The notes beneath the pieces are model-generated. The model was not told the DNA's origin and made no database searches. It worked only from the letters and a program-made list of their open reading frames with translations. Positions 1-64,000 of a DNA stretch of 64,000 bases are shown piece after piece. The DNA is from Mucilaginibacter pallidiroseus. GTDB lineage: Bacteria; Bacteroidota; Bacteroidia; Sphingobacteriales; Sphingobacteriaceae. The stretch is taken from the NCBI RefSeq assembly GCF_007846085.1, contig NZ_VOEJ01000003.1:434001-498000 (forward strand). Reading direction: 5' to 3'. How positions within the stretch are numbered: position 1 is the first letter of the stretch; every line of letters begins with the position of its first letter. Made by a program: the position numbers and the translations under genes.

Positions 1-1
1 T

Positions 2-646
2 GTTAACCTTGCCGGTGGTGCCTATCTTGTTATTGAACATACCGAGGCACTGCATGTTATTGACGTTAACAGCGGTAACCGTACGGCCAACAAGGAAAAC
101 CAGGAAGAGAATGCTTTCCAGGTAAATAAAGAAGCTGCGCGCGAAATTGCCCGGCAATTGCGCCTGCGCGACATGGGTGGTATAGTGGTTGTTGATTTTA
201 TTGACATGCACAAGCCGACCAATCGCAAGGAGCTTTTTGATTACCTGAAGGCCGAGATGGCACATGACAGGGCGAAGCATACTATTTTGCCACCAAGCAA
301 ATTTGGCTTGGTGCAGATAACACGCCAGCGTGTGCGCCCCGAAATGAACATCGTAACAACCGAAGTTTGCCCAACCTGCCACGGCACAGGCACTATAAGG
401 CCAACCATTTTGCTGCTGGATGATATTGAAAACAATTTCAATTACATACTTGACGAGCAGAACGAGAAAAATATTACGCTTTGCGTACATCCGTACATCG
501 AGGCTTACATCAAGAAAGGTATTTATACCCGCCAGATGAAATGGTATTTTAAGTATGGCCAGTGGATTAAGGTTAAAAATAACCCTTCTTACCAGATAAC
601 CGAGTTCAGGTTTTTCTCGAGTAAGGACGAAGAAATAAAGCTATAG
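2..646 (+). CDS. rng: Rne/Rng family ribonuclease, C-terminal part (5' end outside window)
   Basis: The open frame enters from the window edge and encodes the last 214 residues of an RNase E/G family endoribonuclease, which processes rRNA precursors and turns over mRNA in the cytoplasm. The visible part starts with GGAYLVIEHTEALHVIDVNS, the catalytic DNase-I-like region whose aspartates (IDVNSG and later VVVDFIDM) bind the catalytic metal in this family. It is followed by the CPTCHGTG zinc-link motif, which in RNase E joins protomers. No long acidic scaffold tail follows, so this is the RNase G-like short form typical of Bacteroidota. The gene ends before a strong terminator shared with the convergent neighbour. 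Confidence 0.93.
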   Translation, partial: VNLAGGAYLVIEHTEALHVIDVNSGNRTANKENQEENAFQVNKEAAREIARQLRLRDMGGIVVVDFIDMHKPTNRKELFDYLKAEMAHDRAKHTILPPSKFGLVQITRQRVRPEMNIVTTEVCPTCHGTGTIRPTILLLDDIENNFNYILDEQNEKNITLCVHPYIEAYIKKGIYTRQMKWYFKYGQWIKVKNNPSYQITEFRFFSSKDEEIKL

Positions 647-671
647 TAGACGTGCAATTTGCACATGAATG

Positions 672-707
672 AAAAGGGCCGGTATCAGGAAGATGCTGGC
701 CCTTTTT
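672..707. terminator. bidirectional rho-independent terminator
   Basis: Perfect 9-bp stem AAAAGGGCC/GGCCCTTTT with a 17-base loop and a T run on either strand. It lies between the convergent RNase E/G gene and the CBM9-like gene, so it can serve both. Confidence 0.8.
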
Positions 708-724
708 GTAAACTCACTTTGCGA

Positions 725-1825
725 TCATTTCTGCATCCGTAACAAGCCATCATTAGTTATGGTCCATGTTTTTCCGTCGGCATCGCTAATGGTGGCGAGG
801 TACTGATGTTTCGATCCGTCAACAGCCAAGGTGTTTTTAATGCCTTTAATTATTGCCTCGGCAGAAGTTATGCCCAAGTCTGCAAGACTGTTTGCATAAG
901 TGTTATGCTGCTGGCGATACTTTTGCTGGCTGTAATATACCAACCATAGGTATTGCTTTTGCAAATCAGCATAGGGCACTTTAAAGCTGATGCCGCCGGC
1001 CGACTTATTTTTTGTAAACTGCAGGTATCCCCAGCGTTCGGGCGCATGCATACTGATAATGCCAGGTGCCGACCATACCCAGTTACGCTCGGGCAGGTTG
1101 TTGCCTTTAGCATCTTTTTGCTTAACGTATTTACCGTTCTTTACATCGGTATCCCACTCTACTCGCGAAAAATTGATGCGCCACACTGTGCCTTCTGCTG
1201 GTGCACCGCTGCCAAAGCCCATCTTGATGTTACTGAAAGGTATTTTAAACTCGGCTGTCCAACCTATGTCTTTATCGTTAGGATTATTTAATGTTCCTTG
1301 CAGCTGTACAGCGTTTTGCATCCCGGCAGCGTCCCAGCTTATCAGCGCGTCACCTTTGTCGCGATAAGGCTTGGGCAGGAATAAGTCAAAAATCTTGTTC
1401 CGCTGGTTGATCTCGATCTCAAAGTAATCGCGGGCGTCATTGTCAGGATCAATAAATATCTCGAAATCGTTGTCCTGAAAAATTACCTGGTCGTGCTTGG
1501 TAAGGTTTGCCCATAAGTGCGGTTCCTGCATTTTAACGGCAAGGTACAGGCAGCTATCGCCCCAAAGCATTTTCATCCTGGTGCTTAAATGTGGCTTTGG
1601 TTTTAAATCGCCCTCAATGTCAACAAACTCATCTGTCCAGGCGGCTTGCTGCCATACCTGGTCATTTATGTTGCCGTCAATCTTAGGCGCTGCTGCCGTG
1701 TAGGTAACTACGTAATTTTTGGGTATTGTAAAGAGGTGGGGCATTGCCTTAAAGGCATCCTGGGCGTTTGCATAATACCCAGCTAGTGATAGCAGAGCTG
1801 CCAAAAGGTTTCTTTTTATAGTCAC
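725..1825 (-). CDS. Exported carbohydrate-binding family 9-like (CBM9/DOMON) protein
   Basis: The 366-residue protein begins with a signal peptide (charged MTIKRN, hydrophobic core, cut near YANA-QDA), so it is secreted or periplasmic. Residues about 45-270 form a CBM9-like beta-sandwich: the opening PKIDGNINDQVWQQAAW, the central LWGDSCLYLAVKMQEPHLWA, the DNDFEIFIDPDNDARDYFEIEIN block and the closing NFSRVEW/WVWSAPG stretch are the usual family landmarks. Such proteins in Bacteroidota bind plant or microbial glycans; no catalytic domain is seen. The C-terminal 100 residues are unassigned. The start codon is GTG. It is transcribed alone and convergently with the upstream ribonuclease. Confidence 0.8.
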   Translation of the reverse strand: MTIKRNLLAALLSLAGYYANAQDAFKAMPHLFTIPKNYVVTYTAAAPKIDGNINDQVWQQAAWTDEFVDIEGDLKPKPHLSTRMKMLWGDSCLYLAVKMQEPHLWANLTKHDQVIFQDNDFEIFIDPDNDARDYFEIEINQRNKIFDLFLPKPYRDKGDALISWDAAGMQNAVQLQGTLNNPNDKDIGWTAEFKIPFSNIKMGFGSGAPAEGTVWRINFSRVEWDTDVKNGKYVKQKDAKGNNLPERNWVWSAPGIISMHAPERWGYLQFTKNKSAGGISFKVPYADLQKQYLWLVYYSQQKYRQQHNTYANSLADLGITSAEAIIKGIKNTLAVDGSKHQYLATISDADGKTWTITNDGLLRMQK

Positions 1826-1919
1826 GGCCTAAATATAGTAATCAGGTAATGAAGCCCGCTAAATGGTATAAAAAAAGAATTGTAATTCCTTACTATAAAA
1901 TATCATTTATCTTTAGTTC

Positions 1920-2192
1920 GTGTTTGATTACAAAGTAAAAGCCCATTTGAATTCAATAATTGACCGGGCTGCATCATATGGATTAACATCTGTTGATGTA
2001 GATTATGCAACAGATTTTTTGGCGGCACATGAATTTCTATTGTGTCTAGACCATATCGTTACCCAGCTGTTTGAGTATAATATTTCAGTTGACGATCAGT
2101 TCTTCATAGATATAGAGCACGTAGCTCATATAGTTGGTATGCCCGAAGATGATTATAGCCACATTAAGTCTCTCATCAAGCATATTCAATAA
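1920..2192 (+). CDS. Small MafI-like (putative immunity) protein
   Basis: A 90-residue acidic, helical cytoplasmic protein with no signal peptide. The pattern (helix, a YGLTSVDVDYATDFLAAHE stretch, then LFEYNISVDDQFFIDIEHVAHIVGMPE) resembles MafI-family immunity proteins, which neutralise polymorphic MafB toxins. That resemblance is from memory of the family and is moderate. No toxin gene is adjacent, so it would be an orphan. The start is GTG, because an in-frame TAG lies six bases upstream and no early ATG exists; a start at a later TTG is possible. A weak TATCTTTA -7-like box sits just before the GTG. Confidence 0.5.
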   Translation: MFDYKVKAHLNSIIDRAASYGLTSVDVDYATDFLAAHEFLLCLDHIVTQLFEYNISVDDQFFIDIEHVAHIVGMPEDDYSHIKSLIKHIQ

Positions 2193-2234
2193 AGCTAACT
2201 TTATTAGCAAATGTCTGCCTTAATGGTTAGCTTT
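2191..2234. repeat. Inverted repeat before radA
   Basis: Perfect 9-bp arms AAAGCTAAC / GTTAGCTTT begin at the stop codon of the small upstream gene. The right arm contains TAGCTTTG, a match to the -7 box TAnnTTTG, so the structure could end the upstream transcript and overlap the radA promoter. There is no strong T run. Confidence 0.4.
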
Positions 2235-2267
2235 GTTGTATAAGCATAATTGCTTGCTGATAAATAA

Positions 2268-3728
2268 ATGGCTAAAACCAAAATCGCATATTTTTGCCAA
2301 AGCTGTGGCTTCGAGTCGCCAAAGTGGTTGGGCAAATGCCCAAGCTGCCAGCAATGGAACACTTTTGTTGAGGAAATCCTCGAAAAACCCAATGCATCTG
2401 TACCTACCTGGAAAGCTAGCCCCCCAACATCCCAGCGTGCAAACAAACCGGTACCGGTGTCAGAAATTACTTTCAAAGAAGAGCATCGATTGCTTACGCC
2501 TGATAAGGAATTTAACCGCGTACTTGGCGGCGGAATAGTTGCCGGCTCATTAGTGCTTATAGGCGGTGAACCGGGTATAGGTAAATCTACCCTGATGCTG
2601 CAGCTTGCGCTTAACATGCCAAATATAAAAGTGCTGTATGTATCGGGCGAGGAAAGCGATCATCAGATTAAAATGCGCGCGGAGCGATTAAGCCCTCAGG
2701 AGCCCCCTAACCCCCTGAAGGGGCAACAAAATCAAGAGCTCCCCCTTCAGGGGGCGGGGGGGGCTGGAACTTGCTTCATCCTTTGCGAAACGTCCACACA
2801 AAACATTTTTAAGCAGATTGAGGAGCTTGAGCCTGATTTGGTTGTTATAGATTCGATACAAACGCTGCACTCGGCACACATTGAGTCTACGACGGGCAGT
2901 GTGTCACAAGTGCGTGAGTGTACCGCCGAGCTGTTGCGTTTTGCCAAAGAAACCTCTACCCCGGTATTCTTAATTGGCCATATTACTAAAGATGGTATGA
3001 TAGCGGGGCCAAAGATACTGGAGCATATGGTTGATACCGTGCTGCAGTTTGAAGGCGACAGGCACCACGTTTACCGCATTTTACGCACTATAAAAAACCG
3101 CTTCGGTTCAGCTTCAGAACTTGGCATTTATGAAATGCTTGGCGAGGGCCTGCGAGAAGTATCAAATCCCTCCGAGATTTTGTTATCACAGCGGGATGAG
3201 CCTTTAAGCGGTATCACCATTTCGGCCACGCTGGAGGGTATGCGCCCTATGCTGATAGAAACGCAGGCCCTGGTAAGTGCATCGCCCTACGGCACCCCGC
3301 AACGTACCGCTACAGGCTTTGATACCAAACGGATGAGTATGCTTTTGGCCGTGCTCGAAAAGCGCTGCGGCTTTCGCTTAGGGGCTAAAGATGTGTTCCT
3401 GAATATTACCGGCGGCATCCGCGTGGAGGATCCTGCTATCGATTTAGGGCTTGCGGCAGCCATCATATCATCGCATGAAGATATACCCATCCCGGCCAAA
3501 ACCTGCTTTGCTGGGGAGATCGGTCTGTCAGGCGAGATACGTGCAGTTAACCGCGTAGAGCAGCGCATAGCCGAAGCGCAGAAACTGGGATTTGAGCAGA
3601 TATTTATTTCGAAATACAATATGCCATCCGCAGGGAAAGACAAAACAAGGCTCGATCTTTCGCGCTATACCATCGATGTAAAGCCTGTTGGACGGATAGA
3701 AGAAGTTTTTGGATTACTATTTGGATAA
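2268..3728 (+). CDS. radA: DNA repair protein RadA (Sms)
   Basis: RadA is a RecA-like, DnaB-like ATPase that promotes branch migration during recombinational repair. All family landmarks are present: the C4 zinc finger at C10/C13/C24/C27, the Walker A GGEPGIGKST at 99-108, the RadA signature KNRFG near 275-279, and a Lon-like C-terminal domain. At 486 residues it is longer than the usual roughly 455-460. The excess falls at about residues 145-166, where a GC-rich palindromic repeat (2701-2765) is read in frame, giving Pro/Leu/Gly-rich sequence between RAERL and the conserved CFILCETST. This is just after Walker A, probably in a surface loop. The gene stands alone, before a strong terminator. 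Confidence 0.96.
   Translation: MAKTKIAYFCQSCGFESPKWLGKCPSCQQWNTFVEEILEKPNASVPTWKASPPTSQRANKPVPVSEITFKEEHRLLTPDKEFNRVLGGGIVAGSLVLIGGEPGIGKSTLMLQLALNMPNIKVLYVSGEESDHQIKMRAERLSPQEPPNPLKGQQNQELPLQGAGGAGTCFILCETSTQNIFKQIEELEPDLVVIDSIQTLHSAHIESTTGSVSQVRECTAELLRFAKETSTPVFLIGHITKDGMIAGPKILEHMVDTVLQFEGDRHHVYRILRTIKNRFGSASELGIYEMLGEGLREVSNPSEILLSQRDEPLSGITISATLEGMRPMLIETQALVSASPYGTPQRTATGFDTKRMSMLLAVLEKRCGFRLGAKDVFLNITGGIRVEDPAIDLGLAAAIISSHEDIPIPAKTCFAGEIGLSGEIRAVNRVEQRIAEAQKLGFEQIFISKYNMPSAGKDKTRLDLSRYTIDVKPVGRIEEVFGLLFG
2701..2765. repeat. Palindromic repeat inserted in radA
   Basis: About 65 bp read AGCCCCCTAACCCCCTGAAG at the left, and the reverse complement of the right end reads AGCCCCCCCCGCCCCCTGAA, so the two ends are an imperfect inverted repeat. 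Each arm contains its own short palindrome around CCCCTGAAGGGG. GC content is far above the surrounding gene. I recall similar CCCCCTGAAGGGGG repeats as dispersed intergenic elements in Bacteroidota genomes; here the element is inside a coding frame and keeps it open. Confidence 0.75.
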
Positions 3729-3741
3729 AGACTATTAAAAA

Positions 3742-3779
3742 AAAGAAACGGCGCGATGATTATCGCGCCGTTTCTTTTT
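3742..3779. terminator. bidirectional terminator between radA and der
   Basis: A long, perfect stem AAAGAAACGGCGCGAT/ATCGCGCCGTTTCTTT with a 4-base loop ending in T runs on both strands. It lies between convergent radA and der. Confidence 0.9.
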
Positions 3780-3794
3780 GTGGTTACAAACATC

Positions 3795-5096
3795 TTATTT
3801 CTGCCTGAACCAAACCTGCACTGGGGAGCCGGATAATTCGAAGTTATCGCGTAGCTGGTTTTCAATAAATCGGTAGTAAGGCTCTTTTACATACTGCGGC
3901 AAATTGCAGAAGAATGCGAACATGGGCGATGTTCCGTTGATTTGCGTAACGTATTTGATTTTTACGTATTTACCTTTTATTGAAGGTGGCGGATATTTTT
4001 CAATTATCGGCAACATCACCTCGTTAAGCTTTGATGTGGATATTTTACGCGCGCGGTTCTCATAAACCTTATTAGCAGTTTCGATAACCCTAAGCACGCG
4101 TTGCTTTTCGGTAACGGATGTGAACACAATAGGCACATCAGTAAATGGTGCAATTTTCTCGCGGATTTGTTCTTCAAAAACCTTAACGGTTTTGTTATTC
4201 TTTTCAATCAAATCCCACTTGTTAACCACAATCACAATGCCTTTTTTATTCTTTTCGGCCAGGTGGAAGATATTCATATCCTGCCCCTCGAAGCCTTCGG
4301 TAGCATCTATCATTAGGATGATAACATCTGCCTCTTCTAAAGCCTTGATGGTGCGCATTACCGAGTAAAACTCGATGTTCTCTTTTACCTTGGTTTTTTT
4401 ACGCAGTCCCGCAGTATCAATCAGCATAAAATCATGACCATACTGATTGTAATGGATATGGATCGAATCGCGGGTGGTACCGGCAATAGGTGTTACTATG
4501 TTACGGTCGGTACCAATAAGTGAGTTTATGATGGATGACTTGCCCACATTAGGGCGGCCAACAATGGCATACTTAGGGCGGCTGGCTTCTTCAGGATCTT
4601 CTTCCTCAAAATGTTTCACCACTTCATCCAGTAACTCGCCCGTGCCCGAGCCTGTCATTGATGATATGGTGTAAATTTCGCCGAGGCCAAGGCTGTAAAA
4701 TTCGGTAGCATCGCTTACCTGCGCATTGTTGTCAAGCTTGTTTACTACAACAAACACAGGCTTGGTGCTACGGCGTAAAAGGGTGGCTATCTCGTCGTCA
4801 AGGTCGGTAATGCCGGTGGTAACATCTACCAGGAAAAGTATAACCGAAGCCTCTTCAATTGCTATGATAACCTGCTCACGAATGGCCGCCTCAAAAACAT
4901 CAGTAGAGTTTGCTACATAACCGCCGGTATCGATAACGGTAAACTTTTTGTCGACCCACTCAGATACACCATAGTGCCTGTCGCGGGTAACGCCGCTAAA
5001 ATCGTCAACAATGGCTTTGCGGCTTTCTGTTAAACGGTTATATAAAGTGCTTTTGCCAACGTTGGGCCTGCCTACTATAGCTACTATGTTACTCAT
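3795..5096 (-). CDS. der: GTPase Der (EngA), ribosome biogenesis
   Basis: A 433-residue tandem GTPase needed for 50S ribosomal subunit maturation. Two G domains are visible: GRPNVGKST at 9-17 with DTGG and NKLD motifs, and GRPNVGKSS near 179-187 with DTAG and NKWD. A C-terminal KH-like domain follows (the segment around [18 protein letters not shown]). Length and domain order match the family. The gene is followed on the same strand by a repeat-containing gap and sits downstream of era. Confidence 0.97.
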
Positions 5097-5102
5097 TTTT
5101 TT

Positions 5103-5228
5103 AGATATGAGATGTGAGACATGAGATGTGAGACAGGCAATTAAGTCTGTTCAAATCAAAGCTACATCTAAATTAATTGTTTTTGGGATACTGATGCTGC
5201 ATTATCTGAAATCTTACATCTCATATCT
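5103..5228. repeat. Intergenic element with inverted ends and a tandem repeat
   Basis: The der-era gap holds a perfect tandem pair of the 14-mer TGAGATGTGAGACA (5108-5121, 5122-5135). AGATATGAGATGT at 5103-5115 recurs inverted at 5216-5228, giving terminal inverted repeats about 126 bp apart. Similar ATCTCATATCTC-type repeats are, to my recollection, scattered in Sphingobacteriaceae intergenic regions. It carries no credible open frame. Confidence 0.6.
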
Positions 5229-5241
5229 CAAATCTATACTA

Positions 5242-6117
5242 CTATTCGTACCCGAATTTTTTCAGGTAATTTTTTTTGCTGCGCCAGTCGGGTATAACCT
5301 TTACGAACATTTCGAGGAAAATTTTTCGCTGAAAAAATTCTTCCATATCGCGGCGGGCATAGGTGCCTACAATCTTCAGCATTTCGCCCTTGTTGCCAAT
5401 AATGATATTCTTTTGTGATTCGCGCTCGACTATAATTTCAGCACTGATGCGATGTAAGGTATCGCCCTCAATAAAGGCGGTTACAATAACCTCGGTGCTG
5501 TACGGAATCTCTTTTTTGTATTGTTTAAAAACCTGCGCACGGATCATTTCTGATGCAAAGAATCGGTCGTTACGGTCGGTAAGTGCATCCTTGTCATAAT
5601 AGGCCGGGTGCTCGGGCAGGTTCTCTAACACAAAATCCATCACGGCTTTTATGTTATGATCATGCAGGGCAGATATAGCAAAAACCACTTTAGGGTTTAA
5701 TTGTTCGTTCCAGTACTCGGCTTTCTTCTTAACATCTTCCTCGTTGCTTTTGTCAATCTTGTTGATAAGCACGGCAAGCGGCGCGGTTGAACCCTGTAAT
5801 TTTTTTAACACATCCTGCTCGTCGTATTCTTCGTTAATATCGGTGACCAGCAAAATCAGGTCGGCGTCTACTATTGAGCCTTCAACTTGATGCATCATGC
5901 TTTCGTGCAGCGCGTAATGCGGTTTAATGATGCCCGGGGTGTCCGAAAAAACGATCTGGTAATCATCGCTGTTTACAATACCGAGTATACGATGACGTGT
6001 AGTTTGTGCTTTTGGCGTAATGATGGACATTTTTTCGCCCACCAAAGCATTCATAAGGGTTGACTTACCCGCATTGGGTTTACCAATTATGCTAACAAAA
6101 CCTGCCTTATGTGCCAT
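5242..6117 (-). CDS. era: GTPase Era
   Basis: A 291-residue GTPase that binds 16S rRNA and helps assemble the 30S subunit. The G domain shows GKPNAGKST at 12-20, the T-loop around TTRHRILG, DTPG and NKID. The C-terminal KH domain carries the IIIGNKGEMLKIVG motif, whose GxxG loop binds RNA, and ends in a Lys-rich tail. The length is normal. It lies upstream of der on the same strand, separated by a repeat element, and its start faces a promoter region for the tRNA genes. Confidence 0.97.
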   Translation of the reverse strand: MAHKAGFVSIIGKPNAGKSTLMNALVGEKMSIITPKAQTTRHRILGIVNSDDYQIVFSDTPGIIKPHYALHESMMHQVEGSIVDADLILLVTDINEEYDEQDVLKKLQGSTAPLAVLINKIDKSNEEDVKKKAEYWNEQLNPKVVFAISALHDHNIKAVMDFVLENLPEHPAYYDKDALTDRNDRFFASEMIRAQVFKQYKKEIPYSTEVIVTAFIEGDTLHRISAEIIVERESQKNIIIGNKGEMLKIVGTYARRDMEEFFQRKIFLEMFVKVIPDWRSKKNYLKKFGYE

Positions 6118-6138
6118 AAAAAATTATTTAAAAATATT

Positions 6139-6177
6139 TTTGGACTGCAAAGAAACGAATTATATCTTTGCAGTCCA
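6139..6177 (+). promoter_or_regulatory. Promoter with overlapping inverted repeat, upstream of tRNA-fMet
   Basis: TTTG at 6139-6142 and TATCTTTG at 6163-6170, 20 bp apart, match the Bacteroidota promoter consensus. A perfect 12-bp inverted repeat TGGACTGCAAAG (6141-6152) / CTTTGCAGTCCA (6166-6177) spans the same bases. The symmetry also places a near -7 sequence on the other strand towards era, so this may be a divergent promoter or an operator. Confidence 0.65.
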
Positions 6178-6264
6178 ATTAAAACGGAAAGCAAATTGCT
6201 TTTTGCCAAATTGAAAAACGTTTTGAGGTTATGACCGAAACGGAAAAATACCAATAAAAGATAG

Positions 6265-6340
<76 letters not shown>

Positions 6341-6346
6341 AAATCA

Positions 6347-6380
6347 AAAGGCCTTAAGTCGTTTAGATTTGAGGCCTTTT
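6347..6380 (+). terminator. terminator after tRNA-fMet copy 1
   Basis: 9-bp stem AAAAGGCCT/AGGCCTTTT, with an extended partly paired loop, beginning seven bases after the tRNA CCA end. Confidence 0.75.
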
Positions 6381-6480
6381 AAATTTTACAAAGCAGGATA
6401 TTTTACCTGCAAAACAAAGTTCTTTTAACAAGGACAAAACATTTCGGAGTTATGCCCGTTATGTATTATATCAAACGCAG

Positions 6481-6553
<73 letters not shown>

Positions 6554-6562
6554 CCGAAAATT

Positions 6563-6596
6563 AAAAGCCTCAAGTCGAAAGATTTGAGGCTTTTTT
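6563..6596 (+). terminator. terminator after tRNA-fMet copy 2
   Basis: Stem AAAAGCCTCAA(GTC)/(GA)TTTGAGGCTTTT followed by a run of six T bases. It resembles the terminator of copy 1, consistent with duplication of the whole unit. Confidence 0.85.
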
Positions 6597-6621
6597 GTAT
6601 TTGAAATATTTCGTAATGGAA

Positions 6622-7683
6622 CTATTTTTTCACCTTAAAATCGGTGATTGTTTTACCATCATACCGATGTACGCCGTCGAAATCGCCAAACCAAATATTT
6701 CCTTTATCGTCTTCCAGTATTCCAAAAATTATTGGTTTGTATGCTACTTCGGTTACTGTTGGCTTTTTAGTATATAAAGTATTGGCATCGTAACGCGAAA
6801 GCGCCCATGCTGCTTTGTTATCATTTTTATAAGTCGGAAGATTGTTATATAAATTGTCAGCTCTTTCCGAGCTGGTCCAGATGTTTCCTGCCTTGTCTTG
6901 ATACACATAGCCAACAAACTTTTTTGTGATATTCATTATGGTATTTCCGTCGTAACGCCAAAGTCCATCGGCCCCGCCTATCCAGATGTTTCCTTTTTTA
7001 TCTTCAATAACAGAGCGGATGTTTTTAAACGGCCGACCATTATGGTTAAAGGCAACGAAGCTTTTTCCATTAAAGCGAAACATACCGCCGGCTCCAACCC
7101 AAAGCGTACCGTGTTTATCTTCAATAATGGTTGTAACACCGTAAAGGTGTTTGGCGTGTTTTGTATTTGCAGCAAAATCCTTATAAATGCCATTGTTTTT
7201 TAAGATGTACCGATCATACGTGTGGCCGTTGTAGCGCGTTATTCCACTGGCACCGCCAAGCCAAATATTTCCTTTATAATCTTCAAAAATTGCACCTGCC
7301 CCATTGTCAAGAAGGCCATCGTTTGATGTAAGTTTTTCAAAATACTTACCATCATAGCGGTATGTTCCTGCATTAACAGATCCAAACCAAAAGTTGCCCT
7401 TCCTGTCTTGTAAAATTGAAAAGAACCGAGCCGAAGTTACCTTAGCTGTAATATTCGTAAAATATTTGCCATCGTATTTATAAACACCACCGAATGTTGC
7501 CATCCAAATGTTGCCTTTTTTATCTTGTATAATGTTGCGGGTAATGCGGTTTGGGCCCTGCATCGTACGTGTCGCGAAACTTGAAGAATCAATAAGGACT
7601 TTTTTAGCTTGTGGCTGTTGTGTACAGGCAACGCTTAAAAGTGTGATTAGGGGGAGGATGTATATATATAAGTATTTAGCCAT
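6622..7683 (-). CDS. Beta-propeller (Reg_prop) lipoprotein
   Basis: A 353-residue lipoprotein with a hydrophobic leader and lipobox LSVAC (Cys20). The mature part is built of about seven to eight repeats of the two-component-regulator propeller type, each with a KGNIWxG or GNFWFG core followed by a YDGKYF-like turn. In hybrid two-component systems this propeller is the sensor; here it stands alone with no kinase, so it is likely a surface or periplasmic binding protein. It lies 21 bases downstream of the YceI lipoprotein on the same strand and probably shares its transcript. Confidence 0.8.
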   Translation of the reverse strand: MAKYLYIYILPLITLLSVACTQQPQAKKVLIDSSSFATRTMQGPNRITRNIIQDKKGNIWMATFGGVYKYDGKYFTNITAKVTSARFFSILQDRKGNFWFGSVNAGTYRYDGKYFEKLTSNDGLLDNGAGAIFEDYKGNIWLGGASGITRYNGHTYDRYILKNNGIYKDFAANTKHAKHLYGVTTIIEDKHGTLWVGAGGMFRFNGKSFVAFNHNGRPFKNIRSVIEDKKGNIWIGGADGLWRYDGNTIMNITKKFVGYVYQDKAGNIWTSSERADNLYNNLPTYKNDNKAAWALSRYDANTLYTKKPTVTEVAYKPIIFGILEDDKGNIWFGDFDGVHRYDGKTITDFKVKK

Positions 7684-7704
7684 TTTAATTTAAGTACAAC
7701 AGGG

Positions 7705-8388
7705 TTAACGTTGCTTCTTAGCTACCACTTTGATTTGAAAGGAAATAGAATCAGACATGGTTTGATTGGCTAAAAGCTCATAAAATTTAGCCGACTTATA
7801 ACGCACGTTCCACAGCGTTCTATCGATAGTGAATTTAGCATTTGCTGTTATAGCGCTGTCTGCTATTTCGACCTGGGCGGGGATGCTTACCGGGTGGCTG
7901 ATACCTTTTATAGTAAGATCTCCATTAATTGTTTTAAGCCCGATCTTGGCCGGTGTAACACTGGTAATGTAAATTTTAGCGAAGGGAAATTTTTTGACTT
8001 CAAAAAAGTCAGGGTCTTTTAAATGGTTTACGAGTTTGCTGTTGGCCCCATGGTATTTGTCTTCAATGGTATTCATATCTATTTCAAGCACACCACCCGT
8101 CAACCTGCCGCTTTCTACTTTTAGTTCTCCTTTTGAAAGATAAATGTAGCCGGTTTGTGTATTCAATCCGTTTAAGCTAGCTCCCTTCCATTGTAATACG
8201 CTTAGCTTTGCATCTGCCATGTAATACTTGTGGTCTCCGGTGTGTAGCTTAAGCGAGCTTGTTGGCGCTTTAGTATCTTCTACCTTTTTTACAGGGTCCT
8301 TGCACCCGGGAATTAAAAAAGAAAAAATAAGCGACAGTAAAATGATTGCGGGTCGAATTTGAGAAGTGTAAGTACTTGTTTTCATCAT
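7705..8388 (-). CDS. YceI-family lipoprotein
   Basis: A 227-residue lipoprotein with lipobox IPGC (Cys29). The mature domain matches the YceI lipocalin-like fold, which binds isoprenoid-type lipids in a barrel: the FFEVKKFPFAKIYITSV segment and NGDLTIKGISHPVSIPAQV are typical, and the end IDRTLWNVRYKS plus FQIKVVAKK is conserved in the family. The start is one of two adjacent ATG codons. The divergent neighbour at 8488 is a membrane-bound winged-helix regulator and may control it. Confidence 0.85.
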   Translation of the reverse strand: MMKTSTYTSQIRPAIILLSLIFSFLIPGCKDPVKKVEDTKAPTSSLKLHTGDHKYYMADAKLSVLQWKGASLNGLNTQTGYIYLSKGELKVESGRLTGGVLEIDMNTIEDKYHGANSKLVNHLKDPDFFEVKKFPFAKIYITSVTPAKIGLKTINGDLTIKGISHPVSIPAQVEIADSAITANAKFTIDRTLWNVRYKSAKFYELLANQTMSDSISFQIKVVAKKQR

Positions 8389-8444
8389 TATTTGATTTGA
8401 TGCGTCAAAATTACCCTGCTGTATTTTGCCCGCCGTAATGGCGA

Positions 8445-8477
8445 TTGTAAATAAAAATGTAAACTTTGTAAATAAAA
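8445..8477. promoter_or_regulatory. Direct repeats, candidate operator
   Basis: TTGTAAATAAAA occurs twice (8445-8456 and 8466-8477), exactly 21 bp or two helical turns apart, with a third TGTAAA between them. Tandem direct repeats of this kind are what OmpR/PhoB-type winged-helix proteins bind, and such a protein starts ten bases downstream. Confidence 0.5.
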
Positions 8478-8487
8478 TATTGACAGT

Positions 8488-9375
8488 ATGCTAATTACCT
8501 TAAAAGCCCGTCTTCAACAACTTCGCTACCATTTTGCCATTACGCTGTTATTAATTGCCTGCACTATTTGCGTAGCTTTTAGCATAAATGGGCCGGACGG
8601 TTTTAGCACATCCGGGAGAGAAGTTTTGCTGCGTAGCATAGGGCACCAGTTGCTTTTGCAAGCTGGCGATAGTACGTCAAGGGTTTTACCCATAAAACAC
8701 ATTGCGGAAGATGAATACCGAATAATATTTGAAAAGGCCTTTACCTTCCGTCCGGAAAAGCTTGTGAACACTGCACGGCAATTATTGGCGAAAGACCCGC
8801 AGACAGACAACTATATTGTAAATGTTTTAGATGCCGCCAATAAGGATGTTGTTTACGGTTATGCCATATCGAGGAACCAAAAGGACGATGTTGTGCCGTG
8901 TAAAGGGCGATTACAGCCCAAAGGCCATTACCAAATAAGCGTAAAGTTTAAGCCTGAAAACAATCTTGCCAAAAATCAATACCTGTTAGGCGGCCTCCCT
9001 TTTTTAGCTTTAGTTGGGTTTGTGCTATTACGAAGCGATAAACAGGGGGAGCCTCAAACCCGTAAGCACCAAGAAGGGAAATTTGCTTTCGGCTCGGTTG
9101 TATTTAATCCGCAGGAAAAGTTGCTGACTATTGATAATCAAACGATAGAACTCACCGGTACCGAAACAAGGTTACTGCGTATTTTTGCCTCGTTGCCAAA
9201 TCAAACAATTGAAAGGAGCCGCCTGCAAAAAGAGATTTGGGAAGACGAGGGTGTAATTGTTGGGCGCAGCCTGGATATGTTTATATCAAAATTAAGGAGA
9301 AAACTCGAGGCCGACCCTTATACCAACATTGTGGTTGTGCGCGGAAAGGGCTACAAGCTTGAAGTTTTAGCGTGA
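8488..9375 (+). CDS. Membrane-spanning winged-helix transcriptional regulator
   Basis: A 295-residue protein with one membrane helix near residues 15-34, a periplasmic region to about 168, a second membrane helix (LLGGLPFLALVGFVLL) and a cytoplasmic OmpR/PhoB-type winged helix from about 200. The latter shows the ETRLLRIFASLPNQTIERS core, the recognition helix around RSLDMFISKLRRKLEADP and the wing VVVRGKGYKL. There is no receiver domain, so signalling would go from periplasm to DNA in one chain, like ToxR but with the DNA-binding domain at the C-terminus. It is divergent from the YceI/propeller operon, with tandem repeats in between. Confidence 0.8.
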   Translation: MLITLKARLQQLRYHFAITLLLIACTICVAFSINGPDGFSTSGREVLLRSIGHQLLLQAGDSTSRVLPIKHIAEDEYRIIFEKAFTFRPEKLVNTARQLLAKDPQTDNYIVNVLDAANKDVVYGYAISRNQKDDVVPCKGRLQPKGHYQISVKFKPENNLAKNQYLLGGLPFLALVGFVLLRSDKQGEPQTRKHQEGKFAFGSVVFNPQEKLLTIDNQTIELTGTETRLLRIFASLPNQTIERSRLQKEIWEDEGVIVGRSLDMFISKLRRKLEADPYTNIVVVRGKGYKLEVLA

Positions 9376-9380
9376 TGGAC

Positions 9381-9932
9381 TTATATACTAGCAGCCGATC
9401 TTCTCTCGCTTAGCATGAGTGCTTTTTTAATGCGTGGTCTGTTGTAGCGCTGCAGAAAAATTGGATAAAGGTTGAACACCAGGTTTAATATTAACAGCGA
9501 TAAAGACTTAACGAAGCCAAACTTTACAGCAACAAAAACATTAAAGCCCAGCACGATGATAAAGATAATCAGGTGATCGAGCTCAGATTTTTTGGTTTGA
9601 TAGTATAGGTTTTTCAGCGCCTCGCTTTGAGTTTTTATAGGATAGGTATATTTGAAAACTTTTTCCCAACCTATCAATACCAAAAACTTTTTAAAGATAT
9701 TAATGCCAAGGTATTCATATATTTTGCCTTTTTGTTCCCAAGCTTTTTCTTCAAAATAGGAAGAAGTTAGCTGGCTTTTGAGTGCTCCCGTGGTTAATAT
9801 CATGGAGGACATAAGCAGGAAATTTAAAATCCAGGCGAACGAAAAGCTGTCCATTTTTATAAATCGGACAACGCCATAAATAGCGGCCAGCGTAAATAAA
9901 ATGGTAAGGCTTAGGGTAAGTGTTTTTTTCAT
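9381..9932 (-). CDS. Four-helix membrane protein, CrtO-acyltransferase-like
   Basis: 183 residues from the ATG; a longer TTG-started frame exists, but MKKTLTLSLTILF is the better start. There are about four membrane helices. Between them lie YFEEKAWEQKGKIYEYLGI, KKSELDHL and NLYPIFLQRYNRPRI, which resemble the conserved blocks of glycosyl-4,4'-diaponeurosporenoate acyltransferase (CrtO), an enzyme of staphyloxanthin synthesis. No other carotenoid genes are near, so the substrate is unknown. Some CrtO-like proteins of unassigned role are common, and the assignment is by pattern only. It is tail-to-tail with the winged-helix gene, six bases apart. Confidence 0.5.
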   Translation of the reverse strand: MKKTLTLSLTILFTLAAIYGVVRFIKMDSFSFAWILNFLLMSSMILTTGALKSQLTSSYFEEKAWEQKGKIYEYLGINIFKKFLVLIGWEKVFKYTYPIKTQSEALKNLYYQTKKSELDHLIIFIIVLGFNVFVAVKFGFVKSLSLLILNLVFNLYPIFLQRYNRPRIKKALMLSERRSAASI

Positions 9933-10107
9933 TGCAGCTAATGGGCTTTGCAAAACCGGCGCTTTGCTGCCCTGGGTTTAAGTATTGCAAGTATATAGTT
10001 ACTAAGCCATTTTTAAAAATTGGATTTTAAATAGCTACAGGTATGTAGATTACTTATCCGGACTTTTATACCGCAATAAATTTAACCTTTTGTAATACAT
10101 GCTGTAA

Positions 10108-10151
10108 AAACAACAGATCCCTGTATCAGTGGATGCAGAAATCTGTTGTTT
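10108..10151 (-). terminator. terminator of the SDR gene
   Basis: Perfect 11-bp stem AAACAACAGAT/ATCTGTTGTTT with an inner CTG/CAG pairing. On the minus strand it ends in TTTTT. It lies just after the SDR stop codon. The rest of the gap from 9933 shows nothing else. Confidence 0.7.
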
Positions 10152-10159
10152 ATTACCAC

Positions 10160-10912
10160 TTACAATAAACCGCCTGCAACGGTAATACGCTCGCCGGTCA
10201 CCCAGCCCGCATCGTCTGATGCCAGGAAAACGACCACCTTTGCAATGTCTTCCGGCTGGCCTGTGCGGCCAAGCGGCGTGTTTGCATTCATTTGTTTTTC
10301 GAGGTCGCCACCAATAATGCCTGCACTGCGTGTCCCTTCTGTTTCGGTAACGCCCGGGGCAATGTTGTTTACCCTGATGTTTCTCCCGCCTAATTCTTTT
10401 GCCAGTAGCTTAGTCATGTTGTCTACAGCAGCTTTCGCTGCGCAATATACAACAAGGCCAGGGATGGGATTCTGGCTTACTGTTGAGCTAATATTAATGA
10501 TGCTTCCGCCGTTGTTACCAAACATTTCTACAGCGCTTTGAGTGCAAAGTAAATTGCCCAACACATGTGTGTTATACTGCCTGTGGAAGCTTTGTTCGGT
10601 AACTTTTTCGAGCGGTTCAAATGTAAATACACCGGCATTGTTAACCAGTATGTCTAATTTACCGAAGGCTTTTTTCGTTTCCTCAAACAGATGCTTGACA
10701 TCTGCCTGCTGGCTGATGTCGGCTTTTACAGCTATTGCTTCCCCGCCGTTACCTTCAATCTCGTTAACAACCTTGTTTGCATCATCCAAACTCGTAGCAT
10801 AGTTAACAACAACTTTTGCACCTGCTTTAGCCAACTCTTTTGCAATGCCTGCGCCAATACCTTTTGATGCGCCTGTAACTACGGCCACTCTATCTTTCAG
10901 TTTTAATTCCAT
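10160..10912 (-). CDS. SDR-family NAD(P)-dependent oxidoreductase (FabG-like)
   Basis: A classical 250-residue short-chain dehydrogenase. The cofactor motif TGASKGIG is near residues 14-21, NNAG near 90, the catalytic Ser in ISSTVS, and the active-site YCAAK has Tyr156 and Lys160. The C-terminal GWVTGERITVAGGLL is typical of FabG-like members. The substrate cannot be told from sequence. The divergent HxlR-type regulator and palindromes in the shared promoter region suggest an inducible enzyme, possibly reacting to electrophiles or quinones as in other HxlR-controlled pairs; that is inference. Confidence 0.9.
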   Translation of the reverse strand: MELKLKDRVAVVTGASKGIGAGIAKELAKAGAKVVVNYATSLDDANKVVNEIEGNGGEAIAVKADISQQADVKHLFEETKKAFGKLDILVNNAGVFTFEPLEKVTEQSFHRQYNTHVLGNLLCTQSAVEMFGNNGGSIINISSTVSQNPIPGLVVYCAAKAAVDNMTKLLAKELGGRNIRVNNIAPGVTETEGTRSAGIIGGDLEKQMNANTPLGRTGQPEDIAKVVVFLASDDAGWVTGERITVAGGLL

Positions 10913-10966
10913 TGTTATTTAATTTATGCTGCAATAGTAGCGGCATTATGTACTTTTGGCAAGTAT

Positions 10967-10999
10967 GTACTTTTAAGTACCTTATATACCAAAAGGTAT
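10967..10999. promoter_or_regulatory. Two palindromes, candidate HxlR operators
   Basis: GTACTTTTAAGTAC (10967-10980) has 6-bp arms with a 2-bp centre, and ATACCAAAAGGTAT (10986-10999) has 5-bp arms with a 4-bp centre. Their centres are 19 bp apart. A further GTAC lies at about 10950. They sit between the divergent SDR and HxlR genes, where an HxlR dimer would be expected to bind. Confidence 0.55.
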
Positions 11000-11036
11000 G
11001 TATTGCTGATTTATAACATTTTATAAATTAATTAAA

Positions 11037-11435
11037 ATGAAAAGTAAACCTATTATGACCGAAGCCACACAAATGTGTGCAGTTGATTACGCTTTTAAAC
11101 GCATTGGTGGTAAGTATAAAGCTAGGATACTTTGGTACTTAAACATGAAAAACGTGCTGCGGTACGGCGAATTGAGCCGTACGCTGCCAGATATTACAAT
11201 TAAGATGCTTACGCAAACATTACGCGAACTGGAAGATGATAAACTGATTATCCGAAAAATGTATTATGAAGTGCCGCCCAAAGTGGAATATAGATTGAGC
11301 GAGACAGGCCTTGAATTGATACCCTTCATCAGGCATTTACATAATTGGGGTAAGGAGCAGATCGCAAAGGAAAATTCGATAAAGCCAAATGAGCAGGCAT
11401 TATTAGTGTGCCAGGCCGAATGTGGAACGGATTAA
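11037..11435 (+). CDS. HxlR-family transcriptional regulator
   Basis: A 132-residue winged-helix protein. The Cys near the N-terminus (TQMCAVDYAFKRIGGKYKARILWYL) aligns with the conserved redox-sensitive cysteine of HxlR proteins such as HypR/YodB. The helix-turn-helix RYGELSRTLPDITIKMLTQTL and wing KVEYRLSETG are classical. It likely binds the palindromes upstream and controls the divergent SDR gene and itself. A second Cys pair (CQAEC) lies at the C-terminus. Confidence 0.9.
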   Translation: MKSKPIMTEATQMCAVDYAFKRIGGKYKARILWYLNMKNVLRYGELSRTLPDITIKMLTQTLRELEDDKLIIRKMYYEVPPKVEYRLSETGLELIPFIRHLHNWGKEQIAKENSIKPNEQALLVCQAECGTD

Positions 11436-11560
11436 TATATACAGCTATATATCCTTAAAAATTTAAATACTTTAAAAAACACTTGTCTCAAATCATCGTT
11501 AACATTGCAAAAAACAGGGTTTTTTACCCTTCCAAATGACAATACTGTGTTGTAAAGCCC

Positions 11561-11591
11561 TTTACCTCAAAACAAGTAATGCTTATCTTTG
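11561..11591 (+). promoter_or_regulatory. Promoter of the exporter operon
   Basis: TTTA (11561-11564), a 19-bp spacer and TATCTTTG (11584-11591) fit the Bacteroidota promoter consensus with one mismatch. Predicted transcription starts a few bases before the ATG at 11605, leaving almost no leader. Confidence 0.65.
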
Positions 11592-11604
11592 TTGCGAGTA
11601 GCTG

Positions 11605-11940
11605 ATGAAGAGATTAAGAAAAAATTGGTTAAAAAGCATTTTAGGCACGGCATTACTTCTTGTGATGGCCCTGAAAGTGTGCGCCGGTTTTATTAGTCAA
11701 TTCAGTTGCAAAAATGATTCTTACTCAATCGAAAAGAGTGCTGAAGAGGGTAAAGATATTAAAGAAGAATCTTTTGACAAGGTTAGTCAAAAACTGCTTA
11801 CCTGTAGTTTTCATGATATCACTTTCGATCATTTTTCGTGGATTAGCCACTTGCCCGTAGGTACCGCTTATTATAAGCTGAGGATATCAGCACATCCCCC
11901 CAAGACGGTACCTACACCGCCTCCCGATTTTACAGCATAA
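11605..11940 (+). CDS. Small exported protein leading the exporter operon
   Basis: 111 residues with a basic N-terminus and one hydrophobic segment (about 11-30), then a polar region with three Cys and a proline-rich end PKTVPTPPPDFTA. I do not recognise a domain. Small exported proteins ending in a PPP-type tail are found ahead of efflux operons in related bacteria, but that is recollection. The strong promoter just upstream and the exporter genes 180 bases downstream suggest co-transcription, so it might be an accessory factor, a sensor or an exported substrate. Confidence 0.6.
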   Translation: MKRLRKNWLKSILGTALLLVMALKVCAGFISQFSCKNDSYSIEKSAEEGKDIKEESFDKVSQKLLTCSFHDITFDHFSWISHLPVGTAYYKLRISAHPPKTVPTPPPDFTA

Positions 11941-12119
11941 CTTCAAACTGCTTTTATGCAAGCATTACAGCCTGGCTGTTTTGTGCTGTGTTTGATTGTG
12001 CTATTACCATGACGGCCCAATTCAAAATAAATACACCTGCAGTTTGCCCCCATGTTATGATGTATTTAAACCGGTTGCCCTGCTTCCGGAAATTTTGAAA
12101 AAAGAACATTTAATATCCC
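11941..12119 (+). other. 179-bp gap with only tiny frames
   Basis: Between the small exported protein and the exporter membrane domain. It contains an 18-codon frame from an ATG at about 11955 with a hydrophobic product and an overlapping 29-codon frame; neither has family support. No terminator is visible, so read-through into the exporter genes is likely. Confidence 0.4.
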
Positions 12120-13127
12120 ATGAAAAAAAATCATGCTGCCGGTGCCCTTACCCCCTGGCAACGACTTTGGCGAATACTCCATTACGAACGCGCCACAATT
12201 AATTATATTTACATATATGCTATACTTATAGGCCTTATTGGTTTAACCCTCCCGCTGGGTACTACAGCGGTGTTCAACCTGTTGTCGAACGGTGCCATGT
12301 ATAGCTCTACTTATATCCTCATAGCCGTTATATTAATAGGCATTATTATAGGTGGCGTGCTGCTTATCAGCCAACTCACGTTAGTTGAGTTTATTGAGCA
12401 AAGAATTTTTGCCAAGGCTGCTGTTGAGTTTGCTTATCGGTTGCCGCGTATTAAAAAAGAAGAACTTGAGGGTGAAAAACCTGCCGAGCTGGTTAATCGC
12501 TTTTTTGATACCCTTACCATACAAAAAGGCCTTACAAAGCTTTTAGTTGATATTGTAGCCGCCGTTGTGCTTATATTTTTCAGTGCTATACTTTTATCAT
12601 TTTACCACCCAATTTTTATGGGCTTCGGGCTGTTTGTATTGTTGGTTATTATTTTTGTAATGGCATTATATTACAAAGAAGGTGTGCGTACAAGCATCGA
12701 TGAATCGGGCTATAAGTATGAAGTGGTAGCCTATCTTGAGGATGTAGCCAACGATTTGGATAGTTACCGCCAGGACATAGGCAAGTGTAACGAGGTGCTT
12801 AGCCGCACCGATAAAATTACGGCCAACTACCTGCAGGCGCGTAACAGCCACTTCAGGATACTAAAAAGGTTTTTTGCAAGTGCAGTTGCCCTGCGTACCG
12901 CATTGATGGGTGCTTTGCTGCTATTGGGTTCGTACTTTGTTGTTGAACGCCAGATGACGTTTGGACAATTTGTGGCAGCCGAGGTAATTGTTGTACAGAT
13001 CAGCTATGCTATTGAGAAGCTGATGACTAATTTGAACACTGTTTTTGACATGGTAACCGGTGCAGAGAAACTTGCCGTTGTAACCGATCTTGAATTAGAG
13101 GAAGGAGATACAGACCATGGCAAATAA
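12120..13127 (+). CDS. ABC exporter transmembrane domain without ATPase domain
   Basis: 335 residues with six predicted membrane helices (about 28-48, 66-88, 140-163, 165-185, 255-275, 280-300) in the arrangement of a type-I ABC exporter such as HlyB/LapB. The usual EEL/PAELVNRFFDT coupling region and the AEKLAVVTDLELEEG linker are present. The chain ends exactly where the nucleotide-binding domain should begin: no Walker A, signature or Walker B motif occurs, nor a C39 peptidase domain. The stop overlaps the next start by 11 bp, so this is not a sequencing frameshift into a longer frame in this operon. An ATPase might be supplied in trans. Confidence 0.8.
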   Translation: MKKNHAAGALTPWQRLWRILHYERATINYIYIYAILIGLIGLTLPLGTTAVFNLLSNGAMYSSTYILIAVILIGIIIGGVLLISQLTLVEFIEQRIFAKAAVEFAYRLPRIKKEELEGEKPAELVNRFFDTLTIQKGLTKLLVDIVAAVVLIFFSAILLSFYHPIFMGFGLFVLLVIIFVMALYYKEGVRTSIDESGYKYEVVAYLEDVANDLDSYRQDIGKCNEVLSRTDKITANYLQARNSHFRILKRFFASAVALRTALMGALLLLGSYFVVERQMTFGQFVAAEVIVVQISYAIEKLMTNLNTVFDMVTGAEKLAVVTDLELEEGDTDHGK

Positions 13128-14484
13128 ACACAATGCCGAAGCACCGTTCGAAAACTGGGAGCAGTTTTCAACCTTATCGAACGAGCGCTTAATTGAAGCT
13201 AAAGGTCAAAAAATGCTTGGCCGCATTGCGCTGGTCTTTTTGGGCCTTTTTATACTTATTTTGTTTTTACCATGGCGGCAAACCATACCCGGCCGTGGTA
13301 CGGTAACGGCTTTGCGCCCCGAAGACAGGCCTCAAACGGTACAAAACCAAATTGGCGGGCGTATTGAGCGCTGGTCTGTTCGTGAAGGGCAGGAAGTAAA
13401 AAAAGGTGATACCATACTGGTTATATCTGAAACCAGCCAATCTTATTTTGACCCCGAACTGCCGCAGCGTTTAAAAGAACAACTGGACGCTAAACGAGGT
13501 AGTGAGGCAGCTGCCGTGCAAAAGATCGAGGCTACTAATGCGCAAATGTTAGCTATGACAAATGGCTTGCGCCTGCAATTGAGAGCCGCAGAAAATAAGG
13601 TAAAGCAATCGCGAAATTACGTACAAATAGATAGTGCCGATTTGGTAGCGATTGAGAAGTTTTACGAAACATCAAAATCAAGGCTTGCCCGTTACGAGGC
13701 CGGTTACCGTAATGGCTTATTCTCATTAACAGATATTGAAACACGCAGGTTAAAATTGCAGGAAGATAGAGCAAAGGTTGTTAGCCAGGAAAACAAGCTC
13801 AACAACTCTAAGCAAAACCTGCTCAATGCTATTATCGATCTGGATAACATTCGCGCCAAGTACCAGGAGGCGCTGGCAAAAGCACAATCAGATCTGGGGT
13901 CGGCTGTATCCAGCAGGGCAAGTGTGCGGGGTGAAATTGCCAAGTTGCGTAACGACATATCAAACATTAATGTAAGGCGCGGCTTATATGTGGTAAGAGC
14001 GCCTCAGGATGGTTTTGTTGTTAAAACGCTGAAAGCAGGTATTGGCGAAAATATTAAAGAAGGCGAGTCTGTGGCAACGCTTCAGCCGAAATCGCCTTTG
14101 GTAGCCGTGGAGCTTTACGTAAGTGCTATGGATGTTCCGCTGATTTTAGATACCAGCGATGTGCGCCTGCAGTTTGAAGGTTGGCCATCTGTACAGTTCT
14201 CGGGCTGGCCGTCGGTTGCAGTGGGTACTTTTGGTGGTAAAATTTCTGCTATTGACAGGGTGAGCAGCTCTGGTGGCAAGTATCGTCTCCTGGTGAAAGA
14301 ACACCGCCAGTTTGCAGAAAAGGATGAGCCATGGCCAAAGCAACTCCGTCAGGGTTCGGGCGTTTACGGACGCATTATACTGCGTTCAGTGCCAATCTGG
14401 TATGAAATATGGCGCCAGTTAAACGGTTTCCCGCCAAGCCTGGATAAGGAGCCTACAACAGAGTCTAAAACGAACAAAGGTTAA
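13117..14484 (+). CDS. HlyD-family membrane fusion (adaptor) protein
   Basis: A 455-residue periplasmic adaptor for tripartite export. The single N-terminal membrane helix (MLGRIALVFLGLFILILFLPW) is followed by a lipoyl half-motif around GGRIERWSVREGQEVKKGD, a long coiled-coil hairpin from about 125 to 280, the second lipoyl half (VRAPQDGFVVKTLKAGIGENIKEGE) and a beta-barrel domain. A purine-rich AGGAAGGAGA lies before the start, and the start overlaps the upstream exporter gene, which indicates translational coupling. It would link the inner-membrane component to the TolC protein encoded next. Confidence 0.9.
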   Translation: MANKHNAEAPFENWEQFSTLSNERLIEAKGQKMLGRIALVFLGLFILILFLPWRQTIPGRGTVTALRPEDRPQTVQNQIGGRIERWSVREGQEVKKGDTILVISETSQSYFDPELPQRLKEQLDAKRGSEAAAVQKIEATNAQMLAMTNGLRLQLRAAENKVKQSRNYVQIDSADLVAIEKFYETSKSRLARYEAGYRNGLFSLTDIETRRLKLQEDRAKVVSQENKLNNSKQNLLNAIIDLDNIRAKYQEALAKAQSDLGSAVSSRASVRGEIAKLRNDISNINVRRGLYVVRAPQDGFVVKTLKAGIGENIKEGESVATLQPKSPLVAVELYVSAMDVPLILDTSDVRLQFEGWPSVQFSGWPSVAVGTFGGKISAIDRVSSSGGKYRLLVKEHRQFAEKDEPWPKQLRQGSGVYGRIILRSVPIWYEIWRQLNGFPPSLDKEPTTESKTNKG

Positions 14485-14498
14485 GGGAGGGCCATCAC

Positions 14499-15959
14499 AT
14501 GAAAATAAATTTCAGAAGATCACCTGCCCTTATCATGTTTTTCCTGGCTATGCTTTTTACTTCAGTGAACAGTATTGCACAAACTGCATCTAAGGCCCCC
14601 GATACTACCAAAGTATTTTCGCTTAACGATTTGCAGGAGTTGGTTTTTAGATACCACCCCATAGTTAAGCAAGCAGCTTTGTTAAGTGAGGCGGCGCGTG
14701 CCGATGTTTTACAATCCCTGGGTTATTTTGACCCTGCACTGAAAGCTGGTTTTGGCCGGAAGGTTTTTGGCGAAACGGAATATTATAACAATTGGACCAG
14801 CGAACTTAAAGTGCCCTTGTGGCTGGCCGGAGCCGATCTTAAGATAGGATACGACCGTAGTGTGGGTACATACACCAACCCTGAAACCCGAACACCGCTG
14901 CCCGGGCTTACCGCAGTGGGCCTTAGCATACCTTTGGGGCAGGGCCTTATCATCGACGCCAGGCGTAACACATTGCGCCAATCAAAAATTATGGTGCAGT
15001 ATGCCGAAGCCGAACGAATAAAACAAATAAACAGCACCTGGTATGTGATAGCTAAAGATTACTGGAACTGGTATTACGCATACAAGCAGTTTCAGTTAGT
15101 TAACGAAGGTGTTGATTTGGCGCAACGCCGTTTTGATGCGGTAAGCAAACAAACCCAAATTGGCGATAAGCCGCCTATAGATTCAGTAGAGGCTTATATT
15201 ACAGTGCAGGAGCGGATCATTCAAAAAGAAAAATCGGCTGTCGAACTTCAAAATGCCAGGCTTGTGTTATCAAACCATTTATGGAGCGAGCAGGGCAACC
15301 CTTTGGAGCTACCTGCAAATGCAGCACCGCAGCCAATTCCTGAAAGTATCACGAAGCCAAACCGGCTGGTGCTCGACTCATTGGTAAATCAAGCCAATAG
15401 CCAACACCCCGAGCTGGTTAAGCTGCGCACAAAAGGCAGCCAGTTAGCAGTCGAGAGGAGTTACCGGCAGGAAATGCTTAAGCCAAAGCTTAACGTTACT
15501 GGGAGCCTGATATCAACACGTACCAGCTTTAGCGGCTACGTACCCGATTATTACGACTTTAACCGTGGTAATTACAAGTTTGGAGTTGAGTTTGCCTTCC
15601 CGTTGTTTTTACGCGCCGAGCGTGGTAAGCTAAAGCAGGTAAAAATCAAACAAATGGAGCTTGATTACGACCTACAGCAATCGGGCAGGGAAATAAAGAA
15701 TAATATCTTAACTTCTTATAACGACTTATCGGCTTATGAAGCGCAGTTACGGGTACAAATGCAGAGCATTAATAACCAGCAAACCCTTGTAAAGGGTGAG
15801 GCCCAGAAATTTGAGCTTGGCGAAAGTACGTTGTTTCTGATCAATAGCCGCGAAACCAAGCTGATTGATATGAGGATAAAGCGCGAAAGCATGGTGGCAG
15901 GTTATCAGAAAACCCTGGCCGAGCTTTATTACAAAGCCGGTACAAGGCAGGATTTGTAA
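14499..15959 (+). CDS. TolC-family outer membrane efflux protein
   Basis: 486 residues with a signal peptide (ending near SIAQ) and the two-fold repeated helical domain of outer-membrane efflux channels (about 45-255 and 290-480). Long amphipathic helices such as SAVELQNARLVLSNHL and the final KTLAELYYKAGT are typical of TolC. It follows the HlyD gene by 14 bases with a good AAGGGAGG ribosome site, completing a type-I-secretion-like operon. It ends before a strong terminator. Confidence 0.92.
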   Translation: MKINFRRSPALIMFFLAMLFTSVNSIAQTASKAPDTTKVFSLNDLQELVFRYHPIVKQAALLSEAARADVLQSLGYFDPALKAGFGRKVFGETEYYNNWTSELKVPLWLAGADLKIGYDRSVGTYTNPETRTPLPGLTAVGLSIPLGQGLIIDARRNTLRQSKIMVQYAEAERIKQINSTWYVIAKDYWNWYYAYKQFQLVNEGVDLAQRRFDAVSKQTQIGDKPPIDSVEAYITVQERIIQKEKSAVELQNARLVLSNHLWSEQGNPLELPANAAPQPIPESITKPNRLVLDSLVNQANSQHPELVKLRTKGSQLAVERSYRQEMLKPKLNVTGSLISTRTSFSGYVPDYYDFNRGNYKFGVEFAFPLFLRAERGKLKQVKIKQMELDYDLQQSGREIKNNILTSYNDLSAYEAQLRVQMQSINNQQTLVKGEAQKFELGESTLFLINSRETKLIDMRIKRESMVAGYQKTLAELYYKAGTRQDL

Positions 15960-15981
15960 ATTTTCTATCGTTAATAATTAT

Positions 15982-16016
15982 CAAAGCCCCGAACGTAAAT
16001 TCGGGGCTTTGGTTTT
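15982..16016. terminator. terminator after the exporter operon
   Basis: Perfect 12-bp stem CAAAGCCCCGAA/TTCGGGGCTTTG with a 6-base loop and a following GTTTT. It separates convergent genes. Confidence 0.85.
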
Positions 16017-16053
16017 ACAGCGTGACGTTACAATAACGTGTATAGTGAATTGT

Positions 16054-16938
16054 TTACCCCAAGTTCTCTACAAAAAACTCAATGGTGCGTTTCCATGCCA
16101 GTTCAGCTGCTGTTTTATCGTAGCGGGGTGTAGTATCATTATGGAAGCCATGGTTGGCACCTTCGTAAATAAATGCCTGGTACTTTTTATTATTAGCTTT
16201 TAAGGCTGCTTCGTAAGCCGGCCAGCCTTCGGTGATGCGGGTATCCAATGATGCGTAATGAAGCATCAGGGGAGCGGTTATTTTAGGCACATCGGCAGCT
16301 GCAGGTTGTGCGCCATAGAAAGGTACTGCTGCTGCAAGCGTTGGCACGCGTACAGCCATCATATTTGCAATACCACCGCCATAACAAAAGCCCACTACAC
16401 CAACTTTGCCGTTACAATCTTTATGATTTTTTAGATACTCATAAGCGGCAATAAAATCCTCTTCCATTTGGCCCTTATCACGCTTTGCCTGCATGGCGCG
16501 GCCCTCTTCGTCATTACCGGGATAGCCTCCTAAAGGACTAAGTGCATCCGGCGCTAATGACACGAAGCCGGCAAGTGCCGCACGCCTGCCTACATCTTCA
16601 ATATACGGGTTAAGACCGCGATTTTCATGCACCACTATAATACCGCCCAGTTTCTTTTTAGCGTCCTTCGGTTTTGAAAGCAAACCCTTTATGGTTCCTC
16701 CACCCTTTGGCGAAGGATAGTTGATATATTCTGATTTCAAACGAGGATCATCAGCCTGCACCTGGATGTTGTTATAATCGGGCATTAAAAAGCTCATCAG
16801 CGCAGGTACGGTTAAACCGCCCACAGCATATAACGATAGCTTTTCCATAAAGGCTCGCCTGTTAAGGCGGCTATGGGCGTAGTCGTCATACAGGTCAAAT
16901 ACTTCCTGATTAATGTCTTGTTTATTAATTTGGCTCAT
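16054..16938 (-). CDS. Dienelactone hydrolase family protein, Tat-exported
   Basis: 294 residues from the ATG; an upstream TTG would add seven. The N-terminus carries the twin-arginine motif [11 protein letters not shown] before a hydrophobic stretch, so folded export by Tat is likely. The alpha/beta-hydrolase domain has the dienelactone-hydrolase nucleophile elbow GFCYGGG with Cys as nucleophile, a later acidic residue near YASLDTRI, and the catalytic His in GANHGFHN. Family members cleave cyclic lactones or other small esters; the true substrate is unknown. It is monocistronic. Confidence 0.88.
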
Positions 16939-17027
16939 AGGTATGTTGGTTGTGCTCAAATTTAATAATTGGTCATTAGCAATTTGTTAAGTAGCTGTAA
17001 CAGTGTCGTTACGGCAACAACCCAAAC

Positions 17028-17063
17028 AAAAAAGGCCTTGAATTTTCGTTCAAGGCCTTTTTT
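17028..17063 (-). terminator. terminator of the TraR/DksA-like gene
   Basis: Stem AAAAAAGGCCTTGAA/TTCAAGGCCTTTTTT with a 6-base loop, 12 bases after the minus-strand stop codon. T runs occur on both strands. Confidence 0.88.
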
Positions 17064-17075
17064 TATTTTAAATAA

Positions 17076-17462
17076 TTAATTCTGTCTTAGTTTGGCAGCC
17101 ATGCTCAGCGTTGTGTGTGGTACAGCCATCAGCCTTTCTTTAGCTATCAGGTTACCGGTTTCGCGGCAAATACCATAAGTTTTATTACCTATGCGCATAA
17201 GTGCAAGCTCCAACTGGTCAATAAACTTACGTTGACGTGCAGCTAACTGGTTTACAGATTCGCGCTCAAGCGTTGCAGCTCCGTCTTCAAGTGTCTGGTG
17301 CGCTACACCTGTATCATCGGTCCCATTGGTGTTTGATACATTTAATGCAGATGCAAGCGTAAACAATTCTTCCTTAGCTACAGCGATCTTTTTAAGGATT
17401 AGGTCTTTAAATTCTTCCAGTTCCTGCTCAGAGTACCTGGTTTTCTTAAGTTCTTCGTTCAT
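17076..17462 (-). CDS. TraR/DksA-family protein with degenerate zinc finger
   Basis: 128 residues from MNEELKKTRYSEQELEEF; a 27-residue upstream extension is open but lacks family character. DksA/TraR proteins enter the RNA polymerase secondary channel and modulate initiation. The long coiled-coil N-terminal half is followed by the IGNKTYGICRETGNLIAKERL finger region. Of the four zinc cysteines of the canonical C4 finger only one remains here, a variant common in Bacteroidota, so the finger probably folds without zinc. The acidic tip residues of DksA cannot be assigned with confidence. Confidence 0.85.
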   Translation of the reverse strand: MNEELKKTRYSEQELEEFKDLILKKIAVAKEELFTLASALNVSNTNGTDDTGVAHQTLEDGAATLERESVNQLAARQRKFIDQLELALMRIGNKTYGICRETGNLIAKERLMAVPHTTLSMAAKLRQN

Positions 17463-17668
17463 TATCTCAAATATAACAATTATATACCTGTTTATCAATG
17501 TGTAAACCTTATAGTTATACACATACGGGCTTGTTTTACACAATTTGCCTTGGGCTTTACAGCTTACACCTACAACTAAAAAAACCGAATTTTGTTTGCT
17601 TGAATGCGGAATTTGTATGCTTTAAACACTGTTAAACGCTACATTTGCTTATATACTAAACCATTACA

Positions 17669-18817
17669 ATGAAATATTATTTTGCTTTTATAGCGCTTGT
17701 GTTACTGGCAGCATGTAACACAAAAACATCACCATCATTACAACTCACTGTTAACGCGCCTGGCATTACCAATGGCCTGGTCATCATTAAACAATACAAT
17801 GAGGTGGTTGAAACGCAGCCTATAAAAAACGGGCAAATGAGTTTAAACAAAAGCTTGCCTGCACCTGCATATTACACCATAACCGTAATTGATAACAATA
17901 AGCCTGCTGACCAAAAGGCAACTTATGACGTTTACCTTGAACAGGCAGCTTATAAGGTTGATTTAAATACCCCAAGACTTACTACCTACCCCGAAATAAA
18001 AACATCTTCATCGACACAAAACCAATTATCGGGGTATTACAAAATGCTGGGCAATGCCACTGCTGTGCTTGATAAAAGTATCGACTCAGCTAAGGCTGTA
18101 TTGGCTACTCCAAAGGTGGCGACTATGCCTAAAAAAGAAAGGGCAATGCTATACACGCAAACCCAAAAGCTGCAAGAAGAACGCAGGAAGAAAGAACTTG
18201 AAACACTTAAAGCATACGTAACCAAAAACCCGCAGAACGAAATAGGCGCGCACATTATGGTGCAGCAGGCCTATTTTGAAAGCCCGGCCGCTTACAATGC
18301 AGTATTTGCGAAGCTTCCGCAGAACATAAGAGAAAGTGACGATGGTATTAAAATAAGCAACAAGCTAAACGCCATGCTGCACACGCTTGGTAGTTCACCG
18401 GCCCCTGCTTTGGTAGGCAATACTCCTGATGGTAAAGCATTTAACCGCAGCATGCTGAAAAATAAAGTTACGCTGATTGAGTTTTGGAAATCAAGCCACC
18501 AGGTAAGTGCTATTAACCATGCCAAAATGGTGAACGGTTTGATACTTACAGATGCAGATAAACCTAAATTTGGTATCCTGAGCGTCTCACTCGATACTGA
18601 TGCCGATGAATGGAAGAAGACCATTGATCAGGATCATTTAAGCTGGCTGCAGATCTCGGATCTTAAAGGAGATGCATCGCCAAATGTTACCAAATGGAAT
18701 ATAACCAAATTGCCTGCATACTTTTTGGTTGATTATAAATGGCGCATTATTAAAGCCGATGCCGATTTAATAGATGTTGATGGTGATGTGCACGAATACC
18801 TGCAAAAGCATCGCTAA
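17669..18817 (+). CDS. TlpA-like thioredoxin-fold lipoprotein lacking the CXXC motif
   Basis: A 382-residue lipoprotein (lipobox LLAAC, Cys16). Residues about 20-130 resemble the DUF4369 domain found at the front of Bacteroidota TlpA-type disulfide reductases, followed by a Lys/Glu-rich helical linker and a C-terminal thioredoxin fold (about 245-375). In that fold the usual FWASWCGPC site reads FWKSSHQVS (near 272-280), so both redox cysteines are lost. The cis-proline region TKLPAYFLVD is kept. It may bind rather than reduce a partner. Its end overlaps the convergent pdeM by four bases. Confidence 0.82.
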   Translation: MKYYFAFIALVLLAACNTKTSPSLQLTVNAPGITNGLVIIKQYNEVVETQPIKNGQMSLNKSLPAPAYYTITVIDNNKPADQKATYDVYLEQAAYKVDLNTPRLTTYPEIKTSSSTQNQLSGYYKMLGNATAVLDKSIDSAKAVLATPKVATMPKKERAMLYTQTQKLQEERRKKELETLKAYVTKNPQNEIGAHIMVQQAYFESPAAYNAVFAKLPQNIRESDDGIKISNKLNAMLHTLGSSPAPALVGNTPDGKAFNRSMLKNKVTLIEFWKSSHQVSAINHAKMVNGLILTDADKPKFGILSVSLDTDADEWKKTIDQDHLSWLQISDLKGDASPNVTKWNITKLPAYFLVDYKWRIIKADADLIDVDGDVHEYLQKHR

Positions 18818-19479
18818 GCTATTGCAATAACCCTGTCTTTAAGTACGCCAAATACATGATCAGTTTTGCGGCTTACTATGGCTACCCGCCCTGTAAATCT
18901 TCCGAATGATGGCAGTATAGCCTGATTTTGTGCAAACGCAAAGCAGGGCAGCGTAATGCTTTGCCTGCCCCGCCCCACCATGTGCACACCAGGGTGTATA
19001 TGGCCGCATAAAACGTAGCCTTCGGCATGTGCCTGGGTGGTATCTGCAAGCGGGTGGTGCAGCATTACAAAAGGGCCCATCACCAGCTTTTTATAAAGTA
19101 TTACACCTAACGTGGTGTAATGCTCATCAGCAATAATGTCATGGTTGCCTTTTATCAGAATAATTTCAAGCTGCGGAAACTGGCTGCGCCAAAGCACAAA
19201 CCAATCCCAGTCATTATTCATATCGCTATGGAAAAGGTCGCCCAGAAAAATAAGCTTCTCCGGCTTATGCTCATAAACCAGGTCAGACAGCATGGCCAGA
19301 TCATCTTGCTCCATGTTACGCGGAATGGCTATGCCCGCCTTCCGGAAATGCCCAACCTTGCCAAAATGTACGTCGGTTAAAATTAAAGCATTTTGCTGAT
19401 GCCAGTAAATGGCCTTTTGTGGTAATAGTAAAAGATCCTGATCTAAGAAATTAAAAGGGGTGCCCGCACTCATCGTCAT
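18814..19479 (-). CDS. pdeM: Ligase-associated DNA damage response endonuclease PdeM
   Basis: A 221-residue metallophosphoesterase. The metal-binding motifs are DVHFGK, GDLFHSD, KGNHD, HHP and GHIHPG in the usual order. PdeM belongs to a conserved bacterial repair set with a DEXH helicase, an MBL exonuclease and an ATP-dependent ligase. The partner helicase is encoded directly upstream on the same strand, 46 bases away, supporting the name. The ligase and exonuclease are not in this window. Confidence 0.9.
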   Translation of the reverse strand: MTMSAGTPFNFLDQDLLLLPQKAIYWHQQNALILTDVHFGKVGHFRKAGIAIPRNMEQDDLAMLSDLVYEHKPEKLIFLGDLFHSDMNNDWDWFVLWRSQFPQLEIILIKGNHDIIADEHYTTLGVILYKKLVMGPFVMLHHPLADTTQAHAEGYVLCGHIHPGVHMVGRGRQSITLPCFAFAQNQAILPSFGRFTGRVAIVSRKTDHVFGVLKDRVIAIA

Positions 19480-19525
19480 ACAATTACAAAGGTAACAGTT
19501 TTGTTTTTATGGGCACACCACAGTG

Positions 19526-22171
19526 CTAAAACCCTTTTTTGCGGGTTATACCCGGCTTGCGTTTACTGCTTCTTTTTTCGGCCGGTAAATTGTCGTCATC
19601 AACGCTGTAGTTTCTGGCCATGCGGGCTATGCGCTCTTCCATGGTTTCGGTTGTGAGGCGTTCGCGGCCGAGGCTGTCAACCATTATTGGGAAGGCAAAA
19701 GGCGTAGGGCGCTCAATAGTTTTTAAAACAATGCTTTGCGTTTGTATGCGCTGAAGGGCCATCCGCAACCTGAATTCTTCTAACTGAAAAGCGAGGGCCT
19801 CATTATAAGCCTGCCTCACCAGCAGGTTATCCGGTTCATACTCGTTAAATACCTCGAACAATAATGAGGTTGATGCCTGCAAGTGCTTGTTTTTAACCTG
19901 TGCTCCAGGGTAGCCTGTAAACACCAAACCGCCAATATGCGCAATATCCCTGAAACGTCTGCGTGCCATTTCATTGGCGTTGAGGCTGCTTTGGATATCG
20001 GCTATCAGGTTATCGATGGAGAAAAAGGCAACATCTTCCAGCGCTTCTTCAATAGGTATATCTTCGTCGGCCAGCAGCTCAAAGCCATAATCATTCATGG
20101 CGATTGAAAAGCTTGCCGGCTTTATTTTTGCAATACGGTACGCCAGTAGCGACGCCATCCCCTCGTGAACCAACCTGCCCTCGAAAGGGTAAAAAAGCAG
20201 ATGATGACCTTCTTTTGATTTAAATGATTCAATCAAAAACTCATGGCTCTGTGGCAGGTGCGATAGCTTTGCCTGCAAATCAAACAACGGTTTTAGGGAT
20301 TTTACTTCGATATCCCGCTCTATGCCATGCGCTACCTCATCAAGCTTTTCCCTGAACACTGCCGATAGCTGCGACGACAGCGGCATGCGCCCGCCGGCCC
20401 AGCTTGGAATAAGTCCTTTGGTAGCCTTTGATTTTTTAACGTAGGCCGTCATGTCTTTTATTTTCACAAACTCGAGGCTGCGGCCGGCAAACCAAAAGGT
20501 ATTACCAGGTTTAAGCTTGCTGATAAAACCTTCTTCAAGCGTGCCCAGGCTGCCCCCGCTAAGCCAACTCACACGGATGCTCAGTTCGCTTGTTATGGTG
20601 CCAATGCTCAACCTGTGGCGCATGGCCACCCGTCGGTTGTTTACTTTAAAAACGCCGTTCTCCAATTCAACCTTTAAAAACTCGTCGTATTGGGCAAGGG
20701 TTTTGCCGCCGCTCACTATAAAATCGAGTAGTTGGTTGTATTCTTCGCGACGCAAATCGGCAAAGGCAAAAGTTGATTTAATTTCCTTAAATAACTCGTC
20801 GGCCGTAAACCCGTCAGACACAGCCAGCGTAACCATGTACTGTATAAGCACATCAAAGGTAAGCAACATAGGGTCGCGGCTTTCAAAGATGCCGTTTTGT
20901 ATGGCCTGCTTAAGCGCGGCACCTTCTAAAAGTTCCAGTGAGTGTGTAGGTACATAGTATGCCTTTGATATAGCACCTGGATGGTGCCCGCTACGCCCCG
21001 CACGCTGCATAAAACGCGCTACTCCTTTTGGGCTGCCCACCTGTACAACGGTATCAACCGGGCGAAAATCTACACCAAGATCCAGGCTTGAGGTACAAAC
21101 CACTACCTTGAGCGCTTCGGCATGCAGGGCAGCTTCTACCCAGTTACGTAGCTCATTATCAAGCGAGCCATGGTGCATAGCCATGATGCCTGCATATTCG
21201 GGGTAATTATCAATAATGGCGTGGTACCAGATCTCGGCCTGCGACCGCGTGTTGGTAAATATAAGCGTTGTTTTACTCTTGGCTACCAGTTCCATAACCT
21301 GCGGCAGCAGTTTTACTCCGATGTGCCCTGCCCATGAATAGCTTTCAATGTTAGGTGGAATTACCGACTCAATCTCAAGCCGCTTTTGGATATTGGCCCT
21401 AACCATTTTGATCTGCTCAGGCGGGAAATCATTGCCTAATAATACTTCAGCCGCCTGCTCCAGATTGCCAATGGTAGCACTGATGCCCCAAATGCGCAGA
21501 CGGTTGTTTGCAATCTGCAGTTGGTTTGCTGGAATTAATTCAGCTGCTTTTTTATTTTTGACCTTTGGTTTTTGGCTTTCGGTATCTAACTGCTCACTGC
21601 TTTCTGATAACTGCAAACGCGAGAGTACTTTAAGTTTACTCAGTCCTAATTCAACCTGTACGCCGCGTTTGGTGCCAAGCAACTCGTGCCATTCATCGCA
21701 AACAACTACCTGCAGGTTTTTAAATACTTTAGGATATTCCTTTTGGGCCAGCATAAGGTGCAGGCTCTCGGGAGTAGTAAGTAAAACTTCAGGGAGCTTC
21801 CGCTTAAGTGCGGCCTTTTCGGCGGCAGATGTATCCCCCGTACGGGTCATTACGCGCCATGGCAGGCCCAATTCGTCGCAGGCTTCCTGCATGGCCTTGC
21901 GTATATCATTTGTAAGCGCCCGTAGCGGGGTTATCCATAGCATAAGCAGACCGTTATTTTGCCTGGACAAATAAGTGTCGGGATAGCGATTTATATAGTC
22001 GGCTAGGAAAGGAAGAAACAGGGCATAAGTTTTTCCACTGCCTGTAGGGGCATTTAATAAACCCGAGTAGCCAGCCAGGTAGGTTGCTTCCATTTCCTTT
22101 TGAAAGGGAAACTGTTTCCACTGCTTACGCTTGTACCATTCCTGTATAACTTTCGGCCCTTTATTATTCAT
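19526..22171 (-). CDS. Ligase-associated DNA damage response DEXH helicase (Lhr-like)
   Basis: An 881-residue superfamily 2 helicase. Walker A is APTGSGKT (near 41-48), the DEXH box is DEWH, and motif VI is QRAGRSGH. After the RecA-like domains come a winged helix and an Lhr-specific C-terminal region, with a DUF4942-like charged tail (RSSKRKPG). This is the helicase subunit of the ligase-associated repair system; it unwinds RNA/DNA or damaged ends in a 3'-5' sense in homologues. It is followed by pdeM in a two-gene operon. Confidence 0.92.
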   Translation of the reverse strand: MNNKGPKVIQEWYKRKQWKQFPFQKEMEATYLAGYSGLLNAPTGSGKTYALFLPFLADYINRYPDTYLSRQNNGLLMLWITPLRALTNDIRKAMQEACDELGLPWRVMTRTGDTSAAEKAALKRKLPEVLLTTPESLHLMLAQKEYPKVFKNLQVVVCDEWHELLGTKRGVQVELGLSKLKVLSRLQLSESSEQLDTESQKPKVKNKKAAELIPANQLQIANNRLRIWGISATIGNLEQAAEVLLGNDFPPEQIKMVRANIQKRLEIESVIPPNIESYSWAGHIGVKLLPQVMELVAKSKTTLIFTNTRSQAEIWYHAIIDNYPEYAGIMAMHHGSLDNELRNWVEAALHAEALKVVVCTSSLDLGVDFRPVDTVVQVGSPKGVARFMQRAGRSGHHPGAISKAYYVPTHSLELLEGAALKQAIQNGIFESRDPMLLTFDVLIQYMVTLAVSDGFTADELFKEIKSTFAFADLRREEYNQLLDFIVSGGKTLAQYDEFLKVELENGVFKVNNRRVAMRHRLSIGTITSELSIRVSWLSGGSLGTLEEGFISKLKPGNTFWFAGRSLEFVKIKDMTAYVKKSKATKGLIPSWAGGRMPLSSQLSAVFREKLDEVAHGIERDIEVKSLKPLFDLQAKLSHLPQSHEFLIESFKSKEGHHLLFYPFEGRLVHEGMASLLAYRIAKIKPASFSIAMNDYGFELLADEDIPIEEALEDVAFFSIDNLIADIQSSLNANEMARRRFRDIAHIGGLVFTGYPGAQVKNKHLQASTSLLFEVFNEYEPDNLLVRQAYNEALAFQLEEFRLRMALQRIQTQSIVLKTIERPTPFAFPIMVDSLGRERLTTETMEERIARMARNYSVDDDNLPAEKRSSKRKPGITRKKGF

Positions 22172-22242
22172 TTATCTGCTAACAATATAACCTGTTCGCG
22201 GTTATAATCAATCAACCGCTAATGTTATAAATTGTTATATAA

Positions 22243-22905
22243 ATGAATAAAGCTAAATATTTGATTGTACTGGCACTGGCACTATCTGCCATGGCCTGCA
22301 AAAAGCGAAAAGCGATAAACTTTAACGTACAACATGTTGACAGTGCCATTAAAGCCGACAGCCTGAAAGCCCTTGGTAAAACAGATACGTCAGAAATGCC
22401 CGGAGATGCCAAAATACCGCTTGCCCAGCTAATTGTACCGGGATCAAGCCTCGGGCAATCAACCATAAATGAATCATCAGAGAATATTTATAAGCGACTT
22501 GGTAAGCCAGACGCCGGAGATGCCGCTATGGGCAAAAGCACTGCGATATGGTATGCCGATCATGATACCACCAAATACGCTACGCAAATGTACTTCTCGC
22601 GCGATATGGGTAACGATGATGCAGCACGGTTAAAGCACGTACGTGTAACATCGCCTGCGTTTAAAATAAACAACTCACTGTACGTTGGCCAGCCGCTTAA
22701 GCCGGCCATGGAAAAATACAATCTTGTAAAGGTTGGTACATTTGGCCATCGTGGCAATGTGTATACCCTTTATGACGATAAAAAAGCGGGTGTAGCTTTT
22801 GATGTCGACGGTGCGGGGAATATTAGTGGTATTACTGTACATGAGCCGGGGCGTGATGTGAAGGCAACCTACCTGCCCTTTTTCAATAATCTTAAAGCCA
22901 TGTAA
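22243..22905 (+). CDS. Lipoprotein of unknown function with internal duplication
   Basis: 220 residues with lipobox LSAMAC (Cys19) and a basic KKRK directly after it. I do not recognise a named family. Two halves look related: each has a GxxLGQ/VGQPL segment followed by a helix and a strand containing an aromatic triplet (IYKRLGKPD...STAIWYA and MEKYNLVKV...NVYTLYDD). This looks like a pair of BamE/SmpA-like small domains, but that is a guess. It is monocistronic and ends at a bidirectional terminator. Confidence 0.7.
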   Translation: MNKAKYLIVLALALSAMACKKRKAINFNVQHVDSAIKADSLKALGKTDTSEMPGDAKIPLAQLIVPGSSLGQSTINESSENIYKRLGKPDAGDAAMGKSTAIWYADHDTTKYATQMYFSRDMGNDDAARLKHVRVTSPAFKINNSLYVGQPLKPAMEKYNLVKVGTFGHRGNVYTLYDDKKAGVAFDVDGAGNISGITVHEPGRDVKATYLPFFNNLKAM

Positions 22906-22908
22906 ATA

Positions 22909-22941
22909 AAATAAAGCGCCGATTGGCGCTTTATTTATTTT
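22909..22941. terminator. bidirectional terminator
   Basis: Perfect 12-bp stem AAATAAAGCGCC/GGCGCTTTATTT with the loop GATT, between the convergent lipoprotein and M16 protease genes. Confidence 0.85.
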
Positions 22942-22944
22942 TAG

Positions 22945-25827
22945 TTATTTGGTTGGTGTCGGGGCAGCCTTTTCAGGCATCAATATCAGCTTAATCAAGT
23001 TTTTACCACTCAGGTATTTTATCGCTGTTTCCTTGGTGCTTTGCGGCGTTACCTGCGACAGGTTTTGAACATAGTTTAATATGCGCTGCGGATCCTGTCC
23101 GTTTTGCGAAGCTGCTGTTAAATAAGCCGACCAAAATGCATTTTCTTTCAACTGCACCTGGGTTGAGCGTGCCTGCTCGGCAGCAAACTTTTGTATATCA
23201 ACAGCTGTTGCGCCGGTTTGCTTAAGCTTACTTATCTCATCCATAGTTGCAGCAACAAGCTTATCAACATTCTCCGGTGCACAGCTAAAGTAGATATTAA
23301 CGCTGTAGCGGGCCTCCGGTATTTTAGAGTAATTTATCCTAACTCCGGGTGCGTAAGTACTGCTCTCCTGTTCGCGCAGGCGCTCGGTAAGTTTTATGTT
23401 GAGCACTTCTTCAAGCGCATCCATCTGCAAATTGTTGGCCTCGTTGTAGTCGTACTCGCCGCTATACACAATTTGCACAGTACTTTTTTCGCCAACACCT
23501 TTGTTAACCGTTTTGTTGATAACCCCCGCCATTGGGTGTATACCCAAATTTTTGAAAGTTTCTTTTTTATTTGTTGACGGCAACGCTCCTAAATAAGCCT
23601 CAAGGAAAGGTTTTATTTCATCAACCGTAAAGTTACCGGTAAAAGTAAAGGTGTAGTTTGATGCATCAGCAAAGCGATCTTTGTAGAAACTGTAAGCCTT
23701 GTCAAGCGTAGCGGCATTCAGTCTCTCGGTAGTAGTAACCATAGCCCTGAAATTATTATTGTTCATTACCGCCGATACTGTGTCCTGAAATACGCTGCCC
23801 GGATCCAGACCGCGGGTGGCCAATAAAGAACGTGTTTGGTTGATATTACCCTTCCATACATCTGCATCTTTACGCGGTTGGGTAAAGTAAAGGTATATCA
23901 GCTGCATAGCAGTCTCAAAATCGCCCGGTGACGCGCTTGCGTTTATGCCCGATGCAAAATCGCTGATGTAAGGCGTTACATGTACGTTTTTATCGGCAAG
24001 GAGCTTATCAAGCTGCCCCTGGTTAATTTTACCAATGCCGCTGTTTACAATTATCGGGGCAGCCAGGTTGGCCGAGGTAAAGTCCTGATCGCTTGCCAGC
24101 GATGTGCCGCCAAAACTATAACCTGTTATCAGGATTTGGTTTTTTTTAAATTGAGTAGGCTTAAGTACTACTTTAACCCCATTACCAAGCGTTAACATAG
24201 TGGTGCCAATAGCATCATTATTTGTTTCGCTAACCACTTTCGTGCCTTCCGGCGCTTTTTCCATCAACGGCTCGCTGGTTACGTTATCTACATAGGCAGT
24301 AACATTCTTGCCTGCAGTGGCCAGCCAATCCATTACCGTTTTTTCGGCAGGTAGTTTTTCTTTCTCGCTGTCCGGGCCCTCAATAAGTACAACCCGGTTT
24401 TGGTCGGTTATCAGTTTTGCGGCAAGGGCGTTCATGTCTGCAACAGATACCTTGTTGATATTTTCTGCATAGAACTTGTACTCGTAATCGGCGCCGGGAG
24501 ATGCCTCACCAACTAAAAAGTGCCTTTGGTATTCACGCACAAAATTGGATGAGTTGGTTTTAAAGCGCTCGTAATAATTGTTTTGTACCTGTACCAAAGC
24601 TGCCTGTTTGGCTCTTTCCAGCTCGGTTAACGTAAAGCCGAACCTGCGGGCGCGTTCGGTCTCGCCTACTATGGTTTTAAAGGCATTTTCAAGATCACCC
24701 GGTTTTGCAATAACAACCGTTGTAAAAGCATCCTGCTTGCCTACAAAACTACCGTATGATGATTTTCCGTACAAAAACGGCGGCTCGGGCTTTTGGCGCA
24801 ACTCATTTAAACGTTCGCCTATCATGTAGTTGAGCAGGTTAATGCGCATTTGTGTCATAAACCCAGTGGTTGTTTTCACTACCGTTTGCGGGTGCTTAAC
24901 AACAATTTGCGCCATTGTATAAGGGAACTCCTTATCAGTAGCTATCTTCACAACAGTACCCGGTGCAGGCGGCACGTCATAATCAGCACGCGGTTTAGGC
25001 GCGGCCGGGTTTTGCAGCTTGCTAAAATTATCCTTTATCAACTGCTCAACCTGTTTTACATCAAAATCGCCAACGGCAATTACTGCCTGCAGGTTAGGGC
25101 GATACCAGTCTTGGTAAAAGCTTTTTATAGTAGCCGCATCAAAGTTTTTAATAACAGCTTCCTTGCCTATAGGCAGGCGCGAAGCATAGCGCGAGTTATT
25201 GAGTAATACAGGCAGTGTTTGCTGGCTAAGGCGTTCCTGGGCATTACGGCCACGCAGGCGCTCTTCTTCAAGCACTACACCACGCTCCTTGTCAATTTCG
25301 GCTTGGTCAAACGTTACGTAGCCTGCCCAGTTAGCCAAAATATTAAAGCCTTTTGCAAAAACGGCGGCGCTATCTGTTGGAACAGGCAGTTGGTAAACCG
25401 TTTCATCAAAAGATGTATAGGCATTTAAATCTGCCCCAAAACGTACGCCCGAGCGCTGAAGAAAGTTAACCAAAGCATTTTTAGGATAATCTTTAGTTCC
25501 ATTAAATGCCATATGCTCGGTAAAGTGAGCAAGACCTTGTTGGGCATCGGTTTCCAGCAATGATCCAACTTTATTTACCAGGTAGAGTTCGGCGCGGTTT
25601 TTTGGCTGCTCGTTATGGCGTATGTAATAAGTAAGCCCATTGGGTAGTTTACCAATCAGCACATCTTTGTCCATTGGCAATACAGTACCGGTAGTAACAG
25701 CCGCCTGTGCAGAAACAGGTTTTGATTTGGGTGATGGGGTAGGTTTCCGTTTTACCTGCGCAAATGCGCTTCCCGCCACGGTAAGCAATGCCAGGGCGGT
25801 TACAGAAATATTCCTGTTAAAGTTCAT
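22945..25827 (-). CDS. M16 family zinc metallopeptidase (insulinase-like)
   Basis: A 960-residue exported protease with a signal peptide (ending near AFAQ) and a low-complexity Lys/Pro/Ser linker. The inverted zinc motif HFTEH is at 101-105, and the third ligand lies in the downstream VVLEEER segment near 187-189. Two M16 catalytic/structural repeats follow (about 50-490 and 540-940); only the first carries the zinc site, as expected of a full-length pitrilysin-type chain. Such periplasmic peptidases degrade oligopeptides. It appears monocistronic. Confidence 0.93.
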   Translation of the reverse strand: MNFNRNISVTALALLTVAGSAFAQVKRKPTPSPKSKPVSAQAAVTTGTVLPMDKDVLIGKLPNGLTYYIRHNEQPKNRAELYLVNKVGSLLETDAQQGLAHFTEHMAFNGTKDYPKNALVNFLQRSGVRFGADLNAYTSFDETVYQLPVPTDSAAVFAKGFNILANWAGYVTFDQAEIDKERGVVLEEERLRGRNAQERLSQQTLPVLLNNSRYASRLPIGKEAVIKNFDAATIKSFYQDWYRPNLQAVIAVGDFDVKQVEQLIKDNFSKLQNPAAPKPRADYDVPPAPGTVVKIATDKEFPYTMAQIVVKHPQTVVKTTTGFMTQMRINLLNYMIGERLNELRQKPEPPFLYGKSSYGSFVGKQDAFTTVVIAKPGDLENAFKTIVGETERARRFGFTLTELERAKQAALVQVQNNYYERFKTNSSNFVREYQRHFLVGEASPGADYEYKFYAENINKVSVADMNALAAKLITDQNRVVLIEGPDSEKEKLPAEKTVMDWLATAGKNVTAYVDNVTSEPLMEKAPEGTKVVSETNNDAIGTTMLTLGNGVKVVLKPTQFKKNQILITGYSFGGTSLASDQDFTSANLAAPIIVNSGIGKINQGQLDKLLADKNVHVTPYISDFASGINASASPGDFETAMQLIYLYFTQPRKDADVWKGNINQTRSLLATRGLDPGSVFQDTVSAVMNNNNFRAMVTTTERLNAATLDKAYSFYKDRFADASNYTFTFTGNFTVDEIKPFLEAYLGALPSTNKKETFKNLGIHPMAGVINKTVNKGVGEKSTVQIVYSGEYDYNEANNLQMDALEEVLNIKLTERLREQESSTYAPGVRINYSKIPEARYSVNIYFSCAPENVDKLVAATMDEISKLKQTGATAVDIQKFAAEQARSTQVQLKENAFWSAYLTAASQNGQDPQRILNYVQNLSQVTPQSTKETAIKYLSGKNLIKLILMPEKAAPTPTK

Positions 25828-25887
25828 AAATTAATTAGGGTAAAATATAATCAATGCAATAAACGAATTTATTAGTTATAAATTACG

Positions 25888-26349
25888 TTATTGCTCTTTA
25901 AATGCATCCTGCATCATTTTCTCCAGTTCCGATTGGTGGCTTTGCACGGCCAGCTGGCCCATCTCTGCGCCCTTTTGCAGCAGTATGGGTTGCTTGCTGT
26001 TTAGTTTTTTGCCAAGCGGCGTGTTGTAGAAAGCGGTAAGGTCTTTAAGTTCTTTTTCGGTAAACTCTTTGGCATACAAAACGGCCATTTGATCTTTAAG
26101 CAACTCCCAGCTGATGTATTTTGCCATAAATGCGTTCATCACGGTAACAAATTTTGCGCGTTGTGCTTCCGGGATGCGGCCACTGGCCTGGTTAAGCATA
26201 GTGGCCATGTTTTGTTTGTAAAGCGTATCTGCACGGGCGGCTGTAAGTAAATCGTCGGCAGCTTTAAGATGCGAGGGGGTTATGTTTTGCGCCTTTACCG
26301 ATACACATAAAAACATAGCCGCCGCAGCAAAAAAGTATTTGAGCTTCAT
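25888..26349 (-). CDS. Exported DUF2059 protein
   Basis: 153 residues with signal peptide MKLKYFFAAAAMFLCVSVKAQ. The mature part is helical and matches DUF2059, with the core YAKEFTEKELKDLTAFYNTPLGKKL and a coiled C-terminal end. The role of DUF2059 is unknown; members are small periplasmic proteins. It follows the NagX-like gene by four bases and is probably in the same operon. Confidence 0.85.
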   Translation of the reverse strand: MKLKYFFAAAAMFLCVSVKAQNITPSHLKAADDLLTAARADTLYKQNMATMLNQASGRIPEAQRAKFVTVMNAFMAKYISWELLKDQMAVLYAKEFTEKELKDLTAFYNTPLGKKLNSKQPILLQKGAEMGQLAVQSHQSELEKMMQDAFKEQ

Positions 26350-26353
26350 AAAA

Positions 26354-27475
26354 TCAGATCTTGATAAAAATCTTCCTAAGATACAACACCCACATTATGA
26401 GCCATAACAATATCACAATAAAAATTGCAGCAACCAGCGAAGCATTTACCGGCGAAAAGTATGGTTCGAACAAAAGCTGGTAAAAGTTTTTACCGCCTAT
26501 TTTTATCATATACAGGTAGTGCGGCATAATGCCCGACAGGACGTAGGCTGTTATAGCATTTGCCCCAAAAACCACAAAAGGATAGGTAAAGCGTTTTTTG
26601 CCCTGCACATCAATAAGCCAATAGCAAATGGCCAGGCCAATAGTAGCCAGGCCGCCGGTATATAAAACGAAAGAGCTTGTCCAGAGCGCCTTATTTATAG
26701 GGAAAAACAAGTCCCAAAACAATGCTATTATTACGGCAATAATACCATAGGTAAACATCCAGCTTACTTTTACGCTTTCATCCCGGTCTTTGCGTTTTAG
26801 CCATGTACCTACCCGCATACCAAAGAGTCCGGTACCCAAGGCAGGCAGTGTACCCAGCAGGCCTTCAGGGTCCCAGGTTCGCGATGATTTCCAAAGATGG
26901 TCTGGCGTTAAAATGGTGCGGTCTATCCATGCGCCCAGGTTTGTTTCGGGCTCAAGGTTGGCATAGCCTACGCCGGGTACAGGTACAAAGGTCATTAACA
27001 AATAATAGCCTATCAATGCAGCAGCAAACACCCAGTCGCGTGTTTGCTCAGATGTTTTTAGGTAAAGTACGGTGCAAATAAAATATACCAGTGCTATGCG
27101 GGGCAATACACCCGGCAGGCGTAAGTGGGCTAAGTCAAAATTCCATCGTAACAGTAATTGTGTGGCCCAGGTTATCAGCATTAGGATAATGGTGCGCCTT
27201 AAAGCAGTCAAAATTATGCTGCCCTGGTTTGCGCCATTTGTCTTTTTACTTTCCATGGCATATACAATGGACACGCCTACCATGAACAGGAAAAAAGGGA
27301 ATATTAAATCGGTAGGGGTGCAGCCGTTCCACTCCGAGTGTTCGAGCGGGGTGTAAATGTGGCCCCAGTCGCCGGGGTTGTTTACAAGCGTCATGGCGGC
27401 TATAGTAAGCCCACGAAAAACGTCAAGGCTTAATAGTCGTACTTTGTTAGATGTGTGGATGGGGGCGGCAGGCAT
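26354..27475 (-). CDS. NagX-like transmembrane acyltransferase (heparan-glucosaminide N-acetyltransferase type)
   Basis: 373 residues with about ten membrane helices. The opening LDVFRGLTIAAMTLVNNPG and the following TPTDLIFPFFLFMVGVSI, holding the conserved helices, are diagnostic of the COG4299 family, related to human HGSNAT. In Bacteroidetes, members may acetylate cell-wall or host-glycan amino sugars using cytoplasmic acetyl-CoA; the exact substrate is unknown. It lies directly upstream of the DUF2059 gene. Confidence 0.85.
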   Translation of the reverse strand: MPAAPIHTSNKVRLLSLDVFRGLTIAAMTLVNNPGDWGHIYTPLEHSEWNGCTPTDLIFPFFLFMVGVSIVYAMESKKTNGANQGSIILTALRRTIILMLITWATQLLLRWNFDLAHLRLPGVLPRIALVYFICTVLYLKTSEQTRDWVFAAALIGYYLLMTFVPVPGVGYANLEPETNLGAWIDRTILTPDHLWKSSRTWDPEGLLGTLPALGTGLFGMRVGTWLKRKDRDESVKVSWMFTYGIIAVIIALFWDLFFPINKALWTSSFVLYTGGLATIGLAICYWLIDVQGKKRFTYPFVVFGANAITAYVLSGIMPHYLYMIKIGGKNFYQLLFEPYFSPVNASLVAAIFIVILLWLIMWVLYLRKIFIKI

Positions 27476-27489
27476 TGCAAATGTTTAGA

Positions 27490-27546
27490 GAGATATGATA
27501 ATCCGATTATTACGTTACCGCAATGTATCATATCTCCCTGTTTTTT
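27490..27546. repeat. Inverted repeat between NagX-like and heme oxygenase genes
   Basis: Perfect 11-bp arms GAGATATGATA (27490-27500) and TATCATATCTC (27526-27536), followed by CCTGTTTTTT on the plus strand only. Both flanking genes run on the minus strand, so the T run is on the wrong side for a normal terminator of the heme oxygenase gene. Confidence 0.5.
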
Positions 27547-27559
27547 GCAATGGCAGTTA

Positions 27560-28123
27560 TTACTGGTTTTTATTAAACCATTCTCCAAATTTAAGGAAGG
27601 TTTGGTTGGCGGCTGCAATTACTACTGCTTCCTGCTCGGGGTTTTTTGCCTGATGGTCAAGCGCATCTTTAAATATGTTCCACATGCGTTCGGTATCGTC
27701 GCCATAGCTGGCAAAAAAACTCAGAGCATCCGGGCCAATATTTAGTTGTTGCTGCATCATTTTACTGATGATCTTTCCGCCCAAGGTAGAGCCTTCAATT
27801 ACATACAAAGCACCCAACGCTTCCAAATGATTATTTATAGCAGGCAAAGCATCACCATCTGCTTTGGCAGGAATACCTGCACCAAGCGCTTGCAGGTCAT
27901 CGGCTATAGCCTGGGTTTTGCGCCGTTCGGCATTATCGGGCAGCAGGTTAGGGTCGATAACCTTATTGATATTCATTTCCAGCCCGCCAAAGTATCCGTA
28001 AAAAAGCTTTAGCAGATCGGCATATTGTGCAGCCGAGCGTACGGCCTTAAGCTTTCCAACCAATGCTTTCTCAAGTATTTGATGATTGGTTTTAGTGGCC
28101 TCTTTTAATTTTTCTGATAGCAT
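27560..28123 (-). CDS. Biliverdin-producing heme oxygenase
   Basis: 187 residues. Heme oxygenase opens the heme ring to biliverdin, Fe2+ and CO, serving iron acquisition or bilin production. The N-terminal KEATKTNHQILEK holds the proximal heme His (H15). The distal helix GALYVIEGSTLGGKII is a clear family motif, and the length is typical of bacterial single-domain enzymes. No phytochrome, hemophore or ferredoxin gene is near. It has a single-gene transcription unit, divergent from the GH3 gene. Confidence 0.88.
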   Translation of the reverse strand: MLSEKLKEATKTNHQILEKALVGKLKAVRSAAQYADLLKLFYGYFGGLEMNINKVIDPNLLPDNAERRKTQAIADDLQALGAGIPAKADGDALPAINNHLEALGALYVIEGSTLGGKIISKMMQQQLNIGPDALSFFASYGDDTERMWNIFKDALDHQAKNPEQEAVVIAAANQTFLKFGEWFNKNQ

Positions 28124-28327
28124 AGCAAATGTTTGGTGTAAATGTACTATCAGAACGCTAAACGTTGCTGCTTTTTTGCAAACTGAAAAAATAAAAAGAT
28201 GTATCGTCTTAAAAACTTGCTAATTAAAATAATAATATTTAGCATTGTGTATTATTGACACAAAGATGTTAACAGTGTTATAAACCAATTAATTAAGCGC
28301 AACCAGCGCTTGCACCTAAAAATTATT

Positions 28328-30655
28328 ATGAAAAAATATTTAATGCTGATGGCGCTATTGCCTTCGGTTGCTTTGGCGCAGAGCCAGTTTACCGAAAACC
28401 GGGTTGGCGATGTTGTTTTTATAAACAATACCGGTGGCCAAAAATTGGGTTATTCGTCAAAATCGGGAGTTAAAATACTGACGGTTGACGGCAAGGCTTT
28501 TAAAGACCTGAACAAAAACGGCAAACTGGATAAGTACGAAGACTGGCGCCTGCCTGTTGACGTGCGCGCCAGGGATTTGGCCAGCCAAATGAGCGTTGAG
28601 CAAATTGCCGGTTTAATGCTTTACAGCCGCCACCAAATGATACCAACTATGCCGGTAGGTCCGTTTGCGGGCCTCTACAATGGCAAATCTTTTACTGAAA
28701 GCGGTGCTGCCGCGTATGACCTGTCTGACCAACAAAAGGCCTTCTTGAAAGATGACAATGTACGGCATGTGCTTATAACATCAGTGCAAAGCCCTGAAGT
28801 TGCTGCAAAGTGGAACAATAATGCACAAGCTTACGTGGAAAGTTTGGGCCTTGGCATACCGGCCAATAACAGTTCGGACCCACGCCATGGCACGGTTGCC
28901 AATGCGGAGTTTAACGCAGGGGCCGGTGGCGCTATATCTATGTGGCCGGGTTCGTTGGGTTTGGCAGCAACGTTCGACCCATCTGTTACCTTAAACTTTG
29001 GTAAAATAGCGGGCCAGGAATACCGGGCCTTGGGTATTGCAACCGCCCTATCGCCACAGGTTGATATTGCTACCGACCCGCGTTGGAACCGCTTCAGCGG
29101 TACATTTGGTGAAAATCCGCAGCTGGCGGCTGATATGGCAAGGGCGTATGTAGATGGCTTCCAAACGTCAACCGGAAATAATGAAATTGCCAATGGCTGG
29201 GGTTACGTAAGCGTAAATGCAATGGTTAAACACTGGCCGGGCGGCGGCGCCGGCGAAGGCGGGCGCGATGCGCATTATGGTTTTGGCAAATATGCCGTTT
29301 ACCCCGGTAACAACTTCGATCAGCACCTGATACCCTTTACACAGGGCGCGTTTAAACTGAATGGCAAAACGGGTATGGCTTCAGCTGTAATGCCATATTA
29401 CACAATCAGCTATAATCAGGATAAAAAGAACCACGAGAATGTAGCCAACAACTACAATAAATATATTATAACCGACTTGCTGCGTAATAAATACAAATAC
29501 GATGGCGTGGTATGTACCGATTGGCTTGTTACAGGTGACGAAACAGTTGTAAACAGCTTCCTCTCAGGTAAATCATGGGGCGTTGAAAAGCTGACCGTCG
29601 CGCAGCGTCACTATAAAATACTAATGGCCGGGGTTGACCAGTTTGGCGGTAATAACGATATGAAGCCTGTTTTAGAAGCTTACCAAATGGGCGTTAAAGA
29701 GCACGGCGAAAAATTTATGCGTGCAAGATTTGAGCAGTCGGCCCTCCGCTTACTGCGCAATGTGTTCCGCACCGGCTTATTTGAAAACCCTTACCTGGAC
29801 CCGCAAGTAACCAAAAGCACTGTAGGCAAACCAGAGTTTATGGATGCAGGCTACCAGGCGCAGCTTAAATCCATCGTGATGCTGAAGAACAAAGGTGGTG
29901 TGTTGCCTTTACAAGCAGGTAAAACTGTTTATGTGCCGAAGAAATTTACGCCTGCAGGCAAAAACTTTTTAGGCATTCCTCACCCCGAAAAAACGGAGTA
30001 CCCGGTTAATATGGATATCGTTAAAAAATATTTCAAAGTAACCGAGAACCCTGACGAGGCCGACTATGCGCTTGTATTTATAGAAAGCCCTATTGGACAT
30101 GGCGGATATAACGAGGAAGACGCCAAGAACGGCGGTAATGGCTACCTGCCCGTGTCATTACAATACGGCGCCTACAAAGCCGAAACTGCCCGCGCTACCA
30201 GCATTGCCGGTGGCGACCCGCTTGAGAAATTTACCAACCGCAGTTATAAAGATAAAACTGAAACATCAACTAATGTAACAGATCTGGCCATGGTAAATGA
30301 TACCTATGCAAAAATGAAAGGCAGGCCGGTTATTGTATCAATAAACATCAATAACCCTATGGTAATGGCCGAGTTTGAAAAGCAGGCCAGCGCAATAATA
30401 GGTGACTTCGGCGTACAAGGCCAGGCCAGCCTGGATATTTTAACCGGTAAAGCAGAGCCATCGGCCTTATTGCCATTACAGATGCCTGTTAATATGAAAA
30501 CGGTTGAAGCCCAATACGAAGACGTTCCGCATGATATGAAATGCTACACTGATAGCGAGGGTCACGTTTATGATTTTGGCTACGGCTTAAATTGGAAAGG
30601 CGTTATCAAAGATGCGCGCACTACTAAATATGTTAAGGCACTGCCAAAAATGTAA
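28328..30655 (+). CDS. Exported GH3 glycoside hydrolase (beta-glucosidase type)
   Basis: 775 residues from the ATG; a TTG start would only lengthen the signal peptide MKKYLMLMALLPSVALAQ. The N-terminus has a calcium-loop-like DLNKNGKLDKYEDW. The GH3 (alpha/beta)8 domain has the NNSSDPRHGT substrate loop, KHWPGGG and the catalytic nucleophile Asp398 in VVCTDW. A C-terminal alpha/beta sandwich domain follows. It likely removes terminal beta-glucosyl residues from oligosaccharides in the periplasm. It is monocistronic; no susCD genes are adjacent. A (CA)n tract sits right after the stop. Confidence 0.93.
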   Translation: MKKYLMLMALLPSVALAQSQFTENRVGDVVFINNTGGQKLGYSSKSGVKILTVDGKAFKDLNKNGKLDKYEDWRLPVDVRARDLASQMSVEQIAGLMLYSRHQMIPTMPVGPFAGLYNGKSFTESGAAAYDLSDQQKAFLKDDNVRHVLITSVQSPEVAAKWNNNAQAYVESLGLGIPANNSSDPRHGTVANAEFNAGAGGAISMWPGSLGLAATFDPSVTLNFGKIAGQEYRALGIATALSPQVDIATDPRWNRFSGTFGENPQLAADMARAYVDGFQTSTGNNEIANGWGYVSVNAMVKHWPGGGAGEGGRDAHYGFGKYAVYPGNNFDQHLIPFTQGAFKLNGKTGMASAVMPYYTISYNQDKKNHENVANNYNKYIITDLLRNKYKYDGVVCTDWLVTGDETVVNSFLSGKSWGVEKLTVAQRHYKILMAGVDQFGGNNDMKPVLEAYQMGVKEHGEKFMRARFEQSALRLLRNVFRTGLFENPYLDPQVTKSTVGKPEFMDAGYQAQLKSIVMLKNKGGVLPLQAGKTVYVPKKFTPAGKNFLGIPHPEKTEYPVNMDIVKKYFKVTENPDEADYALVFIESPIGHGGYNEEDAKNGGNGYLPVSLQYGAYKAETARATSIAGGDPLEKFTNRSYKDKTETSTNVTDLAMVNDTYAKMKGRPVIVSININNPMVMAEFEKQASAIIGDFGVQGQASLDILTGKAEPSALLPLQMPVNMKTVEAQYEDVPHDMKCYTDSEGHVYDFGYGLNWKGVIKDARTTKYVKALPKM

Positions 30656-30685
30656 TTGCACACACACACACTTAATCAACTATAT

Positions 30686-30718
30686 GGGGCGCAGGGATTA
30701 TTTCCTTGTGCCCTTTTT
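30686..30718 (+). terminator. terminator after GH3 gene
   Basis: GGGGCGCAGGGA / TTCCTTGTGCCC hairpin (with mismatches) followed by TTTTT. Confidence 0.6.
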
Positions 30719-30734
30719 ATTAGTAAAGTACTTC

Positions 30735-32444
30735 TTATTTGTGTGCAGTAGATACCGGCTTGCTGCCGGGCTTAACAAAGGTATTTAAAATAACTGCTAT
30801 AAGCACCACCCCTATACAACCTATCGCATTGAACCAAAGGTAGGCCACTACATCAAAATAACCGCACAGGCACACTATAGCTTCTGTTATGATAGCGGCG
30901 ATGAAAATCGCTGTTCCGCTTATTCTTTTTAAGAAAAATGCTACCATAAAAACGCCGAGCATAGTGCCATAAATGTATGACCCTAATTGATTAACGGCTT
31001 CTAACAGGTTGCCTATTTTGCTGGCATAAAGTGCCATGCCAATACATACCAATCCCCAAAAAACGGTTAACCAGCGTGATGCAGTTACATATTCCTCATC
31101 AGATGCCTCTTTATTGATCATCCTTTTATAAATATCGATAACACTTGTTGATGCCAGCGAATTGAGTGCGCTTGCTGTCGACCCCATGGATGCGAGGAAG
31201 ATGATGGCAATAAGTAGCCCTATTAATCCTTTGGGTAAGTATTGGGTTACGAAGCTTAGAAAGATGTAGTTGGTATCATCGGCATTAGCTTTATCATTAT
31301 TTTTTTTGATGAGGGCAACGGCCTGTTTTCGTAGTGTATCTGTTTGCGCTTTTGATTTGTTCAGGTCGATTTTAGCGGATGATATCGCCTGCTCACTTCC
31401 TTCGTCTATGGCCTTGATAAGCATCTGGGCCTTTGCCTTTTTTTGCTCGAAAGCGGTATTGTACTCAGTTTCTATCCTGTTGTATTCAGCTCCATAAGGG
31501 CTTTGCTTAACCTGGCTTACCTCATAGCTGTTAAAAAATACCGGCGGGCGATTAAACTGGTAAAAGCTGAACACCAGCACACCCACCAGCAATATCAAAA
31601 ACTGCATGGGTATTTTTAGCAACCCGTTCATGATGAGGCCTAGGCGGCTTTGGCCTTCGCTGCTACCGGTTAGATATCGGCCAACCTGGCTTTGATCTGT
31701 ACCAAAATAGGCTAGCTGCAAAAAGAAACCGCCAATAATTCCGCTCCAGATATTGTAACGATTGCTCGCATCAAACTTCCAGTCGATTACGTTCATGCGC
31801 CCCATGTTGCCTGCAAGTTTCACGGAATCTATAAAGCCGACATCCTTTGGCAGCAGTGCAACCACAAATGCACCCGCGGCAAACATGCCTAAAAAAATGA
31901 TGCTCATTTGTAGCAGTTGCGTGTAGGATACGGCTCTGCTGCCCCCGTAAACGGTATAAAAAAGCACCAGCCCACCAATAAAAAGCGTAGTGTAAGTAAT
32001 ATCAATATGCAATATACCCGAAAGGATAACAGATGGCGCGTAAATGGTTATCCCCGTTGAAAGGCCGCGCTGAACAAGGAACAATAACGAAGTAAGAACG
32101 CGTGTCTTTAAGTCGAAACGCTGTTCCAGATACTCGTAAGCGGTATAAACCTTTAGCCTGTGAAAAATGGGGACAAAGGTTGTGCATAGCACAATCATGG
32201 CCAGTGGCAGCCCAAAGTAAAACTGTACAAAACGCATCCCGTCGCTATAGGCCTGCCCTGGTGCCGACAGGAAGGTAATAGCACTGGCCTGGGTAGCCAT
32301 AACCGACAGGCCCACATGGTACCAGGGTAACGAGCGGCTGCCCGTAAACTGATCAATGTTTTTGCTGCGCCCGCTTTTATAAACGCCGTAGGCCACAATG
32401 GCCAGCAGCGTAAAAGCTAAAACTATCCAGTCGGTTAAACTCAT
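30735..32444 (-). CDS. Sodium:solute symporter (SSS family)
   Basis: 569 residues with about 13 membrane helices, first one at 4-20. The family core is present (GSRSLPWYHVGLSVMATQASA with the sodium-site helix, and YTVYGGSRAVSYTQLLQ). A notable feature is a soluble, highly charged, coiled-coil-prone stretch at about residues 305-385 between two membrane helices; it is Lys/Glu/Ala-rich and unusual for transporters of this length. It imports a solute with Na+, probably a sugar, amino acid or carboxylate. It is coupled to two small membrane proteins upstream and the PIG-L deacetylase. Confidence 0.9.
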   Translation of the reverse strand: MSLTDWIVLAFTLLAIVAYGVYKSGRSKNIDQFTGSRSLPWYHVGLSVMATQASAITFLSAPGQAYSDGMRFVQFYFGLPLAMIVLCTTFVPIFHRLKVYTAYEYLEQRFDLKTRVLTSLLFLVQRGLSTGITIYAPSVILSGILHIDITYTTLFIGGLVLFYTVYGGSRAVSYTQLLQMSIIFLGMFAAGAFVVALLPKDVGFIDSVKLAGNMGRMNVIDWKFDASNRYNIWSGIIGGFFLQLAYFGTDQSQVGRYLTGSSEGQSRLGLIMNGLLKIPMQFLILLVGVLVFSFYQFNRPPVFFNSYEVSQVKQSPYGAEYNRIETEYNTAFEQKKAKAQMLIKAIDEGSEQAISSAKIDLNKSKAQTDTLRKQAVALIKKNNDKANADDTNYIFLSFVTQYLPKGLIGLLIAIIFLASMGSTASALNSLASTSVIDIYKRMINKEASDEEYVTASRWLTVFWGLVCIGMALYASKIGNLLEAVNQLGSYIYGTMLGVFMVAFFLKRISGTAIFIAAIITEAIVCLCGYFDVVAYLWFNAIGCIGVVLIAVILNTFVKPGSKPVSTAHK

Positions 32445-32569
32445 TCAAAAAATTTTGTAATGAGCCAAAATATAAAAATTAAAAAAACCAGCCATACAAC
32501 CACAAGGATGTAAAACTGGTTCCAGTTCTTAAAAAAAGCGGGGAGGCTGTCCTGGTTAGACTTCCTCAC
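32441..32569 (-). CDS. 42-residue membrane micro-protein overlapping the symporter gene
   Basis: A GTG-started frame of 42 residues with a single C-terminal membrane helix (FYILVVVWLVFLIFIFWLITKFF). Its stop overlaps the symporter ATG as ATGA, and its start overlaps the stop of the preceding small gene by 14 bases. The overlaps argue that it is translated. A longer ATG frame from 32623 is open but lies inside the preceding gene. It may be a symporter subunit, like the small partners of other SSS transporters; no family known. Confidence 0.6.
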   Translation of the reverse strand: MRKSNQDSLPAFFKNWNQFYILVVVWLVFLIFIFWLITKFFE

Positions 32570-32756
32570 GGCCACGCACCAAAAATTTGATGAATAGCGC
32601 TGCTGTAAGTAAACCAAAAACACCGCCTACTGGTATCCATATGAAGCCTCTTTCAACAATGGCACCTACAAAAAGGCCGCTTATCATTGCTACCAGGTAA
32701 AATATGTAATCATAGCTTTTTTGCTCTTTTTGGTGTGGATGGTGATGGTGTGACAT
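32556..32756 (-). CDS. 66-residue two-helix membrane protein with His-rich N-terminus
   Basis: 66 residues: MSHHHHPHQKEQKSYDY, then two membrane helices (FYLVAMISGLFVGAIVERGF and IPVGGVFGLLTAALFIKFLV), and a basic-acidic tail. The His-rich start could bind metal. It forms a chain of overlapping genes with the 42-residue protein and the symporter downstream. No named family is recognised. Confidence 0.7.
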   Translation of the reverse strand: MSHHHHPHQKEQKSYDYIFYLVAMISGLFVGAIVERGFIWIPVGGVFGLLTAALFIKFLVRGREEV

Positions 32757-32819
32757 ATCTTTATATATTATATATTCCGTTGCAAATTTATATTAATAAA
32801 CCGTTGGTGCCTAATTCAA

Positions 32820-35336
32820 TTACTGTTTTTTGGGTTTGCTTATCAAATTAATAAACAAGCGGTATGCACCCGGCACACCGGCAGGCAACTGGCGAAAAAA
32901 TGCCAGCGACGTATACACGTATCTGCCCTTCCCATAATCGGCAACTATCAATGAACCATTCTTAGCGCTTTCGCCGGGGTCGTTCATCTCAAGTGGTGTG
33001 CTATACTTAGGTTCGATACCGGTTACAAAGTAAAGGCCACGCTCCTGCACCCAACCTTTAAAGTCGTCCTGGGTAATTTTGTTTGGATAATTTAATAACG
33101 GGTTTTGGGCATCAGTAATTTTTACGGCTGCTGTTTCATCGGTAACGCGCTCATTAACCGGCCGAAACGGATACGGACCTAATTGCTGCGTTACCAGGCC
33201 GCTTGGGTTGTTGTATTGTACAACCAGGTTACCGCCATTTTTTACATAGTCCAACAGTTTCGGCTGCTCATAAGCAAGGCGTTCGTTCACATTGTATGCG
33301 CGCACACCAACAATAATAGCGTCGTAACCGCTAAGGTCGGTATTGATGATTTCATTTTCGCTTAGCGGATGCACATCGTATCCTACTTCCCTCAACGATT
33401 CCGGTATCAGATCTCCGGCACCCTGGATATAACCTATCTTTTTACCGGCGGTTTTAAGGTCGATATTTACCAATTTTGCCTGTGCCGGCGGGAACAGAGT
33501 GATGTTAGGGATATGCTCATACTTGATATTAAGCACCCCTAATGATGATTGCTCCCCGTTTGCTGTAACCACCGCTTCCAGCACATTGGTGTTTGATTTA
33601 TTGTCAACCGGCGATACCGAAAAATTTACTATCCACTCGTCGCCTTTTTGTTTATCACTAAAATCGATCTTTTCCGGGCTTATTTTCCAGCCGCTAACAG
33701 GTTTAAGGCTGATGCTGCCGCTGGCGTTGGTGTAGCTTTTAAGTTTTACCTGTACCGTTTGTGGTTCAGTAGAGTTATATACGTAAGTTTTCTCAGCAAT
33801 ATTAGCTGTAACCGCAGGGGCAATAACCAATGGCTGATATATCTCGCCACGGGCCGGGTCAACGTATTTAAACACAACGTTACGGGTGTAATTAATTGCT
33901 ATACCGTTTATCTTAAAATGATAAATTACAGCAGGCGCATCCGGATTTTCGGGATTGCCGATTTTAAACTCGTCGGCTATGCTGTAGGAGCCTATACCAT
34001 GAGGTGCCTCGAGCCAATATGGGTTGGAAACCTTTTGCGCAGGTATAGTAATATTGTTAGTTTGTAATTGGCCTATTTGCAAACTGCTTGTTGCGATGTC
34101 CTGTTTTTCACTGCCTATATCTATACTATTTAGCGCTACTGGAATGTTAGCAAATTTTATTGCTTGCGCTTTAATGTTCATAGAATTACCCACTGCATAA
34201 CTCGGCTGATCGGCGTAGGCTTCGAACCATAATCCTGCACAAGCAGCGATCAGGTCTTTTAATTCTTTTGTTTTCTGCTGATGCCAATAGTCGTAGTCGG
34301 CAACGGCTACTTCGCCAACGCGTACGGTTTGCATGGCTTTATCGGTGCCTATGGTTTGGTCAACCTTGCCAAGTAAATCAACAAGTGCAGGTACCGAAGC
34401 CTCAGGGGCATCGCTGTTAAATGCTTTGGTTATGGCAGCTACCTGTGTGCCTATAGCCGCGCCAACAGGTATACGGCTCCAGGTTGTGTTTACACCATCC
34501 ATTAAATCCGTTTTGGGTGCCTCACCTAAAATGGTCTTGAAGTATTCGAACGCATCGCCACGTTGCCTGGCCGAGCCAAAGCCCTGCGATTTATGATTGC
34601 TGCGACTCTCGGCAGCAATTTCGCCGTAGCCTTTGCCCAGGGTTGGGTTGTATGTGCCAATATTAAGTTTAAACTGATCTGCCGAGATGGCATTAACCGA
34701 GCCAAAGTTAAATGTGTTCCACAATAACCTTTTGGCCTGCCATACTTTTACATATTGTAATTGTTCCGGGTAGCGTTTTGGGTCGGCGGCGGCGCTAAAT
34801 GCTTCCTGCGCTAAAATGGCCGATGCGGTGTGGTTACCGTGGCCGCCCTCGCCCGTTGTAGGGAAACGGCAAATCATCACATCGGGCCTAAACTTTCGGA
34901 TAACCCAGACCATATCGCCCAATACTTTATCCTTATCCCAAAATTTTAAGGTTTCTTCCGGGTTTTTACTGAAACCAAAATCATTTGCACGGCTAAAAAA
35001 TTGTTCGGCGCCGTCTACCCTTCGGGCCGCTAAAAGCTCTTGTGTACGTATCAGCCCAAGCAATTCGCTTTGCTCTTTACCTATCAGGTTCTGCCCACCG
35101 TCGCCACGTGTTAATGACAGGTACCCGGTGCGGTAATGTTTCTCCTGCGCAAGGTAGGCCAGCAGGCGGGTGTTCTCATCGTCAGGGTGGGCGGCGATGT
35201 AAAGTACACTACCCAACACGTCCAATTTCTTTAAATTCTGACGAATGGTAGCTAAATCGGCGGGGGGCGCTGTTTGTGCAAATAGTGTTTTTGCTGCTGC
35301 AAATAAAAAAAGTAGCAGGGGCAGTATACGCTTCAT
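32820..35336 (-). CDS. Exported PIG-L (LmbE) deacetylase with C-terminal accessory domains
   Basis: 838 residues with a signal peptide ending near LFAQ. The PIG-L domain (about 40-280) carries the metal motif AHPDDE (H50-E54) and the later HGNH near 167-170; it removes acetyl groups from N-acetylglucosamine-type substrates. Downstream residues include an alpha-galactosidase NEW3-like beta-sandwich (about 510-620) and a glutamine-amidotransferase-like segment (YDAIIVGVRAYNVNER, about 670-750). The multi-domain form is common in Bacteroidota and is probably a periplasmic glycan deacetylase. The neighbouring symporter could take up the products; this is inference. Confidence 0.87.
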   Translation of the reverse strand: MKRILPLLLFLFAAAKTLFAQTAPPADLATIRQNLKKLDVLGSVLYIAAHPDDENTRLLAYLAQEKHYRTGYLSLTRGDGGQNLIGKEQSELLGLIRTQELLAARRVDGAEQFFSRANDFGFSKNPEETLKFWDKDKVLGDMVWVIRKFRPDVMICRFPTTGEGGHGNHTASAILAQEAFSAAADPKRYPEQLQYVKVWQAKRLLWNTFNFGSVNAISADQFKLNIGTYNPTLGKGYGEIAAESRSNHKSQGFGSARQRGDAFEYFKTILGEAPKTDLMDGVNTTWSRIPVGAAIGTQVAAITKAFNSDAPEASVPALVDLLGKVDQTIGTDKAMQTVRVGEVAVADYDYWHQQKTKELKDLIAACAGLWFEAYADQPSYAVGNSMNIKAQAIKFANIPVALNSIDIGSEKQDIATSSLQIGQLQTNNITIPAQKVSNPYWLEAPHGIGSYSIADEFKIGNPENPDAPAVIYHFKINGIAINYTRNVVFKYVDPARGEIYQPLVIAPAVTANIAEKTYVYNSTEPQTVQVKLKSYTNASGSISLKPVSGWKISPEKIDFSDKQKGDEWIVNFSVSPVDNKSNTNVLEAVVTANGEQSSLGVLNIKYEHIPNITLFPPAQAKLVNIDLKTAGKKIGYIQGAGDLIPESLREVGYDVHPLSENEIINTDLSGYDAIIVGVRAYNVNERLAYEQPKLLDYVKNGGNLVVQYNNPSGLVTQQLGPYPFRPVNERVTDETAAVKITDAQNPLLNYPNKITQDDFKGWVQERGLYFVTGIEPKYSTPLEMNDPGESAKNGSLIVADYGKGRYVYTSLAFFRQLPAGVPGAYRLFINLISKPKKQ

Positions 35337-35483
35337 GAAACAAATATATCGCTATGATGTATTTGTACAATATACACCAAGTAATAAAATGGTCATTATC
35401 ATTTAAATGTGTTAGCTAAACTCACTTTGTCTGACCATTTTTTAGATATCGTCAATAGTATGACAATCCAATAACAATAAGCT

Positions 35484-35514
35484 GTTTTTCTAATCAATCG
35501 TTTGATTAACTTTG
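35484..35514 (+). promoter_or_regulatory. Promoter with embedded TetR-type palindrome
   Basis: TAACTTTG (35507-35514) matches the -7 box, with a T-rich -33 region about 19 bp upstream. The palindrome TAATCAATCGTTTGATTA (35491-35508; 7-bp arms, 4-bp centre) fills the spacer and touches the -7 box, so a dimeric repressor bound there would block transcription. Confidence 0.65.
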
Positions 35515-35530
35515 TGCCCGACAAAAAGCA

Positions 35531-36178
35531 ATGGAAAAAGAAAAAACTGATAAGAAAGACCATATCCTTGACGTGGCTGAAAAAGTTTTTGCTGAGTTGG
35601 GATATGATGGCGCATCAACCCGTGTAATATCCGGAGAAGCGGGTGTAAACATGGCCATGCTCAACTATTACTTTGGATCGAAAGAAGGTGTTTTCCTGGC
35701 CATTTTTGAACGCAGGATTGCATCTTTCCAGTCTACCTTATTAGGTATAGGTGCTGATGAAAGTAAAGACTCGTGGGAAAAGCTGAATAAATATGTGGAA
35801 AGTTATGTTGACCGTGTGATTAACAACAACTGTTTTCATGTAATGCTTAACCGCGAAATTTCCAAGTCAAAAAAAACAGACCTCACCGATAAGATTACGG
35901 ATATCATCATGAAAAATGTAGCTGTTTTTCAACAAATTATAGCAGAAGGTATAGCAAGCGGCCAGTTTAACAATGACGTTGACGAAGCTTTATTAACGGC
36001 TACACTGTTTGGCACAAAAAACTATATGGTTAACACGCACCATATATCGAGCCGTGTAATAGGTTATGATGTAATGGATAGGAAAAACCAGGACGAACTA
36101 CTTAAACCGCGCTTAAAAACCTATCTGAAAAAACTTTTAAAAGCTTATCTACAACCAGAAAATGACAACAATAATTAA
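35531..36178 (+). CDS. TetR/AcrR-family transcriptional regulator
   Basis: 215 residues. The N-terminal HTH (about 10-55) is classical: ILDVAEKVFAELGYDGAST and the recognition part ISGEAGVNMAMLNYYFGSKEGVF. The C-terminal ligand-binding domain is divergent, as expected. It is the first gene of an efflux operon and overlaps the TolC gene by 17 bases. A palindrome in its own promoter makes autorepression, lifted by a drug-like ligand, the simplest model. Confidence 0.9.
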   Translation: MEKEKTDKKDHILDVAEKVFAELGYDGASTRVISGEAGVNMAMLNYYFGSKEGVFLAIFERRIASFQSTLLGIGADESKDSWEKLNKYVESYVDRVINNNCFHVMLNREISKSKKTDLTDKITDIIMKNVAVFQQIIAEGIASGQFNNDVDEALLTATLFGTKNYMVNTHHISSRVIGYDVMDRKNQDELLKPRLKTYLKKLLKAYLQPENDNNN

Positions 36179-37529
36179 TAGCCCCTTGAAAACTTACCTA
36201 AACAGTAAAGCTGTTAGGGTGACGGGTAGTTTTGCCATGCTTTTAATGGCACTGCTATTTACAGCTCACCCTGCATCGGCCCAGGAAAAAACGCTTACCC
36301 TGCAAGAAGCCATACAACTTGGCCTCGATAACAGTAAGGTGTTAAAACTTTCACAATCAAAAATTGATCAGGCGGTATCACGCTACGAGCAAGCTAAAGA
36401 CCGCTCGTTGCCTACAGCCAGCGCCAGTTTTGGCTACAACCGCGCTCAGATTCCCGCCAACGAGCTTAGGCTTGGCCAGGAAAGCATTAACCTGCCAACA
36501 AGCGCCAATGCTTACTTAGGCACACTATCTATAACCCAGCCGATTTTTGAAGGTGGTAAATTGCGTTACGCCCGCGAATCGACCAACTTGCTTACGCAGG
36601 TTGCCCGAATGGATGCTATAAGCGATAAAGACCAGATCACCTTTAACATCATCAATGCTTACTATAACCTTTATAAAGTTTTACAAAGCAAAAAGGTGGT
36701 TGAGCAAAACCTTGCCACTATTGATGTACAAATAAAACAATCGCAACGCTTTTTTGACCAGGGTTTGGTTACCAAAAATGACGTGTTGCGTTTTCAACTG
36801 CAACGCTCAAACATCGAGCTTAACGGTATCGACCTGGAAAGCAACCGCAAGATCATCAACTACAACATGAACATTTTGCTGGGCCTGCCCGAGAGTACCG
36901 AGCTTAATATTGCCCAGATTAATGAAGTGATACCTACGCTTGAGCCATTGGCTGCTTACCTGGATTCGGCTGCAGCTCATCGCCCGGAATTAAAATCGCT
37001 TGATTTACGTGGTGAGGTTGCCGAAACTAATATTAAAAGCATTAAAGCTAACCTGTCGCCAACATTGGCATTTGCAGGTAGCGCTTACTACGTGGGCATA
37101 TCTGGCAACCCAATACCAAAAACTGGTAATTACATTACGCCAATATCATTAGGCCTTACCCTTGGCTGGAACTTTGGTAACCTTTGGACCAACAAGAACA
37201 AAGTAACAGAGGCACGTTTACAGCGTGAGGAGGTAACCATAAACAAAGGTATAACGGTTGATAATATTAAAAACGAAGTTAACCAAAGCTACCAAAATTA
37301 CAAGGCAGCTGTAAACAGGATTAACCTGCTGCAAACTTCAATTAACCAGGCCAACGAGAACAACCGTATCCTGGAAAATAAATACCGCAGCAATATATCA
37401 ACCGCTACAGACCGTGCCGATGCACAAACCTTGCTTTACCAGGCCGAAATTAACCTTGAGCTGGCAAAAGCAGATGCAGGACTCGCATATTATACCCTAT
37501 TAAAATCAACAGGAAAACTTAACAAATAA
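36162..37529 (+). CDS. TolC-family outer membrane channel of the efflux operon
   Basis: 455 residues with signal peptide (ending near ASAQEK). Two helical repeats of the TolC fold are seen (about 45-240 and 265-450), including the ends QAEINLELAKADAGLAYYTLLKSTGKL. It starts inside the regulator gene, so translation is coupled. It forms the outer-membrane channel for the EmrA/EmrB-like pair that follows. Confidence 0.92.
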   Translation: MTTIINSPLKTYLNSKAVRVTGSFAMLLMALLFTAHPASAQEKTLTLQEAIQLGLDNSKVLKLSQSKIDQAVSRYEQAKDRSLPTASASFGYNRAQIPANELRLGQESINLPTSANAYLGTLSITQPIFEGGKLRYARESTNLLTQVARMDAISDKDQITFNIINAYYNLYKVLQSKKVVEQNLATIDVQIKQSQRFFDQGLVTKNDVLRFQLQRSNIELNGIDLESNRKIINYNMNILLGLPESTELNIAQINEVIPTLEPLAAYLDSAAAHRPELKSLDLRGEVAETNIKSIKANLSPTLAFAGSAYYVGISGNPIPKTGNYITPISLGLTLGWNFGNLWTNKNKVTEARLQREEVTINKGITVDNIKNEVNQSYQNYKAAVNRINLLQTSINQANENNRILENKYRSNISTATDRADAQTLLYQAEINLELAKADAGLAYYTLLKSTGKLNK

Positions 37530-37547
37530 TTACAATTATATAAAGCA

Positions 37548-38597
37548 ATGGCACAGCAAGAAAACGAAGCCCCAAAAAAGAAAAGCAAAGTACTCCCGAT
37601 TATATTAGGAGTGATCTTGATTGGCGGGATAATATTTGGTATTAAGGAATATATATACTTTAGCCATCACGTTGATACGGATGATGCGCAGATTGATGGC
37701 GATATAAGCCCGGTGGTAGCACGCGTTGGCGGTTATGTAGACTCGATCTTTTTTGAGGAGAATACCCATGTCAATAAAGACCAGTTATTGGTTAAGATTG
37801 ACGATCATGACTTAAAGATACGCCTTGAACAGGCCCAGGCGGCACAGGTTGGTGCAAGTGCAGGTATTAACGTAGGCCAATCACAAATTTCTACAACAGC
37901 TGCTAACTCATCAAGCGCTAAGGCGGAAGTTGCATCAGCAAAAGCCCGTTTGGATAAAGTACGTAAAGATTATGCTCGTTATGCTAACCTTGTGCAGGAT
38001 GGATCTGTTACCCGCCAAGCGTTTGACCAGGCAAAGGCCGATTTGGAAGTTGCGCAGGCCAACTACACTGCAGCGCAAGATCAATACAAAGCAGCTTTAC
38101 AACAAGTAGCAACAAGCCGCAGCCAGTTAAAGGTAACAAACACCGGTGTAAACCAACGCCAGGTTGATATTGACTATGCAAAGCTGCAGCTATCATACAG
38201 CAACATTAAATCGCCTGCAAGTGGCTTGGCATCTAAAAAGAATGTGCAGGTTGGTCAGTTGGTACAGGCTGGGCAAACACTTTTCTCGGTTGTGAATGAT
38301 AACAGCATTTACATCACTGCCAACTTTAAAGAGACCCAGTTGGATAAGATAAAGAACGGACTTAAGGTTGACGTGGATGTTGACGCTTATCCTGATATGA
38401 AAATTGAGGGTACGGTTTATAACTTTTCGCCTGCAACCGGCGCGAAATTCTCATTACTGCCACCAGATAACGCTACCGGTAACTTTGTGAAAGTAGTACA
38501 ACGTATTCCTGTTAAAATAAAAATTACAGGTAGCAAAGAAGATATCGCGAAACTACGCCCTGGTATGAGCGTAAATGTTTCGGTAATTACTAAATAA
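37548..38597 (+). CDS. EmrA/HlyD-family membrane fusion protein
   Basis: 349 residues with one N-terminal membrane helix (VLPIILGVILIGGIIFGI). The EmrA-like landmarks HHVDTDDAQIDGDISPVVAR and the second half DYAKLQLSYSNIKSPASGL frame a coiled-coil hairpin of about 100 residues. It bridges the DHA2 transporter and TolC. It is preceded by the TolC gene (18-base gap) and followed by the transporter gene (7-base gap). Confidence 0.92.
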   Translation: MAQQENEAPKKKSKVLPIILGVILIGGIIFGIKEYIYFSHHVDTDDAQIDGDISPVVARVGGYVDSIFFEENTHVNKDQLLVKIDDHDLKIRLEQAQAAQVGASAGINVGQSQISTTAANSSSAKAEVASAKARLDKVRKDYARYANLVQDGSVTRQAFDQAKADLEVAQANYTAAQDQYKAALQQVATSRSQLKVTNTGVNQRQVDIDYAKLQLSYSNIKSPASGLASKKNVQVGQLVQAGQTLFSVVNDNSIYITANFKETQLDKIKNGLKVDVDVDAYPDMKIEGTVYNFSPATGAKFSLLPPDNATGNFVKVVQRIPVKIKITGSKEDIAKLRPGMSVNVSVITK

Positions 38598-38604
38598 AAA
38601 AATC

Positions 38605-40146
38605 ATGGCTGAAACAGGCTTTAAAAAGTGGATAATTACCATCACGGTAATCATGGCGTCGCTCCTGGAGCTGATCGACACGACTATCGTGAACGTGGCT
38701 ATCCCGCACATACAAGGTAACCTGGGTGCCACCCTTGAAGATATAGCCTGGGTGGTTACAGGTTATGCCGTGGCAAACGTTATTATCCTGCCCATGTCGG
38801 GCTGGTTGGGCGGGCGCTTTGGCCGTAAAAATTACTTCCTTACATCTATCATTGTATTTACCATAGCCTCGTTCCTTTGCGGTAATGCAACCTCGCTTGA
38901 TGAGCTTGTGATATTCCGTATTCTGCAGGGTATTGCAGGTGGTGGCTTGATATCAACAGGGCAAACCATCCTGATCGAGACCTGGCCGCGCGAGCAAATT
39001 GGTACGGCAACTGCTTTGTTTGGTTTAGGTGCTGTAGTAGGCCCAACAGTAGGCCCAACCATTGGCGGCTGGATAACCGAAAACTACTCATGGCCCTGGA
39101 TATTTTATGTAAACCTACCGGTAGGCGCGCTTGCTGCTTTCCTTACCTACACGTTTATAAATGAAACGCCCAAGGATACCAAAAAGCCGATTGACTGGTG
39201 GGGTATTGGCTTGCTTGCCCTGGCGGTAGGCAGTTTACAAACCATCCTTGAAAAAGGTGAGTCGGAAGACTGGTTTGCTAAAACTTACATCATTGTGTTA
39301 ACAGTAACTGCCGTTTTAGGAACGCTATTATTCATTTGGCGCGAGTTGAGTACCGATCACCCTATTGTGAACTTCAGCATTATGCGGCACCGGAGCTTTT
39401 CGGTGGGTATGTTTACATCCTTTATACTCGGTTTCGGGTTGTATGGATCGGTGTTCGTGTTCCCGGTGTTCTGCCAAAACTTATTAGGGTTTAACGCCCA
39501 GCAAACGGGCGAGCTATTGTTCCCGGGTGGTGTTTGTACCATTGTGATGATGCCCTTTATAGGCAAAATGCTTAACAAAGGTGTACCAGCGCAATTTATG
39601 GCTACGGGTGGTATGTTCTTATTCTTTGTATTTACCTGGATGCTGAGCAACTCTACCCTTGCCACCGGTGAGAGGGATGTGTTGATACCATTGCTTATTC
39701 GTGGTGTGGGTATGGCGCTATTATTCGTTCCGTTAACAACGTTAGCGATGGCCGATCTGAAAGGCCCTGAAATTGGCCAGGGGTCGGGTTTGAACAACAT
39801 GATGAGGCAACTGGGCGGATCGTTCGGTATTGCCGCGCTGACAACTATTATACACATCCGCCAGGGCTTTCACCGCAGTGTGCTGATAGAACATGTTAAC
39901 CCATATAACAATGCTTTTAACGACAGGCTTAATATGCTTACCCATGCATTTATGGCCAAAGGTAAATCGATGCTTGATGCAACCCACATGGCATATGCAG
40001 CCATTGAGGGTACTGTAATAAGGCAAACCATGTTGCTTACCTATGATGACGCATACTGGATCTCTGGCCTGGTAATGCTTTTCTCGATACCGCTGCTTTA
40101 CCTGCAGCCGTTTAAAAAGCTGAAGGCCGTTGCCGATGCTCACTAA
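38605..40146 (+). CDS. DHA2-family MFS drug:H+ antiporter (EmrB-like)
   Basis: 513 residues, about 14 membrane helices. Motifs typical of DHA2 are present: the opening LELIDTTIVNVAIPHIQGNL, motif A region GWLGGRFGRK, and motif C region GAVVGPTVGPTIGGWI. With the EmrA-like adaptor and TolC it forms a tripartite pump moving hydrophobic drugs across both membranes. It is the last gene of the TetR-controlled operon. Confidence 0.93.
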   Translation: MAETGFKKWIITITVIMASLLELIDTTIVNVAIPHIQGNLGATLEDIAWVVTGYAVANVIILPMSGWLGGRFGRKNYFLTSIIVFTIASFLCGNATSLDELVIFRILQGIAGGGLISTGQTILIETWPREQIGTATALFGLGAVVGPTVGPTIGGWITENYSWPWIFYVNLPVGALAAFLTYTFINETPKDTKKPIDWWGIGLLALAVGSLQTILEKGESEDWFAKTYIIVLTVTAVLGTLLFIWRELSTDHPIVNFSIMRHRSFSVGMFTSFILGFGLYGSVFVFPVFCQNLLGFNAQQTGELLFPGGVCTIVMMPFIGKMLNKGVPAQFMATGGMFLFFVFTWMLSNSTLATGERDVLIPLLIRGVGMALLFVPLTTLAMADLKGPEIGQGSGLNNMMRQLGGSFGIAALTTIIHIRQGFHRSVLIEHVNPYNNAFNDRLNMLTHAFMAKGKSMLDATHMAYAAIEGTVIRQTMLLTYDDAYWISGLVMLFSIPLLYLQPFKKLKAVADAH

Positions 40147-40152
40147 AAAATA

Positions 40153-40185
40153 AAACCCATTCTGTTCTCGCAACAGAATGGGTTT
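40153..40185. terminator. terminator after the efflux operon
   Basis: Perfect 14-bp stem AAACCCATTCTGTT/AACAGAATGGGTTT with a 5-base loop. The T run is better on the minus strand. Confidence 0.75.
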
Positions 40186-40215
40186 ACCCAAAAAAATCAA
40201 CAATTAAATTCTTAA

Positions 40216-40276
40216 ACGCCCCCTGTAAGGACATTATACTTTGAAGCAGCTATAAGGTTTCAGGGGGTTTTATTAA
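40216..40276. repeat. Inverted GC-rich arms in the gap before AhpD
   Basis: CGCCCCCTGTAAGG near 40217 and AAGGTTTCAGGGGGTTTT near 40256 have matching CCCCCTG/CAGGGGG arms. It could be a second terminator or a degenerate relative of the palindromic repeat in radA. The rest of 40147-40364 shows no gene. Confidence 0.4.
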
Positions 40277-40364
40277 TCTAAAGCACTAAATTTAGCGGTT
40301 TTTGAGGGAGAATGCCAAATTTTATTTTACAAAATTTTGCACATAGCGAAAATATTTTTTGGAA

Positions 40365-40949
40365 TTAGAAAATTACTTTACCCGTTGCGGTAACTAATGA
40401 TGCAATTCTTACCGCATCAAATATCCTTTCCTCGGTAGTTCCAAGCTTAATCAGCGAATCCTCGTGTGCATTTACGCACATCTCGCAACCGTTAACAGCT
40501 GATATAGCAAGGCTCATCAATTCAAAAAATTCTTTCCCGGTTACAGGTTTCATCATCAACTGCATGCGTATGCGGGCCGGTATTTGTGTGTACTTTTCCT
40601 TTTGCGTAAAATGGCGGAAACGGTAAAACACATTGTTTGATGCTAGTAACGATGCGCAGCCAACAGCCTCGGCTATGTCAGCATCTGTAGCGTCGGCCTC
40701 TTTTGCCTTTGCTATATAAAAGTTAATGAGTGCTGTATTATTATTGTTTACAGCAGTGCTTAGTCCAAGCAAGGCGCATTCTTTAGCGTTAATGTGCTCT
40801 GACGTAAGCGTGCTGGTAAAGTTTAATTTAAGGTCGCGCAGGTAGCGTGATTCGCCTGTTTCCAAAAGCGTTAGGCTGGCGTTGCGGTATGCGGTATCAA
40901 GGCCTACTGTTTGTAAAAGCTCTTGTATGGTTTCTGTACTTTCAGTCAT
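40365..40949 (-). CDS. AhpD-like carboxymuconolactone decarboxylase family protein
   Basis: A 194-residue all-helical protein. The redox motif CEMCVNAH matches the AhpD-type CxxC-x3-H site, which reduces peroxiredoxin partners. A preceding family helix is visible (VGCASLLASNNVFYRFR). ahpC is encoded directly upstream, after a repeat-bearing gap, so it likely recycles AhpC. Confidence 0.85.
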   Translation of the reverse strand: MTESTETIQELLQTVGLDTAYRNASLTLLETGESRYLRDLKLNFTSTLTSEHINAKECALLGLSTAVNNNNTALINFYIAKAKEADATDADIAEAVGCASLLASNNVFYRFRHFTQKEKYTQIPARIRMQLMMKPVTGKEFFELMSLAISAVNGCEMCVNAHEDSLIKLGTTEERIFDAVRIASLVTATGKVIF

Positions 40950-40986
40950 GTTTTAAATAAATGATAGTTGAATTTGATGGTAAAAA

Positions 40987-41080
40987 ATTAACCACAAGGA
41001 TTTCACAAAGTTTACAAAGCGGAATGGCGCAATTATGCAATTATCCGTTTTGCTGTAGCCCTGTGTTCTTTGTGGTTAAT
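40987..41080. repeat. Inverted repeat ATTAACCACAA...TTGTGGTTAAT
   Basis: The ahpC-ahpD gap contains ATTAACCACAA near 40987 and its reverse complement near 41070, with TTTCACAAAG and TTCTTTG parts extending the similarity. The TTAACCACAAAG type of repeat is, to my recollection, frequent between genes in Bacteroidota. It has no open frame. Confidence 0.55.
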
Positions 41081-41103
41081 CAAATAAACCCTTACGGGTA
41101 AAA

Positions 41104-41649
41104 TTATACAGTTAAAGTTTCCTGGCCTTTTTCCCAGTTGCAAGGGCAAAGCTCGTCAGTTTGTAAACCATCCAGTACACGCAAAACTTCTTTAACGTTA
41201 CGGCCAACGTTAAGGTCATTTACACATACCCAACGAATGATGCCTTGTGGGTCGATAATGAAAGTAGCACGGTAAGCAACTTTTTCATTTTCTTCAAGAA
41301 TACCAAGATCTTCAGCTAATGTTTTTGAAGTATCAGCAAGCATCGGGAACTTAAGGTCGCGCAGGTCATCATGGTGTGTTCTCCATGCAGCGTGTACGAA
41401 TTCAGAGTCGGTTGAAGCACCGATCAGGCGGGTTTCGCGGTCGCGGAATTCACCAAAGTTTTTGTTGAACTCAGCAATCTCGGTAGGGCAAACAAAAGTA
41501 AAGTCTTTTGGCCACCAGAACATTACGGTCCACACGTTGTCTTCGTTTACCAGGTAGTCTGAAGTTATGGTTTCAAACTCTTTACCTTTTTCAAGGCTAA
41601 CAACTGCGGTTTTAGAAAATTGAGGAAATTTTTGTCCTATCGTTAACAT
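41104..41649 (-). CDS. ahpC: Peroxiredoxin, AhpC type
   Basis: 181 residues. It reduces H2O2 and organic peroxides in the cytoplasm. The peroxidatic Cys54 is in DFTFVCPTE; the C-terminal CPC pair (C168, C170) offers the resolving cysteine. The family core SEFVHAAWR and GIIRWVCVND are present. Downstream lies the AhpD-like partner. Confidence 0.92.
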   Translation of the reverse strand: MLTIGQKFPQFSKTAVVSLEKGKEFETITSDYLVNEDNVWTVMFWWPKDFTFVCPTEIAEFNKNFGEFRDRETRLIGASTDSEFVHAAWRTHHDDLRDLKFPMLADTSKTLAEDLGILEENEKVAYRATFIIDPQGIIRWVCVNDLNVGRNVKEVLRVLDGLQTDELCPCNWEKGQETLTV

Positions 41650-41777
41650 AATGCTTGTTTTGTTAAAATTTATGCAACAAATATAGCTTTAATTAACGGC
41701 AGAGCACCATTGTAAATATTGATAGGGTATAGACAAAAGCTATTTATTCTGTCAAAGATATTATTAGGAGCTATTTA

Positions 41778-41820
41778 AATTAGGGCGGCTACAAATTATT
41801 GCAGTCGCCCTAATTATTTT
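41778..41820 (-). terminator. terminator of the GAPDH gene
   Basis: 10-bp stem AATTAGGGCG/CGCCCTAATT. It sits directly past the minus-strand stop of the aldehyde dehydrogenase gene, with a TTTAAATAG end on that strand. Confidence 0.6.
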
Positions 41821-43448
41821 TATAAGATAAACTTCGTACTTAAAAAATTGGAATCGTTATCATTCACAATTTCATTGATGAGTGTTTTGTTTTGCTCATT
41901 TAATTTACCTGCTACCAAAGAGCGGAGCGAGAATGCACGCAAAGCGTCATGAACTGACAGGGTACCTTCTGCACTATCTTTACGGCCGGTGAACGGGAAA
42001 ACATCCGGCCCGCGCTGGCACTGTGTATTGATGTTTACACGGCTTACAAGGTTCACAAAAGGGTCTATCAGTGATGACACCTCTTTAGCATCGTTACTAA
42101 AAATACTCACCTGCATACCATGCGGAGAATTGATTTGGTAAGCTATCGGCTCCTCTATCGACTCGTACGGAACCACAGGAATTACAGGCCCGAACTGTTC
42201 CTCGTGATAAAGTCTCATTCCCTCGTTTACAGGATAAACCACCGCCGGGAAAACAAATGAACCAGAGGTGATACCTCCATGCGGATTTATCACTTTGGCA
42301 CCGCCTGCTGCAGCGTCATCAATAACTTCCTTCAAATAATCAGGCTTGTGTGGCTCGGGTAGCGGGGTGAGTTTTACGCCGTCCGTCCACGGCAGCCCGG
42401 GTTTCAGCGCTTCAACTGCTGCGCTTAGCTGCCTGGTGAATTCTTCGGCAACGTCTTTATGTACAAATATGATTTTGATGGCCGTACAACGCTGCCCGTT
42501 AAAAGATAATGCACCCAATAAACACTCGCTTACTGCAAGCCCGATATCAGCATGCTTAGTAACTATGGCGGCATTTTTTGCGTCCAGGCTTAAAACAGCG
42601 CGTAGGCGGTTTACCTTCGGGTGGCGTTTTTTAAGGTCATTTGCTACTTTGCTGCTGCCAATAAATGCCAGCACGTTTATTTTACCGGTAGCCATAAGAC
42701 CGGGCGTTACTACTGCCCCACGGCCATAAACGGTATTGACCACACCTTTTGGAAAAGCGTCTTTAAATGCTTCCAGCAAAGGGTAGTGTAAAAGCGTACC
42801 GTGTTTAGGTGGTTTAAAAAGCACCGTGTTGCCCATTATCAAGGCCGGTATCAGTGTGGTAAAGGTTTCGTTAAGCGGGTAGTTGAATGGCCCCATGCAA
42901 AGCACCACCCCAAGCGGCGAGCGGCGAATTTGGGCAACAAGCCCCTCGGCCATTTCAAACCTTGATGATTGCCTGTCGATATCCTTAAGCGCATCAATGG
43001 TTGCATTAATGTACTCGATAGTGCGGTCAAACTCCTTTATCGAGTCGGCGTATGATTTGCCTATTTCCCACATCAGCAGTTTTACAACAAGCGTGCGCTG
43101 TTCGCTCATTTTGTAAACAAACCGCTCCATGCATTTAATGCGGCCGGCTACGCTCATGGTTGGCCACTCGCCACGGCCGTTGTCATAAGCCTGCAGCGCA
43201 GCTTCCATGGCTTCGGTTGCTTCCGTTTCGGTACATACGGGGTAGGTGCCAATCAACTTGCGTTGCAAGCTGCCATCTGCGGCAGGTATCATAACAGGCG
43301 AGTATACCTCGCTTACCTCGCCATTCCAGGGTCGCATTTCGCCATTTACCAGGTATTCGCGCTGATGGATCTCATCCACCCGGTGTTGCTCGGGTATTTG
43401 GTCCTCCGTAACGAACATGGCCTGCAGCTGTTCTTTAAAGTTTTCCAT
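41820..43448 (-). CDS. gapN: NADP-dependent glyceraldehyde-3-phosphate dehydrogenase (GapN-type ALDH)
   Basis: A 542-residue aldehyde dehydrogenase. The catalytic Cys321 is in SFNGQRCTA; the substrate-related NINTQCQRGPDVFPFTGRKD is characteristic of GapN. GapN oxidises glyceraldehyde 3-phosphate directly to 3-phosphoglycerate, making NADPH and bypassing ATP formation. The N-terminal 35 residues are an extra stretch. No other glycolytic genes are adjacent; the gap of 240 bp upstream (43449-43688) shows only a promoter-like AT-rich part and a terminator. Confidence 0.87.
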   Translation of the reverse strand: MENFKEQLQAMFVTEDQIPEQHRVDEIHQREYLVNGEMRPWNGEVSEVYSPVMIPAADGSLQRKLIGTYPVCTETEATEAMEAALQAYDNGRGEWPTMSVAGRIKCMERFVYKMSEQRTLVVKLLMWEIGKSYADSIKEFDRTIEYINATIDALKDIDRQSSRFEMAEGLVAQIRRSPLGVVLCMGPFNYPLNETFTTLIPALIMGNTVLFKPPKHGTLLHYPLLEAFKDAFPKGVVNTVYGRGAVVTPGLMATGKINVLAFIGSSKVANDLKKRHPKVNRLRAVLSLDAKNAAIVTKHADIGLAVSECLLGALSFNGQRCTAIKIIFVHKDVAEEFTRQLSAAVEALKPGLPWTDGVKLTPLPEPHKPDYLKEVIDDAAAGGAKVINPHGGITSGSFVFPAVVYPVNEGMRLYHEEQFGPVIPVVPYESIEEPIAYQINSPHGMQVSIFSNDAKEVSSLIDPFVNLVSRVNINTQCQRGPDVFPFTGRKDSAEGTLSVHDALRAFSLRSLVAGKLNEQNKTLINEIVNDNDSNFLSTKFIL

Positions 43449-43634
43449 TTTTAAGGGTCTTAAATTTTAATTTGATTTATGATCCGAACTGTTTAGATGT
43501 AGCCTCTAATTTAGCCCGATTACCTTAATTAACCCAAATAATAGTATCATGGTTGCGTATTTTTTATTTGCAAATCACCTGTTGGGTTGTAAAGGTGCCA
43601 ACACAGCATGTTGAGCACAAAAATTAATTTAAAT

Positions 43635-43672
43635 AAAATAGGGCCGGCTGCTTATGCAACCGGCCCTATTTT
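43635..43672 (-). terminator. terminator of the thioredoxin/Gfo operon
   Basis: Stem AAAATAGGGCCGG/CCGGCCCTATTTT with a short loop containing further TGC/GCA pairing. It follows the minus-strand thioredoxin stop. Confidence 0.85.
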
Positions 43673-43688
43673 GTAAATCAAGTGTTAG

Positions 43689-44168
43689 CTAAACCTTTTT
43701 AATGGTTTCCATTACCGTTTTAAACTCGGGTACTTTATCAAAAGCTTTTACAAGCTGGCCTTTTGCATCGTAAATAGCTACATAAGGTGTTTGTTTAAGC
43801 CCGTAATATTTTTGAACAACGTATGAGTAGCCTTCGGTACCTACAGTAAAATTTGGATAGTTTTTAAGGTTATACTTTTCGTAAAAAGGTTTTACCATGC
43901 GTATATCAACAAAGGTTACCATAACAACCTCAAACTTTTTAAGCTGATTCATTACGGGTTTCATCTCGTCCATCATGGCGGTACAGTGCCCGCAATCTGG
44001 CGAAAAATAAATAAGTATTACCGGTTTGCCTTTTTGCAAATTGGCCGGGGTTGCATAAGTGTTATCAACCTTTTGTATTTTAAACGGGGCAAGTACGGGG
44101 GGCGTATTTTGCGCACTGCTACAGGCAGCAAAAATCAGCATGCCCAGCATAAATATCAATCTCTTCAT
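43689..44168 (-). CDS. Thioredoxin-like lipoprotein (TlpA/redoxin)
   Basis: 159 residues from MKRLIFMLGM; an eight-residue upstream extension is open, but this start gives a proper lipoprotein leader with lipobox FAAC (Cys16). The active site CGHC is at 59-62 with the LIYFSPD context, and the cis-Pro region is KQTPYVAIYD. It is a membrane-anchored disulfide reductase facing the periplasm. The upstream oxidoreductase gene ends 27 bases before its ATG. Confidence 0.85.
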   Translation of the reverse strand: MKRLIFMLGMLIFAACSSAQNTPPVLAPFKIQKVDNTYATPANLQKGKPVILIYFSPDCGHCTAMMDEMKPVMNQLKKFEVVMVTFVDIRMVKPFYEKYNLKNYPNFTVGTEGYSYVVQKYYGLKQTPYVAIYDAKGQLVKAFDKVPEFKTVMETIKKV

Positions 44169-44195
44169 TCTGTTAAGGTCAATTTTTTTCATCTA

Positions 44196-45212
44196 TCAGG
44201 CTTCAAGCAATTCAAGCTGCCAGGCTATCTGCTCTTCAGTTATTGGGTATAACGCATTATTGCGTATTGTATGATACACGGCTTCAAATATCTGGTTGTA
44301 GTCGCCCTTTAGCGACGGTACCAGTTCCGTGTGCTTTTGGTTATCGATGTCAACTAAAGTTAATACGCCTTCGTTGCCGGCCGGCTCAATGCCGTATTCA
44401 GCATCATCGGGCATCATGCCTTTATCTAACTGCGCTTCCTGCACATCGGTACGGTTCTTAACAAAACTGCCTAATGTGCCGTTTACCACGAAACCGGGGT
44501 AGTCACCAGCTATTAACAAGCCCGATGTAAGGTACACATTCAATTGATTTGGATATATCAGGTGGAAGTTGAAATAATCGGGCACCTCAGACCCTTCACG
44601 GTAAATACCCGTAGTTTTAGTAAAAGATAGCGGTTTGCCGAACAATGCAATGGCATTATCAACAAGGTGGGCGCCCAAATCATAAACAATACCGTTAGCA
44701 GGCATTTCTTTCGACTCCTTGAACGACTTTGGACCAATGACAGCTTTATACCTGTCCATCCGGAAAATCACTTCAAAAACATTACCCAGGCGGCCACTTT
44801 CAATAACCTGTTTGGTAGCTAAAAAACCACTATCGTAACGGCGGTTTTGGTAAAGCATAACATGCTTGTTCAACCTGCGGGCCGTATCAAACAAAAGCTT
44901 TACATCTGCAACGGTAGCAGCAGCCGGTTTTTCCAGCAATACGTGTTTGCCAGCCTCCATAGCACGCAGGGCATATTCAAGGTGAGTATTGTTTGGCGTG
45001 TTAACAATAATCAGCTCAATCTCTTCGTCGTTCAGCAAATCTTCAACTGCATCATAGCTTATAATGTCCGGATAGGTCTCGGCAGCCTTTTTCTTGCTGC
45101 GCTCTACAACCGCTTTTAATTTGAAACCCGGATGGGTGTGTATAAAGGGGGCGTGAAATATCCTGCCCGACATTCCGTAGGCCATTAAGCCTGTTACAAT
45201 GGTAGATGACAT
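44196..45212 (-). CDS. Gfo/Idh/MocA-family oxidoreductase
   Basis: 338 residues. The N-terminal Rossmann domain has the motif GLMAYGMSGRIFHAP, and the family EKP signature is HVLLEKPAAAT. The C-terminal domain has the typical DLGAHLVDNAIALFG segment with the catalytic His. It is an NAD(P)-dependent dehydrogenase of sugars or inositols, similar to scyllo-inositol dehydrogenases of the YvaA/YdgJ group; the substrate is unknown. It is followed by the thioredoxin lipoprotein on the same strand. Confidence 0.87.
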   Translation of the reverse strand: MSSTIVTGLMAYGMSGRIFHAPFIHTHPGFKLKAVVERSKKKAAETYPDIISYDAVEDLLNDEEIELIIVNTPNNTHLEYALRAMEAGKHVLLEKPAAATVADVKLLFDTARRLNKHVMLYQNRRYDSGFLATKQVIESGRLGNVFEVIFRMDRYKAVIGPKSFKESKEMPANGIVYDLGAHLVDNAIALFGKPLSFTKTTGIYREGSEVPDYFNFHLIYPNQLNVYLTSGLLIAGDYPGFVVNGTLGSFVKNRTDVQEAQLDKGMMPDDAEYGIEPAGNEGVLTLVDIDNQKHTELVPSLKGDYNQIFEAVYHTIRNNALYPITEEQIAWQLELLEA

Positions 45213-45262
45213 ACCGGTAAATTTATATATTAATAATTAGCAACCCAATTTAAAACGGCACA

Positions 45263-45296
45263 AAAAAAGGGACAGGCAAGCGCCTGTCCCTTTTTT
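45263..45296 (-). terminator. terminator of the DUF4142 gene
   Basis: Perfect 15-bp stem AAAAAAGGGACAGGC/GCCTGTCCCTTTTTT with a 4-base loop, on the 3' side of the minus-strand gene. Confidence 0.9.
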
Positions 45297-45315
45297 AATT
45301 ATTTAAGCCTTAAGC

Positions 45316-45897
45316 TTATTTCATTGATTTTTGGATAGCTTCAATTTTAGCTAAGTGTGCTTTAACTGTAGGCAAAGTTTTGGTGGCAAAGGCCATCAAG
45401 TCCGCATCTTTACAGTTTTTTGAAGCATCTTCTAACATTGATGCTACTTTTTTGTGACCGTCAACCATTGCATCAACGTAGGCTTTGTCAAAATCTTTAC
45501 CTGTTTTTGCGCCAAGGTCAGTAAGCATTTTTTGGTGCTCTTCATCTGGTGCTACCGGTAAAGTGATATTTTTGGTTTTAGCAATCGCCATTAATTCTTC
45601 GTTTGCTTTTGTATGGTCTGATGCCATCATTTCACCAAACTCTTTTACAGCCGGGGTTACTGCTTTTTCGGCAGCTAATTTGCCGGCAGCAACTTCTGCC
45701 ATACCTGCGTTAGCAGCATCAGTAGCAAATTTTGCATCGTTAGCATCAACAGCAATACCTGTTGAACCGTCTGTAGTAGTGTCTTTAACAGCGTTTACGC
45801 TATCTGCGGTTTCTTTGCTGTCTTTTGCTTCGTTATTACATGCCTGGAATGATAGGGCTGCAAGAGCAATCATTGCAGCTAAACTTAATTTTTTCAT
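45316..45897 (-). CDS. DUF4142 lipoprotein
   Basis: 193 residues from MKKLSLAAMI; the longer frame upstream adds an unlikely extension. The lipoprotein leader ends at SFQAC (Cys20), followed by an Asp/Lys-rich linker. The DUF4142 four-helix domain contains VKEFGEMMASDHTKANEEL and KAYVDAMVDGHKKVASMLE, with conserved Asp/His residues in a ferritin-like arrangement. The role is unknown; DUF4142 proteins are common in stress-tolerant bacteria. It is monocistronic. Confidence 0.9.
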   Translation of the reverse strand: MKKLSLAAMIALAALSFQACNNEAKDSKETADSVNAVKDTTTDGSTGIAVDANDAKFATDAANAGMAEVAAGKLAAEKAVTPAVKEFGEMMASDHTKANEELMAIAKTKNITLPVAPDEEHQKMLTDLGAKTGKDFDKAYVDAMVDGHKKVASMLEDASKNCKDADLMAFATKTLPTVKAHLAKIEAIQKSMK

Positions 45898-45999
45898 GTT
45901 AGATGTTTTTTTGGTTTTTAAGTTAATGCTTAACAGCAACGATATCATAATGTTTTTAAGTGGTTACGGTTTGTTACGTTTGGTAAAATTGACGCCGTT

Positions 46000-46030
46000 A
46001 TTGTTATACCTTAAAGTTTTGTTATTTTTG
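46000..46030 (+). promoter_or_regulatory. Probable gcvH promoter
   Basis: ATTG (46000-46003), 19-bp spacer, TATTTTTG (46023-46030): a match to TTTG/TAnnTTTG with one mismatch. Start of gcvH is 20 bases downstream. Confidence 0.5.
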
Positions 46031-46049
46031 AGCAACTAAAAAAACAGAT

Positions 46050-46430
46050 ATGAATTTTCCTGCTGAACTAAAATATACAAGCGACCACGAATGGATACGT
46101 GTTGAAGGCGATGTAGCTTATATTGGTATTACTGAATTTGCCCAGGGCGAACTTGGCGACATTGTTTACATCGACATTAATACAGTGGGGCAGGAAGTTG
46201 CTAAAGAAACTGTATTTGGCACTGTAGAAGCAGTTAAAACCGTATCAGATTTATTTATGCCGGTTGATGGTACTGTACTTGAGGTTAATCCTAAATTGGA
46301 CAGCCAGCCGGAACTTGTAAACAGCGACCCATACGGCGATGGCTGGATGGTTAAAATTAGCCTTGCCAATGCTGCCGACGCAGATAACCTTTTAACTGCC
46401 GATGCGTATAAAGGCGTGATTGGCGTATAG
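46050..46430 (+). CDS. gcvH: Glycine cleavage system H protein
   Basis: 126 residues. It carries the lipoyl arm that shuttles the aminomethyl group in glycine cleavage. The lipoylated Lys63 is in [13 protein letters not shown], and the N-terminal [11 protein letters not shown] and C-terminal [13 protein letters not shown] are typical. The other gcv genes are not nearby. It is followed by vanZ-like and a small lipoprotein gene in a tight row. Confidence 0.95.
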
Positions 46431-46434
46431 TTAA

Positions 46435-46830
46435 ATGATTCAAAAAATTAAATATTACAGGCCCGCTATTTTGTGGGCCTTATTTATTTTAGTGATATGT
46501 AACCTGCCCCTGGGCGGCATTGACAAATCGCCACGTTTTTTTCCGGGCTTTGATAAACTGGTGCATTGCGGCTTGTTTGCTGTACTGGCTGTATTGTACT
46601 CGTTGGGTAGTATAATGCGCTGGAACACCCGTACTGTACGTATAGAGATAGCTGTTAAAAATACCATAGTGCTTATTAGTTACGGGGCGCTTATAGAATG
46701 GTTGCAAACCTACGTTTTTACCTGGCGCAGCGGCGACTGGAACGATTTGTTTGCTGATACGATTGGCGCTTGCCTGGGCATGTTTAGTGTGTTGGTTACT
46801 GCTTATGCTTTAAATCATGAAAAGAAGTAA
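46435..46830 (+). CDS. VanZ-like membrane protein
   Basis: 131 residues with about four membrane helices. Typical VanZ elements are seen: LPLGGID, the GFDKLVHCGLFAVLAVLYSL stretch, and EWLQTYVFTWRSGDWNDLFADTIGACLG. VanZ-like proteins occur widely in the envelope; their role is unclear apart from teicoplanin resistance in enterococci. It is four bases after gcvH and overlaps the next small gene by 14 bases. Confidence 0.85.
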   Translation: MIQKIKYYRPAILWALFILVICNLPLGGIDKSPRFFPGFDKLVHCGLFAVLAVLYSLGSIMRWNTRTVRIEIAVKNTIVLISYGALIEWLQTYVFTWRSGDWNDLFADTIGACLGMFSVLVTAYALNHEKK

Positions 46831-46954
46831 ATTATTAATACTCGTTGCAGCCATTACCGTATTTGCATCATCATGCGGCATTTTTAAAAAGGACTGCAAT
46901 TGCCCGCACTTCGGCAAAATCAAGGTTGATGCTCCAGCCGGCCACAGGGCGTAA
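46817..46954 (+). CDS. 45-residue Cys-rich lipoprotein
   Basis: ATG at 46817, TAA at 46952-46954. The 45-residue product has a basic-hydrophobic leader MKRSKLLILVAAITVFASSC with Cys20 as the lipid site, then GIFKKDCNCPHFGKIKV. The mature part is only about 26 residues, with a DCNCPHF cluster that could bind metal. It overlaps the VanZ-like gene by 14 bases, which supports translation. I recall similar tiny lipoproteins in gliding and soil Bacteroidota, with no assigned role. Confidence 0.65.
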   Translation: MKRSKLLILVAAITVFASSCGIFKKDCNCPHFGKIKVDAPAGHRA

Positions 46955-47007
46955 TTATCATAGTATAGTACTTTTGTGGTTAATAATCCATTAGCCAACC
47001 CTCGCTA

Positions 47008-47038
47008 TTTGGATTTATTTTAAATAAGACTACCTTTG
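47008..47038 (+). promoter_or_regulatory. feoAB promoter with candidate iron-regulator box
   Basis: TTTG (47008-47011), exactly 19 bp, TACCTTTG (47031-47038): a full consensus promoter. The spacer holds the palindrome TTATTTTAAATAA (47015-47027), a plausible site for a DtxR- or Fur-type iron repressor given the genes downstream. Confidence 0.65.
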
Positions 47039-47055
47039 TGGTCTAATTTAAGCAA

Positions 47056-47271
47056 ATGACACTTTCGCAACTTGAAGTAGGGGAAACTGGGATAGTAAAG
47101 GAATTTACTGATCTGGAAATGTCTGTTAAGTTGATGGAGATGGGCTGTCTGCCCGGCGAACAGGTTAGGGTTTGCCGTATAGCACCGCTCGGAGATCCGA
47201 TTGCCATACAGGTATCCGGATACCAGCTCAGTTTGCGTAAGTTTGAAGCTTCGACCATAATTTTGCAGTAA
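47056..47271 (+). CDS. feoA: Ferrous iron transport protein A
   Basis: A 71-residue SH3-like domain with the family core LMEMGCLPGEQVRV and the ending GYQLSLRKFEASTIIL. FeoA is a small cytoplasmic partner that aids FeoB. It has the best promoter of the region just upstream and is five bases from feoB. Confidence 0.93.
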   Translation: MTLSQLEVGETGIVKEFTDLEMSVKLMEMGCLPGEQVRVCRIAPLGDPIAIQVSGYQLSLRKFEASTIILQ

Positions 47272-47276
47272 TTTCA

Positions 47277-49388
47277 TTGAAACCTGATATCAGAGTAGCA
47301 CTTGTAGGCAATCCTAACACCGGTAAATCGACATTATTTAATGCCCTAACCGGCTTAAACCAAAAAGTTGGAAACTTTCCGGGTGTTACTGTTGATAAGA
47401 AAACTGGGATAGCCCAATTACCTGATGGCCGCCGTGCCGAAATCATTGATCTTCCTGGCACCTACAGCTTATACCCGAAAAGTAAAGACGAATCTATCGT
47501 GTTTTCGGTATTAGCTGAAAAAGGTTCAGCGCTTACGCCCGATCTTATTGTTATTATTATAGATGCTACCAATCTAAAGCGTAACCTGCTTTTGTACACA
47601 CAGGTAGCTGATTTAAAAATCCCGGTTGTTATTGCTTTAAATATGATGGATATGGCTGCAAAGGCCAACATCAGTATTGACATTGATTTATTGTCGAGAC
47701 GTCTTGGGGTGCCTGTTGTACCTGTATCCGCCCGAAAGGTTGAAGGTATTGACGATTTAAAGAAAGTTATTTCGTTTGCCAACAAGCACGCAATGCAAGT
47801 AGATTCTATCGATGTGCATGCTATAGCTCCGGCTTTAATAGCCGACATCAGTAATGAGGTGGAGGTTGAAAGCCCATACTACGCCCTTCAACTTGCCCAT
47901 CAGCATGAATATCTTAATTTTTTAACGCCGGCACAAAGCGATAAGATAGAGGAACTTGAAAAAAAACACAGCTTCCATTCGCAAAAGGCACAGGCGGCAG
48001 AAACTATTGCGCGTTATAATTATATAAACGATGTTTTATATGATACAGTGCAAACGCCGGAGACCGCGCACGAAGAAAGCGTGAGTAATAAGATCGACCA
48101 TATCCTGACACACCGTGTATTTGGGTTTGTAATATTTATGGCTGTATTGCTGTTTATGTTTCAATCGATATTTGCATGGTCGGAGTACCCGATGTCGCTG
48201 ATCGAGGATGGGTTTGTTTGGGCCGAGGGTTTACTGCGCGGCGTTTTACCTGCCGGTCCATTGGCCGATTTGCTTATCGACGGTGTAGTAGCGGGTTTAA
48301 GCGGTGTGCTTGTGTTTATCCCGCAAATAGCTATTTTATTTGCTTTTATATCGATACTTGAAGATACGGGCTATATGTCGCGCGTTACGTTTATGATGGA
48401 TAAGATCATGCGTAAGGTAGGTCTCAATGGTAAATCGGTAGTACCATTGATAGGCGGGTTTGCCTGCGCTGTACCATCTATTATGAGTACCCGCACCATT
48501 GAGAACTGGAAAGACCGTATGATAACCATTATGGTTACGCCATTGGTGGCCTGTTCGGCACGTTTACCGGTTTATACTTTATTAATTGCATTGGTAGTAC
48601 CTAACAAAAATGTTTGGTGGATATTTAACCTGCAGGGCCTTGCGCTTACCGGTATGTATGTGTTAAGCCTTGTATCGGCAGTTATTGTAGCCTTTGTGAT
48701 GAAGTTTATACTTAAAGCACGCGAGCGTGGCTACTTTATAATGGAGCTGCCCGTTTACCGTATGCCAAGGTGGAACAACGTTTTATTCTCGATGTACGAG
48801 CGTTCAAAAGCTTTTGTTGTGCAGGCTGGTAAAGTAATTATTGCGGTATCAATTATTCTTTGGGTACTGTCATCATACGGACCGGGTAACCGTTTCGAAA
48901 ACATCAAGAAAAAATACAGCCAGCCGCAGTACACGCAAAAGTTGCCGCAGGCAGATCTGGACAGATTGATATCATCCGAAAAACTGGAAAATTCATACGC
49001 AGGTGTTTTAGGCCACAGTATCGAGCCTGTTATAAAGCCACTTGGCTACGATTGGAAAATAGGCATAGCCCTTATTACATCTTTTGCTGCCCGCGAGGTA
49101 TTTGTGGGTACCATGGCTACAATCTACAGCGTGGAAGGTGATGCCGATAACATTACATCTGTGCAGGATAAAATGCGGAGCGCAAAAACGCCGGAAGGCA
49201 AACCAGTATTTACACTGGCGGTTGCATTCTCGCTTATGATGTTTTACGCTTTCGCCATGCAATGCGCCAGCACTGTTGCCGTAGTTTACCGTGAAACCAA
49301 AAACTGGCGCTGGCCAGCCGCTCAATTAGTCTACATGACATTGTTGGCCTACGGAGCAGCTTTGCTGACCTACAATCTCTTGAAGTAA
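47277..49388 (+). CDS. feoB: Ferrous iron transporter B
   Basis: 703 residues. The N-terminal GTPase shows GNPNTGKST (11-19), the switch region FPGVTVD, DLPGTYSLYP and NMMD. A helical GDI domain is followed by the two FeoB membrane domains (Gate motifs around GGFACAVPSIMSTR and the later SFAAREVFVGTMA). It imports Fe2+ across the inner membrane. The start is TTG, five bases after feoA; no nearer ATG exists. Length matches Bacteroidota FeoB. Confidence 0.95.
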   Translation: MKPDIRVALVGNPNTGKSTLFNALTGLNQKVGNFPGVTVDKKTGIAQLPDGRRAEIIDLPGTYSLYPKSKDESIVFSVLAEKGSALTPDLIVIIIDATNLKRNLLLYTQVADLKIPVVIALNMMDMAAKANISIDIDLLSRRLGVPVVPVSARKVEGIDDLKKVISFANKHAMQVDSIDVHAIAPALIADISNEVEVESPYYALQLAHQHEYLNFLTPAQSDKIEELEKKHSFHSQKAQAAETIARYNYINDVLYDTVQTPETAHEESVSNKIDHILTHRVFGFVIFMAVLLFMFQSIFAWSEYPMSLIEDGFVWAEGLLRGVLPAGPLADLLIDGVVAGLSGVLVFIPQIAILFAFISILEDTGYMSRVTFMMDKIMRKVGLNGKSVVPLIGGFACAVPSIMSTRTIENWKDRMITIMVTPLVACSARLPVYTLLIALVVPNKNVWWIFNLQGLALTGMYVLSLVSAVIVAFVMKFILKARERGYFIMELPVYRMPRWNNVLFSMYERSKAFVVQAGKVIIAVSIILWVLSSYGPGNRFENIKKKYSQPQYTQKLPQADLDRLISSEKLENSYAGVLGHSIEPVIKPLGYDWKIGIALITSFAAREVFVGTMATIYSVEGDADNITSVQDKMRSAKTPEGKPVFTLAVAFSLMMFYAFAMQCASTVAVVYRETKNWRWPAAQLVYMTLLAYGAALLTYNLLK

Positions 49389-49450
49389 GCTTTTGAGCTG
49401 AAGGGTGAAAGCAGACGACGTTTGAACTTACCGAAGCATTTGTCAAGAGG

Positions 49451-49855
49451 TTAAAACCCATCTTCTAATTCTGTAATGACAAGGGATGGGTCACTCGTAG
49501 CATATCTTATTCTTACACTGTCATTCTTCCCCAAGTGTCGCGGATTGTTACTCCAACCTCCGATGTATTCATACTCTTTTCCTTTTACAACGTATTTTAT
49601 ATGAATCGACTTGCCCTTATAGTAAAATATCAAAGTAATAACGCCATTGGTATAAACGCAACCGTTATTAACTGCTTTAAGCCGGACTGTATTTTCTTGG
49701 TCTGATGTCTTACCTAACCAGTAAAGGCCACTAATTATTATCGCTGTAATTACTAATAAAGTAACTAGCGCATCTTTTTTTTCCTGCTTGCTCAGGGGCC
49801 TTTTCTGTTCAGGTTTCTTTTTTATCATTGACACGAAAGTAATAATTGCGTCCAT
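49451..49855 (-). CDS. Single-pass membrane protein of unknown function
   Basis: 134 residues from the ATG; a TTG would add four. A basic N-terminal stretch (KKKPEQKRPLSKQEKKD) is followed by one membrane helix (LVTLLVITAIIISGLYWL) and an extracytoplasmic beta-rich domain ending FELEDGF-like. The pattern IKYVVKGKEYEYIGG plus DSVRIRYATSDPSLV resembles DUF3592-type domains, but only weakly. It is isolated; no function is assigned. Confidence 0.6.
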   Translation of the reverse strand: MDAIITFVSMIKKKPEQKRPLSKQEKKDALVTLLVITAIIISGLYWLGKTSDQENTVRLKAVNNGCVYTNGVITLIFYYKGKSIHIKYVVKGKEYEYIGGWSNNPRHLGKNDSVRIRYATSDPSLVITELEDGF

Positions 49856-49982
49856 ACTTACTTCCAATTTAGCTTCTACCTTCTTTCCTTTTTGCTAGAA
49901 AAGCTTTCAGCCTTAGTCTTTACGCTTTTAGCTGAATACAGCTTTCTTCCGCAAAACGCTTATCTTTGAATAGAGGTAAAAA

Positions 49983-50603
49983 TTGGATAAAGTAAAAATA
50001 TTAGAAAAGTATCTACCGCCGGATGCGGCTCCACTTATAGGCCGCTGGATAGATTATTTTAAATGTGAATTCAAGATCTCGCGTAACCGCAACAGTAAAT
50101 TTGGCGATTACCGCGCACCTTATCAAGGCAAGGGGCACCGCATATCGGTAAATTACGATCTTAACCCTTACGCTTTCCTGGTAACTACGGTACATGAGTT
50201 TGCGCACCTGCATACCTGGAACGAGTACCAGCTTAAAGCCAAGCCGCACGGCACCGAGTGGAAAAATAATTTTAAGAAAATGATGCAGCCTTTTTTTGAA
50301 AAGGACGTTTTCCCTGCGGATATCAAGCAAGCTATAACAAGCTATTTAAACAACCCGGCAGCTTCGAGCTGCTCGGACCTTACGCTATACCGATCGCTAC
50401 GTAAGTATGATGCACCCAAGGAGAATATAGTTACCGTTGAGAAACTGCCGCTAAAAACCGTTTTCAAATTAAAGGATGGCCGGGTTTTTCGCAAAGAAGA
50501 AAAGCTACGCAAGCGATATCGTTGTACCGAATTAGCAACCAAACGCATTTACCTCTTCAGCCCCGTAGCCGAAGTTGAAGTTATTGAAAATTACAATAAG
50601 TGA
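49983..50603 (+). CDS. SprT-like zinc metalloprotease
   Basis: 206 residues with TTG start (TTGGATAAAGTA); a perfect -7 box TATCTTTG (49961-49968) lies just upstream. The zinc motif HEFAH (71-75) sits in VTTVHEFAHLHTWNEY, and the YQGKGHRISVNYDLNP strand precedes it, as in the SprT-like domain. SprT proteins relate to the DNA-protein crosslink protease Spartan, but bacterial members are poorly known. A basic C-terminal region (LRKRYRC) is added. It is monocistronic. Confidence 0.82.
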   Translation: MDKVKILEKYLPPDAAPLIGRWIDYFKCEFKISRNRNSKFGDYRAPYQGKGHRISVNYDLNPYAFLVTTVHEFAHLHTWNEYQLKAKPHGTEWKNNFKKMMQPFFEKDVFPADIKQAITSYLNNPAASSCSDLTLYRSLRKYDAPKENIVTVEKLPLKTVFKLKDGRVFRKEEKLRKRYRCTELATKRIYLFSPVAEVEVIENYNK

Positions 50604-50663
50604 TTAGCCGGCAAGTATCTTACAAGAGGGCTGGCCGCGAAAATATTTTTCCCAAACGCTGTA

Positions 50664-50693
50664 AAAACAAAGAGGGAAGCTTTCGCCTCCCTC
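50664..50693 (-). terminator. terminator of the ammonium transporter gene
   Basis: 9-bp stem GAGGGAAGC / GCCTCCCTC with one mismatch and loop TTTC; on the minus strand it ends CTTTGTTTTT. Beside it is a small GTTAGTAGTA tandem repeat (50699-50720). Confidence 0.6.
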
Positions 50694-50749
50694 CCGTTAG
50701 TTAGTAGTAGTTAGTAGTAAAATTGTAATAGGTCAGTTCAACAAATATT

Positions 50750-52054
50750 TTATAATTCCTCGTCATGCTGGCTAACGTCTAATCCTGCAAGTTCATCTTC
50801 AGCAGTTACACGCAGCGGGCTTATAAGGTCTGTTACTTTCAATAATATAAACGAGCCCACAAAGGCAAATGCCGATACAGCTACCAAAGCAATAAGGTGT
50901 TTTACAAATAAGCCTGTTTCGCCATAAAATAGGCCATCTGCACCTAATGAGTTAACGCTCTTGGTTGCAAATACGCCTGTCAAAAGCATACCTACCATAC
51001 CACCTACACCGTGGCAAGGAAATACGTCCAGCGTATCATCGATATTGGTTTTGCTTCTCCAGATAACAACCAGGTTGCTTACAACGGCTGCTACTATACC
51101 AACAATAAGCGAGCTTGATACGGTGATAAAACCGGCAGCTGGCGTTACAGCAACCAAGCCTACAACCGCACCTATACAGGCACCCATTGCCGAAGGTTTT
51201 TTACCCCTCAGGATATCAAAGAATATCCATGACATGGCAGCTGCAGCTGATGCAGTAGTGGTGGTAGCTAAAGCAGTAGCCGCTAACTCGCCCGAGCCCA
51301 AGGCAGACCCTGCGTTAAAACCAAACCAGCCGAACCAAAGTAAGCCTGTACCTAAAATTACATAGCTGATACGTGCCGGGGTGTGTGCCTCCGGTATTTC
51401 GTTACGTTTTTTGAGGAATAAGGCCGAGGCTAACGCCGCCCAACCTGCAGACATGTGTACTACCGTACCGCCGGCAAAGTCAAGTACACCCATTTTAAAG
51501 AAGAACCCATCCGGGTGCCATGTAGCGTGAGCCAATGGAATGTATATGATAACGATGAAAAGGGTAATGAAAATAAGGTAAGAGTTAAAACGAATACGCT
51601 CTGCAAATGCACCTGTAATTAACGCCGGAGTAATAACAGCGAATTTTAATTGAAACATGGCAAACAGAATCACCGGTATGGTACCACCCAGCCATGCAAC
51701 GCCGAGTGTATTCTGCATCATAAAGAATGTTTTAGGGTTACCAAGAAAGCCACCACCAATGTCATCACCAAAGGCCATACTAAAGCCAAATACTACCCAA
51801 ATAATAGTTATCAGTCCCATACAAACAAAGCTTTGCAGCATGGTTGAAATAACATTTTTTTTACGCACCATACCGCCATAAAAGAAGGCAAGTCCGGGAG
51901 TCATCAAAAGCACTAATGCAGTGGAAATAAGAATCCATGCAATGTCGGCACCGTTGTAGGTCGTAGCGGGCTTCACTGCCGTAATGTTTCCCGGATATAT
52001 TAATGCCAGGATAACAACAATGACCAAGATACCAAAGGGTACAACTTTTTTCAT
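50750..52054 (-). CDS. amt: Ammonium transporter (Amt)
   Basis: 434 residues with a signal-like first helix and eleven further membrane helices in Amt order. Family motifs include DIAWILISTALVLLMTPGLAFFYGGMVRKKN and GGTVVHMSAGWAAL, holding the first pore His, and DDTLDVFPCHGVGGMVG with the second. It admits NH4+/NH3. Normally glnK follows amt, but no PII gene is adjacent here. Confidence 0.94.
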   Translation of the reverse strand: MKKVVPFGILVIVVILALIYPGNITAVKPATTYNGADIAWILISTALVLLMTPGLAFFYGGMVRKKNVISTMLQSFVCMGLITIIWVVFGFSMAFGDDIGGGFLGNPKTFFMMQNTLGVAWLGGTIPVILFAMFQLKFAVITPALITGAFAERIRFNSYLIFITLFIVIIYIPLAHATWHPDGFFFKMGVLDFAGGTVVHMSAGWAALASALFLKKRNEIPEAHTPARISYVILGTGLLWFGWFGFNAGSALGSGELAATALATTTTASAAAAMSWIFFDILRGKKPSAMGACIGAVVGLVAVTPAAGFITVSSSLIVGIVAAVVSNLVVIWRSKTNIDDTLDVFPCHGVGGMVGMLLTGVFATKSVNSLGADGLFYGETGLFVKHLIALVAVSAFAFVGSFILLKVTDLISPLRVTAEDELAGLDVSQHDEEL

Positions 52055-52124
52055 GTTTTTAGTTTAAGTGTGGATAACAGGGTTAGTTAATAGTTATTAA
52101 TTAGTTAGGATTGTTCATTAAATA

Positions 52125-52475
52125 TTATCGCGCAAAGGCATTAAAAAGCACGATCTCCGGCAGCTGTGACGACTGATTGTCTTGCTGCAAAAAATCATGC
52201 TTTACATACTTATTATAATTTGTCGCGGTAGTTGCGCTTAAAAATTCGGGTAAAAGCCCGTTTTTTATTCCTGATTTCCTGAAAAACCCATCTATTGTAT
52301 CCCACCTTGGAAAAAAGAGTAAATAATATGAAGTAATTGACTCGAGGCTGTAGAAAAAACTTAGTATTAAATTAAAAATGGCGTTGTTTTGCGTTGTTAA
52401 TAAATTAAATGAATCAACTAATCGTTCGTGTTTGAACAATTTTATGGTTGCGTCATTTATTTTATTTAAAATCAT
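52125..52475 (-). CDS. Hypothetical 116-residue protein in an AT-rich stretch
   Basis: A 116-residue frame with no recognised domain, no signal peptide and AT-rich codons. It is upstream of amt on the same strand, 71 bases away. Aromatic-rich LILSFFYSLESITSYYLLFF could be a buried or membrane segment. Composition differs from neighbours and no homologous pattern comes to mind, so it may be a fortuitous frame. Confidence 0.35.
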   Translation of the reverse strand: MILNKINDATIKLFKHERLVDSFNLLTTQNNAIFNLILSFFYSLESITSYYLLFFPRWDTIDGFFRKSGIKNGLLPEFLSATTATNYNKYVKHDFLQQDNQSSQLPEIVLFNAFAR

Positions 52476-52689
52476 ATGCTAAAAATATAATTATAAAAGC
52501 AATTTGTCAATAAAAATTGAATATTATTGAAAATATATCAGATAATTATAATTATACTATTATAAATCTCCATTTATAATTCTGTTGCAGTAATTATTTT
52601 GTGTTTTAAATTTCTATAAAATTGATTTGCCCTTATTTGTGTATCGGAATTGCTATTTCTACGAATAATTAACAACTTTTGTCTAATTT
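52476..52689. other. Very AT-rich intergenic stretch
   Basis: About 210 bases of A/T-rich sequence (long ATTATAATTATA-type runs), with no gene or hairpin I can support. It may hold the promoter of the hypothetical gene and be a bending or protein-binding region. The neighbouring dinB ends at 52690. Confidence 0.5.
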
Positions 52690-53790
52690 TTACTCAAAAA
52701 GATCAAGTTGGGGAGAACTTTGCTTTTGTTTAGGCTCGATGGGAGTAAAATTGGAAAGCGTTATACCTAGAAGCCGTATACGGGCATCTTCAAGATCAGT
52801 TACTGCCAACAAATCTTTGGCGGTTCGGGCAATTAACTGTAAATCATTTAGCCTTTCGGGATGGGAATAACTGCGGGTTATCTGCTTAAAGTCGGCATAT
52901 TTTATTTTAAGCGTTACCGTTCGGCCTTTAAGCTGATATTTTAAAAGGCGGTCATGCACAAGTTGGGCTATCTTATCCAATTCAGCGTGCATTTCATCAA
53001 TAGTGGTTAGGTCGTACGGGAAAGTATCTTCTGCACCCATTGATTTTGTTTCGCGATGCGGCTGTACAGCCCGATTATCAATACCGCGAACTATATTGTA
53101 GTAAAAGGCGCCCGTTTTACCAAAGTTGGCGGTCATTTCAGCAAGACTTAGCTTTTTAAGATCGGCACCTGTAAACAGCCCCTTATTCATCATTTTTTGC
53201 GCTGTTACTTTGCCTACACCGTAAAATTTTTCTACCGGCAGTTTTTCAATAAAGCGTTCAACGGATGATGGACCTATGAAAGTTAAGCCATCCGGCTTTT
53301 GCATATCAGAGGCTATTTTGGCCACAAACTTGTTTACAGAAACACCTGCCGATGCTGTAAGGTTCAACTCTTCCTTAATGGCCTGTTTAATCTCCTTAGC
53401 AATGTCCATTGCTGATCCTATTCCAAGTTTATCTTCGGTGACATCAAGGTAAGCCTCGTCCAGCGATAGGGGTTCAATCAGATCGGTATAACGGCTAAAT
53501 ATTTCACGGATTTTTTGTGAGGCCTCCTTGTAGGCTGCAAACCTTGGCCGCACAAAAATAGCGTGAGGGCACAATTGCAATGCCTGTTTTGATGACATGG
53601 CCGAGCGCACTCCAAATTTTCGGGCTTCGTAGCTGGCTGTAGCAACCACGCCGCCGCGGCCCTCCGGCAAGCCGCCAACAACCAAGGCTTTGCCGCGATA
53701 CTCGGGATTATCGCGCTGCTCTACCGACGCGTAAAATGCGTCCATATCTATATGGATAATTTTGCGGCGTATAGGTTGTTGGTGCTCCAT
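52690..53790 (-). CDS. dinB: DNA polymerase IV (Y family)
   Basis: 366 residues. The palm motifs are HIDMDAFYAS (D15) and SLDEAYLDV (D111, E112); the finger and HhH regions (YGVGKVTAQKMMNKGL) follow. The last residues, QLDLFE, are a canonical beta-clamp binding motif at the very C-terminus. It replicates past lesions with low fidelity. The start ATG overlaps the stop of the methyltransferase upstream (TGATG). I see no LexA box here. Confidence 0.95.
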   Translation of the reverse strand: MEHQQPIRRKIIHIDMDAFYASVEQRDNPEYRGKALVVGGLPEGRGGVVATASYEARKFGVRSAMSSKQALQLCPHAIFVRPRFAAYKEASQKIREIFSRYTDLIEPLSLDEAYLDVTEDKLGIGSAMDIAKEIKQAIKEELNLTASAGVSVNKFVAKIASDMQKPDGLTFIGPSSVERFIEKLPVEKFYGVGKVTAQKMMNKGLFTGADLKKLSLAEMTANFGKTGAFYYNIVRGIDNRAVQPHRETKSMGAEDTFPYDLTTIDEMHAELDKIAQLVHDRLLKYQLKGRTVTLKIKYADFKQITRSYSHPERLNDLQLIARTAKDLLAVTDLEDARIRLLGITLSNFTPIEPKQKQSSPQLDLFE

Positions 53791-54524
53791 CAAATCTTTC
53801 CGATGCGCAACAGTAGCGGAAAACTCACCGGCTTAATCTCTTCAGCTGCCCAATGCGGCTCAATTTGTACCCTCAATTCATCAATAGGGTTATATCCATT
53901 TTGATTGATGAAATGCTTAACGGCCGACCATGTGTTTAAATAGCCTACTAAATGATCAAGTTCCCAATCCTTGGTATTGGTAAAAGCTGGTGTTTGTATT
54001 TCTTCAAACGGGAAGGGTATGGTTTTGTAACCCTCGTCAACATACTTTCGTTCATCATCCCAATAAGGGCCTATCACGTTTTTGTAGAAGTTGCTAATGA
54101 CTTCATCTATCTGCTCGGATATTTGGAGCATGCCATAACCCAATACGCAAATAATGGCGTCTTTTTTTGCAGTTCGTTTAACTTCGTTATAAAACCTGTC
54201 AAAATCAAACCAGTGAATGGCCTGCGCAACTACAATAAGGTCAAATAAACCGTCCGGAAAGTTCGTTTGTTCCGCAGGTTGTACGGTGTAAATTATATTT
54301 TCTGCTTTGTGGGCGTTTTCAAGTTGAGTTTTGCTGATGTCAGTTGCATACACTGTTACAAAGCTTTTTGCCAGTTGGCGGGCAACCTGCCCGTTACCTG
54401 TACCGCAATCCCATGCATTTACCTTGTTCGTAACCAGGGTGTCTAGATAATCAAATAACTCCGGCGGGTAAGTAGGCCGATATTTTGCGTACTCATCAGC
54501 CTTTTGAGAAAAGTTATCTTTCAT
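53790..54524 (-). CDS. Class I SAM-dependent methyltransferase
   Basis: 244 residues from MKDNFSQKADEYAKYRP; a TTG start would add two. The SAM motif I is NAWDCGTGNGQVARQL, motif II VTVYATDIS. The signature LIVVAQAIHWFDFDRFYNE is typical of the methyltransferase type 11 group acting on small molecules. It is one base upstream of dinB and likely co-transcribed; no functional link is implied. Confidence 0.87.
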   Translation of the reverse strand: MKDNFSQKADEYAKYRPTYPPELFDYLDTLVTNKVNAWDCGTGNGQVARQLAKSFVTVYATDISKTQLENAHKAENIIYTVQPAEQTNFPDGLFDLIVVAQAIHWFDFDRFYNEVKRTAKKDAIICVLGYGMLQISEQIDEVISNFYKNVIGPYWDDERKYVDEGYKTIPFPFEEIQTPAFTNTKDWELDHLVGYLNTWSAVKHFINQNGYNPIDELRVQIEPHWAAEEIKPVSFPLLLRIGKI

Positions 54525-54658
54525 GTGCAAAGAATTTATGTATTACTATCCAACCACGGGCCAGTTATGCGGTAACACAAAATTAATGATAACAATAGTG
54601 TATCAAACGGGTAGCTATTTATTTAAATTATCTTAGCGTTTTACTTAGCACATCAAAA

Positions 54659-55228
54659 ATGTCATCACACCATATTGTTCGCGAAAAACAGGAGCCCGCT
54701 TTGCTTATATTATCGTTAGATGATTTTGATGAAGAACAATTGGGCCAATTATTAGAGTGGAGCCCAACAGTGATAACAACTCCCATAACAGCCGAGCTTT
54801 TGGATGCAATTGGAATTAAGGTAGATGTTGTTATGGCTGATGAGCTGGAAGAAATATTGCAGTCGGACATTAAGCTCGTCCCGACCGATGGTCGGGCAAC
54901 GGCCAAAGCTGCCATGCACTATCTGTTAAGTAATGGGTACCCTGCCGTTAATATAATTACAGATGAAGTAGATATAGAGACGTTCGCGGCTTTTGCAACC
55001 CAAATAAACATCGTTGTTTTTAGCGGTAACAGAAAGATTTTTGCCATAAACAGTGGATTTAGCAAATGGAAGCCGGCAGGTGAGCGCATGGAAATTCTGT
55101 CCGAAGCATCTGATTTGATGGTAGCCGGTGCTCAACCAATTGGCGAGCGCAGATATTTAACACAACATGATGGTTTTGTAACATTTACGTTTAACAGCCC
55201 GTATCTGTTTATAGCCGAAGAAATATGA
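54659..55228 (+). CDS. Degenerate thiamine pyrophosphokinase-like protein
   Basis: 189 residues. The opening MSSHHIVREKQEPALLI and the LLEWSPTVITTPITAELLDAIGIKVDVV part resemble Bacteroidota thiamine diphosphokinases, as does the end KWKPAGERMEIL and the C-terminal HDGFVTF. In the active enzyme the segment after IKVDV reads GD with Asp residues binding Mg-ATP; here it reads MADELEE, so catalytic residues look lost. It may be a paralogue with another role. The assignment is from recall of the family. Confidence 0.5.
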   Translation: MSSHHIVREKQEPALLILSLDDFDEEQLGQLLEWSPTVITTPITAELLDAIGIKVDVVMADELEEILQSDIKLVPTDGRATAKAAMHYLLSNGYPAVNIITDEVDIETFAAFATQINIVVFSGNRKIFAINSGFSKWKPAGERMEILSEASDLMVAGAQPIGERRYLTQHDGFVTFTFNSPYLFIAEEI

Positions 55229-55353
55229 CGGTAGGCAACAAATAGGTGGCCTGCTTTTTGTAAAAAATAATTAAGCGACTATTAAACCGTTGTTAAATTT
55301 TTCAGTCATACATACACATCAGCCAACAGGCTGATCCTTAACAATCTTTCGTC

Positions 55354-56466
55354 ATGGATACTAAATATAAAAAAATCTTAAGTTTTGCTTTCAGCGGGCT
55401 GCTTTGCCTGTTCGTGGCAATGGATGCCAGTGCCCAACGCAGAGGTGGCGGTGGCGGCTTCGGCGGCGGTCGCCCATCAGGTGGCGGCGGTGGCTTTGGT
55501 GGCGGCGGTATGAGTCGCCCTTCAGGTGGTGGCGGTTTCAGCAGGCCGTCAGGCGGTGGTTTCAACCGTCCGTCTATGGGGTCAATGAGCCGTCCGTCTC
55601 AGGGTGTAATGCAAGCGCCATCCCGCGGTAACGGTGGGTACATGAGCCGCCCATCATTCGGTAACCGTCCGGGTGGTAGTTTCCAGGGCAGGCCAAACAA
55701 CAGTGCATTTGGTGGTAACCGCGGTTCTTTCAATAATTCACGTGGTGCTTTTGGTAACGGTGCCCGCCCATATGTAGGTAATCGCCCGTATTACGGCAAT
55801 CGTGGAAACTATGGTTACCGTGGCAATTACGGCCGTGGCGGGTATTACAACAGGGGTTACGGCTATGGCTATCGCCCAAGATATTATGGCTCACGCTATT
55901 TTGGCTACGGCTGGTATAATAACTTTGGTTATTATAATTCATATTACCTGCCACGTATTGGTTTCAGCATAGGCGTGTTACCTTACGGCTATTATCCGTT
56001 CTGGTACGGCGATTATCAGTACTATTACAGCGATGGTTTATATTACCGCCAGTATGATAACCAGTATACAGTTGTTGAGCCACCAATTGGTGCCGAAATC
56101 AAGGAGTTGCCATCAAAAGCTTCACAGATCACTATTAACGGCGAGCAATACTACGAGTCAAACGGTGTTTACTACCGTGCGGTTACTAAAGACGATGGTA
56201 GCATCGTTTATGAAGTGGCCGGTAAAGATGGTGAATTGAATACTGGTGATGGACAGTACCAGGATGATGCACCGCAATTGCAAATTGGCGAGATTTTAAC
56301 CAAGTTGCCTGAGGATAGCCGCAAGATTAAAGTAAACGGCGAAAAGCTATATGTATCTCCTGATGGCACTTACTTCCAGGAAATACGCGATGCAAACGAT
56401 AACAAGGTTTACAAAGTTGTAGGTAACGCTGCCGATGAGCAACCTGCCGAAGACGATGGTGAATAA
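55354..56466 (+). CDS. Exported Gly/Tyr-rich DUF6515 protein
   Basis: 370 residues with a signal peptide (ending near ASAQRR). Residues about 28-110 are low-complexity GGGGFGGG and RPSG repeats, about 125-215 are Tyr/Arg/Gly-rich, and the C-terminus has two DUF6515-like copies (about 225-290 and 300-350) with the pattern INGEQYYESNGVYYRAV and VNGEKLYVSPDGTYFQEI. The product is probably an envelope or surface protein. Translation is from the first ATG. It ends before a strong terminator. Confidence 0.82.
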   Translation: MDTKYKKILSFAFSGLLCLFVAMDASAQRRGGGGGFGGGRPSGGGGGFGGGGMSRPSGGGGFSRPSGGGFNRPSMGSMSRPSQGVMQAPSRGNGGYMSRPSFGNRPGGSFQGRPNNSAFGGNRGSFNNSRGAFGNGARPYVGNRPYYGNRGNYGYRGNYGRGGYYNRGYGYGYRPRYYGSRYFGYGWYNNFGYYNSYYLPRIGFSIGVLPYGYYPFWYGDYQYYYSDGLYYRQYDNQYTVVEPPIGAEIKELPSKASQITINGEQYYESNGVYYRAVTKDDGSIVYEVAGKDGELNTGDGQYQDDAPQLQIGEILTKLPEDSRKIKVNGEKLYVSPDGTYFQEIRDANDNKVYKVVGNAADEQPAEDDGE

Positions 56467-56483
56467 GTATAAATGCTATTGCA

Positions 56484-56518
56484 AAAAAAAGCGCCTCTGT
56501 TTGGGAGGCGCTTTTTTT
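56484..56518. terminator. bidirectional terminator
   Basis: Stem AAAAAAAGCGCCTC/GAGGCGCTTTTTTT with a 7-base loop between the convergent DUF6515 and FKBP genes. Confidence 0.9.
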
Positions 56519-56534
56519 ATGACTTATAGTTTTC

Positions 56535-56999
56535 TTAATTATTAAAACCTAAAAGGTCAATTGTAAATACCAATACCGAATTTTTAGGTATGCCTGCACC
56601 GGGCGATGTATTGCCATAACCTAACGCCGATGGAATAATTAACAGGATACGGCCACCTGCCTTAACATGTGGCAAGCCGTACTGCCATCCTTTTACAACA
56701 CTTGATAAAGATGATGTAAAGCCTGTGCCGGCATCAAACTGGCTGCCGTTTAACAAAGTGCCAACGTAGTTAACCCTAACAGTACTTGTTGATGTAGGGT
56801 TTGAGCCCGTACCCTCGGTTATAACTTGGTAGTAAACCCCGTTTGCATCTTTAGTGGCTTTTATATTTGGGTTAGCAGCCAAATATGCTTGTATTGCGGC
56901 CTCGTCTGTTGCGGCTTGTTTGTTGGCATCAAAGCTGTCTTTTTTACAAGATGAAAAACCGGCTAATATTACGGTAAGGATGAGTATGTATTTTTTCAT
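56535..56999 (-). CDS. FKBP-type peptidyl-prolyl isomerase, lipoprotein
   Basis: 154 residues with lipobox FSSC (Cys18). The FKBP domain covers about 60-152: VRVNYVGTLLNGSQFDAG, VVKGWQYGLPHVKAGG, and the closing IIPSALGYG...NSVLVFTIDLLGF. It catalyses proline isomerisation, anchored at the outer or inner membrane. It lies 26 bases from aspS on the same strand and may be read through from it. Confidence 0.9.
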   Translation of the reverse strand: MKKYILILTVILAGFSSCKKDSFDANKQAATDEAAIQAYLAANPNIKATKDANGVYYQVITEGTGSNPTSTSTVRVNYVGTLLNGSQFDAGTGFTSSLSSVVKGWQYGLPHVKAGGRILLIIPSALGYGNTSPGAGIPKNSVLVFTIDLLGFNN

Positions 57000-57025
57000 G
57001 TTATTAGTAACGGGAATTTTTAGCC

Positions 57026-58774
57026 TTACGATACAACTGTTTTTATTTTTAGTTCGTTCATCTGCGCTTCGGCAATGGTTGAAGGCGAATCAATCATCAC
57101 ATCGCGGCCCGAATTGTTTTTAGGGAATGCAATCACATCACGGATTGAATCTAAGCCCGCGAAAATGGATGCAAGCCTGTCAAAACCGAAAGCTATACCG
57201 CCATGTGGAGGCGCACCATATTCGAAGGCGTCCATCAGGAAGCCAAATTGCTTCTGCGCTTCTTCTGCCGAGAAGCCCAGGTGTTTAAACATCAGCGATT
57301 GCAGTTCGCGATCGTGAATACGGATAGAGCCACCGCCAATTTCGGTACCGTTTATTACTAAATCGTAGGCATTGGCACGTACGTTTTTAGGGTCGGTGTC
57401 AAGCAAGGCAATATCCTCCGGCTTTGGCGAGGTGAACGGGTGGTGCATGGCATGATAACGGCCAGTTTCTTCATCCCACTCCAGCAGCGGGAAATCAAGC
57501 ACCCATAGCGGCGAAAATTTATTTTTATCGCGCAGGCCAAGGCGGCTGCCAATTTCCAAACGCAGTTCGTTCAGTTGTTTGCGTACCTTGTCGGTTTGGC
57601 CGGCAAGTAATAATATCAAATCGCCAGGCTCAGTCTCAAACGCGGCCTGCCATTTGGCCAACTCTTCTTCGTTAAAGAATTTATCAACCGAAGATTTGAT
57701 GGTGCCATCTTCATTATGACGGGCATATATTAAGCCTGTTGCGCCAATTTGCGGGCGTTTAAGCCATTCGGTCAACTCGTCAATTTGCTTGCGGGTGTAG
57801 TTTGCGCAGCCTTTGGCATTGATACCAACAACCAGTTCGGCGTTGTCAAACACCCCAAAGTTTTTGCCTTTAACAATATCGCTTACCTCAACAAACTGCA
57901 TCCCGAAACGGGTGTCAGGTTTGTCAGATCCGTACAAACGCATAGCATCGGCATATTGCATACGTGGGAAATCACCCAGCTCAAGATTTTTAACATTTCT
58001 GAACAAATGGCGGGTAAGTCCCTCAAATATATTCAGGATGTCTTCCTGTGTAATGAATGATAGCTCGCAGTCAATCTGGGTAAATTCCGGTTGGCGATCG
58101 GCACGCAAATCCTCATCCCTAAAGCATTTCACAATCTGGAAATAACGGTCGAAACCACTTACCATAAGCAACTGCTTAAATGTTTGCGGCGATTGCGGTA
58201 AAGCATAAAACTCACCCGCATTCATGCGGCTTGGCACCACAAAATCACGCGCACCCTCTGGCGTAGATTTGATCAGTACCGGGGTTTCAACTTCAATAAA
58301 GTCAAGGTCTGATAAATAGCGACGGATTTCCTGCGCCATTTTGTGGCGCAAAACCAGGTTGTTACGTATCGGGTTGCGGCGCAAATCCAGGTAGCGGTAT
58401 TTCGCACGCAGTTCCTCACCGCCATCGGTTTCGTCCTCAATTAAAAACGGTGGAATTTTGGCAGCGTTTAACACTTCCAATTCCGTAACGGCAATTTCAA
58501 TTCCGCCGGTAGGGATCTTTGTATTTTTATTTGAACGCTCCAACACCTTACCTGTTACCTTAATAACAAACTCGCGACCAAGCTCACGACCGGCTTCGCG
58601 CAACCCCGCATCACTCTCGGTATTTAAAACCAATTGCGTTAAACCATAACGGTCGCGCACGTCAATAAACGTTGTGCCCCCTAAGTCGCGTGATTTTTGC
58701 ACCCAACCGCAAAGGGTAACCGTTTCGCCTAAATTGCTGATATTTAATTGTCCGCAAGTGTGTGTTCTAAGCAT
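57026..58774 (-). CDS. aspS: Aspartate-tRNA ligase
   Basis: 582 residues, bacterial (discriminating-length) type. The N-terminal OB-fold binds the anticodon ([16 protein letters not shown]), class II motif 2 is near [14 protein letters not shown], the bacterial GAD insertion domain follows, and motif 3 is [15 protein letters not shown]. It charges tRNA-Asp. Length is normal for this class. Confidence 0.97.
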
Positions 58775-58899
58775 AATTCCTTTTTTTAAAAGTCAGCAAA
58801 AGTACTGTTTTGGGTTTAAACGTTAAAGCTTTAAGCAAAAAGCCTTAAATTTTATGTAACTATACTGGGCCTGTAAACTCCAATAGTTTTAATATCACA

Positions 58900-59976
58900 A
58901 TGCGTCAAAAAATATCAGCTCTATTAGTTGCACTTGTTTTAACTATATCAGCCAATGCCCAGCAACAGGTTAAATCCTTCGATGCATTTTGTTATATATT
59001 TAATAACAACTATGCTTTTTTTGATCTGCATAAAGTAAACTGGAAAGCCTCGTATCAAAAATACAGGCCGCTGGTGAGCGATGATATTACTAACGATAGC
59101 TTATTTAATATAATGAGTGCAATGGTAAAGCCGCTCGGCGATTCGCACGTAAACATTATTGATGCAAAGCGGAAAAAGAAATTTAATGCAGCAGGTTATT
59201 CAAAGTTTGCGGCTGAATTTAATACCGACAGCCTTAAAGCCGCTTTTTGGGCAAATAATGACAGGCTGTTATTGGCAAATGGTTTTGCGCCGGTTAAAGG
59301 TTATGGATCGGTATTTAAGGGAAGGCATTTGTTTTATTACAGTAGGTCGGCAAATTATGCCTACCTGCGCATTACCCGTTGCTTTGCGAAAATAACCGAT
59401 GGCGAGATAGATGACAAGGATTTTGAAATGCAGGTGCTGGATTCGCTGATGGCGCAAAGTAAGGGTTTGAGAGGCATAATAATTGATGTGCGTGCCAATA
59501 TTGGCGGCGACGATGAATTTAGCTACGAGGTAGCGGGCAGGTTTACTGTAAAGCCTGTTACCGGCCACTTTAAACAGGAGCGTATAGCCAAAACCAATAA
59601 ATACAGCAAGCTGCAAAAATGGATTATTCAACCCCGAGGTAGTTATGCGTTTACAAAACCGGTAATGTTGCTTACCAATAGTAAAACCGTGAGCGCGGCA
59701 GAGGTATTAACGCTTGCCATGAAGCAACTGCCGCAGGTTAAAACCATAGGCGAACCAACCGAAGGCAATCTCTCTGATATGTTTAGCGAAGATTTGCCCA
59801 ATGGGTGGTCGGTTACTTTATCAAACCAAAAGTACTATTCGCCCAAAATGGTTTGTTATGAGGGCGTGGGCGTGCCTGTGTATGTAAGGGTTTCAAATTC
59901 CTTACAGGAGTTAGAGACAGGGCATGATGCTGTTTTAAGTACTGCATTGAACCGGATGGATGCCGCTGCCAAGTAG
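58900..59976 (+). CDS. S41 family peptidase, exported
   Basis: 358 residues with a signal peptide (ending near NAQQ). An N-terminal helical domain precedes the TSPc/Ctp-like protease domain, where Ser265 lies in KTVSAAEV and the following TIGEPTEGN is the usual family stretch. No PDZ domain is evident, so this is a short Bacteroidota form of the C-terminal processing peptidase. It is 47 bases before the MBL gene. Confidence 0.88.
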   Translation: MRQKISALLVALVLTISANAQQQVKSFDAFCYIFNNNYAFFDLHKVNWKASYQKYRPLVSDDITNDSLFNIMSAMVKPLGDSHVNIIDAKRKKKFNAAGYSKFAAEFNTDSLKAAFWANNDRLLLANGFAPVKGYGSVFKGRHLFYYSRSANYAYLRITRCFAKITDGEIDDKDFEMQVLDSLMAQSKGLRGIIIDVRANIGGDDEFSYEVAGRFTVKPVTGHFKQERIAKTNKYSKLQKWIIQPRGSYAFTKPVMLLTNSKTVSAAEVLTLAMKQLPQVKTIGEPTEGNLSDMFSEDLPNGWSVTLSNQKYYSPKMVCYEGVGVPVYVRVSNSLQELETGHDAVLSTALNRMDAAAK

Positions 59977-60023
59977 GCCGTTATTATCTTTATGGTTTAA
60001 AGGCAATAAAGTACTTTTGCGCT

Positions 60024-60659
60024 ATGGCCTTTGTAAAAGCGTTTGTAAACAATCCGTACCAGGAAAATACCTACCTGTTGTATGACAATACCGGCGAATG
60101 TGTAATTATAGATCCGGGCATGTACACATCTACCGAGCAAAACGCGGTGGTTGGTTTTATCATGAGTAATAACCTTAAACCAGTGCTGTTACTTAATACC
60201 CATTGCCATATCGACCACGTGCTGGGTAATAAATTTGTGTTTGACCAGTACGGGCTTAAACCAAAGTTTCATGAGGGCGAAAGCGAAACACTGGCTGCAG
60301 TTGTAGCATATGCGCCCGCTATGGGCTTTACTTATGAGCCTTCGCCGCTGCCTGATGAGTATTTGCCCGAAACCGGCACAATTACATTTGGCAGCAGTAC
60401 TTTACAATTGATTTTTGCGCCCGGACATTCGCCGGCTCATTTGTGCTTTTATGACGCTGATGCCAATATCCTTATTGGCGGCGATGTGTTGTTCCGTAAC
60501 AGCATTGGCCGGACCGATTTGCCGGGGGGGAATTACAGTACACTGGTAAAAAATATCGAAACCAAACTTTTTGCCCTGCCAGACGATTGTACCGTATACC
60601 CCGGTCACGGGCCCGAAACAACAATCGGTTACGAAAAGCAACATAACCCTTATTTATAA
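60024..60659 (+). CDS. MBL-fold metallo-hydrolase (glyoxalase II-like)
   Basis: 211 residues. The motif THCHIDH (59-65) and later GHSPAHLCFY and GDVLFRNSIGRTD, and PGHGPETT at the end, are the metal ligands of the glyoxalase-II-type group. It likely hydrolyses a thioester such as S-lactoylglutathione-like compounds; the exact substrate cannot be told. The permease gene starts 11 bases after it. Confidence 0.9.
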   Translation: MAFVKAFVNNPYQENTYLLYDNTGECVIIDPGMYTSTEQNAVVGFIMSNNLKPVLLLNTHCHIDHVLGNKFVFDQYGLKPKFHEGESETLAAVVAYAPAMGFTYEPSPLPDEYLPETGTITFGSSTLQLIFAPGHSPAHLCFYDADANILIGGDVLFRNSIGRTDLPGGNYSTLVKNIETKLFALPDDCTVYPGHGPETTIGYEKQHNPYL

Positions 60660-60670
60660 ACAGCACCTGT

Positions 60671-61900
60671 TTGAATACCGCCATTTACATAGCCAAAAGG
60701 TACCTGTTTAGCAAAAAGCAAACACATGCCATCAATATCATTTCCGGTATATCAATGCTGGGTGTGTTGGTTGGCAGTGCCGCGCTAATTATTATCCTTT
60801 CGGTATTCAATGGTTTCGAGCAGGTTATTTTATCGTTATACAGCAACTTTACCCCGCAGATAAAAATTGAACCCGCCCAAGGGAAACGATTTGACCCTAA
60901 CGCGCTGCATTTTCATGAGCTGAGCCACGACAAGCGAGTGCTATCATACACGCAGGTGTTGCAGGAAAAGGTGTTGATCCGCTATGGCGACAGGCCCTTC
61001 ATCGGTACAATAATGGGTGTAAGTGACGGATTCCTCAAGAATACCCATTTAGATAGTACTATTACCTGGGGATCATTTACATTAAAAGAAAAAGGGCGGT
61101 ATTACGCGGTAATTGGTTCAACCATACAGGGAAGCCTGGGTGTGAACATAAAAAGTGAAGAACTGCCGCTGCAGGTGTATTCGCCGCGGCGAACAGCAGG
61201 CAATTCCAACGACCCGATGAACGATTTTGTGTTCCGCTCGATATTCCCGTCTGGTGTTTTTGCCATACAGCAGGATTTTGACAATATTATCATCACCCCG
61301 ATTGAGTTTACCCGCGACTTATTAGGCGAGCCGCTTGAAGTGTCTGCCATTGAAATAAACTACAAGCCGGGTAACGATGTAGATAAAATACGCGAAGAAG
61401 TGCAGGAAACCATCGGTGATAAATACGTTGTTAAAAACCGCCGTGAACAAAATACCGAGTTGTACAAGACAATTAATTATGAGCGCTGGTCCATTTTCAT
61501 GATCCTGGTTTTTGTATTGATCATAGCCATATTTAACATCATAGGCTCATTAACTATGCTGGTTATGGATAAGCGCAAGGACATAGCCATATTAACAAGC
61601 CTTGGTGCCAACAAACGGCTTATACAGGGCATCTTCTTCTTCGAGGGGATGATGATATCGGCTATTGGCTGCGTTGCAGGTATTGTGATAGGATATATTG
61701 TTTGCTTTATTCAAAAGGAGTTTAGCCTGATAAAAATGGGTGCTAAGCTTTCGGTATTGGATGCATACCCTGTTGAGTACGATTTTGTAAACAATATCGC
61801 CCTGGTAATATTTACAGTCGGGCTAATTTCTGTTATAGCCTCAGGCATAAGTTCACGATTAAGCATAAAAGGGCTAGATGACATCAAGCAGGAGTTGTAA
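60671..61900 (+). CDS. FtsX/LolC-E-type ABC transporter permease
   Basis: 409 residues. It starts with TTG and a first membrane helix (ISGISMLGVLVGSAALIIIL) followed by a large periplasmic domain (about 45-265) and three C-terminal helices in the FtsX domain (IFMILVFVLIIAIFNIIGSLTMLV and on). The family stretch MDKRKDIAILTSLGA and the sequence IFFFEG are diagnostic of LolC/LolE. It is the membrane part of a lipoprotein-release pump; the ATPase (lolD) is elsewhere. Confidence 0.9.
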   Translation: MNTAIYIAKRYLFSKKQTHAINIISGISMLGVLVGSAALIIILSVFNGFEQVILSLYSNFTPQIKIEPAQGKRFDPNALHFHELSHDKRVLSYTQVLQEKVLIRYGDRPFIGTIMGVSDGFLKNTHLDSTITWGSFTLKEKGRYYAVIGSTIQGSLGVNIKSEELPLQVYSPRRTAGNSNDPMNDFVFRSIFPSGVFAIQQDFDNIIITPIEFTRDLLGEPLEVSAIEINYKPGNDVDKIREEVQETIGDKYVVKNRREQNTELYKTINYERWSIFMILVFVLIIAIFNIIGSLTMLVMDKRKDIAILTSLGANKRLIQGIFFFEGMMISAIGCVAGIVIGYIVCFIQKEFSLIKMGAKLSVLDAYPVEYDFVNNIALVIFTVGLISVIASGISSRLSIKGLDDIKQEL

Positions 61901-62004
61901 TTGCTTATCAAATTCTAATGATTGCTGCCTACTGAAGCTATTTTTCCACTATTCTTTTAGATTGTTTCTAAATAACCATAAATGGCTTTATTAAACTGAA
62001 ACCA

Positions 62005-62036
62005 TTTATATCTTTTGTTATTTAATAATAATTTTG
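62005..62036 (+). promoter_or_regulatory. Probable sdh promoter
   Basis: TTTA (62005-62008), 20-bp spacer, TAATTTTG (62029-62036), ending 24 bases before the sdhC ATG. The gap 61901-62060 has no gene. Confidence 0.5.
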
Positions 62037-62060
62037 CCACCAAAATAAATCTGATCAATA

Positions 62061-62846
62061 ATGAGTGAATTTAAACAAACCTTTAACTCATCACTGGGAA
62101 AAAAGCTGATAATGGCTTTAACTGGCTTGTTTTTGTGTACCTTTTTAATTGTGCACCTGGGCGGTAACCTTTTGTTATTTAAAAACGACCAGGGCTTTGC
62201 TTTTAATAGCTATGCAAATTTCTTAACGCATTTTCCGCCTATCGAGGTAGTTGCGTACATCCTTTACGTGAGTATTATTATACACTCGGTATATGCGCTG
62301 GTGCTAACAATCAAAAACCGCAGGGCAAGGCCGGTAGGCTATGCAGTGCAGCCTAAATCGCCGGCATCATGGTCTTCAAAAAACATGGGCGTTTTAGGTT
62401 CAATCCTGTTACTGTTCATTGTTATACACATGGGCGATTTTTGGTTTACCTACAAGTACAACAACATACTTGGCTTTAAGGAATACAAAACCAACCAAAT
62501 CACCGGTGAAACTACCGTTACAGACTTTACGCCATCAAACCCGGATTTTGAGCGTTCGTACTCAACAGAAAACAACGTTGAAATTGTAAGAGTAAAAGAC
62601 TTGCACGCACGTATCCAATGGAGCTTTAGCCACCTTTGGTATGTGGTGTTCTACGTTATTGCTATGGGTGCTGTATCATTCCACCTCGTGCATGGTTTTC
62701 AAAGTGCGTTTAAAACACTTGGCTGGGTACACAGGCGCTGGAATGGTGTGGTTTATTTTATAGGCACCTGGTTATTTGCAGTGGTAATACCCGTAGGTTT
62801 TGCGCTGATGCCGATAGTATATTATATACAAAGCCTAAGTAAGTAA
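62061..62846 (+). CDS. sdhC: Succinate dehydrogenase cytochrome b subunit (Bacteroidota type)
   Basis: 261 residues with five membrane helices. The first segment MALTGLFLCTFLIVHLGGNLL has a haem His in HLGG, and later IVIHMGDFW and AVSFHLVHGF provide further haem ligands, as in the diheme cytochrome b558 of epsilon/Bacteroidota-type enzymes. It anchors SdhAB and passes electrons to menaquinone. It begins the sdhCAB operon. Confidence 0.92.
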   Translation: MSEFKQTFNSSLGKKLIMALTGLFLCTFLIVHLGGNLLLFKNDQGFAFNSYANFLTHFPPIEVVAYILYVSIIIHSVYALVLTIKNRRARPVGYAVQPKSPASWSSKNMGVLGSILLLFIVIHMGDFWFTYKYNNILGFKEYKTNQITGETTVTDFTPSNPDFERSYSTENNVEIVRVKDLHARIQWSFSHLWYVVFYVIAMGAVSFHLVHGFQSAFKTLGWVHRRWNGVVYFIGTWLFAVVIPVGFALMPIVYYIQSLSK

Positions 62847-62848
62847 AG

Positions 62849-62941
62849 GGATCAAGAAACAGAATCGAGATTCAGGACACTAATAGTTTAAGCAAAATAC
62901 GACACAGGAACAAAAGAGGGCCAATCATAATATCTTGATCC
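62849..62941. repeat. Inverted arms in the sdhC-sdhA gap
   Basis: GGATCAAG (62849-62856) is repeated inverted as CTTGATCC (62934-62941), and further right TCTTGGTTCCTGAC pairs loosely with GGAACAAAAGAG and TTCAGGAC. Such CAAGA/TCAGGA-type repeats look like a dispersed intergenic element. There is no credible gene in the 129-base gap. Confidence 0.45.
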
Positions 62942-62975
62942 TACACTCTTGGTTCCTGACTCTAAAATAGAAAAT

Positions 62976-64000
62976 ATGAGTTTAGATGCTAAAATTCCGC
63001 AAGGCCCATTAGCCGAAAAATGGAGCAAGCATAAATTTAATTTAAAGCTGGTAAACCCAACCAATAAGCGTAAGTACGACATTATAGTTGTAGGTACAGG
63101 TTTGGCTGGTGCATCAGCTGCGGCATCACTGGCCGAGCTTGGTTACAATGTTAAGGCATTTTGTTTCCAGGATAGCCCGCGCCGTGCACACTCAATTGCT
63201 GCGCAAGGTGGTATCAATGCTGCTAAAAACTATCAAAATGATGGCGATAGCGTTTATCGCCTTTTTTACGATACCATTAAGGGTGGCGATTACCGCGCCC
63301 GCGAAGCCAACGTACACCGTTTGGCAGAGGTGTCGGTAAATATTATTGACCAGTGCGTTGCACAGGGCGTTCCATTTGCACGTGAATACGGCGGCTTGCT
63401 GGATAACCGTTCATTCGGTGGTTCGCAGGTATCGCGTACGTTCTATGCGCGTGGCCAAACAGGGCAGCAATTGCTTTTAGGTGCGTACTCGGCATTAAAC
63501 CGCCAGATACACCTGGGCAAGGTTAAGATGTATACCCGTACCGAAATGCTTGATGTTGTTGTGGTTGATGGCCATGCAAAAGGTATCGTTACACGTAACC
63601 TTAAGACTGGTGCTATTGAAACACACAGCGGTCATGCAGTATTGTTGTGCACAGGTGGCTATGGTAACGTGTTTTATCTTTCAACAAATGCTATCGGCTC
63701 AAACGTAACTGCAGCATGGCGTGCCCACAAACGCGGTGCATACTTTGCTAACCCTTGCTATACGCAGATCCACCCAACCTGTATCCCGGTAACCGGCGAC
63801 CACCAGAGCAAGCTTACGCTGATGTCTGAATCGTTACGTAACGACGGACGTGTTTGGGCACCGAAAACTAAGGAGATTGCAGAGAAACTTCGCAAAAAGG
63901 AAATAACTGCCGCACAGGTTAAAGAAGATGAGCGCGATTATTTCTTAGAGCGTAAGTATCCATCATTCGGTAACCTTGTTCCGCGTGACGTTGCTTCACG
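62976..64000 (+). CDS. sdhA: Succinate dehydrogenase/fumarate reductase flavoprotein (3' end outside window)
   Basis: The ATG at 62976 opens a frame of 341 codons running off the end. FAD-binding GTGLAGAS is at 40-47, and the covalent-FAD His lies in [12 protein letters not shown] near residue 72. The later QIHPTC and the RVWAPK region match the family. It oxidises succinate to fumarate in the TCA cycle, with SdhC upstream. SdhB presumably follows outside. Confidence 0.95.

Follow-up and report, generated by a model that had tools for sequence, protein, structure and literature searches.

Across Bacteroidota, sequence comparisons show that a family of operons encoding an ABC exporter, a HlyD-type adaptor and a TolC-type channel has lost the catalytic residues of its nucleotide-binding domain (NBD), and that one clade of this family lacks the NBD from the linker on. 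The adaptor and the channel stayed beside a strongly selected membrane domain through this loss. We analysed a member of the NBD-less clade in a stretch of 64,000 nucleotides (the window) from the 4.25 Mb genome of Mucilaginibacter pallidiroseus. The export system probably runs on an energy source other than ATP. The more specific reading, in which the locus encodes a conserved tripartite exporter of the envelope and its inner-membrane component is a former ABC exporter that gave up ATP hydrolysis and is now ion-driven, stands just short of an even chance.

The membrane-domain gene of the window (12,120..13,127, forward strand) encodes a protein of 335 aa, which the open reading frame, Pfam, the predicted structure and the relatives identify as an ABC-exporter transmembrane domain (TMD) without an NBD. 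The protein matches ABC_membrane (PF00664) over residues 30–295 (33.7 bits, cut-off 28), and a match to PF00005 was absent from its Pfam scan. PF00664 was likewise matched by 35 of the 35 members of alignment A2, and PF00005 was absent among the families that these members matched (E ≤ 0.1 in both cases). The AlphaFold2 model (mean pLDDT 67, pTM 0.55) comprises an elbow helix and six long transmembrane helices. The 50 best Foldseek rows were all titled as ABC transporters of the exporter kind, as were the 50 best VIA-align rows except for one with an uninformative title; for this model of pLDDT 67, VIA-align Z ranged from 20.4 to 24.5 across the 50 rows, with the best value for 7znu_A (Z = 24.5, 319 residues, rmsd 3.0). 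Both the PF00664 match and the predicted fold thus assign the membrane protein to the ABC-exporter transmembrane fold. Alignment to full-length relatives shows that the C-terminal end of the protein, ‘...EKLAVVTDLELEEG...’, falls at a linker that in these relatives, e.g., ‘...EKIGEVTDLDIE...’, continues into the NBD. The initial annotation, which described an export operon whose ABC component ends at the linker and has no ATPase domain, with a stop overlapping the HlyD start, is borne out on each of these points, the overlap being 11 nt.

This overlap leads into the gene for a HlyD-type periplasmic adaptor of 455 aa (13,117..14,484, forward strand), which is followed by the gene for a TolC-family outer membrane channel of 486 aa (14,499..15,959, forward strand), both identified from open reading frames, Pfam and NCBIfam. 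The initial annotation had called both intact. They do pass the Pfam cut-offs (HlyD_3, 44.1 bits vs. 22.2 for the adaptor; OEP, 126.9 bits vs. 22 for the channel), but miss the NCBIfam curated type I cut-offs (TIGR01843, 73.8 vs. 208.65 bits, and TIGR01844, 49.6 vs. 225.15 bits, respectively). A phmmer search of the adaptor against PDB sequences gave no match at E ≤ 0.01. The membrane-domain and adaptor genes overlap in 58 of the 63 measured loci, with a 1-nt gap in 4 and a frameshift in 1 (L091), as counted from mechanical first-start calls with the window included (2 of the 65 loci were not measurable).

Upstream of the membrane-domain gene lies a small open reading frame of 111 aa (11,605..11,940, forward strand) with an N-terminal helix, a charged middle and a C-terminal V-P-T-P-P-P-D tail, as delineated from the frame itself, its conservation and AlphaFold2. 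The initial annotation left it undescribed, although its span starts at 11,605, and it is a conserved neighbour: an upstream frame with the PP tail (about 110–140 aa) was found by rule in 49 of the 65 loci including the window, or 50 with the L070 copy, an open frame seen outside the rule, and 31 of these frames make up alignment A4. The window copy has no Pfam match, and AlphaFold2 predicts a helix at residues 2–39, with the remainder at low confidence. Its conservation makes this frame a probable fourth member of the locus, and at a guess its product might be a small membrane accessory.

Type I secretion systems and other ABC tripartite exporters (HlyB-HlyD-TolC, PrtD, LssB and the NHLM families) have the same order of exporter, HlyD and TolC and a similar membrane fold (VIA-align Z of 23.1 to HlyB 8dck_A and 21.8 to PrtD 5l22_B), and the type I profiles TIGR03796, TIGR01842 and TIGR03375 gave weak matches far below cut-off. 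One criterion of type I secretion, a HlyD-family adaptor and a TolC-family channel in the operon, is present in the window; another, an ATP-hydrolysing NBD, is absent from the window exporter. Unlike type I systems, moreover, the window system has an adaptor and a channel that score below the NCBIfam cut-offs, and the NBD-bearing relatives of its exporter mostly have degenerate motifs.

We identified 100 NBD-less places in 97 of the 400 genomes at the order level, with frames of 333–380 aa and two NBD-less copies in each of three genomes (the best 5 candidates were scored for most genomes). At the level of the taxonomic family, 39 of the 201 genomes had 40 NBD-less places, with frames of 333–368 aa at 61–100% identity, and GTDB contigs returned 64 NBD-less loci, hosted by Pedobacter, Mucilaginibacter, Sphingobacterium, Olivibacter, Nubsella, Chitinophaga, Dyadobacter, one unplaced Sphingobacteriaceae assembly and one Flavobacteriaceae record. 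Mucilaginibacter and Pedobacter account for most of the named relatives that have the gene. Across the phylum, a member of the exporter family was found in 97 of the 395 genomes, and outside the taxonomic family of the window there were three further NBD-less cases (G361, G562 and G443), each followed by HlyD and TolC. The relatives with the same truncated membrane domain, HlyD and TolC that the initial annotation proposed to look for thus exist: in the set of 65 loci made up of the window and the 64 GTDB loci, every locus has the membrane domain and the adaptor, and all but one (64 of 65) have the channel.

The membrane domain is under strong purifying selection, with a median dN/dS of 0.028 and a maximum of 0.077 over 99 pairs (85–99.5% protein identity, dS < 1.5; a few genomes entered twice from two collections, which gives repeated pairs). 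The argument that a tidy layout speaks against random decay gains from this selection, from the conserved gene order over the loci and from the 100 places. A frameshift or assembly error that conceals an NBD is scarcely credible: nothing in the window points to one, the same end recurs in independent genomes, and the immediate start of the adaptor leaves no room for an NBD. Split frames do occur among the relatives, in the membrane-domain gene of L090 and L091 and in the adaptor of L089, each over two frames; these three loci were left out of the length and dN/dS counts (the membrane-domain frame of L089 is open for 329 codons and was lost through the start rule). Sequencing error or a pseudogene was accordingly rejected, given an end conserved at 100 places, all with frames of 333–380 aa, and the low dN/dS. 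Nor did a close relative with a full-length gene emerge to overturn the initial annotation: the two forms were never found together in one genome, either among the 400 order genomes (E ≤ 1 × 10−60, with the best 5 candidates scored for most of them) or among the 201 family genomes. Mutual exclusion of the two forms is what would be expected if both do one job. The Fisher values on co-occurrence ignore kinship and are not to be read as probabilities; one of the two calculations used 40 and 47 genomes (39 and 48 in a recount without the remote match G038).

The other 62 matching genomes of the 400 carry a full-length relative (551–593 aa in the 50 rows listed), and in the 201 family genomes such relatives have 34–43% identity to the window gene. 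We examined gene order in 20 stretches from the sister lineages, of which 15 have the complete ABC-HlyD-TolC order; this order is interrupted by a contig end in L104 and L120, the contig ends before the adaptor in L101 and L102, and L103 has a 271-aa membrane domain with neither adaptor nor channel adjoining. Relatives of 690–830 aa bear N-terminal extensions, and the NCBIfam matches listed for them start after the extensions. Nine of the 20 plasmid matches listed are annotated ‘ABC transporter ATP-binding protein’, an annotation that may be misleading where the motifs are degenerate.

To compare NBD motifs, we aligned full-length relatives with five canonical exporters encoded in the same genome, excluding the duplicate L151 as well as L101–L104, which are cut by contig ends or truncated and were also left out of the trees. 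All 5 canonical exporters have Walker A, the 4th G of the signature, the Walker B D and the H-loop H, and 4 have the catalytic E. The basal set (n = 8) is nearly as complete, with Walker A in 8, the signature G in 7, the Walker B D in 8, the catalytic E in 8 and the H-loop H in 6. The intermediate set (n = 6) has Walker A in 5 sequences and none of the other four residues in any. The 550-aa set (n = 44) has Walker A in 43, the Walker B D in 3 and the catalytic E in 5, with the signature G and the H-loop H in 0. Walker A has also lost its Ser/Thr in L189, the tree neighbour of the NBD-less clade, and is absent as well from a homologue in Croceicoccus (Alphaproteobacteria). Comparison of domain identities, made without L199, shows that the NBD is more conserved than the TMD in 96% of the 435 pairs among 30 orthologues of one canonical exporter (medians 0.77 vs. 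0.68). The NBD identity exceeded that of the TMD in 25% of pairs in the basal set (0.39 vs. 0.48), never in the intermediate rows (n = 5; 0.55 vs. 0.70), and in 0% of pairs in the 550-aa set (43 sequences; 0.31 vs. 0.50). In the sister set of 550 aa the NBD thus evolves faster than the TMD, opposite to the canonical control. The TMD is mostly the better conserved domain in the basal set as well, even though the catalytic residues of the NBD seem almost complete there.

We constructed two quick trees of the membrane domain with SH-aLRT support, the first of which has long canonical branches, whereas the second leaves out the five canonical rows and 28 near-duplicates. All NBD-less rows form one clade (support 100), followed outward by L189 and then by the rest of the intermediate set. 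These quick trees indicate a single origin of the NBD-less form. The absence of the NBD appears to be the last step of its gradual decay across related bacteria, in which the signature, Walker B and the H-loop would have been lost before Walker A, and then the entire domain. Because the sister NBD is catalytically degenerate, the ancestor probably no longer relied on ATP hydrolysis.

The degenerate NBDs of the sisters might still be functional, through ATP binding alone or as one half of a heterodimer, in which case a full-length ABC protein would also be the partner of the NBD-less form. Walker A persists in 43 of the 44 sequences of the 550-aa set, five full-length exporters are encoded in the genome, and degenerate sites are common among heterodimeric exporters, according to PMC7756269. 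The sister family shares degenerate NBD motifs with the heterodimers TmrAB, TM287/288 and TAP, but in these one site stays canonical, whereas the sisters lose the signature, Walker B and the H-loop in one chain. Since one chain has both the degenerate signature and the degenerate Walker B, the two composite sites of a heterodimer would each be left incomplete (the make-up of the sites being taken from PMC7756269). Furthermore, unlike in these heterodimeric exporters, a partner ABC gene is not in the operon: neither the neighbourhoods of the core genes that were read nor the surroundings of the operon in the 65 loci scanned showed a second exporter-type gene. We consider such a living NBD very unlikely.

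The initial annotation had left open whether an ATPase acts in trans or the membrane domain has been repurposed; the evidence weakens the former and strengthens the latter, for which the degeneracy of the sister NBDs also speaks. Powering of the membrane domain by an NBD from another locus, which a second transporter might also use, would be in keeping with the retained cytoplasmic helix extensions, which include a strongly conserved ELVNRFFD-QKG stretch, and with the presence in the genome of several stand-alone NBD genes without an obvious adjoining permease (by a simple hydropathy count). There is also one YddA-type case in which the TMD and the NBD are encoded in separate operons, as reported in PMC13316013. 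However, each of the five matches below 1 × 10−39 that a profile of the sister NBD gave in the own genome belongs to a full-length protein (610–637 aa), and the best stand-alone frame was far weaker (5 × 10−28), so that the free-standing, matching NBD suggested for this genome did not materialise. In 14 other NBD-less genomes, 9 of the 143 matches (E ≤ 1 × 10−26) lie in frames shorter than 400 aa, from 7 genomes, and no stand-alone exporter-type NBD was common to these genomes and the own genome. Among 17 of the stand-alone NBDs of the own genome that were scanned, one, LptB, was seen above a curated cut-off, others resembled the LolD, FtsE, DarD, ProV or MacB types below cut-off, and three lacked a match at 1 × 10−40. 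A split of the NBD into an adjoining gene was rejected: a search with the NBD profile over 986 ORFs, drawn from stretches of up to 8 kb on each side in the 65 loci (positions 1–24,000 in the window), gave 6 matches in 6 loci, and these sole NBD-bearing ORFs form one ABC-F-like cluster of 543–585 aa, situated about 3–4 kb from the membrane-domain gene.

The expected docking sites of an NBD, the coupling helices, bear on the same question. In canonical exporters, coupling helices 1 and 2 belong to the best-conserved parts of the membrane domain (variability percentiles 11 and 18); in the NBD-less clade, the corresponding loop of helix 1 (residues 111–122; 12,450..12,485, forward strand) and region of helix 2 (residues 206–217; 12,735..12,770, forward strand), both placed by alignment to canonical exporters and assessed by entropy, are variable, at percentiles 83 and 78. 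The percentile of helix 2 rises stepwise, from 18 in canonical to 22 in basal, 40 in intermediate, 56 in 550-aa and 78 in NBD-less sequences, and that of helix 1, over the same groups, runs 11, 88, 100, 91 and 83, being high already in the basal set; the helix boundaries come from a weak cross-family alignment, and the basal (n = 8) and intermediate (n = 6) sets have few members. The failure to find a dedicated stand-alone exporter-type NBD in the genomes searched and the variable coupling helices favour ATP-independent work over an ATPase in trans, against which the catalytic degeneracy of the sister NBD also argues, and we regard powering in trans as unlikely.

ATP-independent work could involve conserved charges in the membrane domain. 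Glu288 in TM6 (codon 12,981..12,983, forward strand) is Glu in 92 of the 92 family rows and Ile or Leu in the five canonical exporters of the same genome. Position 90 is Glu, but Asp in 5 of the 8 basal rows, and position 259 is Lys or Arg in 90 of the 92 family rows; both lie within predicted helices, as do the conserved Glu/Asp299 and Lys300, which are less strict in the basal set. The main charged residues, 90, 259 and 288, occur in the basal group as well, where the NBD is near-intact, and so did not arise with the loss of the NBD; of the conserved acids, Glu93 alone was gained in the NBD-less clade. In the mechanism that we propose, the six-helix subunits would still dimerise and alternate access, the dimer would hand a small substrate to HlyD-TolC, and the driving force would be a proton or another ion gradient acting via Glu90, Lys/Arg259, Glu288 and Glu299/Lys300.

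Alternatively, the membrane domain may no longer pump and may serve as a structural platform or gate for the docking of HlyD-TolC, or as a sensor or regulator, with the substrate moved by diffusion or taken up from the periplasm. The loss of ATPase motifs in the sisters and the variable coupling helices are compatible with such a role, and an adaptor with TolC could in principle handle periplasmic substrates. However, the most conserved parts of the membrane domain, the membrane half of TM6 and the cytoplasmic part of TM3, look less like a docking pad than like a core that moves and handles substrate, and dN/dS is near 0.03; we therefore judge a non-pumping role improbable. The conserved cytoplasmic end of TM3 could be explained by a cytosolic partner.

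Ion-driven export has a known parallel in the SbmA/BacA-like transporters (SLiPTs), which also have the ABC-exporter membrane fold without an NBD and derive from full-length ABC proteins, according to PMC13316013, a 2026 SbmA paper. The same paper states that SLiPTs lost the NBD together with the coupling helices and use a glutamate ladder, part of which is already held by the NBD-bearing YddA; conserved acidic helix residues are thus found in both groups, whereas the coupling helices, lost in SLiPTs, are kept but variable here. SbmA is proton-driven, and the window protein is likened to it by its fold and the absence of the NBD. SbmA is, however, an importer without HlyD-TolC partners, whereas the window gene lies in a HlyD-TolC operon, and the TM0 helices of the SbmA/BacA-like proteins are absent from the AlphaFold2 model of the window protein. 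In Pfam, the window protein falls into PF00664 rather than into the SbmA/BacA family, which we take to be PF05992 (no match at E ≤ 1 in the window protein or at E ≤ 0.1 in the 35 members of alignment A2). An hhalign comparison with E. coli SbmA gave a probability of 0.4%, but a true ABC exporter reached merely 0.7% in the same test, which is thus powerless, and the absence of SbmA from the 50 VIA-align and 50 Foldseek rows listed has no bearing on the relationship. We infer that the window clade and SbmA are independent lineages. The likeness to SbmA favours ion-driven export by analogy, and we infer that export of this kind, as in SbmA-like transporters, is the leading mechanism. A secondary transporter is known to feed an adaptor and TolC in EmrAB-TolC, and in the proposed model the adaptor and TolC would analogously be fed by a transporter that is not energised in the ABC manner.

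We found no tripartite system with an NBD-less or NBD-degenerate ABC exporter beside HlyD and TolC among the titles and abstracts listed from the open-licence literature. The available sections of an extensive review on tripartite systems name TmrAB, one half of which is degenerate, but neither NBD-lacking exporters nor SbmA (PMC8277102), and type I secretion is described, in the abstract of PMC11026475, as energised by its ABC transporter. The window system keeps the HlyD-TolC tripartite plan yet lacks the ATPase by which type I systems are defined. Tentatively, and with somewhat more doubt than conviction, we consider that an ABC exporter here became an ion-driven secondary transporter for a second time, independently and inside a HlyD-TolC exporter, with the successive stages (an NBD that is near-intact, ATPase-dead or lost) still found in living bacteria. 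If true, the result would be an ATP-independent, type-I-like export machine. A large ATPase-less clade in a family with graded ATPase decay would show the conversion of a primary pump with its envelope partners retained, and the surviving grades, along which the variability of coupling helix 2 rises, make the order of loss directly testable.

Upstream of the operon, a small ORF is conserved in 49-50 of the 65 loci whose membrane-domain gene carries no nucleotide-binding domain (NBD), the window included. In the window this ORF (11605-11940) has an N-terminal helix and a VPTPPPD tail, and its comparison with Pfam returned no match. The window also contains two tRNA genes with equal scores (6265-6337 and 6481-6553), separated by approximately 140 bases. 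Three Pedobacter records each harbor two NBD-less operons (L052/L062, L048/L064 and L053/L065), which lie in opposite orientation, spaced by approximately 22-24 kb.

Among the full-length relatives, the basal and intermediate forms (loci L184-L189 and L191-L196) are 692-832 aa long, and an N-terminal extension precedes their membrane domain (seven were read); this extension is missing in the NBD-less and 550-aa forms. A sister-type membrane domain of 271 aa (L103, 2350-3165) comes from a genome in many contigs, and no HlyD or TolC gene was found beside it when the locus was read; it may represent either a misassembly or a separate truncation. Degenerate full-length relatives are also borne on plasmids of Riemerella and Persicobacter, and another on a Croceicoccus plasmid (L251, L252 and L250 in all). 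The Croceicoccus plasmid relative is without Walker A, and its sole annotation is ‘transmembrane domain-containing’.
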